From Lepus europaeus (Eukaryota; Chordata; Mammalia; Lagomorpha; Leporidae), in NCBI RefSeq assembly GCF_033115175.1, contig NC_084844.1, positions 30,847,885 through 30,911,884 of the forward strand: a DNA stretch of 64,000 nt, given 5' to 3'. The notes under the pieces were generated by a model that did no database searches, had not been told where the DNA came from, and saw nothing but the letters and a program-made list of their open reading frames with translations. This document shows positions 1 through 64,000 of this stretch, piece by piece. The translations under genes were made by a program, and so were the position numbers. The stretch's first letter is position 1, and every line of letters begins with the position of its first letter.

Positions 1-239
1 CATTACCAGTATGGACCTTGCCCCAGTAGCTACTCTTCTCAAACTCAAATGCACTAGAAATCAGGTGAGGATCTTATTAGCTTTCAGATTATGATTCAAC
101 AGTTCTGGGGCTGAGCCCAAGGGACTAGCAAGGTCCCAGAACAACTTGACGGTCCTAAGAGTTTTGTAGAGCAAGGGTCTAGGGCAGGAGGCAGGAAAGC
201 CAGGGAAGCATGGCCTAGGTCCAAATGCAGCCTGCTGTC

Positions 240-410
240 TTTTTGTATCAATAAAGTTTTATTGGAACACAGTCACATTCACTCACCTACCATATCATCC
301 ATGGCTGCTTGTGTGCTACAATCACAGAAGTGAGTCATGGTGACAGAGACTACAGGGCCTACTGTTCTTAAAATATTTTCTCAGATTCTGCAAGGACTGT
401 CTGAGACATC
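240..410. mobile_element. Ancient hAT/MER-type DNA transposon remnant
   Basis: Contains the mammalian interspersed-repeat word AATAAAGTTTTATTGGAACA followed by CACAGTCACATTCA and GGCTGCTTGTGTGCTACAA. I associate this with old non-autonomous hAT elements; the exact family name is not assigned. Confidence 0.5.
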
Positions 411-2060
411 CTCCATCAGCATCATGTGGCGATTTTACTACAGGTGATGCTGATGAGCCACCCTCTGGGGATCAAAGCCAGGGCCTGTCTCACCGAGGGA
501 AGTGGGTGTTGCTGGGGAGGACATTCTCCTTGTATGTGATGCATTTCTTTAAGGAACTCATACACAAGAAGATGTATAAACATGGGTCCTACTGAGGCCA
601 TTCAAATCTTTCTTTCCAATCATTTGAAATCTGGGTAGAAGATGGGCTATTTGAATCCAAGCGGTGTCTGCTGGGTCCCCAGGAAACTTGTTGGCAGGAA
701 ATCTATTCAAGAGAGCTCTTGAAGAGAAGAAAGGGGCCAGGTGGAGAGGGGGAGGGAGGTAGGATGGGGAGAAAGGAGACAACAGGCTGTGGTACGGTCT
801 CAACAGTGGACGTGGCCTGTCCCATGGGAAGCTCTGAAGCTGAGATGCTGTTTCAGACTTGGCCCCAGAGAGGGTAAGGGAGCCAGATCTTTGTAACGTC
901 TGCCCCTTCCACAGTCACCTTCAGGATGGGGCTTGTCCCTGGGACAGGTGGCTCTTTAGCAACAGTTCCTACAGGGAATAGGGAAAAGACTGTCTTCCTG
1001 CAGCATTCCCAGCAGCTGGAGAAATCAACCCTCCTCTCGTTCCAGAACTGAGATCTGGGAGCGGCATAGCCACTTTGCTCCATGTTGTGTCATTTTCGTT
1101 TATGGCAATTACCATTTCTCAGGCTCCCCTCGGGTGCCAAGCAATATGGTCACTTCCTTCATCCTTGCACTGGCCTCAGGAGGTTGGAATTATGAGCTGA
1201 ATTTTAAAGATGGTGTAACAGGGACTCACAGAGGTTAAGTAAATTTCCTTGGGCCCCATAGCAAGTAAACGTTTTGACTCCAGTCGAGGTTTGCTTACTC
1301 CAAAGGTCACGGTTTTCCATTACACCAGCATTTCCCAATGTGTATATTCCTTAGCATGCATGTTAATTGGTGTTACAGAGAAGAGACAGAAATAAAGAAT
1401 AGATGATCAAATAGCTTCGGCAATCTTGCATTAAACACAAACAGATTTCTTTACCTCAGTCATTCTCAGAAATGTTAGCGTGTGACTGCGCAGTGTGACT
1501 CTGAAACAGACCTCACTGTGCCTTCCTCCCCAACCTTGTTTAAAAATAGAATTGTTTTGTAGCAGAATATGGTGGATTGGGACATGATGCATGGCCCTAC
1601 CCAGTCTCCTTTTGAAGTCGCTTTCCATTTGAAGACGGGAGCATTTGTCTTTAAGATGTGCAGTCCCAATGCTCCTCTGCTTTCCCCCTTGCCAAGACAG
1701 GAACTTTCCCGGGACTTTCTTACATAAGGAATGGAATGTAGAGCTTGCTGTGTTGCCTCTGGTCCTGATTTAGAAACACCGGTGCAGGATGTCCTGGGCG
1801 GGGGATTTGGGTGGGGTGGCATTGTCAGCCTCCAAGCGAGGCTTGCACTCTCAAGCTGGAACAAGGAGGCTGTTCCACGTTCCTTTCCAAACTTGGCAAG
1901 GAGCTAGGTCCAGATTTCCCACAGCTGCTGTTCTGTTTAGTGGTGGCTCAAGGACTCCTACTTTTGAGGGTCCTTTGAGTTTATTGCTACATCTTGAAGT
2001 TGATAGTTAAAATATGTGATATATACATATACACATATAAACTTTAAAACTAACAATGAC
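411..2060. other. Mostly single-copy DNA (apart from the MIR)
   Basis: Apart from the MIR at 1150-1335, no gene, tandem repeat or transposon is recognisable. The short open frames have no protein-like composition or conserved motif. Confidence 0.5.
1150..1335 (-). mobile_element. MIR SINE remnant
   Basis: CACAGAGGTTAAGTAAATTTCC followed by a GACTCCAG word is the inverse of the MIR core region. Heavily diverged. Confidence 0.5.
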
Positions 2061-2380
2061 GGAGTCGTTGCTGTAGCATAGAAGGTTAAGCCTCTAGCTG
2101 CAATGCTACATCCCATATAGGCACCGGTCCGGGTCCCAGCTGTTCCACTTCCAATCCAGTTCCCTGCTAATGTGCCTGGGAAAGCAATGGAAGATAGCCC
2201 AAGTGCTTGGGCCCCTGCATCCACTAGGGGTACCCAGAAGAAGTTTCTGGCCCAAGCCCGGCTGTTGTGGCCATTTGGGGAGAGAACCAGCAGATTGAAG
2301 ATTCATTCTCTCTCTTTCTCTCTCTCCTTCTCTGTAGCTCTGCCTTTCAAATAAATAAAAATAAATCTTTAAGAAAAAAA
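2061..2380 (+). mobile_element. C-repeat SINE (CSINE)
   Basis: tRNA-like head GTTGCTGTAGCATAGAAGG, then TCCCATATAGGCACCGGTCC, the GCCCAAGTGCTTGGGCCCC body block, a CT-rich tract, and the tail AAATAAATAAAAATAAATCTTT plus A run. Full length, about 320 bases. Confidence 0.95.
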
Positions 2381-3004
2381 CCTGATAATGACAACTAATA
2401 ACACCAGCGATCTTCAGTCCTTCCAAAAGAAACTTGACGAGTTTTGTATTTTAGATTAGTTTCTCTGTTAAAAAAATATGGTGACAAGTGGGTCACAGTG
2501 TGAAGCTGCTTTGCTAGACACCTGTCTCCTGGTGAGGTAAGCTGGGCAGCCACTCCGTGGGCCGAGGCAGGGCAGGCGTTTGGAAGCGCAGCCTCCTGTT
2601 TGGCCTCTCTTCTCCTTATCACCCAGTTCAGGCCAGGGGCTCTGCATTGCAATTTGCCTGGAGGCAGACGTCCACATGAAGTGGAGGGTGATCAGAGGCT
2701 GCCTGGAACTTCTGGAAATCAAACCCAGGGTTTGTTTCCCACCATGCAGCTAGAGGATTAGAATCTGTGTTGACTCTAATCACCTAGAAGCCTTGACCTT
2801 GGTCACTCTCATTGACCTTGAGTTGGAAACACTGTGGCTAGCAGGATTTTGGACATGGAGTGGAATTAAGCAGAATTCTGGTTCCTTCCACTTACCAATC
2901 TGCTAACATGTAGGTAGTTTCAGATTTACCTAATGCATTTCCTACTCTGGGTGGAATAAGAAATTTAGGGAGTCCAGGATGTGGAGACACACCAGTCTTT
3001 TTCA

Positions 3005-3315
3005 TTTCTGATGAAAAAGGGATGGAGACACTGCTTGGAAGGCCCACATTCCATATCAGGGAGCCTGGGTTCAAATTCCAGCTCCCCTTCTAGTCTAACT
3101 CCCTGCTTATGTGCACCTAGGAGACAACAGATGATGGCTCAAGTAGTTAGGGTTCTGCCATTGACATGGGACACCTGGGTTGAGTTCTGGGACCCTGGCT
3201 TTGGCCCGGCTCTGCAATGGCTTTTGCAGGCATTTGAGGAGTCAGCTAACAGAAGGAAGAGTCTCTCCTCATCCCCACACCTTTAAACAAGCACATAAGT
3301 AAAGAAATAAATCCC
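3005..3315 (+). mobile_element. Older C-repeat SINE
   Basis: Diverged C-repeat words (CACATTCCATATCAGGGAGC, GATGGCTCAAGTAGTTAGGG, CTGGCTTTGGCCCGGC) and an AAGAAATAAAT tail. It belongs to an older subfamily than the 2.1-kb copy. Confidence 0.8.
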
Positions 3316-4839
3316 CTGTTTGCACCTTGAACCTTCTGCCTCAGATCACAGGGGGTCTGTGCAGGTGGTTAGCAAGTGAACAGACTCCTAGGTGAACAGA
3401 GGCCAGGGAGCAGCTACAGAATGTTTCTAAAATAGAACCATTCAACTTTAGAAGGCAGCTGGCTTGCCCAGCTGTAAGCAACTTTCTTTTGAAATTCCAT
3501 AATTGAACAAAAAGACCAGATTGGTTGTGAAACTGATTCTTCTAAATGCCAGTTGCAGCAAGTAGAAGTTGGAAAGGATCTTACTGTTTTGCGGCCAAAT
3601 TCAACACTTCACAAGACAAGGGCCCAGAGTGATAAAAAATTATGTCCCTCAGGTCCCACAGCTGTTAGCTGTGCAGGTGGCATGAATGCTCAGGTATGCT
3701 GAGACCCTCGAGTGCTTCCCCTCTAAGTTACTAACCAAACTGTGTTCCGACAGGATTGAGGTCCTCCTGTTCAGTAACTTTCTAAGAGGTGGGGTTTTAG
3801 CAGTTGCGGCAGCTGTGTTAGTAAAGATGGAAGGTTTGGGTTGTGTGGGCCAGGAAAGCACTAGCATTATCTAGAATTCAGGTGGGGTTTTCATGTCAAG
3901 CCTGCACCCTGTGTGCTTTGGTGCTTCTTGTATGTGAAATGATTCCTGGCAGGGCTGTCAGGGATTGGCTTTGAAGCAGTGCCATGTTCTCTCCTCCAGA
4001 GGTCTTTATTATGTGGTTAAATCAGTTGAGTGGCAAGACAAAGTGACCAGAAATTATAGGTTGCTCCAGCTATCGTGTGATCTATCTCTTACAGATTCAA
4101 TGAGCTGCTAATGCAATATATTAGATCATGGCCTGACACTCACAAACTCTATAAATATTAGCTATTATGACTACCAAGAAAGGATCCAGAACTTAAAACA
4201 TTTTTAGGTGGAATAAAAATGAAGAGTTAATTTCTATGTGTAAAAGTGATGGTGGGAGAGGAGAGACCAACAAACAACAAACATGGATGACTGATGTCCA
4301 TTAGAGACTTCAGATTATTTGCTGTCTAGACTGTCCCAAGAGAGTGTACTTTTTGGCATGGGCCTAAAATTTCAAAACTTAATTTATTAAAAAAGTTTCC
4401 AAATACTGATATTAACCAGGTAATTGTGCCAGATCTCTGGGCGTGAAAGACAAGGAAGATGAATGTAAACATTATGGCCCAGTGACCTTGAAAATAGTGA
4501 CCTTCAAAATTCCATGACACTGACTAAAGTGAATCACTGTATTTGCTCTCATTACTGCCTCTATTTGGAGGCCTTGGGAGTCATATTTATTTTTCTTTCT
4601 GTTCTTTAATTATTCTCAAAGTTCAAACAGAGGTGGAACCTGGGGATAAAACAGCAGAGGAGGCCAGCAGCAGAAGGTGCTTAACGAGGGGGTGGCTGGC
4701 TAATATTCAATGAGTGACCTGTTCACATCTTTCTACCCACTTGTCATCTTCTGAAAAACAGCCTCAGCTTGGACTGACGTGGAGGCTACGTTTGCTCAGT
4801 GGCAGTTTGTCCCCTGTGTGGAGCTCAGTGTTATCGCTA
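3316..4839. other. Single-copy DNA
   Basis: No gene is visible. AACTCTATAAATATTAGCTA near 4145-4165 resembles a MIR 3' end; the rest holds nothing I recognise. Confidence 0.5.
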
Positions 4840-4935
4840 GAGTCCTCCGTTTGATAATTTATCCTGTGTCTGAAAGATGGGCTCAAGCCCTAACTTCCCC
4901 TCATCAAGACTGTGTGGCTTTGGACAATCTCTTAG
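4840..4935 (+). mobile_element. MIR remnant, left part
   Basis: TCAAGACTGTGTGGCTTTGG resembles the MIR core TAGCTGTGTGACCTTGGGC. The MIR 3' end appears at 5835-5910, so this copy seems split by the L1 fragment between them. Confidence 0.5.
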
Positions 4936-5834
4936 TTTCCAGATGCTTTTATTTTGTTGTAGGAAAACGTACACATCAGTCTCCCACGGTATCCGTATTT
5001 ACACATACAGTTCAGTGGCATGAGTGCATTCACAATGTTGCACGGCCATTACCACTGTCTGCTTCCAGAACCGGGTTGTTATCCCTAACAGCCACTATAT
5101 GCATTAAATGATAATTTTCCATCCCCCTCCCTCCAGTCCCTAGTAACCAGTGTTCTATTTCCTGTCTCTATGAGTGTGCCTATTCTGGGTACCTCGTATA
5201 AGCTAAATCGTACAGTATCTGTCCTTTGCTGCCTGCTTCACTTCACTCAGTGTAATGTCCTAAGGTTCATTCACATTGTAGCATGTAACAGAATTTATTC
5301 CTTTTTGAGGCTGAATAATATTTTATGGTACCATATGTATTTATAAAATATTCATTTTATGGCATGTATATGCCATTTTGTTTGCCATTCTTCTGTTTTG
5401 TTTTGTTTTTTTTTTCAAAAACAAATTTTTTTTTTTGACAGGCAGAGTGAACACTGAGAGAGAGAGACAGAGAGAAAGGTCTTCCTTTTTCTGTTGGTTC
5501 ACCCCACAATGGCTGCTGCGGCCGGCGCACTGCACTGATCCGAAGCCAGGAGCCAGGTGCTTCCTCCTGGTCTCCCATGCGGGTACAGGGCCTAAGCACT
5601 TGGGCCATCCTCCACTGCCTTCCCGGGCCACAGCAGAGAGCTGGCCTGGAAGAGGGGCAACCGGGACAGAATCTGGCGCCCCGACCGGGACTAGAACCTG
5701 GGGTGCTGGCGCCACAGGCGGAGGATTAGCCTATTGAGCCGCAGCGCTGGCCCATTCTTCTGTTAATAGACATTAGAGTTGCTTCTATCTTTTGGCTGTT
5801 GTGGCTATATCCTCTAAAGGGAATGATTGTATCT
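4936..5834 (-). mobile_element. Ancient L1 fragment, antisense, interrupted by a SINE
   Basis: Words such as TAATGTCCTAAGGTTCATTC, GGCTGAATAATATTTTATGG and, after the SINE, TTCTATCTTTTGGCTGTTGTGG are typical of old mammalian L1 read antisense. The SINE occupies 5398-5751. No coding capacity remains. Confidence 0.65.
5398..5751 (-). mobile_element. CSINE2-type C-repeat inserted in the L1 remnant
   Basis: Minus orientation: a poly(T) edge, TTTGACAGGCAGAGTG, the GA tract, and a head that on the plus strand reads CTATTGAGCCGCAGCGCTGG. It is flanked by the 13-bp target-site duplication CCATTCTTCTGTT (5385-5397 and 5752-5764). Confidence 0.95.
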
Positions 5835-5910
5835 TTTCACAGGGTTGTTTGGATGATAAGATAACCCAGAAAAGGCCGGGTATTTAGTAGGTGCTCAGTT
5901 AGTGCTATTT
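5835..5910 (+). mobile_element. MIR remnant, right part
   Basis: ACAGGGTTGTTTGGATGAT and GTATTTAGTAGGTGCTCAGT are the 3' half of MIR and continue the left part at 4840-4935. Confidence 0.5.
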
Positions 5911-5951
5911 TTTTCTTTTTTCTCTGGCATAAAGGTCCATATATTTCCTTT

Positions 5952-6273
5952 TTTTAAAAAAAAAAGATTTATTTATTTATTTGAAAGAGTTACACAGAGA
6001 GAGAAAGAGAGGCAGAGAGAGAGAGAGAGAGGTCTTCCATCCACTCCCCAACTGGCTGGAGCTGCGCCTATCCAAAGCCAGGAGCCAGGAGCTGTTTCCA
6101 GGTCTCCCACGTGGGTGCAGGGGCCCAAGGACTTGGGCCACCTTGTACTGCTTTCCCAAGCCATAGCAGAGAGCTGGATCAGAAGTGGAGCAGCCGGGTC
6201 TTGAACCAGCTCCCATATGGGATGTTAGTGCTTCAGGCTAGGGCTTTAACCCGCTGTGCCACAGCAACAGCCC
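5952..6273 (-). mobile_element. C-repeat SINE (CSINE)
   Basis: Starts with TTTTTAAAAAAAAAAGATTT and ends at GCCACAGCAACAGCCC. The 15-bp target-site duplication CCATATATTTCCTTT (5937-5951 and 6274-6288) is perfect. Only about 40 bases of host separate it from the 5910 MIR end. Confidence 0.95.
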
Positions 6274-6288
6274 CCATATATTTCCTTT

Positions 6289-6885
6289 AAGACTTAAGTA
6301 AGAGAATGTGATGAAGGGGATAGGATAATTCTTTTCCTGTTATTATGCCTCCCCTGCTTCTTTGTTAAAATCTCTCAAATTAATAGCGTGGCTCTTAAAA
6401 TTATTTATGAGAAAAAGGTTTTTTAACAGCATATTCTGGGGGATCCTGGAGAGGATGTGGATGGGAGACAGAAACAGGCATGCAGTGGGTGATACGTTAC
6501 CAGGCCCACAAGGATCTGTTAGCTGGAGGATCAGCTAACTTTTTTTCCAAAACAGCAATAGAGCTGACGATAGAGATCGAGATCTTTGCAACTTGACTCT
6601 CCTTGTAGCAGAAGCCTCAAGCAGTCCGATCTGGGCCACTGGGACTGGAAAATGGAGATTTTTATCTCACTTCAATCCGTTTCTTCTTTTCAGGGCAGAT
6701 GCTTCCCCCCAAACTGCAGTAGCTCAGGGCCAAATGTTGTGCCTTTCTTTGTAACTTGAAGGAAATACACATCTTAACGGATCCTGAGAAAGAGGCACAC
6801 ATTTAATCTTAGTTCTTCCTGTGGAAATCCAGTAGTACAAGGCCTTCTAAAAGCCTGTTGTACTAAGTTCCTCTCACTCTTTCTT
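6289..6885. other. Single-copy DNA
   Basis: Neither a gene nor a recognised repeat is present between two SINEs. Confidence 0.5.
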
Positions 6886-6939
6886 TCTTTTTTTTAAAAA
6901 GATTTATTGATTTGAAAGTGAGAGTTACAGAGAAGAAGC

Positions 6940-6992
<53 letters not shown>

Positions 6993-7273
6993 AAGAAAGA
7001 AAAAGTGAGATTGATCTTCTATTTGCTGGTTTATTCCCCAGATGGTTGCAAAGGCCAGGGCTGGGCCAGACCAAAGCCAGGAACCAGAAGCTTCATCCGT
7101 GTCTTCCATGTGGGTGCAGGGGCCCAAGGATGCAGGCCATCTTCCTCTGCTTTCCCCGGCGCGTTAGCAGGAAGCTGGATTGGAAGTGAAGCAGCCAGGA
7201 CTTGAGCCAGTACCGATGCGGGATGCCAGCACTGCAGGTGGTTGCTTTACCCATCACACCACAGTGCCAGCCC
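6886..7273 (-). mobile_element. C-repeat SINE with long GA expansion
   Basis: C-repeat in minus orientation with an internal GA run of about 50 bases (6938-6988) followed by GAAA repeats. The head ends CACACCACAGTGCCAGCCC. Confidence 0.95.
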
Positions 7274-7395
7274 AGCCCCTCTCTTTAGAAAACCAGTGTG
7301 TAGACAGCTGGAGGGACTTGCCTAGCCAGGATCATAGCACAGGTTGGTGCAGTGCAGGGACTGAAACCCTAATCATCCCATATCTGGCTGAGTCT

Positions 7396-7444
7396 ATTCT
7401 TTGTTTGTTTGGTTGTTTTGTTTTTGTTTATTTATTTATTTGAG

Positions 7445-7490
<46 letters not shown>

Positions 7491-7751
7491 TCCATCTGCT
7501 GTTTCACTTCCCTCCAAATGGCTGCAATAGCCAGGGCTGGGCCAGACTGAAGCCAGGAGCCAAGAGCTTCATCCAGATCTCCCATGTTGATGGCAGGGGC
7601 CCAAGCACTTGGGTCATCTTCCACTGCTTTCCCAGGTGCATTAGCATGGAATTGGATCAGAAGGTAGAAGAGCAGAGACATGAACAAGTGGCCATACGGG
7701 ATGCCAGTGTCTCAGGCTATGACTTAACCCACCATGTCACAACTCTGGCCC
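7396..7751 (-). mobile_element. C-repeat SINE (CSINE) with GA expansion
   Basis: A GTTTATTTATTTATTTGAGC edge, an uninterrupted AG tract of about 40 bases (7447-7488) and a degenerate head ending ACAACTCTGGCCC. CTGAGTCT occurs at both edges (7388-7395 and 7751-7758). Confidence 0.92.
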
Positions 7752-8057
7752 TGAGTCTGTTTGTTGCTTTACAAGTCAACAGGTGTCCACATACTTTTCC
7801 AGACTTTAAGTTGTAAGGGAATGGCCAGGGCTAGGATAGTCCTACTAAAGGGTTTCCATTAAAGGATTTCAGGAAGCTTTGTTGGAAGCAGCTCGCAATG
7901 AATGACTGTCTATCCAGTGCAAAGTCCTTCACCGAACACTATGAGGAGAAATGAAAGAAGCAGAATTCAGGTGGAATCAGGGCCCTAGAGAGAGTAATAA
8001 TGTATTCCTGAAAACATGGAAAGGGTCTATTTGAGGAAGTGTGCTAACTGAAATCTG

Positions 8058-8440
8058 TAATAGGCTAAATATTGCTTCCTCCAAAAGATATATCCTTTTC
8101 CAAATTCCCAGATATTTGTATGGCAAGATACCAGGTTCAATTGAATCTTCACACTAGGAGTTTATCCTGGGTGATTCAGATGGACCCTAAACACAAGGAT
8201 GTGGATAAAACGAGCAGAAGAAGTTTTGAGAGAGAAAGGGAGAAGGTAACATGAGCATGTTATGATCACAATGATGTGGCCACAAGCCAAGGAATTCCTG
8301 GAGCCACCGGAGTGGAAAGTGGCAAGGGCTATATTTTTTCCATGGAGCCCTATGGAGTGAAAGCAGCTCAGCTGACACCTTGACTTCAGATTTCTGGTAT
8401 CCAGGGTGTGAGAAAAACATTCTGATGTTTGAAGACACTC
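8058..8440 (+). mobile_element. MLT1-type MaLR LTR remnant
   Basis: ATATTGCTTCCTCCAAAAGA, then GATGTGGCCACAAGCCAAGG, and GCTGACACCTTGACTTCAGA follow the order of MLT1 LTRs (ERVL-MaLR). Non-coding solo fragment. Confidence 0.75.
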
Positions 8441-8599
8441 CGTGTGCTGTGATTGGCTGCAGTGGCTGCATGCAAATTAATACAATACCTGACCTTTGAC
8501 CTTTCACATTTCCTCCTTGCTTTCACTCAAGAGATGTGGGGGCAATCTCTACCTCCATTCCTTCTATTCATCCAACTGTGTCGTCATGAGGGGCATAGA

Positions 8600-8775
8600 A
8601 TGTGGATTTCAGATGTTGGAAGTAGGTCACTTAGGCCTCTGGTTCACTTCACAGATGGTATAAATAAGGCTTAGAGAGGTGAAATTGCTTTTGTCCACTC
8701 ACGCAGCTGTGTAGTGTGAGCCTAAACTTGAAGTCAAGGTCTCCTGATACCCAGAGGGTACTCTTTGCTTTCTGT
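8600..8775 (-). mobile_element. MIR SINE remnant
   Basis: ACAGATGGTATAAATAAGGC, TTAGAGAGGTGAAATTGC and GAAGTCAAGGTCTCCTGATA match the inverted MIR core. Confidence 0.6.
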
Positions 8776-8959
8776 TAACAGCCTCCAAAGTGGGACTTGC
8801 AGCTGAGTTAGGAGCCAGAAGCTCACGAGCACAATAGGACCATGCCAGTATAGCCCAGACAATACGATTAAGCGCCAGACACCCATAATGGAAAGTCCCA
8901 CAGGCTCAACCTCCAGGAGACATCTCTAACCTGCCCACTTCTCTCCATCTCCCTCACCA

Positions 8960-9335
8960 GCACCACCCTGCTTAAAGCTTCCTATTGGTTTCTCACTGCT
9001 CTTGGACTAAGATCCAAGTTCCTGGTGATGGCAGTGGCCTGCCGGGCTCCGCCCGAGCCAATACCTGCATCTTTCCCGACCTCATTCCCTGCTGGGGTCT
9101 CCATAGCTCATCGCCTTCCCGCACCCCCAGCCTGGGCAGACTTGACCTTGCCCTGGAGAAAAGGTCTTTCCTGGCTTGGGCCTTTGCCAGATATTGCACT
9201 TTGCCTGGAACGATTTCCTGTTGGCTGTTCCTGTGGCTGACTCATGTTTTACCTTCACGTTTCAACTCAAGTATCTCCAGAGAGAGGAGGCTTGTAGCTG
9301 GCCCTGGCTATTTCCTCCATATGGTTCTTATCACA
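8960..9335 (+). mobile_element. L2 LINE 3' remnant, donor of the 10.0-kb insertion
   Basis: The order TTTCTCACTGCTCTTGGACT, CCTCATTCCCTG, GGGCCTTTGCCAG, CTTTGCCTGGAACG and CTCAAGTATCTCCAGAGAG follows the L2 3' region. Positions 9070-9192 were copied to 10038-10160. Confidence 0.75.
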
Positions 9336-9428
9336 CACTGAAACGCTGTTATTTATTTATTCAGTGTCTTCTTTCCCAACTAGAAAAAAACACTTTGAGA
9401 AGGATCTTGAGAAAGATACTTCTGTTTA

Positions 9429-9774
9429 GGGCTGGCGTTGTGGCATAGCAGGTAAAGCCACCACCTGTGACACCAGCATCCCATATGGGCACCGGTTAGT
9501 GCCTGGCTGCTTCACTTCCAATCCAGCTCTCTGCTGATGGCCTGGGAAAAGCAGCAGAAGTTGGCCCAAGTGTTTGGGCCCCTGCCAGCCATGTGGGAGA
9601 CCCAGAGGAGGCTCCTGAATTCAGCCTGGCCCAATGCTGGCCGTTGTAGTCATCTTGCAGGTGGTGGTGGTGGAGTGACAGGGTGGTAGGGGAGAAACTA
9701 GCAGAAAGTTTCTCTCTCTGTCTCTTCCTTTCTCTCTTTCTTACTTTCAAGTAAATAAATAAATCTTTAAAAAA
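9429..9774 (+). mobile_element. C-repeat SINE (CSINE)
   Basis: Starts GGGCTGGCGTTGTGGCATAG and ends AAATAAATAAATCTTTAAAA. The probable duplication AAAGATACTTCTG at the left appears as AAAGATGCTCCTG at the right. Confidence 0.95.
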
Positions 9775-10041
9775 GTAAAGATGCTCCTGCTCTATACCTG
9801 GAACATGGACTCAATAGGTATTTAATAAGTATTGACAAAATGCATGAGTTGACCAGGTTTTCTACACCAGGTTGACTGAGGAATTACTATACATTCCTAC
9901 AGAAAGGATCCAAGACTTTGTTTCCTCTGGAACATTCACAAAGGCTCTGAGCAGTTCTAAGAAAACACTTCAACAAACCTAACATTCCTCAAGCATGTTG
10001 GACGCCCATCCTTTTGTCCAAGAATTTTTACAAATATTCTT

Positions 10042-10161
10042 TCCCGACCTCATTCCCTGCTGGGGTCTCCATAGCTCATCGCCTTCCCGCACCCCCAGCC
10101 TGGGCAGACTTGACCTTGCCCTGGAGAAAAGGTCTTTCCTGGCTTGGGCCTTTGCCAGATG
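10042..10161 (+). mobile_element. Templated insertion of upstream L2 sequence with target-site duplication
   Basis: Positions 10038-10160 are identical, base for base, to 9070-9192 (123 bases, offset 968). The donor is embedded in a longer L2-like remnant. The copy is abruptly flanked on both sides by TTTACAAATATTCTT (10027-10041 and 10162-10176), a 15-bp target-site duplication. There is no poly(A). The copy is therefore an insertion made from the nearby template, not a tandem duplication. Perfect identity in neutral DNA implies it is recent. Confidence 0.85.
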
Positions 10162-10176
10162 TTTACAAATATTCTT

Positions 10177-11734
10177 GGGAATAGATGCATTACAGATATC
10201 AGTTTGGGAAAATGGCTGATGTAGAAGCTGGCAATAGCTTCATCCAGTTAAACTCAGTTTTTTTCAAAATGGCCAGTTGGCTCAGGGCTAGTTGGTGTGG
10301 GTGTACACTCAGATTAGCATATAGGAACAGCAGAGCAGAATTGCTAGTGGAAATGAGTCAGTGGGGGAGGTTGGCGGGGGGGGGGGGGCTGGCGAAATGA
10401 GAGACTTGATCTCACCTTTGGTCACCTATGTAGTCTGGAGGGACTTGGGGTGGAAAGAGCCCTCAGCTTCTCACTGGGACTTTGATGACAAGCCCAGCTA
10501 TGCCAAGACCTTGCTGCGAGCAGCCCACAGAAGCAGCCAAATGCTCTGCTCACACAGGGGCCGTCTTGTTCTGGGAAACGGGCACTGTCATCGCTCAGCT
10601 TGCATCCTGTGTCTGGGTGACCTGAGAGTGACCTGCAGATGTTTGACTTCTCTAGTAGGAAAAATGCCTCCGTCAGTCCCTGCTGTACTGTTTCAGGACT
10701 TCCCCTTCTTTCCAATCTTGTCTCCTTAAACACATAGCCCAGGGGGCACAAAGGTCATTCGTTTGTGGAATCAAACATCTCCCTCGCATAGTTGGCCCAG
10801 GGAAGCCCAGAGAGAAAAAGTGAGGTGTTCAGTGGGGAGGGCCGGGAGCGGGTGACTGTGTTCTGACTCTCTCGCCACGCTGCTCTGCAAGGCCCCGGCT
10901 GGGCAGCTCCTGGGCAAGTGAGACCACACCAGCACGTGTCCAAGCACGTGTCCACTTCTCTTTTCTCCTCTCCTTTTCCCCCTTAGGGTCACTCTCAAGA
11001 AACCTGGAGACCACATAAATCACCCTGCAGGTTTCTTAGCATGTTCAGCACTGGTCCAGCTAAGACAGACCAGGATCCTTGCACATTCCAGCTTTGTTTC
11101 TTGCTTGTAATGTTCAACTTTCTGTTGACAGCATCTATATCAAAAAGGGCCGACTATCTTTAGTGTACACAGGGTGGCTTATTAGAAACTGAATACATAC
11201 TCCTAACTAGGACCAAGAACGAGGATCAGAACTCTGGTCGATCTCAGGAGGACCTACTGCTCTCTTTCACCACCGAAGGTGCCACGAGTTGCTTATTGGT
11301 TCTACGGTAAACGGGAGATCCCCAGGCTTTCACAGTGAACACAAGGGATTCCACAGATGTTCAGCACAGGTAGGTCCATAAGGCAAACTGGAGTATGCAG
11401 TGGGATGGGTGTTCGTTGAGAGATATCTGGAATAATCTACATTTCCAAATTACCCTCTCCCCTACATACATACTTTTAAGGGTCACTAGGAGTGTCCTGA
11501 TTCTCTAGGAAAATACTTCTATTGGTGTGGCAGCATGGGAATTAATGGTTCGGTATTATATCATCAGTGCCTGTGCAGAGATCTCAGGTTGGAAAGAAAG
11601 CAGGACAGGGTAGAGCCAGGCCATTTTCTTCTCTCCAGTAGAAGGGTCCACTAGCAACTGACCACACAGCAGTGTCTGCTCAGTGATGGGATTGTGGGCA
11701 AAATTAGAAATAACTTTCCTAGGGCTTTGTGTTT
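10177..11734. other. Single-copy DNA, locally GC-rich
   Basis: Moderately GC-rich between 10430 and 11000. Several 60-120 residue frames overlap on both strands but none has recognisable domains or splice context. No gene call. Confidence 0.45.
10376..10388. repeat. Run of 13 G with flanking G tracts
   Basis: A G homopolymer preceded by GTGGGGGAGGTTGGC and followed by CTGG. It is a likely slippage and sequencing-error site and a possible G-quadruplex. Confidence 0.8.
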
Positions 11735-12010
11735 GCATTTTAAAAATGTTATGTATTTGATAGAAAGTCCGAGAGAGCTCCCATCTCAGGATGTTTAGAG
11801 CCTCAACACCCAGGACTGGGCCGGGATCAAACTGGAAGCCAGAAATTCAGCCTGGGTCTCCTAGGTGGGTGACAGGGACTCAGCTGCTTCAGCCATCACC
11901 TCCCAGGTCTGCATTACAGGAGGCTGGAATCAGGAGCAGAGCTGGGACTCAAACCCTGACTGTCCAGTGACAGGATTTGGGTGCTCCAACTGGTGGCTTC
12001 ACAGCTCTCT
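11735..12010 (-). mobile_element. Old C-repeat SINE
   Basis: A diverged minus-strand C-repeat: TTTAAAAATGTTATGTATTTG edge, GGGTCTCCTAGGTGGGTGAC and GGGTGCTCCAACTGGTGGC. The GA tract is nearly lost, which marks an older subfamily. Confidence 0.75.
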
Positions 12011-12589
12011 AAACCTGCACTGGAAATTGGTTTTGAAGATTTATATGGTTGGCGGGAATCTTTGGAATACTCACGTTCAAAGAGCTGGTTTATAGAGATC
12101 CTGCCTAAAGGCAGGATGTATAAAAGGTACATGCAGCCTCCAAATAAATTATCTCATAGAAAACCAGTCTTCAAAAATAGGGTAGGAAGGACTTCCTTGA
12201 GAAACGGAAGGGTCCTGTGTGTTTTCAGATGCATGACATGAGAGAAAGAACTGCTAACGTCAGAAATCATCCTACATAGATTAGCCTTCTCACTAAAAAA
12301 AAAAAAAATCCTCAGGGATTACCTTTGTTAAAAATAAAGCAAAGCAAAACAAAACACCTGGTGTGGTTTTGCTTTCAAACACATCACATATTGTTTTCCA
12401 AAACCTAGAATTCATGAGAAAACAGAAGGTAAAAATTTGTAAATGTTAATTTCACCATTGGGGATAACAGTTGTTAACTTTTCAGTGAATATTATTTTAG
12501 CCCCTCTCTCTGTATTTCTCTTATTTGAGAAAAAGCATAATACAAAAGCTAAAATAATCAAAGCAATTTAAAAACCTTCACAATTTGTC

Positions 12590-12975
12590 ATGGACATCCT
12601 CCTATGCTGTTAACAATTCATCTACAAGATGATATTTAATGAGCATATTTTTCTATGATGAAGAGTTACCATAAGGTTTAGCTTACTCCCTATTTGTGGG
12701 TACTAGGCAATGTCTAATTACCTATTGCTAGAGTTGCGATTATTTATGGCAGTTCTCTTAGACAGAAACCTCTGTGAAATTCATTATTGTTTGCTAGAAG
12801 AGGAATTGCTCAGTGAAAAGCTATGCCCTCTTCTGAGCATTTGGATACAGATTCCCAAATTGCTCTCTGGAGAGGCTGTGCCAATCGACAATCCGACCAG
12901 CAGTGCCTACGAGTGTTTGCCAGTGCTGAGTATGGCTGTGCACTTAGAGAGCCTGGAAATTTGATAGGGAAAATA
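12590..12975 (-). mobile_element. Ancient L1 fragment, antisense
   Basis: GGAATTGCTCAGTGAAAAGC, ATTCCCAAATTGCTCTCTGG and GACCAGCAGTGCCTACGAGT resemble the antisense 3' portion of old mammalian L1 (L1M type). Heavily decayed. Confidence 0.6.
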
Positions 12976-13101
12976 AGGTACTTGGTGGATTCTTTCTTTC
13001 ATATTGTGTATGACGTGTCAGTCCTCATCTTTCTCTAATGCTTTCACAATCAGATCACCACCTATCTTTCCAGCCTCATCTCGTGGTGTATTCCTCTACA
13101 G

Positions 13102-13139
13102 CACACACACACGCACACACACACACATGCACACACACC
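13102..13139. repeat. CA microsatellite, interrupted
   Basis: CA dinucleotides interrupted by CG and TG. Confidence 0.9.
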
Positions 13140-14292
13140 ACTGTTGGTCAAGTGGGAAACACACAGTCCCAGGTTTTATAGTTTTTCTCCCATGCTTGCA
13201 CTTACAGTTCCCCCACTCTTGCTTCAGTCTTCCCCAGTAACTCTTAGAAGTCTATCAGTTGAGACTGATTCAAAGGCCATCCCCCTCCCTTTTATTTTGA
13301 GACCCCCTGGCAAATAGAATCTTTCCCACGTCTTCTGTACTTCCTTTATAGGAATTACCTTACCCTACCCCAGCCACAACCATAGTTAGTCACAGAATGA
13401 GAGCCGTGGCCCAGTCTTACTTCTACCTGGCACTGGAAGCAAGCTGCTTTTTCCTTGCCATGCCTGTTTCCACATCTGTAAACCGAAGAATGCCAATTCA
13501 AATTAGATTATTTTTAAGAACCATTTCACCTTTACAATACATCGTTCAATCTTTATGGGTAACTTATTCTGCAGCTAGGACAATTGTCACTAAATTTGCT
13601 GAAGACAAAGATGCCTTTGAGAATCTGATGAAAGCTTTAGTTCCTATTTTCCTCAAAAGGATTTAGAAATATGGATGTTTAATAACAATGTGGCTATCAA
13701 ACTATCACTGAAAGTCCGTTTAAGGGTCCAAGGTTAAGAATTTGACTTTTTATCTATGTGTTTGCTCATATTTGTTTCTTTCTTGAACATAATAAAAATG
13801 TTCAATAAATATTTTTTCTGTCAATCATATTGAAACAGGAAAGTGGTGAAATTTAAAAGTAATTATGTGAGTTTACCCTTGGGGCTTAAGGATAAGCTTC
13901 ATGACTTTCAGATCACCTTTGGCATTAAATTTCCACTCATGTCGATGCATTAAAAAGGCAAATTGAGAGGCTGTTAAAATGTGTTTGAAATAGGCAATGA
14001 CCTCTAGTCTTTGGGGCACCATTAAACTGCAAGGATTTTGGTGTATCTGACCTAGCAGTGTGTGGTTTAGATGTTCCGAGTGAGTTATTGCAAATTGGTA
14101 AGCAGTTTCAATGTTATTCCCTCAATGCAAGGACATAGATTATTAAGAGATTAACTTATGACATGGGAATAGATTAGGAGAGGATAAACCAGGCAGTTTT
14201 TGGATGTCTGCATTATTAGCAAATATATGAAGATTCTATAAATGAAGAACAGTGTTTACAGAAGCCTGACTTAAAAATATATTCCTGTTGGC
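13140..14292. other. Single-copy AT-rich DNA, possible conserved non-coding element
   Basis: Free of recognisable repeats from about 13820 to 14285, with many short AT-rich homeodomain-like words (TAATTATG, GCATTAAA). It may be a distal enhancer, but conservation cannot be judged here. Confidence 0.3.
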
Positions 14293-14308
14293 AGCTCTCA
14301 AGGTCTTT

Positions 14309-14622
14309 TTTTCAAAGATTTATTTACTTTATTTGAAAGGCAGAATTTTAGAGAGAGAGAGAATCTTTCATCTGCTGATTCACTCCCCAAATGTCTGTGC
14401 AGCCAGGGCTGGGCCAGGCTGAAGCCAGGAACCAGGACCTTTATCTGGATCTCCCACAAGGGTGCAGGGGCCCAGGGACTTGGGCCGTCTCTTGCTGCTT
14501 TCCCAGGTGCATTAGCAGGGATCTGGATTGGAAGTAGAGCAGCTGGGACTTGAACTGGCACCCATATGGGAAGCTGTCGTGGCAGATGGCGATTTAACCC
14601 GTTAGGCTACAATGCTGGTCCT
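14309..14622 (-). mobile_element. C-repeat SINE (CSINE)
   Basis: C-repeat in minus orientation with the perfect 16-bp duplication AGCTCTCAAGGTCTTT at 14293-14308 and 14623-14638. Confidence 0.95.
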
Positions 14623-15164
14623 AGCTCTCAAGGTCTTTATCTGACTATCTCACAAAGGGAAACATGTCTGTAAAGGTCATTAATCCACAGGATGATTGTT
14701 TTTGAGACTAGGTGTGGAGAGGTGGGGTATGCCTGCTCTCTGAGCATTCACATTTGGATATGTTCTTGTTTTCCGATTGTGTGGTTACGCTTTTGTTTCT
14801 CCTTCCTACTTCACACTGCAGAGAAATTGGTGTCGTACTACTCAGTTTGGGAGTATAATTCCTGTATTTTAAATTTTCATTTTTTTCCTCTCGTTCAAAC
14901 CAGTTGTTTGGTGCAAGTCAGTAGTAAAACTAAGAGTAGTGACTTGAGCATTTGTTTAGACCTTCTGTTACTACTGACCCGTATCACTCCTCCATCCAAG
15001 TGCACAAACAGGCCTACAGGCACAATGCACAGTGACATGAGCTTAATTAATATTGCTTCTGATGATAATGAGAACAGAAATTCAAGATGAACATTTAGAA
15101 AACTTCCTGGAAAGGAGGCACCCCAGTGTGATGCTCTAAGAAGCGCGGTTTTTATGCATAACAT

Positions 15165-15590
15165 GGGTTCCAGATCACTCACTAAATATGTGACTGTAAG
15201 CAGGTCAGATTTTTTAGTGTTATGGAAGTTTTTTTTTTTTCTTTAAGATTTATTTATTTACTTTTATGTGTTTGAAAGAGAGGATGAGAGCGCACACACG
15301 AGAGAGAGTGGTCACAGCTCGGCCAGTTGGAAGCCAGGAGCCAGAACTTGTTCTCGATTTCCCATGTGGGTAGCAAGGACGTGAGTACTTGAGTCATCAC
15401 TTGCTGCTTCCCAGGGAGGAGGCTAGAGAAGAAGAGGAAGCAGAATTGTATGCCAGGTGCTCCTGCATGGGATGCACCTGCTTACCTTGCTGCACCACAG
15501 TGACCACCATTGTAGGTCATTTAACCTCTCTAAACTCATTTTTCCATCAGTGAAAGGAATACACAATGCTATCAATATAGTAAATCTAAA
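15165..15590 (+). mobile_element. MIR remnant split by an old C-repeat
   Basis: CTAAATATGTGACTGTAAGC at the left, and GGTCATTTAACCTCTCTAAA with TTTTTCCATCAGTGAAAGG at the right, are consecutive MIR segments separated by the SINE at 15228-15509. Confidence 0.6.
15228..15509 (-). mobile_element. Old C-repeat SINE inserted in MIR
   Basis: A poly(T) edge, CTTTAAGATTTATTTATTTA, GAAGCCAGGAGCCAGAAC and a head ending GCACCACAGTGACC. Shortened and diverged. Confidence 0.8.
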
Positions 15591-16979
15591 ACTGAAGGTT
15601 TAAGTACTTGACACAATAAAAATACACACACCTAGAAACACATACACACGTGTGAAGATACCTAAAGAAAACTGGAAATCAAAGATAAGTTTATTTTTGT
15701 AAAAGCAATTTTGAAACCCGTGCCTATGAAGATCTCAAAAAAGTCCATAAAAATATATATTATACAGAGCCTCTGTATGGATTGCAGAATTGTTTTATAC
15801 CCAAATAAACCCGTCCTTGAACTCTGTTTTTCCATGACTGTCCTGAAGCCCCCTTGTATGTCTTCTGATAATGCTGACGTAGCGACTGATGAGTGGGAAG
15901 CTGAGTCATACTATTGATTATATTCAATTCTAAGTGATCTCACCAGCTTGTCATCACTGGTCACCTGGTTTGAATCATCTCCTCAGAGCAGATGTCAAAC
16001 CCAATTTTATGCAGCTCAGCCCTAGATTTCTTTTGTTCATATTTACCATTCTGAAAAAAAAAAATGCAGAACCTAGTGGTATATGCCTGGTATGTGTGGT
16101 ATGTATGAGTCTTTGTGAATCTGAATGTTAAAGAGACAAAAATCTGGCCTAAGTGTCCCTACCCAAGAGAAACTATTCCCGAGTCTCATGGTGAGGTTAG
16201 GTCCTCCTATTGTAATCCTCATATCAATCAGTTCTTTCCTGGTTTAGATATATTCCAATCATATTTGGATAGGTAACTATACAATTGTTTGTGTACTATA
16301 TTCCTCCTTAAGAAACTGTGTCTGCTTAAATAATTCTTCATATCCAGAGTTTAGCAAAGTGATTAGACTATAGCTGATAGTCAAAGAGAATTCTTGAATA
16401 AATTACGATTTCTAGAAGTAGTAGCAAACATTTGTGGAGATGTTTACAGTTTTCATAGCCCTGTATATTAATTTTTCATGGTAGAGATTAAAAACTTGGT
16501 GCTAAGTATAAAAGATACAGCAAGTTCTACACCATGATATTATTTAAGTAAATTAAAAATACATAAATATACAAATCAAAACAATATAGTTTTTAAGGAT
16601 ATCTATACATATACAATGAACACTCAAGATAGAGAGAGCCTGGGAGGAAGAGGTTGGCAGTGGTACACAGAGGAACATAATCAAATTAGTCAGGAGTGAG
16701 GCCTCACACAGACTGGGTGATAGGATATTGGGAATGGAAAAATATGATTATCTCAACTCTGACCAAAGATCATGGAGAGACAGAAGAGAGAGAAGAGATA
16801 TCAGCTTTTGGGGGGAAAATCTAAACAATTATTTGTACCATATTTAAATTTAATTTCCAAAATAACTAACTCTTGATTCAATATCACCTAACTTCAAAAA
16901 ATCATTGTCCTATTCTTATTTCTCTCTTATCTCTTACTCCTGCTTATATACTGTCGAAACATCTTCAGCAAAAAGAAGG
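15591..16979. other. Single-copy AT-rich DNA
   Basis: There is no gene and no clear repeat, only a short ACACAC tract near 15620-15650. Confidence 0.5.
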
Positions 16980-17424
16980 GATTATTCATGCAGGGACATG
17001 GATAAATCTGAAGTGAGAAACATCAGACTAGAAAGGTGGTATATTACTTTGCGATTCCGTTTACATGGCATTTTGGAAGAAGTAAAACTATAGCAACAGA
17101 AATAAATTTGTCCGGTGCAGCGGCTCAATAGGCTAATCTTCCGCCTGCGGCGCCGGCACCCCAGGTTCTAGTCCCGGTCAGGGCACCAGATTCTGTTCAG
17201 GTTGCTCCTCTTCCAGTCCAGCTCTCTGCTGTGGTCCGGGAGTGCAGTGGAGGATGGCCCAAGTGCTTGGGCCCTGCACCCCATGGGAGACCAGGAGGAA
17301 GCACCTGGCTCCTGGCTTTGGATGGGCGCAGCGCGCCAGCTGTAGCAGCTACTTGGGGGGGTGAACCAACGGCAAAAGGAAGACCTTTCTCTCTGTCTCT
17401 CTCTCTCTCACTCTCTAACCCTGC

Positions 17425-17464
<40 letters not shown>

Positions 17465-17535
17465 CAGTGTTGCCAGGGGCTGGTGGCTCAGGAAGAGATT
17501 GCTGGTTCGTGCCTCAGGTGGTGTTCAGGTAACGG
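16980..17535 (+). mobile_element. Ancient L1 fragment interrupted by a young SINE
   Basis: ACATGGATAAATCTGAAGTG, CGATTCCGTTTACATGGCAT and AAGTAAAACTATAGCAACAG precede the SINE; GTTGCCAGGGGCTGGTGGCT follows it. These are consecutive parts of the ORF2/3' end region of old L1. Confidence 0.65.
17110..17462 (+). mobile_element. Young CSINE2-type C-repeat with a 37-nt pure poly(A)
   Basis: Head TCCGGTGCAGCGGCTCAATA, body GCAGTGGAGGATGGCCC and the tail CTAACCCTGCC followed by 37 uninterrupted A (17426-17462). A clean target-site duplication is not evident; only AAATT is shared. A pure long tail is the mark of a recent insertion. Confidence 0.95.
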
Positions 17536-17920
17536 CATTTGTCTGTTGAAGCTGCCATAGCAAACTTTTGTAGACTGGGTGGCTGAAACAACGGAAACCA
17601 ATTTTCTTACAATTCCAGAGGGGCAAAGCCCAAGATCAAGGTGGCGCCAGGGTTGCTTTTCCCAAGACCTCTCTTCCTGGCTCGCAGAGGCCCACCTTCG
17701 CCCTGTGAACTCGCACAGCCTTTTCTCTGAGCATGGCGCCCCTGCTGTTTTTCTCTCTTTATAACAGTACCAGTCCCACTGGATTAGGGATGTATGCTGC
17801 TAACCTCACTTCACCTGAGTTACCTTCCTCAGGGCCTGTCTCCAAATACAAGCAAATTGGGAGTTAGGGCTTCAACAGAGGAATATGAAGATGTCATTCA
17901 ACCTATAGCAACTACTGTGT
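17536..17920 (-). mobile_element. MLT1-type MaLR LTR remnant, antisense
   Basis: GCTGCCATAGCAAACTTTTG, GACTGGGTGGCTGAAACAAC, AGCCCAAGATCAAGGTGGCG and GGGAGTTAGGGCTTCAACAG are the inverted order of an MLT1 LTR. Confidence 0.8.
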
Positions 17921-18399
17921 AATCAAAATTCATAAATTTATGTACCTTAAAAGGATATCTTACTCCATGTAATCTGTAGCTCAAGAAGCAAAACCAAATA
18001 AGCAATTTATTTACCTAAAGTTTGTCTTATTTACTTAAAAACAAAACACACATTTCTATGAATATCCAGAAAATATTTCTTCTTTTCTTATGATATTAAT
18101 TTCTTTAATGAGACAAAAACCTGCCCTTTATAGTCATGTTGAATGAGTTAAATTCTCCTCAAAGTCACATCATTTTTGATTCTCTAATGTGGTTAGTGAA
18201 TAATTCAGGACAAAGAGTTTCTCTGAAAGGAAGCTGCAGATGTAGATCACACTGGGAGTCCACTGGATTGACTGCTCTGGAGTGGCAGAGGAGAAGGGTT
18301 GTAGATACGCGTGAAAGTCAAGTTCATATTGTCCTGGGTAATTTGTTAGGGAGATAGTTGAGATCAAATAATAATTTTAGGAAAAGCAGTCTGAAGTGG

Positions 18400-18990
18400 G
18401 AAGTGTGTGGCCTAAGATTAAGTCCTGGATTTAGGTGGATAGACTTGGGTTTGAATATTGACTTCTTCTCTTAATATCTTGAGAAAGTTATTTAGCCTTT
18501 TTAGAGCTTCATTCTCTCATTTGGAAAATGAGTTAAAAATAAAAAAGCTGGTTTGCAGAGTTGTTATAAGTATTTGAAATAATGAACATAAACCCACAGT
18601 TTGGGGGTGACTGGTGTTTTTTTTTTTAAAGATTTGTTTTTATTTATCTGAAGAGCAGAGTTACAGAGAGGAAGAGTCAGAGAGAGAGAGAGGTCTTCCA
18701 TCCGCTGGTTCACTCCCTAAATAGCCACAATGGCTGGAGCTGTGCTGATCTGAAGCCAGGAGCCAGGAACTTCACCCAGGTTTTCCCATATGGGTGCAGG
18801 GACCCATAGAGTTGAGCCATCTTCCACTGCTCTCCCAGGCCATTGCAGAGAGCTGGATTGGAAGTGGAGCAGCCAGGACTTGAACCAGTGCATACATGGG
18901 ATGCCGGCACTGCAGGTGGCAGCTTTACCCACTACGCCACAGTGCCAGCCCCAAGGGGACTGGCATTTAGTATGTGTTCAATAATCCACA
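18400..18990 (+). mobile_element. MIR remnant split by a C-repeat
   Basis: TTGGGTTTGAATATTGACTT, GAGAAAGTTATTTAGCC and GCAGAGTTGTTATAAGTATT precede the SINE, and CTGGCATTTAGTATGTGTTC follows it. Together these make a nearly complete MIR. Confidence 0.7.
18619..18952 (-). mobile_element. C-repeat SINE inserted in MIR
   Basis: A poly(T)-AAAGATTTG edge and a head ending CGCCACAGTGCCAGCCCCA. The flanks share an ACTGGYRTTT word as a decayed duplication. Confidence 0.93.
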
Positions 18991-19901
18991 GCATGTCATA
19001 TCTGTTATGGTTCAGATAGCAGAATTCGTAATTGGTCAGTCTCAGAGATAGATAACCTAGGCCTCTGAGGTCACAGGTATCGGATGTGTTCTAGTACCCT
19101 GGAGAGCTCCATTGAAGGCCAATAGCTATGTCTAAGGAATGATGGAAGCCTTCTTTTCCCCACTTAGATGCCAGAGCTTCGGAGCCCTCTGTTAAAGAAG
19201 TCCTTTTCCCCTATTATGATAAATATATTACCCAAGGTGCTGGGGTTTACCTTTATTCACTCCTAAGCGTTTGGCCTGAGTCAGAAGAAAAAGGTATTTC
19301 TTCTGTGCTAATTGGAGTTTACATGGGATTCTTTAGGCTAGATTATAGCTGTGCAGTAACAGGGTTGACAAACAAAACAGGAGAGTGCTTGCTGTGGTGG
19401 AAGCTGCTCTGCATTAGAAAATTGGGAGCCTGGTCCACTCGTCTATTTTCTTTCCTAAACACATAACTTGAGGTAAATAGTTGTTCTTTGGATTTCATTT
19501 TCTGATTATATGAAAGGAACACATCAAATAAAATAACTTTTAAGGTCCTCTTCAGCTGAGATATTCTACTCTTCTATGGGTTGAGAGATGAGAAGTACCT
19601 TAATTAGCCAATTGACTTATACGAGGATTAACATAGTATTATTACTCTCCATTGAGTTCTGTGCCTTATGCTGATGAGTTAATGGGTAAACTAGACACAG
19701 ACCTTTCTTGGCTTGAGTTCATACCTCTATCAAAGTGCTGACTGTCCCGGGTCAATGCTTATTCAATGTTTTTATCTGTAGCATACTTGTAGAAGTCATG
19801 CTGATTCCATTTGTGGGGAGTTCAGAGCTTAGCAGGTTGACAGGATCAGGTTAAACAAAACAAAACAACACTTCTTCTAAAGTTTGGAAAGATGAACCAA
19901 A

Positions 19902-19986
19902 ACTCACAAGATAAATATATAAAATGCCAAGACTCACAAGATAAATATATAAAACGCTAAGACTCACAAGAGAAATATATAAAATG
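19902..19986. repeat. Short tandem repeat, 30-bp unit, about 2.8 copies
   Basis: The unit begins ACTCACAAGATAAATATATA and repeats at 19902, 19932 and 19962 with one or two changes per copy. A C-repeat SINE is inserted directly at its right edge. Confidence 0.85.
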
Positions 19987-20313
19987 TGGGGCCGGCGCTG
20001 TGGCGCAGCGGGTTAAAGCCCTGGCCTGAAGTGCCAGCATCCATGTGGGCACCGGTTCTAATCCTGGCTGCTTTTCTTCAGATCCAGCTCTCTGCTATGG
20101 CTTGGGATAGTGGTGAAGGATGGCCCAAGTCCTTGGGCCCTCGTACTTGCATGGGAGACCCGGAGGAGGCTCCTGGCTCCTGGCTTCGGATTGGTGCACC
20201 TCTGGCCATTGCGGCCATCTGGGGAGTGAACCAGTGGATGGAAGACCTCTCTCTCTGTCTCGTCCTCTCACTGTAACTCTTTCAAATAAATAATAAAATA
20301 TATATTTATATAT
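19987..20313 (+). mobile_element. C-repeat SINE next to the 30-bp tandem repeat
   Basis: The head GGGCCGGCGCTGTGGCGCAG is close to the tRNA-like consensus and keeps a GGCACCGGTTCTAATCC B-box-like word. The tail merges into AT-rich DNA that repeats the tandem-unit end. Confidence 0.93.
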
Positions 20314-20339
20314 CTAAAATGCAGTCAAGTACTAGTAAG

Positions 20340-20907
20340 ATAAGAAATGGAGTAGTTACAAGCTTCTTCCCTGCTTTGTTTCAGCCTTTCGTTTAGGTAC
20401 CAAAAGTCACAAATTTGGAAAAGGATTGAGCCTCCCAAAGATCACTTCATCGGCCGGTTTTTTAATGTCAATGATATGGGCAGGAACTAGTTATGTGGTC
20501 TCTGTTAGTAACTTCCCTTCACTTTTCTTTCATTTTCTCGTTTGAGAGCAGGATATGACTTATGTAATCCTATTTTCATTTGTTATTCTTAGTCCATAGT
20601 TCTTTAAATTGCACATAATAGGCAATTAATTAAATAGAAATAACATGTGAGTCTTACAGTAATTCATTTGAAAATAAATCAAGGATTTTTCACTGCCATC
20701 AGTTAACTGTGTGATGGAGCTTCCAGAAAATTCTAAGATCATCTTGGGCTACATTTACAGAAGTGTACAGTGGGCACTAAGGGAATTCTGTATTCTCTGC
20801 TGGCCAGATATATTCATAATTTGTTCCATTCTTGATCTCACACTTAATGAGATATATTAAAATGGAGACTGTCCAAGAAATGAACAAACCGGTAGCAGTA
20901 TAACTAG
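20340..20907. other. Single-copy AT-rich DNA
   Basis: There is no gene. The segment near 20600-20720 is rich in TAAT words such as GGCAATTAATTAAATAG; otherwise nothing recognised. Confidence 0.45.
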
Positions 20908-21080
20908 GTGAGTGGTTAACAGCATCCACTTTGGGGCCAGATATACTTGTTCAAGACCCTTATTATATTACCTTGGGGAAATTATATAACCTCTCACTTC
21001 ACTCATTTGTACAATGGAAATAGTAACAGTGCCTATTTCATGGAGTTGCAGCAAGGATTAGGATGATAATGATGATAAAT
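20908..21080 (+). mobile_element. MIR SINE remnant
   Basis: GAGTGGTTAACAGCATCCAC, CCTTGGGGAAATTATATAAC and CATTTGTACAATGGAAATAG follow the MIR order. Confidence 0.75.
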
Positions 21081-21436
21081 TATGATTTATATTTGAAGAA
21101 ATGAGAGTTGGTTATCCAGAAAAGTTGAAGACTTACAAGTTGGGAGATGATATCAATCTTTAGATATTTGAGAAACTGATGTTGGAAAGAGCTATGGGTC
21201 TTATTTTGAGAGGACTCACGTTGACACAATTAAGTCAAATAGTTGGATTTTAGAGGAGATTTACTGCTTCAGTATATGGCAGACATCTTTGACAGTCAGT
21301 CTTGTATAAAAGCGGAATTCAGTGCTTTAAATAGGTGGTGATTTCCAGACCACAGTGACTGTCAAATAGAGGCTGCCTCACACGTCTTGTTGATCTACAG
21401 AAGGAAGGCCTGCACTGGGCGAGTCAGTTTGTGCTA

Positions 21437-21570
21437 TGAGTGGTTCCCAAACTTGGCTTTGCATAATAACCATCTGGAAATAGAGCTCAGGAAACGCTAA
21501 AAAGCAAACCTCTCAGTTAGGTCTGATAAAACCAATTCCTGGACTGGCAGTTTAGACCCATCAGACGAAA
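21437..21570 (+). mobile_element. MER5A-like hAT DNA transposon remnant
   Basis: AGTGGTTCCCAAACTTGGCT followed by ATAACCATCTGGAAATAG is the 5' end of MER5A-type elements. Confidence 0.7.
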
Positions 21571-22764
21571 AGATGGGCACCCTTTCGCCTGTGTCAAACT
21601 ATGATGGGATTCCAGAGGCAAAGTACTTTAAGCCAGGAGGCAGAAAGAAAGCGCCAAACATATTTTGGAGTCATTTGGGTAAAATGGAAGTTTCACGTTA
21701 AGGAGGTACTAGGGAGTCTACTTTCAATGAGAAGTTTGGGCCGGTGTTTGGAGAGTTTTAGTTGCTAGGTATCCCAGTTTACAGGTTGCTGAGCAAGTTT
21801 CTATGGTGAACAAAATGATTGTAAATAATTTAATTGGGAAGGGTTAGATAAATAATGAATAAAGGCAATTCTGGACACAATAGTCCTTCCCTCTCAGAGT
21901 TTGCAAGCTTGGAAGCTACAGCTTGTATTATCATTCATTTCTGAGCTACTCTTAATTACAGAACATGTAGTGATTGATTTACAGCCTGAATGTCCTTTCC
22001 ACCCCCGATGTGAGAAAAGAAGAGGGGCTTTCAGTTAGGTAACTCTCTTGGTTGTTAGAGGAAGCACCCATGGGTTGGCACAACAGCAAAACAGCAGATC
22101 CCAGTCTTGGTGAGATCAGAGATGCCAAGGACTGGATGCTAAAGTTCAGAATTTCCTCTTAAGGAACAAATTCTTCTGCATATGTCCAACCCACTGCCTT
22201 CCTTCATGTAAGCACTTTTGTTCTTATCTCTAGGCAATTCTTAAGTTAATTAGCTGCGATTATTAGCTCTATTGCAGTGGAATGCACAATACAGAAGCCA
22301 GAAATGGAGCCTTCAGGGAGAGGAGGCATGGGTATTTTGCAACAACACCCAGAGGAACAACAACTGGTCACATTGACCAATTAAGCCTAAAACCCAAACC
22401 TGCTCCCAATCCCTCAGGGAGCCAATGACAAGCAAGTGTAAAATACGAGGCAAATATTGTACTTACACAGTGTTGCTTCTAATATCTGCCCACATCCTAA
22501 GGCAATGAAATGTCCCTGAAGATGGTTTCCTGTGGGAATAAATCACAGCAGGCAGAGAAGAACAATGGAGCTTGTTAGGAGCTGTGGATTCACTGCAGCT
22601 TGATCCTCTTGCTTGGTCAGTGCATGATTTACTTGGTGTCTTCATGAAGACACCACTATTTGCTAGGATAATTTCTGCTTCTCCAGCACCACCCCAGCCA
22701 AACATACCTAAATTTGTGCATTGTCAGGAAGGCAATATAATAGGAATGTGTTTAAAGGTTTGGG
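21571..22764. other. Single-copy DNA with an enhancer-like core
   Basis: No gene. Around 22230-22300 homeodomain-like words (TTAAGTTAATTAGC, GATTATTAGC) stand beside CAGTGGAATGC, which contains a TEAD-like GGAATG. Regulatory role is only inferred. Confidence 0.3.
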
Positions 22765-23080
22765 AAATTTCTGGAGTGGCCATAACAAAGTATCACAAAC
22801 TGGTTGGCTTACATTACCAGAAATGTATTGTCTCATGGTTCTGGAGCTAAGAAGTCTGAAACAAAGGTGTTGGCAGAGTTCTCTCTGATGGCCCTCGGGG
22901 AGAATCTTTCCTTTCTTCTTCTAACTTCCAGTGTCTGTGTTTGATCCTTGGCATTTTTTTGGTTTGTAAATGCATCACTTCAGTTGCATGGCTGCCTTGA
23001 TCATTTCTGCAGAGGCCCTATGCAACAAGGTCCTATCCCGTGGCACTGGGGATTAGGAGTTCTGTGTATCTTACTGATAG
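22765..23080 (-). mobile_element. MLT1-type MaLR LTR remnant, antisense, internally deleted
   Basis: GGCCATAACAAAGTATCACA, AAACTGGTTGGCTTACATTA and GGGGATTAGGAGTTCTGTGT match inverted MLT1. The middle part is shorter than in the 17.5-kb copy. Confidence 0.75.
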
Positions 23081-23089
23081 GGCAAAGCG

Positions 23090-23265
23090 TAACACTGGTA
23101 ACACAGATCCGACTTCAGATCTCAGCCCTGCTATTGATCAGACATGGTCTTGGTGAAGATATTCACCTCTCTAAACCTCAGTTTCCACATTTCTAAACTT
23201 GGACTATAGTACTGACTATCTCATAGGGTTGTTACGAGGGTGAAAGGGGATAATGTTTTCCAACT
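23090..23265 (+). mobile_element. MIR SINE remnant
   Basis: ACCTCTCTAAACCTCAGTTT, CACATTTCTAAACTTGG and CTCATAGGGTTGTTACGAGG match the MIR core and 3' half. Confidence 0.75.
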
Positions 23266-25529
23266 ACCTAGAAAGTGAAGAAAGGGGCCCTTTTCATGGA
23301 CCTATCACTTTTTTCTTAAGAGAGCTACGCCCATCCCTGAAGCTCCCTGGAGGAATGAGTCACTTTCCCATGTATTCTCTGCAAGGAAGGCTGAGAAACT
23401 CAATAGTTGACATTTTCAGCCTTAAAAATGAAAGTGATGCCATCCTAGAAAAGAGGTGAACTCTAGATGGGAAATAAATAGCAGGAAGGCAACCAATAGT
23501 GTCTGCTAGGTCCAGGTAGCAAGTCTCTTTTCCATGTACCCTTCTCTGTATTTTCGCAATAGAACTTGGCTTTCTCTAAATGTCTGTATTCAAGAGACAT
23601 TCAGGTCTGATTTGATAGTTCTGCATGGTGGGAGAGTTGACCAGGGTTCCTCTCACCCCAGTAATGTACAAGGAACCTGGTCGGTACTCTCTTTCTATCC
23701 CTTTGTGACCCGAAGCATCAAGTTAATTGAAGACGTGTCTGTTTACTCAGAGAGGGGTACAGTTTTTCCAGTAAGGATACCTGATACACCAGTCCCTTTA
23801 CCATCTCAATGAAGGTCTAAGATAGAAATTAGCTGCTGAATTGAAAATGTATGGTTGTTGTTGTTAGGGGGAGTATTATTCCTGATTGTATTAAGCCTTA
23901 GATAGCTAACTATCTATAAAGGTTTTTGGAATAAGAGTAAATGAATTCAGGAGGATAGCAAGTTATTTCTAAACAAGTTTACTGACATGGAATCCCCTCT
24001 TCAAAAAGAAGCTCACGTGGAAGCTCCATTTACAAACATTTTAGCATAGATGTTCTGGTGAATATGGGTTTGGATGAGCAGGCCCAAGGCATGTTGCATT
24101 TACCCTATTGCTTTGCAGTGTCCCTTAAGACACCTTTGTGGAACTCCTCAGCCATATTGGAGTTTAAAAAGCACTGAGTTAATTCTTCATTGATGCAGAT
24201 ACTATTTCTAATCTAAATCCTTCACATCTTGTCACTTTTGGATCAGGGAAAGGAAATGAAGCCCTTTGCTGCAGCAGATGCGTGGAAAGCCTGCTTTCCT
24301 GTGCTTTCTCCCGAGCTTGCAGGGCTCCATCCCCATGAAGTGGACAACACAGCTCCATACTGAGTCAGCTACAGACCCTGACACTGACTTGGGGGATGCA
24401 GGGTTTCTCAGCTACTGGTGAATCTGAAGCCCCCAGTTAGTGATCTTGTGAGATCCAGTGTCCCAACAACGCCCTCAAGATATAGGACGGGACATGGCCT
24501 CCACCACAGCATTGTTTAGGGCCATGGAAAGGCACCAGGATTCCTGTAATATCGAAATATGTGTTCTGGTCTGGTTGTGTGCTAGGGGATAAGATTCTAA
24601 AAAGCTTTGCCTTTTTCTTGTGTAAACTCGGGAAAATGACTTGTCAGCCTTTGTTCCATTATCTATACAACAGGGACAACAGTATTTCCATCTTAGGAGT
24701 ATTGTAAGTATTCAGTGAGGTGAGGGGAGCAGGAGCACCCATCCCTGTATCTTCTCTCTGTGAGCCTATCTGTTGCTGATGCTCTTGTAGAATATGGCAG
24801 GAGTGCCTTCAGCACTGAAGAGCATGTTTACTGTGACTATTTTTACATTTAGCATTACCTTTACCATTTGACCTTTATTTCAGAAACATGATCTTTTCTG
24901 AAAAAGCATCAACCCTCCCAGGAGGTAGGGCCAGGCTGCTTAGAATGACCTGCAATAACCTCACTCTCACTTCCAGTTCAGCACCGTGAAGCAGAAGGAG
25001 AACAGAAGGAAATTGGGAGGGATCTCATGCATGCCTTGATGTTTTACTATTTTGGCTCATGCTCGGTGAAAGGGCCTGAGAAATGCATGGGGAGCTGGAC
25101 AGAAAAGACAGGGGCAGGAAGAAGGGAGAGTTGGGCGAAATTCAATGGCTTTCTGACTCTCTAAGGTCCCAGGCCTAAATACTAACTGATTGGGAGCACA
25201 AAGACAATCCGAGTTTTTCCTAAAGTCAAACCTGGCTGGATAATGGTGTGAAGGGTATAATAGGGCCACGTGCTTCAGTATTTATGGGTAAAAATCTCTC
25301 CCAAACCTCTGATCTGCTAAAACAGACTCTTGATAATGATATCCAGTAATCTACATATTTAATAGGCTTGTTAGGTGATTCTGTTTAGCACACTCATTGA
25401 TTCTTTTGCAATGAGCTAGCTTACTCCATACCCACCTCCCTTGGATACATGTCCCCCACCCCAAAGTGTGACAGAGATGCTGGGCTCCTTTCAAGTTGTA
25501 ATAATAATTATCATGGGGGTGGCATTTCA
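23266..25529. other. Mostly single-copy DNA
   Basis: No gene. Apart from the MIR at 24600-24730, nothing recognisable. The frame at 23534-23812 has no family features. Confidence 0.5.
24600..24730 (+). mobile_element. MIR SINE remnant
   Basis: CTTGTCAGCCTTTGTTCCAT, TATACAACAGGGACAACAG and AGTATTGTAAGTATTCAGTG resemble the MIR 3' half. Confidence 0.5.
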
Positions 25530-25640
25530 TTGTGGTTGAAGGAACTCTGGTTTGAGATCAGGAGACCTCAAGCCTAGTAATTTTCTTTCCACTTCCCCAG
25601 AGGAAGTTGGCCTAATCATGCAACTGCCTTTTCTCAGAGA
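25530..25640 (+). mobile_element. MIR SINE remnant
   Basis: CTCTGGTTTGAGATCAGGAG followed by GAAGTTGGCCTAATCATG resembles the MIR 5' half. Confidence 0.4.
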
Positions 25641-25912
25641 TCTTGGTTCACCTTTTGCTGAATTATAATCTTCAGAGGGTCCGTATCACAGCGGGGGTGA
25701 CCATTATCTTGTCTGTGCAGTGTTACCAAGTTTCTTGTTATCTTAGACTTTTCTATGCTTCCCAATTTGTCCAGGTAAATTATAGACTGTCACACTTTTC
25801 GTATCTTCACTTTAGCTGTCATATACTCACAGTAACAAACTGGAAGAGAAAAACACATTGACATGCATACCCACACACAAGCAGACATATATTCTCCCTT
25901 TTCTGTAACTCT

Positions 25913-25933
25913 AACACACACACACACACACAC
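25913..25933. repeat. CA microsatellite
   Basis: About ten uninterrupted AC units. Confidence 0.9.
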
Positions 25934-25998
25934 CTACCTTTAAATAAATGACCACTTCACATCCAGATAGCACTATATATCAAGACGTTTTACACATA

Positions 25999-26282
25999 GA
26001 GGTCAGCATTGTGGCATAATGGGTAAAGCCACCACCTGAGGTGCTAGCATCCCATACAGGTACCAATTTGTGTCCTAGCTGCTCCAGGACACAATTCAGC
26101 TCCCTGCTAATGGACTGGGAAAAGCAGCAGAAGATGACCCAAGTGCTTGGGTCACTGCCACCCATGTGGGAAACCTGGGTGAAGCTCCTGGCTTCCTCCT
26201 GCCCCAGTCCTGGCCATTACTAGCCTATGGATGATCTCTCTCTTTTACAAGTAAATAGATAAATATTTAAAGAAATATATAG
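25999..26282 (+). mobile_element. C-repeat SINE, older
   Basis: AGGTCAGCATTGTGGCATAA head, ATGACCCAAGTGCTTGGGTC body and a short TACAAGTAAATAGATAAATA tail. The CT tract is reduced. Confidence 0.9.
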
Positions 26283-27274
26283 AGAAAAAAGTATACGTTG
26301 CAGATCGGCAATACTTTTATATGCATACTCAGAACTTACTCTTATTTCACAGAGAATTCTAACAAACTTGGTTGTATGACATCTAAGCCTTAAGAAGAAT
26401 ACAATCAAACAGAAAGAACAAAAATGGGACACGATCGGAGGATACAATGAGAGCACCAAGATCTCAGAGCTGAATACCCAGCAGCAAGGCAACACATAAA
26501 GAAAAAATACTGTAACACACAGAACATCTAGAGCCACTAACTTTAAGAAAAAATAATGCTTTACATCTCCCATGGAGCCTGGCCGTGCTGTGATACAGCT
26601 CAGCATGATCCCTTCTGTTCTGGGGATGACTGAATCATCCAGAACCCTAGACTGAGTTCTGTTGTTTTCTGTTTGGGAAGATTGGATGTGAGCATTCTGA
26701 TTAACAAAGATTTATTACTCAAAGGTTAATAACTCCCAGATAAGATTTGCTTCCTGGAATTCAGAATTTTAGAGTTGGAAAATGTCATAATCTTAATGAA
26801 ATTATGACTTACTAAAGGAGTATATAGCAATAACCCTTCTCCATTGAGCTGGTCAGTCAGTGGAGACCTTTCGTTACCCATCAACTCATGCTGGTGAGCT
26901 TTTTGCTGTCTCAGGATTAGATGAACCTTAAGATTCTTTCCAAAATTGCAAAGAAACAAGGTCGAGGTAAAGCAGGGAACTCAATGATTGCCATGAACAG
27001 CACATGTCCAGATTGCCTTTCTACTTCTTCCCTTTAAGTGTTTTTACCCCATCACAGCTACAATGTCACCACCTCTGTCATTCCATCTGCCCTTCCCTGC
27101 CCCATCTCCCAGGTCCAAATCTATCCCTGTTCCTCTGTCTAGCTTCAGTGCCGTAGTCTGAGAAGTGAAATCTGAAATCTTCTCCTCTGAGCTTTCATGA
27201 GATGTGCATGAGCTCTCTCTGTGCTTTCTCATTTCTGTGTATGGATTTTTCTTTCTTATGGTTTCTCCCTCTCA
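26283..27274. other. Single-copy DNA
   Basis: A minus-strand 128-residue frame (26220-26606) starts in unique DNA and ends in a SINE. It is cysteine- and leucine-rich only because of composition. No gene call. Confidence 0.45.
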
Positions 27275-27405
27275 ATAGCTTATAATTTGCTTAAGGACAG
27301 AATCTGGATTTGATTCATTTCCATGTCTCCAGTAGAATCTGACATACTCTCTCACATAAAATGGATGTTTGGTAGATGCTTGTTGAATGAATACACAAAT
27401 AACCA
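27275..27405 (+). mobile_element. L2 LINE 3' end remnant
   Basis: TTTGCTTAAGGACAGAATCTGG, TCCATGTCTCCAGTAGAATC and GATGCTTGTTGAATGAAT follow the L2 terminal order. Confidence 0.65.
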
Positions 27406-27784
27406 AGACAGCCTTTGCATTTATCATTTCTACACTGATTGGTGGTCTTATTTTTCTTTTCCATTTGTCATTGTTACATTGTTAACAGAGAATCAGGGAC
27501 TCTAGGCAAAATAGAAACTTACTGACAGGCATTCACATGAAAAATCTGTATTCTGATTCTTGTTCCCTTAGGAGAGTGACAACTTTCCCTCCTCTTACAA
27601 AGTGTGGCCCAAGAGCGATGGCCTCTCAAATGAAGAGAAAATCACTGAACCTTGTAATGTAGCCTTACACTTATGAATATAGCTTCAAAACACATTTGTT
27701 TGACACTCTTTGGTTGATTGTTCTTAACAAAAAGTAGTCTGATAGCATATTTGTAAAACATGCAGAGTTTTCAAAATGCTTTGA

Positions 27785-27930
27785 TATACACAATCTTTTT
27801 TGATTGTCATCACAAAATATAATGGAAGGCAGGACAGATGCTATTACCTTTGCTTTTGAGATGAAAATTCTGAGGCTCATTGAACTAATGTGAGTTGCTC
27901 AAAGTTACATAGGGAAGTGGCAAAATCAAG
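27785..27930 (-). mobile_element. MIR SINE remnant
   Basis: GATGAAAATTCTGAGGCTCA and GAGTTGCTCAAAGTTACATA are inverted MIR core words. Confidence 0.6.
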
Positions 27931-28221
27931 GATATTTTTGTCATTTTTCAGTATTTTGCACTCAAGTCCTTAGAAAATATAAAAATTTCCAGTTCAAACC
28001 TTTCTTGTTTGATTCAACCTAGTTGATCTTTCCCATCTTTGGACACCAACAGTAAGCATTGATTCTACCATGCATTTAGCATTTTCTACCTTGTAATATT
28101 ATTTTTAAAAATATATAGACAGGTCGAGGAATAATTTTTTCCCTCTTCTTCATGCTATTTGTTGAACTCTTAATATAGAGTTAATCATATGTGTATAAAG
28201 TCAATTGAAAATAGATCTCAG

Positions 28222-28549
28222 AGGGCCAGCGCCATGGTGCAGTAGGTTAATCTTCCACCTGCAGTGCAGGCATCCTATCTGGGTGCCTGTTCAAGACCTT
28301 GCTGCTCCTCTTCCAATCCAGCTCCTGTTGTGGCCTGGGAAAGCAGTAGAAGATGGCCCAAGTCCTTGGGCACTTGTACCCACATGGGAGACCAGGAAGA
28401 AACTCCTGGCTCCTAGCTTTGGATCGGCACAGCTCTGGCCATTTTGGCCATTTGGGGAGTGAACCAACGGAAGGAAGACCTTTTTCTCTGTCTCTCCCTC
28501 TCACTGTCTGTAACTCTACCTCTCAAATAAATAAATAAAATCTTAAAAT
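28222..28549 (+). mobile_element. C-repeat SINE inside the L1
   Basis: AGGGCCAGCGCCATGGTGCA head, AGATGGCCCAAGTCCTTGGG body and the tail AAATAAATAAATAAAATC. Duplication ATAGATCTCAG at 28211-28221 and 28550-28560. Confidence 0.97.
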
Positions 28550-29476
28550 ATAGATCTCAGTAAAATATAAGAGTGGGAATAAGAGAGGGAGGAGGAAGTT
28601 TATAACTGTAAGGCTGTATAGTTCTGCATACATTCCTATGGACTTACTTCTAAGGATACAGTTTAAAAATTCGCTGTGGGTCCCCAAATCCCGTTAAGCT
28701 GGGTCGTAAAAATGCCATCTTAAGTGTTAAAGTGACCATATGAAGTGTTAAACTGATCATATAGACAGGATTAAGTGTTAAAGGGATCATATAAGTAAGA
28801 TCAAGTGTCTAGTAATAATAACAGATAGAATTAAAAAGGAGAGAATGTTCCAACATGGGAAGCAGTCCACACAGCAGATTCGTAGAATGACAATTGCTTT
28901 AAATATCACTTTAACCTCAGAATCAGCCCTTAAGGCATTCTAGTCTGGCTGAAAAGCCTGTGAGAGCATTTCAGGCATGGAAAGTGAAGACATTGTGGCA
29001 AAAAAAAAATGTCCTACATGAAAGATTTCTGTGAGAGAGACCTCAGCGGAAAGAAAGGGCCACCAAAGAAAGATGTACTTTTCTCTGAAGGGAAGAGAGA
29101 ACTTCCACTTTGCTTATAGCCTTGTGTAAATACTGATGGAGACTGTGGATTCAAAAGGCTTCCATAGCCTTGGCAGCTCATGTCAAGAGCCTTGGGTGAT
29201 CACTGATGTCATGCATAAGACTGTTAATTGTAAAATTAACAACAGGAGTCACTGTGCACTTACTCCTCATGCAGGACCTCTGTCCTCAATGAGTTGTATT
29301 ATGAGAATTAACTATAAAACTTGCTCTCAAACAGATTTATATGTGTATGTGTGCAAGTTGTTAAATCTTTACTTAGTATAGAGTTGGTCTTCTGTGTGTA
29401 AAGTTAATTGAAAATGAATCTTAATGGAGAATGGGACTGGGAATGGGAGAGGGAGGAGGAAGTGGGGTGGGAGAGA

Positions 29477-29491
29477 GGGTGGGAGGGTGGG
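29477..29491 (+). other. L1 3'UTR G-quadruplex motif
   Basis: GGGTGGGAGGGTGGG has four G3 tracts with one-base loops, within a longer G-rich purine tract just before the L1 end. G-rich quadruplex-forming tracts are a known recurrent feature of mammalian L1 3'UTRs. Confidence 0.75.
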
Positions 29492-29609
29492 TATGGTGGG
29501 AAGAATCACTATATTCCTAAAGTTGTACTTATGAAATTTGTACTCATTAAATAAAAGGCTTCTTTGGGGAAAATAAATAAATCTTTTTAAAAAATACATA
29601 TATAGACAG

Positions 29610-30126
29610 ACAATAATGGTTAATTTTTAAGTGTCAAGTTGGCTAGACCATGATACCCAAATATTTGGTCAAACATCAATTTAGATATTTCTGGGAAGGT
29701 CCTTTTAAAATGAGATTGTATATAAGTCAGCAGATTTTGGGCAAAGCAGTTGACTTCCATATTGTGGATGGGCCTTAAGAGAAAAGTCTGAAGTCCTCAC
29801 ATGATGAAATAAATGCTATCTCCAGATTGCCTTCAGGCTCAAGTCACAACACCAGCTCTTCTCTGTGTTGCTAGTCTGCCTGCCTACCCTGCAGGTTTCA
29901 GCCATGCCAGCTCTACAGTTGTGTGAGCCAGCTTCTTGAAATCAATCTCTCTCTCTCATATAAACATACATACATACATATATATATATGTATATATATA
30001 TATAGTGATCTGTTCATTCTGTTTCTCTTTTTAAAAATCAATCTATATATTATCTATCTATCTATCTATCTATTTATCTATCTATCTATCTTCTTTTCAT
30101 CCTGTTTCTCTGGAGAACCCTAATAT
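29610..30126 (+). mobile_element. Ancient LTR/MER-like interspersed repeat with microsatellites
   Basis: Starts AATGGTTAATTTTTAAGTGTCAAGTTGGCTAG-like (29612 on), passes a TGTGTGAGCCAGCTTCTTGA block and ends with GTTTCTCTGGAGAACCCTAA after the TATC tract. These words mark a common mammalian interspersed repeat whose name I cannot assign with confidence. Confidence 0.6.
29965..30092. repeat. Compound microsatellite: ACAT, TA and TATC
   Basis: ACAT and TA repeats (29965-30004) and a TATC tetranucleotide tract (30051-30092) lie in the 3' part of an ancient repeat. The tetranucleotide tract is a probable length-polymorphic marker. Confidence 0.9.
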
Positions 30127-30970
30127 AGGAAGCTCTCAACTTAAAAGGAAAACTGGTTTTATAAATGTACTTAAGTTTAAAATGTAAGAGCTCATTAATT
30201 CATAATAATACCCATTTTTTTAAAAAAAAAAGGAAGAAAAAGAGAGCTCTATTGACCAAAAACAAAAACAAAAAACAAAAACAAACAAGCAAACAAACAA
30301 AATCCTCAAGAAACCAGTGAACTCAACAACATTGGAAGTAGTTATGGTTACAACTTCTTATTCTAAAAATGGACCGTTAAAAGGGAAGAGTTAGGCATTT
30401 ATTCTGTCCTTCCTATATAAACTGCACTGCAGGGTAACCAGTCCCTGATTGGTGAAGGAAAGTATTTAATTATAAAGGAATTCCAGGCAATAAGTGTGGA
30501 AGGCATGGTAGAGCTAGAACTATTTTCTAACCTCTAATATAATGATTGTGTCAGGTAATGAGCAACAATGAATGAAACCATGACGTGAAAGGTTGATGAA
30601 GAACTTGACAAAGGTTTGACCAGGCTGACGTCACTTGAACTCACCCATCAGTCTAAGGGTCACTAAAAGAATGGAATAATAGGACATTGTGTACCCTCTG
30701 GTAGAAGGCAATACACAACAAACAGGTTCACTAATGAAGTATTCTTGTCAAAAACGTAGGTGAAACTAAATCAGGCCTTTAACTAACCTCAGTGTATGGA
30801 ATACAATAGATATGAATAGAACACATTAAAACAAACAATGAAGCAGAAAAACCCCAAATGGGTAGTGTGACGTAGGGCACAAGGGTATTATTCATAAGTG
30901 TACTGGAATAAAAGGCAGATTGGGGTTGTTCCAAGTCAAATTTGGGGAATGGTCGCCATAAGAATACGAT
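30127..30970. other. Single-copy DNA with an A/C-rich tract
   Basis: An AAAAAC/AAAC-rich tract at about 30258-30302. Otherwise no recognised content. Confidence 0.5.
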
Positions 30971-31319
30971 GGGGGGCTGGTGTTGCCGATGAAGCTGATA
31001 ATCCCATAGGGTGCCAGTTCCAGTTCCAGCTGCTCCGCTTCTGATCCAGCTCTCTGCTATGGCCTGGGAAAGCAGCAGAAGATGGCCCAAGGGCTTGGGC
31101 CCCTACAACTATGTAGGAGACCTGGGAGCAACTCCTGGCTCCTGGCTTTGGCCTGGCCCAGCCATGGCCATTTGGGGAGTGAACCAGAGGACAGAGGATC
31201 TCTCTCTCTCTCTCTCTCTCCCCCCCCCTCTCATTTCTCTCTCTCTCTCTGCCTCTCCTTCTTCCTCTCCCTCTCCCTAACTCTGCTTTTCAAATAAATA
31301 CATAAATATTAAAAAAAAA
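30971..31319 (+). mobile_element. C-repeat SINE with degenerate head
   Basis: GGGGGGCTGGTGTTGCCGAT head with part of the tRNA-like region lost, then AGATGGCCCAAGGGCTTGGG, a CT/C tract and AATACATAAATATTAAAAAA. Confidence 0.92.
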
Positions 31320-32249
31320 GGAATGTGGTATGTTCTAAAGGACAACAGACATGGCTCCTGCAGTAAATTAATGATATGAAAGAAGGAAGAGGGGAACTTT
31401 TCGATGTTAAAGAGATTTAAACAATATTAGGACTAAATGTATTGAGTCAATTCTTATTCCATCCATTGGGAAATATCACCATTTACTGGATTCTAGATGA
31501 GTACCAAGGAATCCCAGCTTTGCAGACATAGTAAGAACATGGAGGTAATGTAAGAAAATTTCCATTTTTTGTAGAGATGTATAATGAACTATCTTTGTGT
31601 AAAACAACATGGTATATGTGATTTTCTATAAAATGTGTTATGAAGGATAAGACTAATATGGCATAATCCTGGAAATTATTGCTACTAGCTGGTAATTTTA
31701 AGGAGATTGCCTGTTATGTTCTTTACCTCTTAATGTATTTGAACATATAAATAATAAAAATAAAACACTATATCAGAAAAAGTATTTCCTAAAAATCAGC
31801 ATATTCCATGATTATTGGTCTAAGAGTATATTTTCCTACTTAATCTAAAAGTTTAGAGTAGTTTTAATATCTAACAGGCATTCTACTTTCTATGTGTAGT
31901 CAATTTAATCTCATAAGCATTAGGAAGTAATTATTATTATCACCATTCCCAAACATTTGAAAAAAGTGAAGCATAGAGTCATCAAGGAAACGTCTCAAGC
32001 AATTTGAGATATACTCGGTGGTATATATAAATATCTCTAGCCTCCTCATTCTTACCCATTCTGCTGTTTTATAGTTAATGGTAACTTCCCAGAGTACAGT
32101 AATATTAATTTGCATGTGATATAGAGCAATGCATTGACATGAAGAAAAGGAAGAGAAGGAACTTTCTTTTAGGAACAGCATTGGTCAAAATTTTCAAATA
32201 GATGAACTTTACCTAGGTGTCTGTCTCTCCATCCCTATGTATTCCTATT
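31320..32249. other. Single-copy AT-rich DNA
   Basis: AT-rich throughout, with neither a gene nor a recognised repeat. Confidence 0.5.
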
Positions 32250-32263
32250 TCCCTTTGTATCTT

Positions 32264-32630
32264 TTTTTTTTTTTTAAAAAGATTTATTTATTTATTTGAA
32301 AGGCAGAGTCACAGAGAGTCAGAGGCAGAGGCAGAGAGAGAGAGAGAGGTCTTCCATCCACTGGTTCACTCACCCCAATCAGCCACAATGGCCAGAGCTG
32401 TACTGATCTGAAGCCAGGAGCCAGGAGCTTCCTCCAGGTCTTCCCACATGGGTAGAGGGGCCCGAGGAGTTGGGCCATATTCTATTGCTTTCCCAGGTCA
32501 TAGCAGAGAGCTGGATTAGAAGTGGAGCAGCTGGGACTTTAACTGGTGCCCATATGGGATGCCAGCACTGCAGGCAGCTGCTTCACCCACTAACTAACTT
32601 CACCCACACTATGCCACAGTGCTGTTCCCC
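32264..32630 (-). mobile_element. C-repeat SINE (CSINE)
   Basis: Poly(T)-AAAAAGATTTATTTATTTATT edge and a head carrying a local duplication of TTCACCCAC. Target-site duplication TCCCTTTGTATCTT at 32250-32263 and 32631-32644. Confidence 0.96.
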
Positions 32631-32644
32631 TCCCTTTGTATCTT

Positions 32645-33074
32645 GAGTGAACCCCAAAATCTGGTGGCTTTAGGCCTTTTGACTCCTTCTAATCAAAATA
32701 GGCTGGGAGTAGTTATTGGATTGGAAATTTCAAATACCCACATTAGCTTTAATATTCTGTTTGGTGTGGGTATGGATTGGACCTTGGAAATTGCATTTTT
32801 AATAAGTTCTCAAAGTGATTTTGAAATAGTGTGTACCTGATCACACTTTCAGAAAGAGCTGATATTTCTGTACCAAGACTACCATACACTACACAATAGT
32901 CTACATAAAATGACTACTTTTCTCTGAATCTGCAAGTCAAGTTTCAGCTACTTTAACATGAGATGGAAAGCAATCCAATTAAACAACCGAATTCACATTA
33001 AAATGAGAATAACTTATAGTAGCTACTTCAAAATTATCAGATTTGTTTGCAATTAAAATAGAAGATAATTTGTA
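32645..33074. other. Single-copy DNA
   Basis: Holds nothing recognisable between two C-repeats. Confidence 0.5.
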
Positions 33075-33372
33075 ACCAATTTTAAAATTTATTTATTTAT
33101 TTATTTGAGAGGGAGAAAGAGAGAACGAGCGAGCTCCCATCTGCTGATTTACCCCCTACTGTCTGCAGTGGCCAGATCAGTCCAGGCCAAAGTTTAGAGT
33201 CAGGATCACAATCCAGTCTCCCATGCGTGTAGCAGGGTTACAACTACCAAAGCTATCACCACTGCCTCCTAGGGTGTGCGTTAACAGAAAGCTAGAATTG
33301 AGACCAGGAACCCGGGTACTCCAATAAGGCATCCCAACCAACATCGCAACCACTGTGCCAAACTTCTGCCCC
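33075..33372 (-). mobile_element. Old C-repeat SINE
   Basis: AATTTATTTATTTATTTATT edge, CATCTGCTGATTTACCCCCT, TCTCCCATGCGTGTAGCAGG and CAACCACTGTGCCAAACTTC. Diverged; the flanks share CCAATTT. Confidence 0.85.
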
Positions 33373-34479
33373 AATTTAAAGGCATGTTTTGGGCTGCACA
33401 TTAAGAATACAAGGAGAACATGGCAGGCCTCCTACTTCAAGGAGCTCACACCATACAGACCACAATCGTGATTCTAACACAACAGAAAAAGGTCCTTAAA
33501 GAATTTAGCACAGGGTGCTACCTGATCACAGTACAGGGTTTCCTAACCTGGAATGGGGAGGGTAAGGGATCAGGGAAGACTGCCTTGAGAAGGAGGAATC
33601 TCAACTGAGGCCAAAAGGTGTCTGCGAAAAATTTGTAGGCTAAGAAAGAGCAGAGTCTGTGTTAGAAAATGCTACTACTTGACAGGCACCGAGGAGAGGG
33701 TACTCCATGCACTTGGGGTGGGAGATCTGCGAATCAGAATCAGGGATACTCTGTGGGTGGGGCCTTGCTGTGACTGAGGTCTGGGTAGTCCTGGTGAGTG
33801 AACAGAAAGTTCAGCATTCTGGAGGCATTTCCCACTTCCCTCCATAGTGTCACCCACCCAGAGCCCAGCACATCACCATAGAAAGGAGGAGAAGCTTGGG
33901 CAAGACTTCCTTCTTTTCTTCGTTCAGAAACCAGGAGATACAAGGTGGAGACACTGCTGCTAACTACATGGAGCTGTGCTGACAGCATTTGGTCTTTTGT
34001 TGCAAATGACTAGAAGGAGCCTAGAGGGAGCCTGGATTCCGAATCAGCCCCAAACAAGGCTGTCTCTGAGAGGAAGCTACTAGAATCTTCTGAAAATTTC
34101 TATTAGAGCTGAGGTGGGGACTGTCCCTATTTCTCCAAGACAATTATCTGTTCCTGGGAATTGAACTTTTTTCAGGGTGGCTGATGGCAGTGACCTTGCC
34201 CAACTTTGCTCACTAATTTGCTTCTTGAAGCCTTCAACCAACATCTGTAAGTCAGTCTCCTGAGTTAGCAGGCAGGATACTATTCCCATGTCTGCTGGGT
34301 CTGCAGTAGGGACTGAGAGAACCTGTCCACTTGCTCCCTGGAGCCTGACAACACTTGCATGTTCTAGATCCAGGCAGAGGCATTCTGACACCCGTCCATT
34401 GGTATGGAGGCTGCAGTAGGAAATGTTCCCCCAAAGGCCCTTTGCCTTTCATTTAAACATTTACATAAGCAATAGAGAT
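33373..34479. other. Single-copy DNA, possibly decayed repeat
   Basis: No gene. Composition around 33420-33620 (CAAGGAGCTCACACCATACA, AAGACTGCCTTGAGAAGGAG) hints at an old MIR/L3-like remnant, not assigned. Confidence 0.4.
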
Positions 34480-34856
34480 TTACTGTAGAAGAATTGGAAA
34501 TAGCACCTAAGTATAAAGAAGAAAAATTTCACAGTCACCCAGGGTTTCAATATTGTGCATGCAATCCTACATATGTATATTGTATTTCTTGTACTATCAC
34601 AGGATCATATCATGCATGCTACTCAGAATTTATTTTAAGATAACTTTATATGATTGTTACATTACAATGTCAAAACATCCATGGTTACAATGAGTACATA
34701 CTGTTCCATTGTAAAGATGTGCCATTATTTATTAAGCAATTCTCAGTTGGGGACATTTAGGTTCTCATCAGTGTTTTGTCTCTTTAAGAAAAAATTTAAA
34801 ATGTATTTTGTTAGGGAGAGAGAGAGAAAGAAGGAGAGAGAGAGAGAGAGGGAGAA

Positions 34857-34889
<33 letters not shown>

Positions 34890-35290
34890 ACACCCATCTT
34901 CTGATTCCCTCCCTGAATGTTCACAATGTACAGGACTGGGCTGAGGATGAGCCACAGTCAGGAAGCAGGAACCCAATCCAAGTCTCTCCAGTGGTGGCAG
35001 GAACCCAGTTTCTTGAGCCACCACCGTTGCTTCCCAGGGTCTGCATTATCAAGAAGCTGTAGTCAGGAATCAAAGCTGGAAATAGAAGCCATTGTAAGAT
35101 GTAGGCCTCTAAACTGGTATGCTACAGTGTACAGACTGTACATACTTTTTATACACTTAGTCAATTTTTTTCATAGAAATTTATGCAAGTGGAAACTGAT
35201 AAGATGCTTTCAAATTCTAAAGGACTTTGGCACATTTAGCTGGTCAAATTGCCCTAAACATAGCATGCATGAATGTATGTGCACAGCACA
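34480..35290 (-). mobile_element. Ancient L1 fragments flanking an old C-repeat
   Basis: TACTGTTCCATTGTAAAGAT, TTATTAAGCAATTCTCAGTT and GGACATTTAGGTTCTCATC lie left of the SINE, and AGCTGGTCAAATTGCCCTAA lies right of it. These resemble antisense old L1. Confidence 0.5.
34795..35130 (-). mobile_element. Old C-repeat SINE with GA expansion
   Basis: A GA-rich tract (34815-34890), CTTCTGATTCCCTCCCTGAA, GAGCCACCACCGTTGCTTCC and ATGCTACAGTGTACAG. Older subfamily. Confidence 0.8.
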
Positions 35291-35303
35291 AGTATGGCAT
35301 TAG

Positions 35304-35350
35304 TCATCACCATCATCATCACCATCATCATCATCATCGTCGTCGTCATT
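35304..35350. repeat. ATC/CGT trinucleotide repeat
   Basis: A run of ATC and ACC triplets changes into three CGT triplets near 35338-35348, placing consecutive CpGs in an otherwise CpG-poor setting. Confidence 0.85.
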
Positions 35351-35480
35351 ACGGGTAATAGTTATTGAGTACATAGTATATACTTGGCAAAGTTTTAAGC
35401 ATTTAACTTATCACAGTTTATTTAATTGCCTCAACACCACTGTGGTAGATATTATGATTATTTATAACGCATGATGGGGA
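35350..35480 (-). mobile_element. MIR SINE remnant
   Basis: ATAGTTATTGAGTACATAGT and GTGGTAGATATTATGATTAT are inverted MIR 3' words. Confidence 0.6.
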
Positions 35481-35569
35481 AACTGTATTTTAGAATGAAA
35501 AATGGGTTACATTGTTAAAATGAAAAAAGTAAAAAAGAAGCTATTTCCCTGTATTCAAATCCCACTCTC

Positions 35570-35815
35570 TATGGAATAGCCACTTGAAAAGTTTTCTGTG
35601 TATTTGTCTAGATGTTTTCTATGTGTATTAAAAACATCTAAGGATGTGAAATTTTTTTAACACAGAAGAGATCATATTACAAACACCATCACATTCTTCT
35701 GCAACCTGAAGGTTTCTTCTAACAAGGTATCCTGGGCATCTTTCCATGGCAATTCATGCGAATTTATCTCATTACATCTTATAGGTACATGGCATTCCAT
35801 TGTAAGAACCTGTCG
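35570..35815 (-). mobile_element. Probable ancient L1 fragment, antisense
   Basis: GGCATCTTTCCATGGCAATT and GTACATGGCATTCCATTGTA resemble antisense L1 remnants. Boundaries are uncertain. Confidence 0.35.
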
Positions 35816-35971
35816 CAACAGTTTATGTGTGTGTGTCTCTCTCATCTCCGCAACCAGACTTAAGTATTATAGCTCTAGAATACAATGCTATGGCACTTAG
35901 CAAAGGTCTGAGCTCATAGCAAGTAAAAACACTGAATGGGAAAGTCCTTTTCTTTAGCACGAACATGTATA

Positions 35972-36103
35972 TGAGGGTAATTCAAAAAGTTCATGGAAAA
36001 ATGAAAATAAAAAGTAAGTTTATTTGGGGGCAAAGATATCTTGAAATCCACGCAGAGTTTCTTCAAAATACACATTTTCCATGAACTTTTGATGACTTCC
36101 TCA
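35972..36103. mobile_element. Mariner-type MITE with TA target duplication
   Basis: A 132-bp element begins TGAGGGTAATTCAAAAAGTT. Its right end, read inverted, begins TGAGGAAGTCATCAAAAGTT, and both arms continue CATGGAAAA. The inverted arms span about 31 bases with a few differences. TA flanks it on both sides (35970-35971 and 36104-36105), as expected of Tc1/mariner elements. There is no transposase. Confidence 0.8.
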
Positions 36104-36105
36104 TA

Positions 36106-37140
36106 TTTACTCTGAAAATCCAAGCATAGTAAATGGAGTTGCCAGTCTGAGAAAAACTACACTGAGCGTTAATTAATGCCATTGGTTAGTTAACAGCATT
36201 AGTAATTGACTACAGTTGGGTCAAGAATTCTGGGAAATCTATTGATGTGGGTTTTTGTGGGAGTCGTAACACCTTTTAAGTTTACCAACTAGTTGCGTCA
36301 TCAAAGGCATCTTAATAGCGTGGACATTGCTCGAAGGGCACTCAAGGGGGCTGGGTTCAGGCACTCACTGTGCTGGACGTGATCTTGAGCTGGGCATTTT
36401 TCCTTTCTCCACACCACTGCATGGGGCGACTGGGCTGCCAGGCGGTGAGAGCCCTCTCTGGCTTTGACAGCTTACGAATTCAGAAGCCCCAGAAAAATCC
36501 ACCTTTGTGAAGCATATGGTAAGAATGGGCATGGCAGCTCATGTACCCTGAAGCATAATTTTAACTCTTGGTTTGTATACTTGACATTTTTTGAGATGGA
36601 AAAACACATAAAGCAGAGCATACGATCTGGTCTCAGAGCGAGAGGGAGAAGTGAGCCAGATCTGCCGTATGCTCTCCCAGAAGCAGTGCAGAGAACCACT
36701 CTGTTTGTCATTCTCTCCCACTTTAAAATCTTCCTAACAGATTTGCAACCATGATTAGGAATGCTGCTAGGAGGACCCAGGCGTAACTAAGTGGGGTTAC
36801 ATGTAAATTCACTTATTTTATTTAGAAAGTGAAAAAAGTGCCAACATATTCATACATTCTGATTATAAATATACAAAACATACATAAAGACTGGCAGAAA
36901 ATGCAATATAGTAGTATGATACAATTGGGGTAATGCGATTATGGGTGATTTCTATTTTCTTCTCCATACTTTGCTTTATTTTCTCAAAGTTTCCCAAATG
37001 AATGGGCGTTTCTTTTATAATCAGAAAAATACAATCAGAAAATGTCTTCAAATGTTAATTTAAAAACATAAGCAAAAATTGCACTAAATGCTACTGGAGA
37101 CCACTTTTGCATAGTTAACATAATTTATCATCTCTTTTGC
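36106..37140. other. Single-copy DNA with the 36.6-kb hairpin
   Basis: No gene. It holds the hairpin at 36615-36675 and is otherwise unremarkable. Confidence 0.5.
36615..36675. other. Imperfect hairpin (61 nt), pre-miRNA-like
   Basis: Arm 36615-36635 pairs with 36652-36675 in four blocks: one A-T pair, GAGCATACG with CGTATGCTC, ATCTGG with CCAGAT, and CTCA with TGAG. That gives about 20 pairs. There is a four-base bulge (CTGC) on the right arm, a one-base bulge on the left and a 16-base purine-rich loop. It lies in DNA I do not recognise as a repeat. It could be a miRNA-like foldback, a decayed inverted-repeat element, or chance. Confidence 0.4.
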
Positions 37141-37157
37141 TTTTCCATATCTTTTAA

Positions 37158-37485
37158 ATATGTATATATTTATTTGAAAGGCAGAGTTACAGAGAGGCAG
37201 AGGCAGAGAGAGAGAGAGAGAGAGAGTTTTCCATCTGCTAGTTCACTCCCCAAATGGCCACAATGGATAGAGCTGTGGCAATCTGAAGTCAGAAGCCAGG
37301 AGCTTCTTCCTGGTCTTCCACGCAGGTGCAGGGCCCCAAGGACTTGGGCCATCTTCTACTGCTTTCCCAGGCCATAGCAGAGAGCTAGATTGGAAGTGGA
37401 GCAGTCAGGTCTCTAACCGGCGCCCGTATGGGATGCTGGCACTGCAGGCGGCAGCTTTACCTGCTAAGTCACAGTGCCAGCCCCC
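37158..37485 (-). mobile_element. C-repeat SINE (CSINE)
   Basis: TATATATTTATTTGAAAGGC edge and a head ending GTCACAGTGCCAGCCCCC. TTTTCCATAT flanks it at 37141-37150 and 37486-37495. Confidence 0.95.
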
Positions 37486-38048
37486 TTTTCCATATTTTTT
37501 TAAGTTTACCTTAACAAATCTGTTTTAAATTTGGAAATAAAAACAATCCCAGTAAGGCAGTTTCATACCCCAAATTTATTTTCTTCCTTTTCCTTTCTAA
37601 TGGAACCCTGAGTTTTTTTGGACTGTAAATGTGCCCAACAAAAAAATCTGCATTTTCTTGTCTGCCTTGCAGATAGGGATCAACTTTTAATTACGTTCTA
37701 GCCATTGACATATAAGTACAGATTTCTGGGGAGGGAGGGAGCTCAGTTTATGCAACTGATGTGTTCTTAGTTGCCTCACTCCTCGTGCTCTTCTGCTTTT
37801 GTAAAACTCACACATGAGATTGGGAGCTGCAGTGGTCAACTTGTAATGAGCGGATTATGTCAAGGATGCAGTAAAGCTGAGGGAGCACAGATAAAGGTAC
37901 CTGAGATATTGGGAGCATCTTGGAGCCACTCTATCTGGATGACCAACAGATTCCCGGGGAGGAAGCAAACTCCCAGTCACGTTTCAGCCATTATATTTCA
38001 GGTCTTTGTTAGTTCTAGCTGAGCGCAATTTCTAGTGAATACATCCAC

Positions 38049-38128
38049 TCACACACACACACACATACACACACTCATTAATTCCTAAATCACTGCAACT
38101 ATCTTTTTTTTTTTTTTTTAAAAAAAAA
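38049..38128. repeat. CA microsatellite and T/A homopolymers
   Basis: Contains an interrupted CA tract (38049-38076) and, after a short unique spacer, a run of T followed by a run of A near 38104-38128. Confidence 0.8.
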
Positions 38129-39529
38129 GGTTTTATGGAAATGCAATTGAAATTCACTTAGGATGGAGATAAAAGGCAATGTTCTACTAAAAATTAAGAG
38201 CTGTCTCTGAAGCATTCATAAATCTAATGTGTTTCACATTGTCAACGTTCCATGCATGATGGTGAGTTCATTAGTTTTACATTTGGGGACGATCAGTTTG
38301 TTAATCCATTCCAGCCACCAGGGAATCAATGCATCCCCATACGCCTGAGCTGAGACCATTCGTCACGGTTTCTGTTCCTTCTGAGGAGTGCAGAACAGTT
38401 CTTGAGCTGAAGAAGCACCAACATGGGGCTAGTTACTCGAAATGTCAGATGCAAAACATGTTAGCAAGTGGGGGCTGCGCGTGCATCCTGCGAAAGGAAA
38501 GGCCTCAGCTCGCTGTTGGGTTTCCTGCTGCAGCTCCCGGGAAGTTTTTCAAGGCAGATCCCACTGTTACTGGTTGCTGCATTCTAGAAGGCCAGAGTAG
38601 GGAGAGAGAGGCAAGGGCAGGAAGAAGGAAAGACGCAGGGCCAAACATGCCAGCTCTAGAAAGACTTTAGAAGGTTGTCACTTGACGCCGATGCTTTCTT
38701 TGTTGCGAGTGAGCAAGGGAAGCCTAGTGCTTTCCAGGAAGTTAGTGACTGTGTTAGAATTGAAACCTGAGCAGTAGTCCCGGGCTTCCCAGTGGTTGAT
38801 TCAGTTTTTCAACTCTCTCTCTCTCACTGTGCCTTGAAGGGTTAAATGTCAGCCCTGGCTTCCTCTGAGATGCCTCATTTTTCACAGTGCACCTGCTGTG
38901 TTTTCTCAGCCCCTTCTGCCTAGTGAGTAGGAAATCACCCAGCTTCCTCCTTCCTGTGCCTGGTAGCAGTTTGCTCTTGTAAGATACTCATTCTTGTTCC
39001 ACAGCAGATATATAAATCTCCTTGCCTTTTCCAACGAAAAACAAAGTCAGCACTAAAGGATGGAGAATTCCTGATATGTTCAGCCCTTTCCTGGGTGCTG
39101 TGGGGAGTTGATACAGGACCCAGTATAAGACACTCACTTTTACTTGTGATAATGAGATCCAGCCAGGAAAGAGCATACAAAGGAACTGAACAGGACTGAT
39201 AAACTAACAGAAAAAAAAAAACCACTACAGTTTTGTACCTTTGCACATACAAAACTCATGAAGGAATTTTGCAAAACATGTTTAGTCCAAACTAGAAAAT
39301 TGCTGTTTTCCATCTTTGAAGAAATTCCTAGATCAAGTTCTTGGACAGGGTTCTCAGCCTCATGTATCCAGAGCAAAACCTGGGTTTAGGTGGAGGAGAC
39401 TGTAGGTAGAGTACTCCAATTACAGAAAGCAAAATCCGAGGTAACATGGTGGAGTGGTGTAGGGCAGGTGCCCAACTTGAGGGATATAAGAAGACTCATA
39501 TAATGCATCTATCATTTGTAAGAATATTC

Positions 39530-39618
39530 GTGTGTGTGTGTGAGTATATAATGTATTATATATATATATATAAATATATATAAATGTATATATAAAGTAT
39601 ATATAAATGTGTATAATA
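39530..39618. repeat. TG/TA low-complexity tract
   Basis: A TG run leads into TATATA and ATATAAATG words. A 67-residue open frame across it is an artefact. Confidence 0.85.
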
Positions 39619-41604
39619 CACACTCAGGGGTGGATACTAAGTTCTTCTCCCTGAGAGAAGCATGTGCTCAAAGGCATTTGGGAGTCACTGGTTTAGAGAA
39701 GGGACTTTGGAGTCCTAGTTACCTCTCAGGGTCATAGTAAAGAATCAGACAACACACACAGAAGTGCTTAGTTTAGTTTTTCCCATTACCTGGTAAGCTT
39801 CATGAAGATAGAACTGATGCCTGTTGTATGCACTGATGTAATTCCCTGGGCCTGGCATGACATCTGCACACAGTAGTTGCTTTACAGATATTTGTCCATC
39901 AGGTGAATGAGTGGTCTGTTGCTATACACAGTTTCTTCCACAGTAACTGTACTCTACCTATAATCTGTGCTACATGAGCAACAAAATTGGAGTACATATA
40001 ACTGAGAATGATGTTATCACGGGAATAACCTTCAATGCTCCCTTTGCATAAAAACAGGTAAATTATTCACAAACTTAGGTAATTTATTATTAGTAACAAA
40101 TCGTTTGCCACACACCTCCCAACTGATGGTGATTCATCACTATGCTATGACCCTAAGATTTTCAATCACCATTAAAACCATGACTTGTTACATGGTGTGA
40201 TTTAATCTGCAGCATGTTTGTACAAATCACTACATAAACAGTGGTTCCTTCTAAAGCACAAAGAGGCCAATGACAGAAGATGAATAAAAAATTCAAGAGC
40301 AGGAGAGATTCCAGCTACATTTAGGGAGACCTTGATGGTAAGAGCTGTCAAATTCTGTTTTGTGGACATTTCAGCAACCAGTTATTAGCTTCTCTGGATC
40401 CCCCAGTTTTCCTCTCGAATGTGTGTATAATGAGTGCTGTGTGGAGTTTTTCCTCCCTCCCCCAGTGGCAAACAGTTTTTCACTGATAAATTTCCATGAT
40501 AAGAATGACTTTATCAATTCTGGCAAACTCCAAATTCCAAATTCCACCACCACGTTCCCACTAAGCCACACTTGTACAAATTTAAGCCCATGCAGCTGCA
40601 TACTTTCTGCTTCCGTGAGTCCCTTTATCCTTCCAAACTAAGTCCCCTTCTTTCTACTATCTCCCTGAGCTTTGTATTATATGTCTGTTAACTTCGTATT
40701 GCATTTATGGCCACCAGGCTGGTGATTTGCCCGAGAGCGAATCAGCAGATGCCAGCATATGGCTGGTGTTTAATTAACAAACAGTTGAGTACAGAGAAGC
40801 CTTAAAAAAAAATAGGCATGTGCAGATAACTTCCCACTATCTTGGGAGGATGTGAAAGAGCTAAGATCTTTCTTAATCCCGGCCTCCCAGAGCTCTTATC
40901 TAGAACACTGCTGGCCCAAGAAGGTTAAAGTCGAAGAAGCATTTTTCCAACAGAGGTAGACGACAAATGCTGTCTGACTTTTTATATCTCAACCACTGAT
41001 GTTCTCAGGGAGGATGAAGTAATAGAAAGAGGCTGCCACGGAGATCCTGAGTGATCGTGGGCTGTGTCTGTCCTCTAATGTGCAGGGATATTTGACCTCA
41101 TCGAGAGGATTGTGTTCTTCAGTACTCCCCAAAAGTAAAAGCAAAGAGTGAGAAATCCCCCGCACAGAGCCTTTGTGCATCTATCTCTGTGAATCCCTCT
41201 CTTTCTTGCACAGGTTCTGGGCAGCTGTGGAGTTAAAGTGCAAACTCCAGATGAAGTCAGGATCCTTGGATTGATTCTATAAATCCCATGCTAAAAAGTC
41301 ATGCATGGCGATTCAAACCCCCTTGTCTCTAACCTGAGAAAAATGGCTTCTCCCTCTGTGCATTTTTTGGGGACGATTCCATGAGGTGTCATGCTCTCAC
41401 AGAGTGGCTTTTCAAATATAGATGGAGTCCAGAAGAGACTTGGATACCTTATAGCTAGTTCTGAGCTTTTTGGCTTCAATCAAACAGTCTTGCACTTGTA
41501 CTCCATGATAGCTTCTCTTTGTGACTTGTCCCTTGTCCAGGACCCCAAATCAGCATTGTGTCCTTGCCATTAGAATCACAACTCTAAAACAGTCCCTTCA
41601 GACA

Positions 41605-41990
41605 GTGAGTTTGTGAGGCCCGGCTTAAACAGGTGCCACAATATGAGTGTATTGTCTCGCACTTCTAGGGGCTGCTGACCCGTGATGGAGACTGGGGCAA
41701 GGCCGTGCTCCCTCCAAGGGCACGAGGGGAAGATCAATTCCAGGCACCTGTCCTACCTGCTGGCAGCTCCTTAGTTTGTGCTCCCATAACTCCAGTGTTT
41801 GCAGGGTGTGCATGCCTGTAAGGACACCCATCATATTCTGTTAGAAGCCCACTCTACTTCAATATTACTTTCTCTTGGCTAAATTACACTGGTAATGATC
41901 CTGTTTCAAAATAAGGCCACACTCTGAGGGGCTGTGGGTAAGGATGCCAACGTATGAATTTTTGAGGAACAAACCCCTAACAGACACTCT
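41605..41990 (-). mobile_element. MLT1-type MaLR LTR remnant, antisense
   Basis: AAGGCCGTGCTCCCTCCAAG, GGACACCCATCATATTCTGT, CAAAATAAGGCCACACTCTG and GTATGAATTTTTGAGG follow inverted MLT1 order. Confidence 0.8.
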
Positions 41991-42241
41991 CTCCTCTTTC
42001 TAAATTTCTACTATGTGTGGCAGCTCTCTAACCTCAAAATCGTCTTCTCAACAGCCCAGAAATGGGTCTGACCTGGCCTGGGCCATCTCTGGCTTTCTAG
42101 TGATGAGACCTCCTATTTATTTTCACCTCATCTGCTAGTACAATAACAGTGGTATTCATTGTGTGGAAATTCTATTAGATCCTAGATACTGAATACGTAT
42201 ATTATTCTAAACTTCATCAACATTTGGATTATCTTCAGGTT

Positions 42242-42536
42242 TTTTTTTTAAAAGATTTATTTATTTATTTGAAAGAGTTACACACAGAGAGGAGAGGCAG
42301 AGAGAGAGAGAGAGAGAGAGAGCGCTACACTGATCTGAAGCCAGGAGCCAGGAGCATCCTCCAGATCTCCCATCGGTTGCAGGGTCCCAAGGATTTGGGC
42401 CATCTTCTACTGCTTTCCCAGTCAATAGCTGAGAGCTGGATTGGAAGTGGAGCAGCCGGGACTCGAACTGGCACTCATATTGATGCCAGCACTGCTGCAG
42501 CAGTGGTTTTACCCGCTAGGCCACAGCGCCAGCCCC
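42242..42536 (-). mobile_element. C-repeat SINE (CSINE), internally shortened
   Basis: Lacks the usual CTTCCATCTGCTGGTTCACTCC block after the GA tract, joining AGAGAGCGC directly to CTGATCTGAAGCC. Flanked by TATCTTCAGGTT (42230-42241) and TATCTTCGGTT (42537-42547). Confidence 0.95.
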
Positions 42537-42597
42537 TATCTTCGGTTCTTTAGTTGAGAAAAAAGACAGAGGAAGTCAAGTGATGCACGAAGGCTAA

Positions 42598-42609
42598 CCA
42601 GCAGGTGGC
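42598..42609 (+). promoter_or_regulatory. CTCF-like core motif, plus orientation
   Basis: CCAGCAGGTGGC matches the CTCF core pattern CCASYAGRKGGC at every position. It lies in unique DNA about 60 bases beyond the end of a C-repeat SINE. With the minus-oriented site at 48964 it forms a convergent pair around SMIM36. Occupancy is not known. Confidence 0.45.
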
Positions 42610-42904
42610 AACAAAGGGGGAACTGAGTTAAGCTTTTCTGGCACAAAGTACTAAGGCACAAACTTAGCACCTTTCACCTGGTGTCTTGGGGAACATCAGA
42701 AGATCATGTTCTGTGTAAACCACAAAGATTCATTTTCTCTCTGAGGGCAACAACAACCTTTTCGGAGGAGAGAATCTGAAAGTCAATTAGAGTAACAGAT
42801 GTTTCTTGAGTAGCTGCTTAGGTAGCAGTTCTAGCACAGGAGAGAGATGGCATAGATAGTATAGGCATGGAGTTGCTGTTGTTCTTGAAGCTGTGAAAAA
42901 ATGG

Positions 42905-43064
42905 GGAGTAGAAGACAACACAGCTAGAACCAGCTGCGTGACCTTGCACAAAGTGTACCTCCTCCGTGAGCCTTCAGTTTCCATCTTATACTCATTGTCG
43001 CTGTGTCTGTCTTACCGGAGAACGAGGTTTAAATGAGATCATAGATAAGAAGTAGCTGGCATGT
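42905..43064 (+). mobile_element. MIR SINE remnant
   Basis: CCAGCTGCGTGACCTTGCAC, TTCAGTTTCCATCTTATACT and GGTTTAAATGAGATCATAGA follow MIR order. A C-repeat is inserted in its 3' end. Confidence 0.7.
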
Positions 43065-43075
43065 AGTTGATTCTT

Positions 43076-43418
43076 TTTTTTTTTTTTTTAAGGACTTATT
43101 AATTTGAAGTCAGAGTTACAGAGAGAGAGGGACACACACACACACACAGAAGTGGAGGGGGTTGGGGAAGAGAGATTGCTGATTCACTCCCCCAGATGGC
43201 TGCAACAACCAGGGCTGAGCCCAGCCAAAGCCAGGAGTCAGGAGCTTCATCCAGGTCTCTCACATGGGGAGCAGGGGCCCAAACACTTGGGCCATCCTTT
43301 GCTGCTTTTCCCAGTAGTAGGGGGCTGAATTGGAAGTGGAGCAGCTGGGACACGAACCAGTGCCCATATGGGATGCCGCCATTCCAGGCTCTACCCGCTA
43401 TGGCACTATGCAGACCCC
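43076..43418 (-). mobile_element. C-repeat SINE (CSINE)
   Basis: A poly(T)-AAGGACTTATTAATTTG edge, GA followed by CA dinucleotides, and a head ending GGCACTATGCAGACCCC. Flanks AGTTGATTCTT (43065-43075) and AGCTGACTCTT (43419-43429). Confidence 0.94.
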
Positions 43419-43694
43419 AGCTGACTCTTGATAAAACTTCATTGTCCTGCACCCTTCCTTAGCTTTGGAAGTATTTTGTTTGTGGCCTTCCCACAAATCA
43501 CTTTAATGTAAATTGTGCAAGATGGGAGAATAGTGAATCCAAATAACGAAATCTGGGAAATCCTACTCCCTTAAGGAAATAAAAATAAGGCAGAGTCTGA
43601 ATGTCAAAGGACTTTCTTGACAGGACTTCAGTCCCAGTTCTGAGGCCAAACAGCCTCAGGAAAATCACAATTCTCTCGGAGTCTATTTCCCCAC

Positions 43695-44035
43695 CAGTTG
43701 CTGTGGTTTGGATATATCCTCCCAAGCTTTACACGTTGGAAACTTAATTTTCAAATTCATACATTAAGGGTATTTGCAAATGGGGCCTTCGGGGAGTAGT
43801 TAGGACAGATGAGGTAAAGAGGGCGGGGCTCCCATAGTGGCCTTGTAAGAAGAGACCCGGGCTCCCACTCTTGCTCTGTCTCCCCGTGCGATAGCGTCTA
43901 CCTTGTTATTGTGCAGTAAGGAGGCCCTCGCCAATGATGCTGAACAGATGCTGGCGACTGCATCTTGGGAACTAAATAAATCTCAGTTCTTTGTGAAGTC
44001 CCCAGTCTGTGGTCTCCAAATGTAGCAACCAAAGA
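43695..44035 (+). mobile_element. MST-like MaLR LTR remnant
   Basis: TTGCTGTGGTTTGGATATAT, ACACGTTGGAAACTTAATTT, GGCGGGGCTCCCATAGTGGC and GGAACTAAATAAATCTCAG match the order of MST/THE1-type LTRs (ERVL-MaLR). Non-coding. Confidence 0.7.
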
Positions 44036-45189
44036 TGGTCTGTCACTGATAAAATTCTTAAAGAAATTTCCAGGATTTACAAGATTCTAAGAGAACACGC
44101 TAGACAGAAGAGGTTATTTTAAATGCTAAGATGATGTCCTGAATGAAGAAGAGAAATTGAATGAACCAGAAATCGAATGAGGCAGAGGTTTGGAAGAGCT
44201 CAGTGCCATATATACCAGCATTCACCCCTGAGTACTTTTAGTTTGCTTCTTTCTGTCTTTTGTTTGTTTGTTTTCTGATTCTATTTCTGTTCCCCTTATA
44301 TTTTATTGCTGTTAGTATGACTATATTTATTATTTGTTCTATTCTTTTCCTTCTTTTAGTGTTTCTTTTTCTGTCTTCCATTGCTGCTAACCGTTTCTCT
44401 TTAACTGGCCCCAGTAGGAAACTGACAGGTAATGGGGAGATCCTGATTGATTTCTTGGTTCCTTGCTTTGGCCTGGCCTGATCCTGGTCATGTGGGCACC
44501 TGGGGATTGAAAGATAGGAGCTCTCTTTCGGTATGCTTGTTTGCCTCTTTGTCTCTTTCTCTGTGTCCTTCTGCTGCTTCTATCCTACCCTCCAGGCCCC
44601 AACATACTTTCTTCCTTCTGGAAAACAGCCACGGCTCTCCCAGATCATCCCATCTCAGAGTGCCTGAGTCTGAGATGAAATTGGCCATGCACATGCTTCT
44701 TCCACGCACTGGGCAGCTGTGCTTGTGTGGGCTCCCGCACCCTGCGTAGGCTTCTATGCAGAACAGCCCCGGTGCTTTCTTGTCTGACGTTCTCTAAGTC
44801 ATGTTTGACTCCCCTTCCTCTGCTCTTAGGCAGAGAAGACCTCAGGGCAGAGGTCACGATACACTGATTTCTTTCTATTTCCACACGAGTCATCATGGGA
44901 AGAAGAGGTTCAATCAACCACCGGATGAGCACTTAAGTTGCTCTGAGTTCAGAGAAGGGAAGATTGATAAAACACACACCACAGAGATGATATTTCAAAA
45001 CTATAGAAATGTGTAAATGAGAAAGAGACCAAATTTATTGTCAGTAGCAACAAAGAGTATGAGGAGAGCAAGCAGTTCTCAGGGACTAAAACAAAGGGCC
45101 ACAGGACCTCGGAGTTCTTCGATGGATCTCTGTATTAAAGGAGGTCATATCTAGGGGCTGGAGGTTAAATTTCTTCACCAGAAGTATGG
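44036..45189. other. Mostly single-copy DNA downstream of SMIM36
   Basis: Apart from the C-repeat fragment at 44400-44580, nothing recognised. Could include a distal 3'UTR of SMIM36 if a later polyadenylation site is used. Confidence 0.4.
44400..44580 (+). mobile_element. Old C-repeat SINE 3' fragment
   Basis: GGGAGATCCTGATTGATTTC, CTTGCTTTGGCCTGGCCTGA and a decayed CT tract (TCTTTCGGTATGCTTG). The head is missing. Confidence 0.5.
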
Positions 45190-45420
45190 AAGGGGATAAT
45201 GTCAGTGATCATCGCAATAGCTAATCCTATGTGTCAAGGCACTGTCTCAAATACTGTCCATAAATTAGCTTACTTAAATAGCTACCAACTTCCCGTAGGC
45301 GCAAGGAGGTGCCCCAACCCAGCCACGGTCATACAGCTAATGAGTCAAGGGCGAAGATCTGAACTTAGGATCCCAGAGGTATCATTTGAGTTGTAGTCTT
45401 TGTAGTGACCCTGTTGCCTG
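45190..45420 (-). mobile_element. MIR SINE remnant
   Basis: ATCGCAATAGCTAATCCTAT, CACGGTCATACAGCTAATGA and GATCTGAACTTAGGATCCCA follow inverted MIR order. It lies downstream of SMIM36 and may be part of its 3'UTR. Confidence 0.7.
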
Positions 45421-45585
45421 TACTGATACCATGAGCAGTAGAATGCCAAGAGCCAAGTATGTACAGAAGGCAGAACCTGAAGTCTGCATGAGTGTTCAAG
45501 GTGCTTCCCTTGAAAAGGGAGGATTGGGAAAGTACTTATTCAAGTCAATCTCATTCCTCACTATTACTTACATATTATTTACATA

Positions 45586-45591
45586 TTTATT
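45586..45591 (-). terminator. Candidate AATAAA polyadenylation signal for SMIM36
   Basis: TTTATT on the plus strand reads AATAAA on the minus strand, about 350 bases downstream of the SMIM36 stop codon. It lies next to a CA microsatellite. Such hexamers are common in AT-rich DNA, so its use is uncertain without 3'-end reads. Confidence 0.3.
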
Positions 45592-45593
45592 AC

Positions 45594-45616
45594 ACGTGCG
45601 CACACACACACACACG
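45594..45616. repeat. CA microsatellite downstream of SMIM36
   Basis: A short CA tract that lies in the probable SMIM36 3'UTR region. Confidence 0.8.
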
Positions 45617-45938
45617 CTATTGCAGATTCTTCCTTTAGCTCTTACTCAGAGGTCAGTCAGTCTGTCCTAGATTTTGCCAAGCACAGCATCACCAGGAACG
45701 ACCTTTCCTATGCAAAGTATTGCTGATATTTTGATCTGGAGAATTTGACAGAAGACCACCTGGGGCTTCTTACCTTAATTAGTTGCTTTATCCATGAAGA
45801 GTGTGACGAGAAAACAGCAAGGAAGACAGAGCTGCCTTGTGCTTCGTCAAGCGCACTAACAGAATTGGAGCCAACGTAGGAAATGGTTTGTTGTCTGTTG
45901 TAAGTCTAGTGGTCCCTCCCCAGTGTCCTCTGCCAGCC

Positions 45939-47136
<1,198 letters not shown>

Positions 47137-47160
47137 TCAGCTGGGCTTATCAAGATCCTA

Positions 47161-47484
47161 TTTTTTTTTTTTATTTGACAGATAGAGTTAGACAGTGAGA
47201 GAGAGAGAGAGAGACAGAGAGAAAGGTCTTCCCTCCATTGGTTCACCCCCCAAATGGCCACTATGGCCGGAGCTACGCTAATCTGAAGCCAGGAGCCAGG
47301 TGCTTCCCCCTGGTCTCCCATGCGGGCCAGGGGCCCAGGCACCCGGGCCATCCTCCACTGCCTTCCCGAGCCACAGCAGAGAGCTGGACTGGAAGAGGAG
47401 CAACTGGGACTAGAACCCGGCGCCCTTATGGGATGCCAGTGCTGCAGGCAGAGGATTAACCCAGTGAGCCACGGTGCCGGCCCC
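47161..47484 (-). mobile_element. CSINE2-type C-repeat inserted next to another SINE
   Basis: Poly(T)-ATTTGACAGATAGAG edge and a head ending GAGCCACGGTGCCGGCCCC. Duplication TATCAAGATCC (47149-47159) and TATTAAGATTC (47485-47495). Confidence 0.94.
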
Positions 47485-47495
47485 TATTAAGATTC

Positions 47496-47817
47496 TTTTT
47501 AAGAAATTTATTTGAAAGGCAGAGTCAGAGAGAGAGAGGGACAGAGAGGGGGCAGGGAGCACTTCCATTTACTACTTCACTCCCCAAATGGCCACAACAG
47601 CCTGGGCTGGGCCAGGTGGAAGCCAGAAGCTTGGAGCTCCTTCTGGGTTTCCCATGTGGTTGGCAGGGACCCGAGTACTTGGGCCATTTTCTGCTTTCCC
47701 TGGAGCATTAGCAGAGAGCTGGATCAGCAGTGGGGCAGCTGGGACTAGAACCAGCACTTTAATGGGAAGCTGGCAACACAGGCAGTAGCTTAAACTGCTG
47801 CTCCACAGTGCCGGCCC
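47496..47817 (-). mobile_element. C-repeat SINE (CSINE), earlier of a nested pair
   Basis: TTTTTAAGAAATTTATTTGA edge and a head ending CTCCACAGTGCCGGCCC. Its own duplication TCAACTGGGCTT lies at 47819-47830 on the right, but on the left at 47137-47148 (TCAGCTGGGCTT), beyond the other SINE. The 47161 copy therefore inserted later. Confidence 0.94.
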
Positions 47818-47830
47818 TTCAACTGGGCTT

Positions 47831-49444
47831 CTTATAGACGCGGATATCCGGATCAGCACTACATCTATCAAGCTGGACCCTTTGGGGCTGGAGTATGGAG
47901 CTCATGGATAATTTTTAATATGTTTTGAAGATGGAGAATCATGGACATAGGGTGTGCAAGAGAACGTGAATGCCCGTGGTCTTGGGGGTCTTGGTTACTG
48001 GCCAGGGGATGTCTCAGGAGGCATTTAACACAGAATTCAATACTGTCCAAGGTTCTGAATCCAACACATTCTGGGAATTAATTTTGCTAACAGGAAGTCC
48101 TTTTCCTGGTGATGAGTCACTCTTACCAAGTTCAAAGGAGATGGATGTTAAAGATAGAAAAGCAATGTATTAAGCTCCCATGACAAATTCTCACCAGGTT
48201 GGGAGTGCTTGTGTTGGAAGGATTGTAGCTTTTTCTTCATGGAGGCAGCTGTACAAGAAAAGTCCTTTTATAATTGGAGAGTTTCTTAGTGAGCACAGGA
48301 TCCCAGCAAGTAGAATTGTCTACTCCATTCCCAAGCAAAGTATCAAACTGAAGTGAGATTTCCAAATGTAGCATTGGAACCAGATCCTCCTTTTGCCCAA
48401 TCTGAACTATAGGTTCTAGACTTCTACAGTAAATTGAGTCCAGGTGCTTTCATGGTAAGATATTTAAGGTAATTCCTTGGTGACGTTAAATAGATGACAC
48501 CAGGACTCTGAAATGAGAATGACGTGTGGTTTAGTCTACATTAAATTAAACTGAGGTACATGCAACGCCTCCTTTATGAGTAGAGTTTCCATATCTACTC
48601 TTGGGTTCTTACTTGTGATGGTTGATCCTTTCTGGCCTTTCTTGAACTGCCCCAGCTCAGCTGATCTTTTTGGTGAGGTCTGAAAATATTTTGTTTAAGG
48701 CTAGTGTTTTGGTTTAGTATCTACTACTGTATCTACTACTATTTGCAGAGTTGGTTTTTTGTCTCTTTATATACCAGTGCTGCAAGTTCATTTTAAGAGC
48801 AGCCTCTTAGAGGCTTCACATCACTGCAGTGTCTTTGGTGAAATTCTGGGTACTTGTTTTACTTACTTAACCCCTGGATGATTTTTTTTTTTTTTTTTAT
48901 TCATAGGATGGTCAAGCTTTCCGCTTTTCTTCATTCCTTATCGTTAAAGAATTTTCCTCTTGTGCCATCTAGTGGCCATGACAGATGTTGCTAAATAAAG
49001 AAAAATCTTGACAAGAAGTAAGACTGATACTGCTGCTATCCACAAGGTAGGGTGACCCAGGGTGACCTCTGACAAGCTGCATTTCAGAACAACCCCTTGA
49101 AGCAATCAGGACATGCTCATCTCCTCATTTGTGACAAACACGAGTCGTGCATGTAGCATGTGCTGGCGGGGCAGTAGGCACTTTGGAACCTGATTATGTG
49201 ATAAATTCTGCAACTGTACTGTAGGTCTAGCATTTTACATAATGCTCAGATGAAAAGAGGAATTGTAAGTCCTGTTTTTGGAATGAGGACATCAAGGCTT
49301 AGAAAGGCAATAAAACTCTAGTGAGTACATTCTCATCCTCTTTCTCCCCACCCCACCCCCAACTCTCTTTTCCACTGCATGAAATCTAAATAAAAGATTG
49401 GAATATGCCATGGGACATTCAAAACCTATCAGACAGGTATTCTT
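47831..49444. other. Single-copy DNA with a CTCF-like motif
   Basis: No gene. It has a T homopolymer at about 48882-48899 and the CTCF-like site at 48964-48975. AGAATGAGGACATCAAGG-like words near 49285 may be an old MIR. Confidence 0.45.
48964..48975 (-). promoter_or_regulatory. CTCF-like core motif, minus orientation
   Basis: GCCATCTAGTGG on the plus strand reads CCACTAGATGGC on the minus strand, a full match to the CTCF core CCASYAGRKGGC. It lies in single-copy DNA 2.7 kb beyond the SMIM36 start codon, on its upstream side. Confidence 0.5.
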
Positions 49445-49469
49445 TGGATACTCAGTCGGATCACTTTTT

Positions 49470-49799
49470 TTTAAAAAAAAAGATTTTATTAATTTATTTG
49501 AAGGAGCTACACAGAAAGAGAAGGAGAGGCAGGGAGTTGGGAGCTTCCATCTGCTGGTTCACTCCCCAATTGGCTGCAATGGCTGGAGCTGTGCCGATCC
49601 AAAGCCAGTAGCCAGGAACTTCTTCAGGGTCTCCCATGCAAGTTCAGGGCCCAGACACGTGGGCCATCTTCTACTGCTTTCCCAGGCCATAGCAGAGAGC
49701 TGGATCAGAAGTGGAACAGCTGGGTCTTGAACTGGTGCCCATATGGGATGCCGGCACTGCAGGTGGCGGATTTACCTGCTAGGCCACAGCGTCGGCCCC
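49470..49799 (-). mobile_element. C-repeat SINE (CSINE)
   Basis: TTTTTAAAAAAAAAGATTTT edge and a head ending GCCACAGCGTCGGCCCCT. The flanks share TGGATAC. Confidence 0.95.
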
Positions 49800-50044
49800 T
49801 GGATACACACTTATTTGCAATATAGATCATTTTGACTGCTGACCTATAACATAATAATTGTGTTCCATATAAATGAATTTCTAGGCAAATAGAGATTAAT
49901 TCTTAAAATACCAAAATTATTTTTTGTGTTCTAACTATTCTGTATTGGAATTTATCTCTGGTGTTCTAGAATGGTTTGCTTTCTGTTAAATATGGTATCC
50001 TGAAAGTCTGTGTGTGGCAGGAAGTTTTAATAACTTCAGAGGTA

Positions 50045-50376
50045 GGCCAGCACTGTGACTCAATAGGCTAATCCTCTGCCTGCAGCGCCGGCACACCAGG
50101 TTCTAGTCCTGGCTGGGGCACCGGATTCTGTCCCGGTCACTCCTCTTCCTGTCCAGCTCTCTGCTGTGGCCCGAGAGTGCAGTGGAGGATGGCCCAAGAC
50201 CTTGGGCCCTGCACCCGCATGGAGAAGCACCTGGCTCATGGCTTCGGATCAGCGCAGTGCACCGGCTGCAGTGCGCCGGCTGCAGCGGCCATTGTGGGGT
50301 GAACCAATGGAAAAGGAAGACCTTTCTCTCTGTCTCTCTCTCTCTCACTGTCCACTCTGCCTGTCAAAGAAAAAAA
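50045..50376 (+). mobile_element. Young CSINE2-type C-repeat
   Basis: GGCCAGCACTGTGACTCAAT head, GCCGGCTGCAGCGGCCATTG body and the tail CTGCCTGTCAAAGAAAAAA. The 16-bp duplication AATAACTTCAGAGGTA is perfect (50029-50044 and 50377-50392). Confidence 0.97.
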
Positions 50377-50425
50377 AATAACTTCAGAGGTAAAGATGTT
50401 GCAAGATTGTCAGAAGAAAAGCACT

Positions 50426-50755
50426 GATGGCCCAGTGCTTTGGTACAATGGTTAAGCTGCCAGCTGGGACACCCACATCCCGTTTTGGAGTCTGAGTGCT
50501 TGGTTTGGGTCTCGATTGCTCTTCTTCTGATCCAGCTCCTTGCTCGCAGGTATCCTGGGAGGCAGCAGATGATGGTTCAAGTACCTGAGTCCCTGCCACC
50601 CACGTGGGAAATGTGGATGGAGTTCCAGACTCCTGGCTTTGACCTGGTCCAGGCTCAGCTGTTACAGGCACATGGGGGAATGAAACAACAGATAGGAGAT
50701 AACTCTCTCTCCCTCTCTCTCAAATAAATTAAAATAAATACGTAACACTTTAAAA
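50426..50755 (+). mobile_element. Old C-repeat SINE
   Basis: GCCCAGTGCTTTGGTACAAT head, GGCAGCAGATGATGGTTCAA, a CTGGCTTTGACCTGGTCCAG block and a CAAATAAATTAAAATAAATA tail. Confidence 0.85.
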
Positions 50756-50769
50756 ATGTTTAGAAGTGT

Positions 50770-50880
50770 AATTATTTTACAGTTGAGGACATTTAGCCTC
50801 AGGAAAGTGACTTCCTCAAGTTCAGACAGTAAATGACAGAAGCAAAACTTCACAGCAAGTTTTGAATTCTAGTCTAGTAA
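50770..50880 (-). mobile_element. MIR SINE remnant
   Basis: AGTTGAGGACATTTAGCCTC and GAATTCTAGTCTAG-type words are inverted MIR. Confidence 0.5.
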
Positions 50881-50941
50881 TTTTTTTTCACTGGTGCTAT
50901 CAACTGGATAGAGTGGAAATGAAAGAAAGATAGATGCTATT

Positions 50942-51189
50942 GGAGCCAGCACTGTGGTTAAAGCCCCTTTCTGCAGCGCCTGCATCCCATATGGGTACCG
51001 GTTTGAATCTCGGCTGCTCCACTTCCAATCCAGCTCTCTGCTATGTCTGGGAAAGCAGTAGAAGATGGCCTAAGTCCTTGGGCCCCTGCACCCACACGAG
51101 AGACCCAGAAGAAGTTCCTGGCTCCTGGCTTCAGATCGCCATAGCTCTGGCCATTGCAGCCATCTGGGGAGTGAATCATCAGATGGTAG

Positions 51190-51229
<40 letters not shown>

Positions 51230-51282
51230 CTGCCTCTGCCTCTCTGTAATTCTGCCTTTCAAATAAATAATAAATCTTTAAA
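50942..51282 (+). mobile_element. C-repeat SINE with CT expansion
   Basis: GGAGCCAGCACTGTGGTTAA head with a small deletion in the A-box region, a CT tract of about 33 bases (51193-51225) and the tail ATAAATCTTTAAAA. Duplication AAAGATAGATGCTATT (50926-50941) and AAAGATAGATACTATT (51283-51298). Confidence 0.97.
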
Positions 51283-51504
51283 AAAGATAGATACTATTAT
51301 AACTGGTAGAAAAGTAATGATGGCAATAACAGAACCCAAAGGCTACCCATATGTATTTTCAAAAGTCCACTTGGCCTTCAAGTGCACCTGAGAAAACAAT
51401 CCTTCTCAACTTCCCAGGTGTCATCTAGGGGTGGGCTCATTCAGGAGCCTTTAGAGAAATACTACCCCCTTGTGTCGCAGAAGAGCCTTGACGTCTTCCT
51501 TTCT

Positions 51505-51940
51505 CCATGTTCAGGTTGAATAGTGCCTCCCTTAAAATTCATATCCACTTGGAACCTCATCATGTGGCCTCACTTGGAAGTGAGGTGGTTGCAGATGTAA
51601 TTCATTAAAAAGACGTCATACTACGCAAAGGTAGGTCTTCAATCCAGTGATGTCCTTCCAAGCCTGCTGTGTGAGTACAGAGACATCCAGAGAGGATAAC
51701 GCCATGGGAAATGGAGATTAGGGTCAGAGCAGTGCACCTGCCACGAAGGAAGGCCAGGGCTTGCGAACAGCCAGCAGAAGCTGGGCGAGGGGCACGGGAC
51801 AGAGCTTCCAACAGAGCCTCTAGAAGGAACCAGTGCTGACACCTTGAGTCCAGATGCCTGGTCTTTGCGATGGAGAGAAGATACATTTTGTTCTTTTAAG
51901 CCACCCATTTGGTTATAGCAGTCCAAGGAAACTGTTGCAC
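51505..51940 (+). mobile_element. MLT1-type MaLR LTR remnant
   Basis: TTGAATAGTGCCTCCCTTAA, GGTTGCAGATGTAATTCATT, CCTCTAGAAGGAACCAGTGC, GCTGACACCTTGAGTCCAGA and TTTTAAGCCACCCATTTGG are in MLT1 order. One of the better-kept LTRs in the window. Confidence 0.85.
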
Positions 51941-52873
51941 CACTAGTCCAATGCACAGATAAAACCAGACATGGCTTGGAGCACACCGTGAGGTCTACAA
52001 TACAGAGCTCTTTTAGTTCTCCTATTTTCTTTAGGCACTTGCCCCTTAACATTCTAATCTTGTTCCTGCTTCCTTTTTCTCAGGTCTGATTCCATGAAGA
52101 AACTATGAGAGGAAAGGCAATGTTTTAAATGTGAAATGTACTTCCAGAGATCTTTCATTTAAAATAGCAGTCAGGTGTCAGCTGCTAAGGTAGCCTTTTG
52201 TATCTTCCCAGTAAAATTCCTAAGAAGACACAGAAAAATATATAAACCTACGAGACAATGTGGCAGGGGATAATGTTTTTTTAAGATGTTAAGAGTCACT
52301 TCTACTTTCTTCCTCTCTCAGGAAGTTTCGAATCCGTTCTTCTTCTCCTTCATCTTTTAGGATTTCTAAGGGTAGTGGCTCTCAACACACTGGACACAGC
52401 CTGGAAAAGTCCATTCTGTCATTCTAAGCTCCACAGTAGATTATTGTACATTTACACTACAGACTTGGAGCCAGGTGTGTGGAGGAGGCCAAAGGTCATT
52501 TGTAGAATTATAAAATATTGGCATTGTGTCAAGAGATCAAAAGTGTAAAGTTTATTCCTCAGGCCAATAGGTAGGGAAGAGAATGTGAAAAATGTGATTA
52601 GATTTTCTATCCTTAGGGCACTTGGAGTTGAAAAGGGGATTCCAGGAGAAATAATAGAGGCTCTGATGTTAGTGTTTCCCTTCTCTCCACCTGGCCCCCA
52701 ACATCTGTTGGGAGAAAGATGGTAACATCACCAAGAGGGGCACCAATGCAGGCAACCTTGGGCTTCGACTTCACTGTATAACCTTGGGGGACTGCCAGGA
52801 TCAAGAAGGAATCCCACGCCCTGTATGACACCGAGCAGACGTGTACTGGAATAGGAGAAAATAATGTCTGACA
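51941..52873. other. Single-copy DNA
   Basis: There is no gene and no clear repeat. Confidence 0.5.
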
Positions 52874-52883
52874 AAGGTAGCTG

Positions 52884-53214
52884 GGCTGACGCTGTGGCTC
52901 AGTGGGTTAAAGCCCCAGCCTGCAGTGCCGGCATCCCATAAGGGCACTGCTTTGAGTCCCGGCTGTTCAACTGCTGATCCAGCTCTCTACTATGGCCTGG
53001 GAAAGCAGTAGAAGATGGCCCAAGTCCTTGGGCCCCTGCACCCATGTGGGAGACCTGGAAGAAGCTCCTGGCTCCTGGCTTCAGATTGGCACAGCTCTGG
53101 CCATTGCAGCCATTTAGGGAGTGAACCAAAGGAGGGAAGACCTCTCGCTGCCTCTCCTCTCTCTGTTTAACTCTGCTTTTCAAATAAATAAATAAATAAA
53201 TAAATCTTTAAAAA
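52884..53214 (+). mobile_element. C-repeat SINE (CSINE)
   Basis: GGCTGACGCTGTGGCTCAGT head, GATGGCCCAAGTCCTTGGGC body and AAATAAATAAATAAATAAAT tail. GTAGCTG repeats at both edges. Confidence 0.96.
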
Positions 53215-53500
53215 AATGTAGCTGATGGGACAAGCTAGGGCTATTACAAATTGAAGGCATGTAGAGATGGTGCAGGGAAACAATGGAAATTTAGCCACTC
53301 ACAGCTCTAGGGCCTGGAAGTCCAAAATCAGTACCACAAGGCTCAAATTAAGGTGCTGCCAAGACTGTGTTCCCTTCAAGGGTCCTAGGGGAGAAGCTGG
53401 TGCTTGCCTTCCTACCTGCTGGTTGCTACTGGCTTTCCTTGCCTGTGCTCATGTCATTCTGTTCTTCAAAGCCAGCACCTTCACATCTCTCCCTGCTCTT

Positions 53501-53548
53501 CTTAAAAAAGACTTATTTTTGTTTATTTGAAAGATAGAATTACAGAGA

Positions 53549-53595
<47 letters not shown>

Positions 53596-53851
53596 CTTCC
53601 ATCTGTTGGTTCACTCTCCAAATGGCCACAACTGGTAGAGTTGAGCTGATCTGAAGTCAGGGGCCAGGAGCTTCCTCCCGGTCTCCCACATGGGTGCAGG
53701 GGCCCAAGGACTTGGGCCATCCTCTACTGCTTTCCCAGGCCATAGCAGAGAGCTGAATCGGAAGTGGAGCAGCGGGACTCGAACCGGCGCCAACATGGGA
53801 TGCTGGTGCTTCCAGCAGAGGCTTTAAACCGCTGTGCCACGGTGCTGGCCC
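53501..53851 (-). mobile_element. C-repeat SINE inside MLT1
   Basis: TTAAAAAAGACTTATTTTTG edge, a GA expansion (about 53540-53592) and a head ending GTGCCACGGTGCTGGCCCC. Confidence 0.95.
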
Positions 53852-53939
53852 CTTCTCTTCTCTGTCTTTACATTGCCTTCTTTCTGGGTGCAAAACCTCT
53901 TTTTGCTTCTCTTGCAAAAATCGATGGGGTTACTTTTCT

Positions 53940-55295
53940 TTTTTTTTTTTCTCTTTTTTTAACTTTTATTTAATGAATATAAATTTCCAATGTACAGCTT
54001 ATGGATTACAATTCCTTCCCCCTCCCATAACTTCCCTCCCACCCACAACCCTCCCCTCTCCCGCTCCCTCTCCCCTTCCATTCACATCAAGATTCATTAT
54101 CAATTCTCTTTATATACAGAAGATCAATTTAGTATACATTAAGTAAAGATTTCAACAGTTTGCACCCACATAGAAACACAAAGTGAAACATACTGTTTGA
54201 GTACTAGTTATAGCATTAAATCACAATGTACAGCACATTAAGGACAGAGATCCCACATGAGGAACAAGTGCACAGTGACTCCTGTTGTTGACCCAACAAA
54301 TTGACACTCTAGTTTATGGCACCACTAACCACCCTAGGCTGTCATCATGAGTTGCCAAGGCTATGGAAGCCTTCCAAGTTCGCCGACACTGATCATATTT
54401 AGACAAGGTCATAAAAGACAGGGTGAAGATAGTAACCAGTGATCCTAAGAGTGGCATTAACCAGGTCTGAACAATTATACAGCATTAAGTGGGGAAGAGG
54501 ACCATCAGTACACACAGGTTGGGAGTAGAGCCATTGGTGGTAGAGTAGAGGTTATGATTATGAAGGAATGAGGCCCAAGTGCGCTAGACAGGGTCTAGAA
54601 CAAAGGACAGAGTCATTATTAGAGGAGCTAAGAAAGGTGCTGTCTAAGCTACAATTAAGTTTTCTGATTGAGAGGCAAATAGAACCTGATAGAAGGGGCT
54701 TGATAATAATCTGTTGGGCTTTAGGCCTTGTAAGTTAAGAGGCCCAGACCTATCTATCTCTTCACATGGGGTACATCCTAAGGGAGGTGTGAACCTCCTA
54801 GGGGAAGGCACTCTGTTGACTTTCATTACTTAGCTGGCCTGGGAGGAGAGCTGGCCAGGTAAAGGCAGGTGGCATCTCTAACAAGAAATTTACAGTTCTG
54901 CCTGCAATGTTGCTGACCCTACTTGACCATCCCCTCAGCTGCAGTGGTCCCTTTGGAAGTTGGGCTGAGTGAAGGGCTTTTCAGCTTAGAGCCAATAAGA
55001 TCTGTGGCTCTGACCTGGGCATCCTTCGACTCCAGGGCAGGTCCATTTCCAGTGATCCAACTCTTGGCTGGCAGAGCTACCAGGGCTCTTCACAAGTTGA
55101 CTTCTGCTGAAGCCCAGGCTTACCACATTGAAAGCCACTGCAGTGGACTGGCCTGTTGGGTCTCCTTGAGGGCAGATCACTGTACAGATCAGCCATTAAT
55201 AGGCCTGCCACCCATTGCTTCTGATGCCTAGCTTTCTTTTTCTCCTGGTTTTTGTTAAAGCAGACCAGAGGATGCAAGTCAAGGGAGTGCCCAAG
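53940..55295 (-). mobile_element. 5'-truncated lagomorph L1, 3'UTR only, minus strand
   Basis: A poly(T) edge is followed by TTTATTTAATGAATATAAAT, CTTATGGATTACAATTCC and TTCACATCAAGATTCATTAT, the inverse of the rabbit L1 3' end. The insert is 1.36 kb with a 19-bp duplication TCGATGGGGTTACTTTTCT (53921-53939) and, one base different, at 55296-55314. It consists of 3'UTR only; open frames in it (for example 54923-55231) are not ORF2. Confidence 0.93.
54034..54056 (-). other. G-quadruplex motif in L1 3'UTR
   Basis: C3 tracts on the plus strand (CCCTCCCACCCACAACCC) give G3 tracts with loops of four, one and one bases on the L1 sense strand, the counterpart of the motif at 29477. Confidence 0.65.
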
Positions 55296-55574
55296 TCGAT
55301 GGGGTTGCTTTTCTAACCTGCTCAGGTAATCTAGTGTAACCACCACAGTTCAAAAGATTTAATTTAATCACATCTGCACAAATTCTCTCCTAAGGAAACA
55401 ATGAAGAGTTTCAGGATGTGCCTAATGAAATGAGAAATATGGAAGAAAAATCAGCTTCCCTTTGATATAATTGGTATGGAACCAGTGTCCTCAGGGGTAG
55501 TCAGTTTTCAGTAAAAAATACTACTAGTAGTAATTATCATTAAAGAATTTTACTTATTAAAAATTACAGCGATT

Positions 55575-55839
55575 GGGGTGCCGGATTCTGTCCCGGTTGC
55601 TCTTCTTCCAGTCCAGCTCTCTGCTGTGGCCCGGGAGTGCAGTGGAGGATGGCCCAAGACCTTGGGTCCTGCACCCGCATGGGAGACCAGGAGAAGCACC
55701 TGGCTCCTGGCTTCGGATCAGCGCGGTGTGCCGGCCACAGCGCGCTGGCTGCAGCGGCCATTGTGGAGTGAACCAACGGAAAAAGGAAGACCTTTCTCTC
55801 TGTCTCTCTATCTCTCACTGTCCACTTTGCCTGTCAAAA
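55575..55839 (+). mobile_element. 5'-truncated CSINE2-type C-repeat
   Basis: Begins mid-element at GGGGTGCCGGATTCTGTCCC, so the tRNA-like promoter head is absent. The tail is TTTGCCTGTCAAAAA. Duplication AAAAATTACAGCGATT (55559-55574) and AAAAATTACAGTGATT (55840-55855). Confidence 0.96.
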
Positions 55840-55855
55840 AAAAATTACAGTGATT

Positions 55856-56659
55856 TAAAAATCTCAGCGTAGATAAACAAAAATCAGGGAAGGAAAAGAT
55901 GGATAGAGCTAGCTGACACTCTTCAGGTTAAATAAGAGAACTAAAGTGATAGCAATTCCCCTTAACTTCAGCAATTACAGAGAAGACAATTTTGTAGCAT
56001 GGTTTTGAAAGTATTGACAAAAACCCTTGCAAAAAGATTGCACCAAGCCAGTGACCCAGTTTTAGGGACAGAAAATTTTATCACCTCCCTGGTCTGCTTT
56101 TCTTTCTTCTACTCTCTTCCCCTTCTCTGGTTAGAAATGCTTCACACCCAGGCTGACATTCTGTGTTTTGCTTATCTGAATATCGTACCATCTGGAGGCA
56201 TTCTGCATTCCTCCTGGCTTTGGACTTTTTATAACCTGTGATTAGGCTATAGATGGTTAAAAGATGCCTGCTTTATCTACTGCAGGGTTTGTGTGACACT
56301 GGTGTTCTTTTATTTTGATACGTAGCTTGGACTTGGGAGGACACGCATGGATGTAAGATACATACTTGGCTCCAAGATGCAGAGAAGGCTCAGAACTGAA
56401 ACTTTGACAGTGCTAATTGTCGGAATGCTGAACAAACCCAAAGGGTGTGTGTGTGTGTGTGTGTGTGCACCACTCGGAATAGCAGAAAATCTTGGCGGCT
56501 CTACATTCAAGATGTAGTGAGGATCCAAGTCTTTTCCAGCATCTTTATGTCTTCCACTTTAGGCCAAGCCACTGCTACTCCCTCCCTTGAGTATTCCAAG
56601 TTGCGCACCTGGTCAGCTTTCGCCACTGCTCTGTTCTCGACACAGTAACATGAGTGAGA
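55856..56659. other. Single-copy DNA with a TG microsatellite
   Basis: No gene. Only the TG tract at 56443-56467 is notable. Confidence 0.5.
56443..56467. repeat. TG microsatellite
   Basis: About twelve uninterrupted TG units. Confidence 0.9.
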
Positions 56660-57015
56660 GTGTTCAGACATAGGTCAGACCACACTCGTCTTCCACTCAA
56701 TACCTTTCGGTGACTTCCCATTTCGCTGGGCAGACAGGCTCTGCACGATACAGCCCAGTCTCCCTCGCTGCTCTCATTTCCAAGGGCTCCCTCTCCTCTG
56801 ATATACTCTGGGCATTTGGGTACTCCTCTGACCACTCCTGCCACACCTCTCCCACTTCAGAATCAGTACTGGCTGTTCTATCTGCAGTGCAGTCCTTGTT
56901 CCCTGGCTCCCTTCATCACTGCTCAAATTGGACTTTGTGGGAGAGCTTCCCCATGGCACCCTTGCCCACTGCCTATCATTCTCCGCAGCATGTATCCCTC
57001 CTACATGATGTACCC
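56660..57015 (+). mobile_element. L2 LINE 3' remnant
   Basis: GGTGACTTCCCATTTCGCTG, CTCTGACCACTCCTGCCA and CATTCTCCGCAGCATGTATC resemble L2. Diverged. Confidence 0.5.
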
Positions 57016-57079
57016 TAGGTGCCCACATGTATTTTGCTTGTGATGTTGGCTGCACTAGAAAGCAACCAACAGGTTGTCT

Positions 57080-57612
57080 TATTCGGTGCCAGCCATTTTC
57101 TATGTACTGCTCAGGGAACGGGTTTGAGTCCTGACTGCTCCACTTTTTTTTATTTTTTTAAAGATTTATTTATTTATTTGAGAGGTAGAGCTACAAAGAG
57201 AGGGAGACACAGAGAGGTCTGCTCGTTCACACTCCACATGGCTGCAATGGGCAGAGCTGGGCTGATCCGAAGCCAGAAGCCAGGAGCTTCTTCTGGGCCC
57301 TCCATGCGGGTGCAGGGGCCCAACCACGTGGGCCATCTACTACTGGTTTCCCAGGCCAGAGCAGAGAAAGGCCAGAGCAGCTGAGACTTGAACTGGTGCC
57401 CATATGGAATGCCAGCACTGCAGATGGTGGCTTTACCCGCTACGCCAGAGTACCAGCCACTACTCCACTTCCGATCCAGCTCCCTGCTAATGTGTGTGGA
57501 AAGCAGTAGAAGCCCCTGCACCCACGTTGGAGACCTGGGTGAAGATACCAGCTCCTGGCTTCAGCCTGTTCCAGTCCTGGCCACTGTGGCTGTTTGGGGG
57601 AATGAACTAGCA
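57080..57612 (+). mobile_element. Older C-repeat split by a younger one
   Basis: The head part (to 57145: GGGTTTGAGTCCTGACTGCT) and the continuation (57459 on: TCCACTTCCGATCCAGCTCC) form one plus-strand C-repeat. Its 3' end abuts the GT-rich arm of the satellite, where its CT tract and A tail would be expected. Confidence 0.85.
57146..57458 (-). mobile_element. C-repeat SINE inserted in the older C-repeat
   Basis: A T-rich edge with AAAGATTTATTTATTTATTT and a head ending CTACGCCAGAGTACCAGCC. Flanks ACTGCTCCACTT (57134-57145) and ACTACTCCACTT (57459-57470). Confidence 0.95.
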
Positions 57613-57707
57613 GTACACAGTGTGTGCAGTGTACAGTGTTCAGTGTGCAGTGTTGCTGTGTGCAGTGTGTGCAGTGTGCAGTGCATGCTATGTGCATTGT
57701 GCACTGC
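57612..57707. repeat. GT-rich left arm, complementary in composition to the minisatellite
   Basis: The plus strand is GTGCAGTGTG-rich and switches at about 57700 to the CA-rich array. Words such as GCAGTGTGTGCAGTG are the inverse complement of CACTGCACACACTGC-like words in the array, so foldback pairing across the junction is possible. Confidence 0.6.
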
Positions 57708-58145
57708 AACACTGCACACACCACACACCTCACACTGCACACACCGCACATTGTACATGGCACACACTGCACATGGCAACACTGCACACACCACACACCT
57801 CACACTGCACACACCGCACATTGTACATGGCACACACTGCACGTGGCAACACTGCACACACCACACACCTCACACTGCACACACCGCACATTGTACATGG
57901 CACACACTGCACGTGGCAACACTGCACACACCACACACCTCACACTGCACACACTGCACATTGTACATGGCACACACTGCACGTGGCAACACTGCACACA
58001 CCACACACCTCACACTGCACACACCGCACATTGTACATGGCACACACTGCACGTGGCAACACTGCACACACCACACACCTCACACTGCACACACCGCACA
58101 TTGTACATGGCACACACTGCACGTGGCAACACTGCACACACTGAA
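57708..58145. repeat. 70-bp CA-rich minisatellite, six full copies
   Basis: Units begin at 57708, 57778, 57848, 57918, 57988 and 58058, exactly 70 bases apart, with a partial seventh at 58128. Each unit starts AACACTGCACACACC and contains TTGTACATGGCACACACTGC. Copies differ at very few sites: copy 1 has ACATGGC where later copies have ACGTGGC, and copy 4 has a T in CACTGCACATT. The unit length is not a multiple of three and no unit frame holds a stop, so long spurious open frames run through the array on both strands. Confidence 0.95.
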
Positions 58146-58236
58146 CATTGCACATGGCATGCACTGCACACTGCATGCACTGCACAATACACAACACACT
58201 GCACACTTCATGCACTGCAGCACTGCGAAGCACACA
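58146..58236. repeat. Degenerate CA/TGCA-rich edge of the minisatellite
   Basis: Irregular GCATGCACTGCAC-type words continue the minisatellite composition without the 70-bp period, and include short palindromes (TGCA, GCATGC). This is probably the decayed or ancestral edge from which the homogeneous array expanded. Confidence 0.6.
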
Positions 58237-59182
58237 GTTCTGTGTTTTTGAGTATATTTTGTGTGTCTTTGTTTTTGTGTTGTGCTTGTCTGTTGTATTT
58301 GTCTCTTGTGTGTGTTTGTGTGTGCTTGTGTGTTGTGTGTTGTGCTTGTGTGTTATGTTTGTGTGCGTTGTGTCTGTGTGTATTGTGTGTGTGTGTTGGT
58401 GTGTGTGCATTTGTTTTTGTTGTGTGTGTTGTGTTTTTGTGTGTTGTGTGTTTTGTGTGTTTGTGTGTTGTGCATTGTGTATTTTTGTGTTGTGTGTGTT
58501 GTGTTTATGTGTTGTGTGTTGTGTTTTTGTTGTGTGTTTGTGCTTGTGAATTGTGTTTGTGTTGTGTGTATTGTGTGTTTGTGTATTTTTGTGTTGTGTT
58601 GTGTTTGTGTTGTGTGTGATGTGTCTGTTGTGTTTGTATTTGTGTGTTGTGTTTGTGTGTTTTTTTGTGTGCTATGTGTGTGTTTTATGTTGTGGGTATT
58701 GTGTGTTTTTCTGTGTGTGTTGTGTGAATGCTTGTTTTGTGTTTGTGTGTTGTGAGTTTTTGTGTACATTGTTTTTTTGTGTGTGTACTGTGAGTTGTGT
58801 TTTTGTGTCGTGTGTGTGCTTATTTTGTGTTGCATTTTTGTGTGTTTGTGTGTTGTGTGTGTGCTTGTTTTGTGTTTTTGTATGTGCTTACTGTGTGTGC
58901 ATTTGTTTTTGTGTTGTTTTTGTGTTTGTGTGTTGTGTGTTATGTGTATTTGTGTGTTATGTGTGGGTGTGTTGTTTTTGTGTGTTGTCTGTGTATTTTT
59001 GTGTGTGCATTTGTTTTTGTTGTGTGTTTTTGTGTGTGTGTTGTGTGTGTTTTATGTTTTCTGTTTTGTGTTGTGTGTGTTTGTGTGTTGTGTGCTTTTG
59101 TGTGTGTGTTTGGGTGTTATGTGTGTTGTATTTTTGTGTGATTGTATGTTTTGTTTGTGTCTGTGTGTGTTGTGTGTCTTAA
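58237..59182. repeat. GT-rich imperfect satellite of TGTGTGTTTTTGTG-like words
   Basis: About 950 bases in which the plus strand is nearly only G and T, built from GTGTTGTG, TTTTTGTGTG and TGTGTGCTTGT words without a fixed period. Cysteine/valine-rich open frames up to 209 residues cross it and are artefacts of TGT/GTG codons. The sharp end is at CTTAACACGG. Confidence 0.9.
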
Positions 59183-59909
59183 CACGGTAAGCGGCATCAT
59201 TTTTCCCATGTTCTGGATGAGGGAAGCGGACTTTAGAAGTAGTGACTCGTTAGTCCTAATTGAGCCAACTCAGAAAAGTGAGGGTGATGATTGACATGTG
59301 CTGGCTGGAGTGGACTGAAGGATTTGAGCAGGCTGGGTTTTCACAAGGGATGACACGGTTTGGCCTCTAACACTCTGTGGTCTTGAGCAGCATAGTACTT
59401 GACGCTATGGGGCCGAATGAGCTGGTGTACGGGATGCGTTCAGCAAGGCACTACTACTAGTTAGGAAGACCATGTTCATTATTTCCACCTTCTGCCTTGG
59501 CTGTTCCTTCCCCCCTCCCCCAAACCAAAGCAGATCAATTCTAGACTAGAATGTGGTTATTCACCAACATTTGTGTCCTGCTAGATCACATCCCCTAGCA
59601 GCCCCTGGAGTTAGATGGGGCCTTAAGACCAAGCTGGAGCCAATTCTATGAGAGCTCAAATGATGGATGCCCTTGGGTTTGGCTGCTCCACTGGCTGCAA
59701 ATGGACCATTTTGTCTCTCAGCTCTGAGAACAGAGCTCTCGAGTCCTGGTTCCTGGTTCCAGGTTGGAAGGAGTTTTCCGATTTTCTTCTCTCTTGCTCT
59801 CTCTTTTTTCCTTTCATCACTGAACAAGTATTGATGCCCTCTTATGTTGCCTTCTAACTCTACTAGTTTTTTCCCTCCTCGCTGCAGGCAGCTGCAGTTT
59901 GCCTCCCTG

Positions 59910-59921
59910 CCAGCAGAGGGC
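59910..59921 (+). promoter_or_regulatory. CTCF-like core motif, plus orientation
   Basis: CCAGCAGAGGGC followed by A matches the CTCF core CCASYAGRKGGC fully. It lies in repeat-free DNA between the GT-rich satellite and the CpG-dense stretch at 61 kb. Confidence 0.5.
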
Positions 59922-60124
59922 ATCCAGAGACCACAGCCCCATCTAGGCCTAACATTTAGGGTTCCAATTTTCTTCCCATCAGGAGCAGGAAACAAACACT
60001 GGCTTTTGGAGGATGATGGGGCATTCTCGTTTTTCCATTTCTCTATCACCAATGACATTCTTTTGGCAATGACTGAGAAAATAATTCCCTCCCCACACGA
60101 CCACTCAGTTTCCCTCTAGCTCTG

Positions 60125-60144
60125 CCCCCACCCCACCCCACCCC
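60125..60144 (-). other. G-quadruplex motif with single-base loops
   Basis: Four C tracts of 5, 4, 4 and 4 bases separated by single A bases give, on the minus strand, four G tracts with one-base T loops. This is the arrangement known to make the most stable parallel quadruplexes. It lies in unique DNA 60-150 bases from other C-rich tracts. Confidence 0.7.
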
Positions 60145-61033
60145 ACAACTGTTCAGTCTCTGGATTTTCAGGAACTCCTTCACCCGCTCCAATCTTGTGC
60201 TTGCGGGAATAACCTGCAGGGTTTTTCCAAATCCCAAGACAAGTTCTCAATCCCAGGACTTTTCCCCCCAAGCCTCAGGGCTTCCTCTCTATTGCCCTCA
60301 GCTGTGACCCCAGCACACTTAAGCTCATTCTATTCCAAGTGCGAAAATGAAATCTTTAGGGAAGAAGATAGCTGTCCGATCCCCTCCTGCCCTCAGTGTG
60401 GTCTCTTGCGTGGGCTGCTCTTAGCTCTGTAGTTGAAATGCCGGTGGTGGGGTGGACCGTCGCAGGTTCTGATTTTGCTGTACATACTCACACTGCTGAC
60501 CACCTTCCAGTCGGCTTTGTATTGCTAAGATCATGAGAAGAAGGGAATAGGCTAGTTATCCCTGGCGGCTGTGGAAAGTTCAGAGCCCAAAGCTGCCACG
60601 GTCAGACAATATTTTTCTCCTTGTGGGGATTCGCGGGTGTCTTTGGAGCCATTAACCCCTGCAAGCAGGGTCTAAGAACCTAGGATTTTCTATTCAGCCA
60701 CGATACAGAGAGCTATGGTTTCTAGGAGGCAAGGAATGCCAGGGAGATGAGGGGCCGAGATCACCTGGGGCGATCCACCTAACTTAAAAACACAGGTGCA
60801 GGCGCCTGTGGGGCTGGAGCGGTCTTGCTCTCCTGCGGTGACGCTGCCCTCCACACCTGCTCTTCCCCTCAGCTAAAGGAGGCTCTCGGGCAAGACTAAT
60901 TCCTTCTTAGGGTTACCTGAGGATGAAGCTGCAGGCAGCTTCCACCTGGAGCTTCCTCCGCCCTTCTCTTTTGGAGACAAATGCTGTGTGTGCGCTCTGT
61001 TACCAAGAGAGGGTGCCCTCTGAGCAAGAATAT

Positions 61034-61302
61034 TGCCGCGGAAGCCCACTCAGTAGTCAAAGGGGGCCACGGTTAGAGAAAGGACGGGAGAATGGAGCTG
61101 CAGACCGAGGTTTGGGGACTTCTGTCTGTCCCCAGCAAGCGCCGGGCTCAGCGGAGGTGGCAGAAGCTCGCCTCCGCCCGCTTTGCTCACTTTCCTCCCA
61201 GCCCTCCCGCAGCTACCTCCGGACAGCTTCAGGCACCGGGGTTCGCCGGCCTCTGCCTGCTGTGCCCTTTCGGGGGCTGCAGCTGGGAGCAGGGAACTCG
61301 GT
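61034..61302. promoter_or_regulatory. CpG-dense GC-rich stretch, possible cryptic promoter or enhancer
   Basis: By manual count about 18 CpG dinucleotides fall in roughly 270 bases, far denser than anywhere else in this CpG-poor window. A GC-box-like CTCCGCCCGC occurs near 61172-61182. No TATA box or clear downstream exon is visible. By rough count the CpG ratio is slightly under the usual island threshold. It could be a weak CpG island, an enhancer or simply GC-rich unique DNA. Confidence 0.3.
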
Positions 61303-61309
61303 CTAAATC

Positions 61310-61450
61310 CTCCACCATGGGTGGCAGGAGCCCAGTTGCTTGAGCTGTTACTACCACGTCCCACGGCTCTGCATTAGCAGGAGCAGAGCCCTGAGCCCTG
61401 AGACTCCAGTAGGAGAGGCAGGTGCCTTCACCGCGAGGCCAACCGCCCTG
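61310..61450 (-). mobile_element. Old C-repeat SINE fragment
   Basis: CCATGGGTGGCAGGAGCCCA, GCTCTGCATTAGCAGGAGC and the GCCTTCACCGCGAGGCCA head words of old C-repeats. It adjoins the CpG-dense stretch. Confidence 0.6.
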
Positions 61451-61919
61451 CCCTCTCCATCACTCTGTGTCTTGCTGTCAGGACTGGGCTATCTTACTGT
61501 TTGCTCAGTTCCCAGCCCATGTGAGGCACATCGTAAACTCCCGACAGGTATTTGTTGCATGTGGGAGCCCACAGAGCCCCACCATTGCTCAGGTGTTGGC
61601 TAACTGGGTATCATCACAGATGGATGGCTTTAGTCAAGGCGTCTTAAACCTGTAATGCAGTTGCTTTTGCTGTTTCTGCTAAGATGCATGGCAGAAAACA
61701 TACTTTGCTGTAAATACCAAAACGTACCTGAAGAACTTTGACCCAACAGCCAGAACAGCTGGGAAAAATTCGCGCTTTCTGCTGACTTCCTGTGTGGCCC
61801 CCGAGGGTAAGTCACTTAGCCTCTCTGGGTTTTAGTAGCCTCAGTGGTACCTCTAGACAGTGTTTCAGATGCTTACTCTTGGTCTATTTTAAGTCATATG
61901 AAAAAGATCATACAGAAGG

Positions 61920-62250
61920 TGATGTTTTTAAACAAATTATATTTATTTTATGGAAAGGCAGAGTGACACTGTGGGGGGTGAAGTTGGAGCGAAGAGGGAG
62001 AGAAAGAGAGGGAGAGAATCTGCCATCTGCTGGTTCACTTCCCAAATGTTTGCAACAGCTGGGGCTAGACCAAGTTGAAGCCTGGAGCCAGGGACTCCAC
62101 CCGGGTCTCCCATGTGGGTGGCAGGGACTCACGTACCTGGGCCATCATCTGCTGCCTCCCAGGTGCATTAGCAGGGAGCTGAAGCACTCTGCTATGGGTT
62201 GTGGACATCCCAGGCGGCCACCTGCCACTTCACAATGTCTGCCCCGCATA
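61920..62250 (-). mobile_element. Old C-repeat SINE
   Basis: ATTATATTTATTTTATGGAA edge, TGCCATCTGCTGGTTCACTT, GGTCTCCCATGTGGGTGGCA and ACTTCACAATGTCTGCCCC. It carries the CTCF-like word at 62022. Confidence 0.85.
62022..62033 (-). promoter_or_regulatory. SINE-borne CTCF-like core motif
   Basis: GCCATCTGCTGG on the plus strand reads CCAGCAGATGGC on the minus strand. It lies in the body of an old C-repeat. Most copies here have TCCATCTGCTGG, so a T-to-G change in this copy completes the CTCF core. Binding is speculative. Confidence 0.25.
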
Positions 62251-62456
62251 TGTTGAATATTTTGAAGAAGAAAAGAAAGCGCTGGACAGAAGTAGCCTTT
62301 CCAGGTTTCTTCTTCCTGTGGTGGACAAGAGATAACTATGCAAAGACAATAAAAAGTGGAACATGGTAAACATGAACTTAAAAATAGCTAGTTTTATAAA
62401 TAATCAACTAAATTTTCCTCAAAAACTTGTAACTAAATTTTCATTAAAAATATCAG

Positions 62457-62745
62457 GGCTGGTGCTGTGGCATAGCAGGTAAAGCTGCCATCTGCAGTGC
62501 CAGCAACCCATGTGGGCACCAGTTCGAGTCCTGGCTGCTCTGCTTCTGATCCAGCTCTCTGCTGTGGCCTGGGAAAGCAGTAGAAGATGGCCCAAGTCCT
62601 TGGGTCCCTATACCAACATGGGAGACCTGGCTTCAGATCGTCCCAGCTCCGGCCATTTTAGCCATCTGGGGAGTGAACCAGTGGATGGAAGACCTCTCTC
62701 TCTCTCTCTGTAACTCTGACTTTCAAATAAATAAATAAATCTTTT
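62457..62745 (+). mobile_element. C-repeat SINE (CSINE)
   Basis: GGGCTGGTGCTGTGGCATAG head with a B-box-like CAGTTCGAGTCCTGG, GATGGCCCAAGTCCTTGGGT body and the tail AAATAAATAAATAAATC. Confidence 0.96.
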
Positions 62746-62757
62746 AAAAATATTTTA

Positions 62758-63080
62758 TATGGAGGTGGTCACTGTAGCTTGACATCTCCACCCCATATTG
62801 GAGTGCTTGGTATCAAGTCCTGCCTTTCCTGCTAATCCAGCTACCTGCTGGTTCACCTAGGGGGCAGCAGGTGATGGCTCAAGTACCTGTGTTCTTGCCA
62901 GCCATGTGGAAGACTTGAGTTCTTGGCTCCTGGCTTCCGCCTAGCCCAGGCCTGATTGTTGTGGCAAGTTGGGGCACGAAGCAGCAGATGAAAATCTCTC
63001 TCTCTCCCTCTCTCTCTCTTTTCTTTCCTCCCTTTTTCTCCTACCCTCTCTCCCTCTCAAATGAAAACTTAAAAAAAGTT
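62758..63080 (+). mobile_element. Old C-repeat SINE
   Basis: GCACGAAGCAGCAGATGAAA, GCAGGTGATGGCTCAAGTAC and a long CT tract ending CTCTCAAATGAAAACTTAAA. Directly follows the 62457 copy. Confidence 0.85.
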
Positions 63081-64000
63081 TATATAATATTTAAACTCAG
63101 CTTTTCCATCTAAATAAATTAGCTTATAGCAGATGAATCTTCATTGCTCATTGGATACATACATTGCTGGCTGTTTCGTTATGTCAGCTGAGACTTTTTT
63201 CCCAGTAAAAATGTCTAAGAGATCTTTGGGAATGAGATTTTAACTGACAGCTCACCATCAAACTGAAAGCTGTGCTCTCCCCCACAGCCAGAGTGAAGAG
63301 AGGAACAAGAGAGAACGCTTGATTTAAAAACAGCAAAGCTTTACAAATCCCTCCCAGGGAGCTCCAAACTCCACAGGGATTTGGCAAAAGGTCATTTGGA
63401 TAGATTGCATGTAAAGAGGATGGGAATACAATTTGCCTTTCCAGAGATGGCAAAGGTCAGGGGGAAGAAGGAGATGGAGTTTACCAATCATGGCAGCTTG
63501 GGGTTCGGGAGGGGGTGAAAACACCCCTGCTTGGAGAACTCAGGACCACGTGGACTTCACTTCCCTCTCTGCATTCACAGACAAAGCCTTGGGGTCCTCC
63601 TCCGGCCGCTGAATCGGTAGTGGAGGCAGAAGGCTTTCCTTTGAGCAGTTGGGATGAAATCTGAGAGGTTGTCAAGTTAATGGGTGTGGACTGCTCAGAG
63701 GGAGTTCAACAAAACTGCAAGCAGAGAGAATGGCTGCCTGTGTGTAGAATTGCTCCTTGGGGGGTTTTCTGGGGTGGAGGTTTGGGGGATAAGAGAAAGT
63801 TTTTTCTTTTTCTTCTCTTTACTTAGAAAAATTTAACGTTAGATGCAGGCAGCCAGGTATAGGGAATAAAGCGGAAAGATCCTATCTGGGCCCAACCAAT
63901 AAGAATGACCTAGTTTCCCTGCTCCCCTGGTCACTGCTGTGGTTTAGATCTTGCGGACTTGTGTCTCCTCCCAGCCCACCCTTCATCACTCCCAGCTTTA
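63081..64000. other. Single-copy DNA at the window end
   Basis: Neither a gene nor a recognised repeat is visible. Confidence 0.5.

Follow-up and report, generated by a model that had tools for sequence, protein, structure and literature searches.

An exact local copy flanked by a 15-bp target-site duplication in Lepus europaeus, most likely a proximal repair-mediated duplication

Known classes of locally copied DNA

Templated insertions and patch-mediated duplications consist of copied DNA at break sites, accompanied by microhomology or by a flanking duplication. Templated insertions from distant DNA were reportedly described by Onozawa in 2014, and patch-mediated short duplications are said to have been described by Vaughn and Bennetzen, also in 2014. 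Doublets, as Thomas et al. reportedly defined them in 2004, are short exact local duplications of the same polarity, 25-100 bp long and spaced near 1 kb, and target-site duplication is said not to be discussed in that work. By this definition (an exact same-strand pair near 1 kb apart), the pair described here is a doublet, with 123/123 identical bases at a distance of 968 bp, although the reported length range makes doublets slightly shorter than the present copy.

Repair-mediated duplications (RDs) were described by Pace, Sen, Batzer and Feschotte in 2009, who counted 1,136 human duplicons with one donor (PMC2671141). The donor was located within 5 kb of the copy in 824 of these duplicons and within 3 kb in 753, or two thirds of the total. 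Proximal RDs have a mean length of 162 bp and a median of 147 bp; a poly(A/T) tail was present in 0/39 inspected proximal RDs and in 17/29 distant ones. Target-site duplications were reported in six of the 39 proximal cases, three of them combined with microhomology, two with microhomology and filler, and one with filler and a deletion, and the sizes given are 4-21 nt for the target-site duplication, 2-9 nt for the microhomology and 1-68 nt for the filler. Seven human-specific RDs were identical to their donor; among ten that were genotyped, one proved polymorphic. RDs occur in all ten vertebrates tabled (human, other primates, mouse, rat, dog, cow, chicken and zebrafish), a table that includes no lagomorph, and the doublets of Thomas et al. 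are regarded by the same authors as probably the same thing (PMC2671141).

Tailless retropseudogenes (PMC5322556) likewise combine a target-site duplication with the lack of an oligo(A) tail and with priming by complementarity at the break. The 15-bp duplication of the present locus falls within the 8-35 nt given for them. However, their sources are defined cellular RNAs and their insertion site is TT/WAAAAWWX (PMC5322556), whereas this site is absent from the present locus and the donor is situated in cis, 968 bp away.

The duplicated pair and its junctions

The window (the whole stretch of 64,000 nucleotides that was analysed) contains a pair of identical segments on the same strand. According to a window-wide exact-match comparison, positions 10038-10160 equal positions 9070-9192 in 123/123 bases, with 968 bp from start to start; the pair may also be written as 125/126 bases, if the mismatch at its right end and the TT beyond it are counted. 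Longer exact same-strand matches in the window are found only between parts of a minisatellite at 57.7-58.1 kb. This minisatellite (57706-58141) is composed of a 70-bp unit in 6.2 copies with 99% matches and is rich in CACA/TGCA motifs; it is adjoined by a long irregular TG-rich array (58269-59177), which includes a 321-bp unit in 2.6 copies.

On either side of the copy near 10 kb stands an exact 15-bp direct repeat, TTTACAAATATTCTT, located at 10027-10041 on the left and at 10162-10176 on the right. Both are on the plus strand, and no further plus-strand occurrence exists in the window. A search for edge repeats at each of the two copies recovered this 15-mer at the copy near 10 kb, while at 9070-9192 no edge repeat exceeded 7 nt. 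Because the 15-bp duplication is confined to the segment near 10 kb, that segment is the new copy (the acceptor) and 9070-9192 is the donor. Two random positions of the window share 8 nt at a frequency of 5.3e-5, and a 15-nt match directly at the two ends of an exact copy of 123 bp excludes chance.

Within the acceptor, the templated insert comprises 119 bp (10042-10160, plus strand), identical to 9074-9192. It is preceded by a 4-nt microhomology, TCTT (10038-10041), which overlaps the left duplication and is common to the target site and to the first bases of the donor (9070-9073); a match of at least 4 nt occurs at a random junction in the window with a frequency of 0.005. At the right junction, G in the acceptor (10161) stands opposite A in the donor (9193), and the next two bases, TT, match again. 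As read from the alignment, this junction would represent either one filler base or one A-to-G substitution together with a 2-nt microhomology. If G is taken as filler, the event would have added 135 bp, namely 119 templated, one filler and 15 duplicated. No poly(A) was found on reading the sequence at either junction of the copy.

The presence of an exact copy with a flanking duplication is thereby confirmed. The initial annotation had reported the perfect match of the two segments, the bounding 15-bp target-site duplication and the lack of poly(A), and all three agree with the results above. Its statement that the 15-bp repeat is absent from the donor context does not hold in full: the last four bases of the repeat, TCTT, coincide with donor positions 9070-9073. 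The microhomology and the filler base are features that it did not mention.

Copy number was examined in the animal's own assembly (2.93 Gb, 649 contigs), where all counts are lower bounds. The insert has at least two places in this genome (two candidates were scored), and a query of 728 bp around the donor also matched at least two places, itself and the copy, at E up to 10. For either flank of the acceptor, left or right, at least one place was found, with no other match at E up to 10. When the whole region served as query, the only other match was to a dispersed repeat at about 9.4-9.8 kb, among the 40 candidates scored out of 5,611. The 23-mer that joins the duplication to the right flank occurs once in the assembly, at the filled site; neither this 23-mer nor the flank searches (E up to 10) revealed a separate empty allele or a paralogous empty site in the assembly. 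We infer that the copy was inserted, in which case the empty allele would be expected to read TTTACAAATATTCTT once and then GGGAATAG, with an unaltered donor. Segmental or tandem duplication is ruled out by the single flanks and by the copy's own target-site duplication, and no duplication of the acceptor flanks as a segment was seen in the genome search (E up to 10).

The donor itself resembles L2 and may be a copy of this old dispersed repeat, as the initial annotation assumed. No further relatives of it were obtained with the 728-bp query across the whole genome at E up to 10, or with 7-base words across 264 kb, both searches being too weak for a repeat diverged by 25-30%.

Probable repair of a staggered break and alternative origins

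The locus agrees with proximal RDs in four of their defining properties. The donor lies 968 bp away, within 5 kb and more than 50 bp from the acceptor; acceptor and donor are the only two places found for the sequence in 2.93 Gb, counted as lower bounds; the insert of 119-123 bp exceeds 50 bp and each flank was found at one place; and the breakpoints have a 4-nt microhomology, a 1-nt filler and a 15-bp duplication in place of poly(A/T). All of these values are inside the ranges given in the published survey (PMC2671141). One difference is that the published RDs were found inside interrupted transposable elements (PMC2671141), while the present locus was identified without an interrupted element. 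Judged on its sequence, it is most likely a proximal RD of the type that combines microhomology, target-site duplication and filler, a class already in print.

The copy very probably arose when a break with 3' overhangs of 15 nt underwent synthesis-dependent repair primed at a microhomology, which yields a repair-mediated duplication; the route would be either synthesis-dependent strand annealing or a template switch during microhomology-primed end joining. The initial lesion would have been a double-strand break in the germline or a pair of offset nicks, in which the two strands were cut 15 nt apart. The resulting 3' overhangs of 15 nt would have carried TTTACAAATATTCTT in the top strand on the left and the complementary sequence in the bottom strand on the right, each end thereby retaining the duplicated 15 bases. 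Ending in ...TTCTT, the left 3' end would then have annealed by four nucleotides (TCTT) to the minus strand of the donor, 968 bp upstream, and been extended by 119 nt; the new strand would have been released and would have gained one untemplated (or misincorporated) G; finally, it would have been joined to the other end, whose overhang still held the same 15 bases, and fill-in would have produced the 15-bp duplication.

In this model, the 3' overhang of the left top strand terminates with ...ATATTCTT-3', precisely at the 4-nt match to the donor. The microhomology thus sits where the 3' end of a 15-nt overhang would prime, which supports the repair reading. Extension over the donor minus strand predicts TCCCGACC...CCAGAT, and this is observed, on the same strand as the donor. 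Every feature of the locus is explained by a single priming event, a single run of synthesis and a single end joining. The 3' polarity of the overhangs, DNA as the template and the order of the steps are what we infer for the event. Against the repair reading, target-site duplications are a minority outcome among the inspected proximal cases (6/39), as opposed to most L1-driven insertions. The initial annotation had proposed a templated insertion into a staggered break; this is retained as the best reading, without the novelty that was implied, since such cases are already described in PMC2671141.

Tailless retroposition driven by L1 would also yield a duplication without poly(A). Here, the endonuclease would have cut the top strand behind TTCTT, and the 3' end thus released would have primed, by four nucleotides, within an antisense RNA of the donor. 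We consider this origin quite unlikely, although the duplication of 15 bp is inside the published L1 range of 8-30 nt, tailless insertions flanked by duplications are on record, and the microhomology is located at the end that would prime. The two inferred nicks, ATTCTT/GGGAAT on the top strand and TGTAAA/AATTCT on the bottom strand, each agree with TTTT/AA in three of six bases, a level that 22% of the positions in the window reach and that represents background. An inspection of the break for the L1 endonuclease consensus, as suggested in the initial annotation, therefore revealed no motif above background, and neither nick shows the endonuclease site TT/AAAA or resembles, in a comparison by eye, the TT/WAAAAWWX site published for tailless insertions (PMC5322556). 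Neither the junctions, read for poly(A), nor the two inferred nicks, compared with the endonuclease motif, gave a positive sign of L1. In addition, retroposition would put no limit on the distance between source and copy, yet donor and copy lie 968 bp apart here, on the same strand; the tail counts cited above, none in 39 proximal against 17 in 29 distant copies (PMC2671141), point the same way, and no transcript of the donor is known here. The earlier argument that missing poly(A) speaks against ordinary L1-driven retroposition is upheld and is now joined by the lack of an L1 motif.

A nascent local transcript (an R-loop or pre-mRNA) may have served as the repair template instead of DNA. It would account for the proximity of donor and copy as well as a DNA template does, and the sequence separates neither, as splicing, editing or a tail would not be expected in so short a slice. 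However, the product corresponds to the plus strand and was primed from the left, which would require a minus-strand transcript across 9070-9192, and DNA is the more economical template to assume; RNA need not be invoked, because the 4-nt left microhomology fits direct priming on donor DNA. We consider this source of the template very unlikely, and it is highly improbable that the copy represents RNA-templated chromosome repair in the mammalian germline, in which a break with 3' overhangs of 15 nt would have been filled by copying a nascent local RNA in cis. An assembly artefact is extremely improbable, even though the identity is complete (123/123) and the pair is known here from one assembly, since misassembly does not bound one of two copies with a 15-bp target duplication, a microhomology and an untemplated base.

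Other local copies, age and significance

Local same-sequence pairs were surveyed in 264 kb, comprising the window, 100 kb beside it and 50 kb from each of two other contigs, with exact matches of at least 20 nt, a distance of at most 6 kb and a median 14-mer count of at most 3. The survey returned 16 local pairs, 14 on the same strand and two on opposite strands; it gives no rate, since the window was chosen for the present finding and six of the 16 pairs were inspected. Two of these six are sharp isolated copies (the copy near 10 kb and a 65-bp pair), one is a near-tandem array, and three are looser and align over longer stretches, as older repeats do.

The 65-bp pair (L011:898-962 and L011:2523-2587) is located about 21-23 kb past the right end of the window; its members agree in 64/65 bases, lie on the same strand 1,625 bp apart, and have at least two places in the genome. 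The upstream copy, L011:898-962, interrupts a SINE-like repeat, which we take to be a lagomorph C repeat, and it is for this reason assigned as the acceptor. This pair suggests that a local repair-copy process acted elsewhere in the genome. An edge-repeat search found no target-site duplication at it, so that it gives no support to the staggered-overhang step.

Assuming 4.5e-9 to 2.2e-9 changes per site per year, 0/123 differences correspond to a 95% upper bound of 2.7-5.5 million years on the age of the copy. The initial annotation had taken the zero differences to mean a very recent event; they provide this upper bound and nothing beyond it, and the insertion may be polymorphic or fixed.

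No function is proposed for the duplication, which lies in non-coding DNA and is an ordinary event of a documented vertebrate kind. It adds one case, from a host outside the list of the main survey, and opens no new question. As a clean and recent-looking case, it allows the copy, the donor, the microhomology, the length of the overhang and the filler all to be read without a relative, and it belongs to the cases with a target-site duplication, a minority that is informative on whether local repair copies begin at 3' overhangs.
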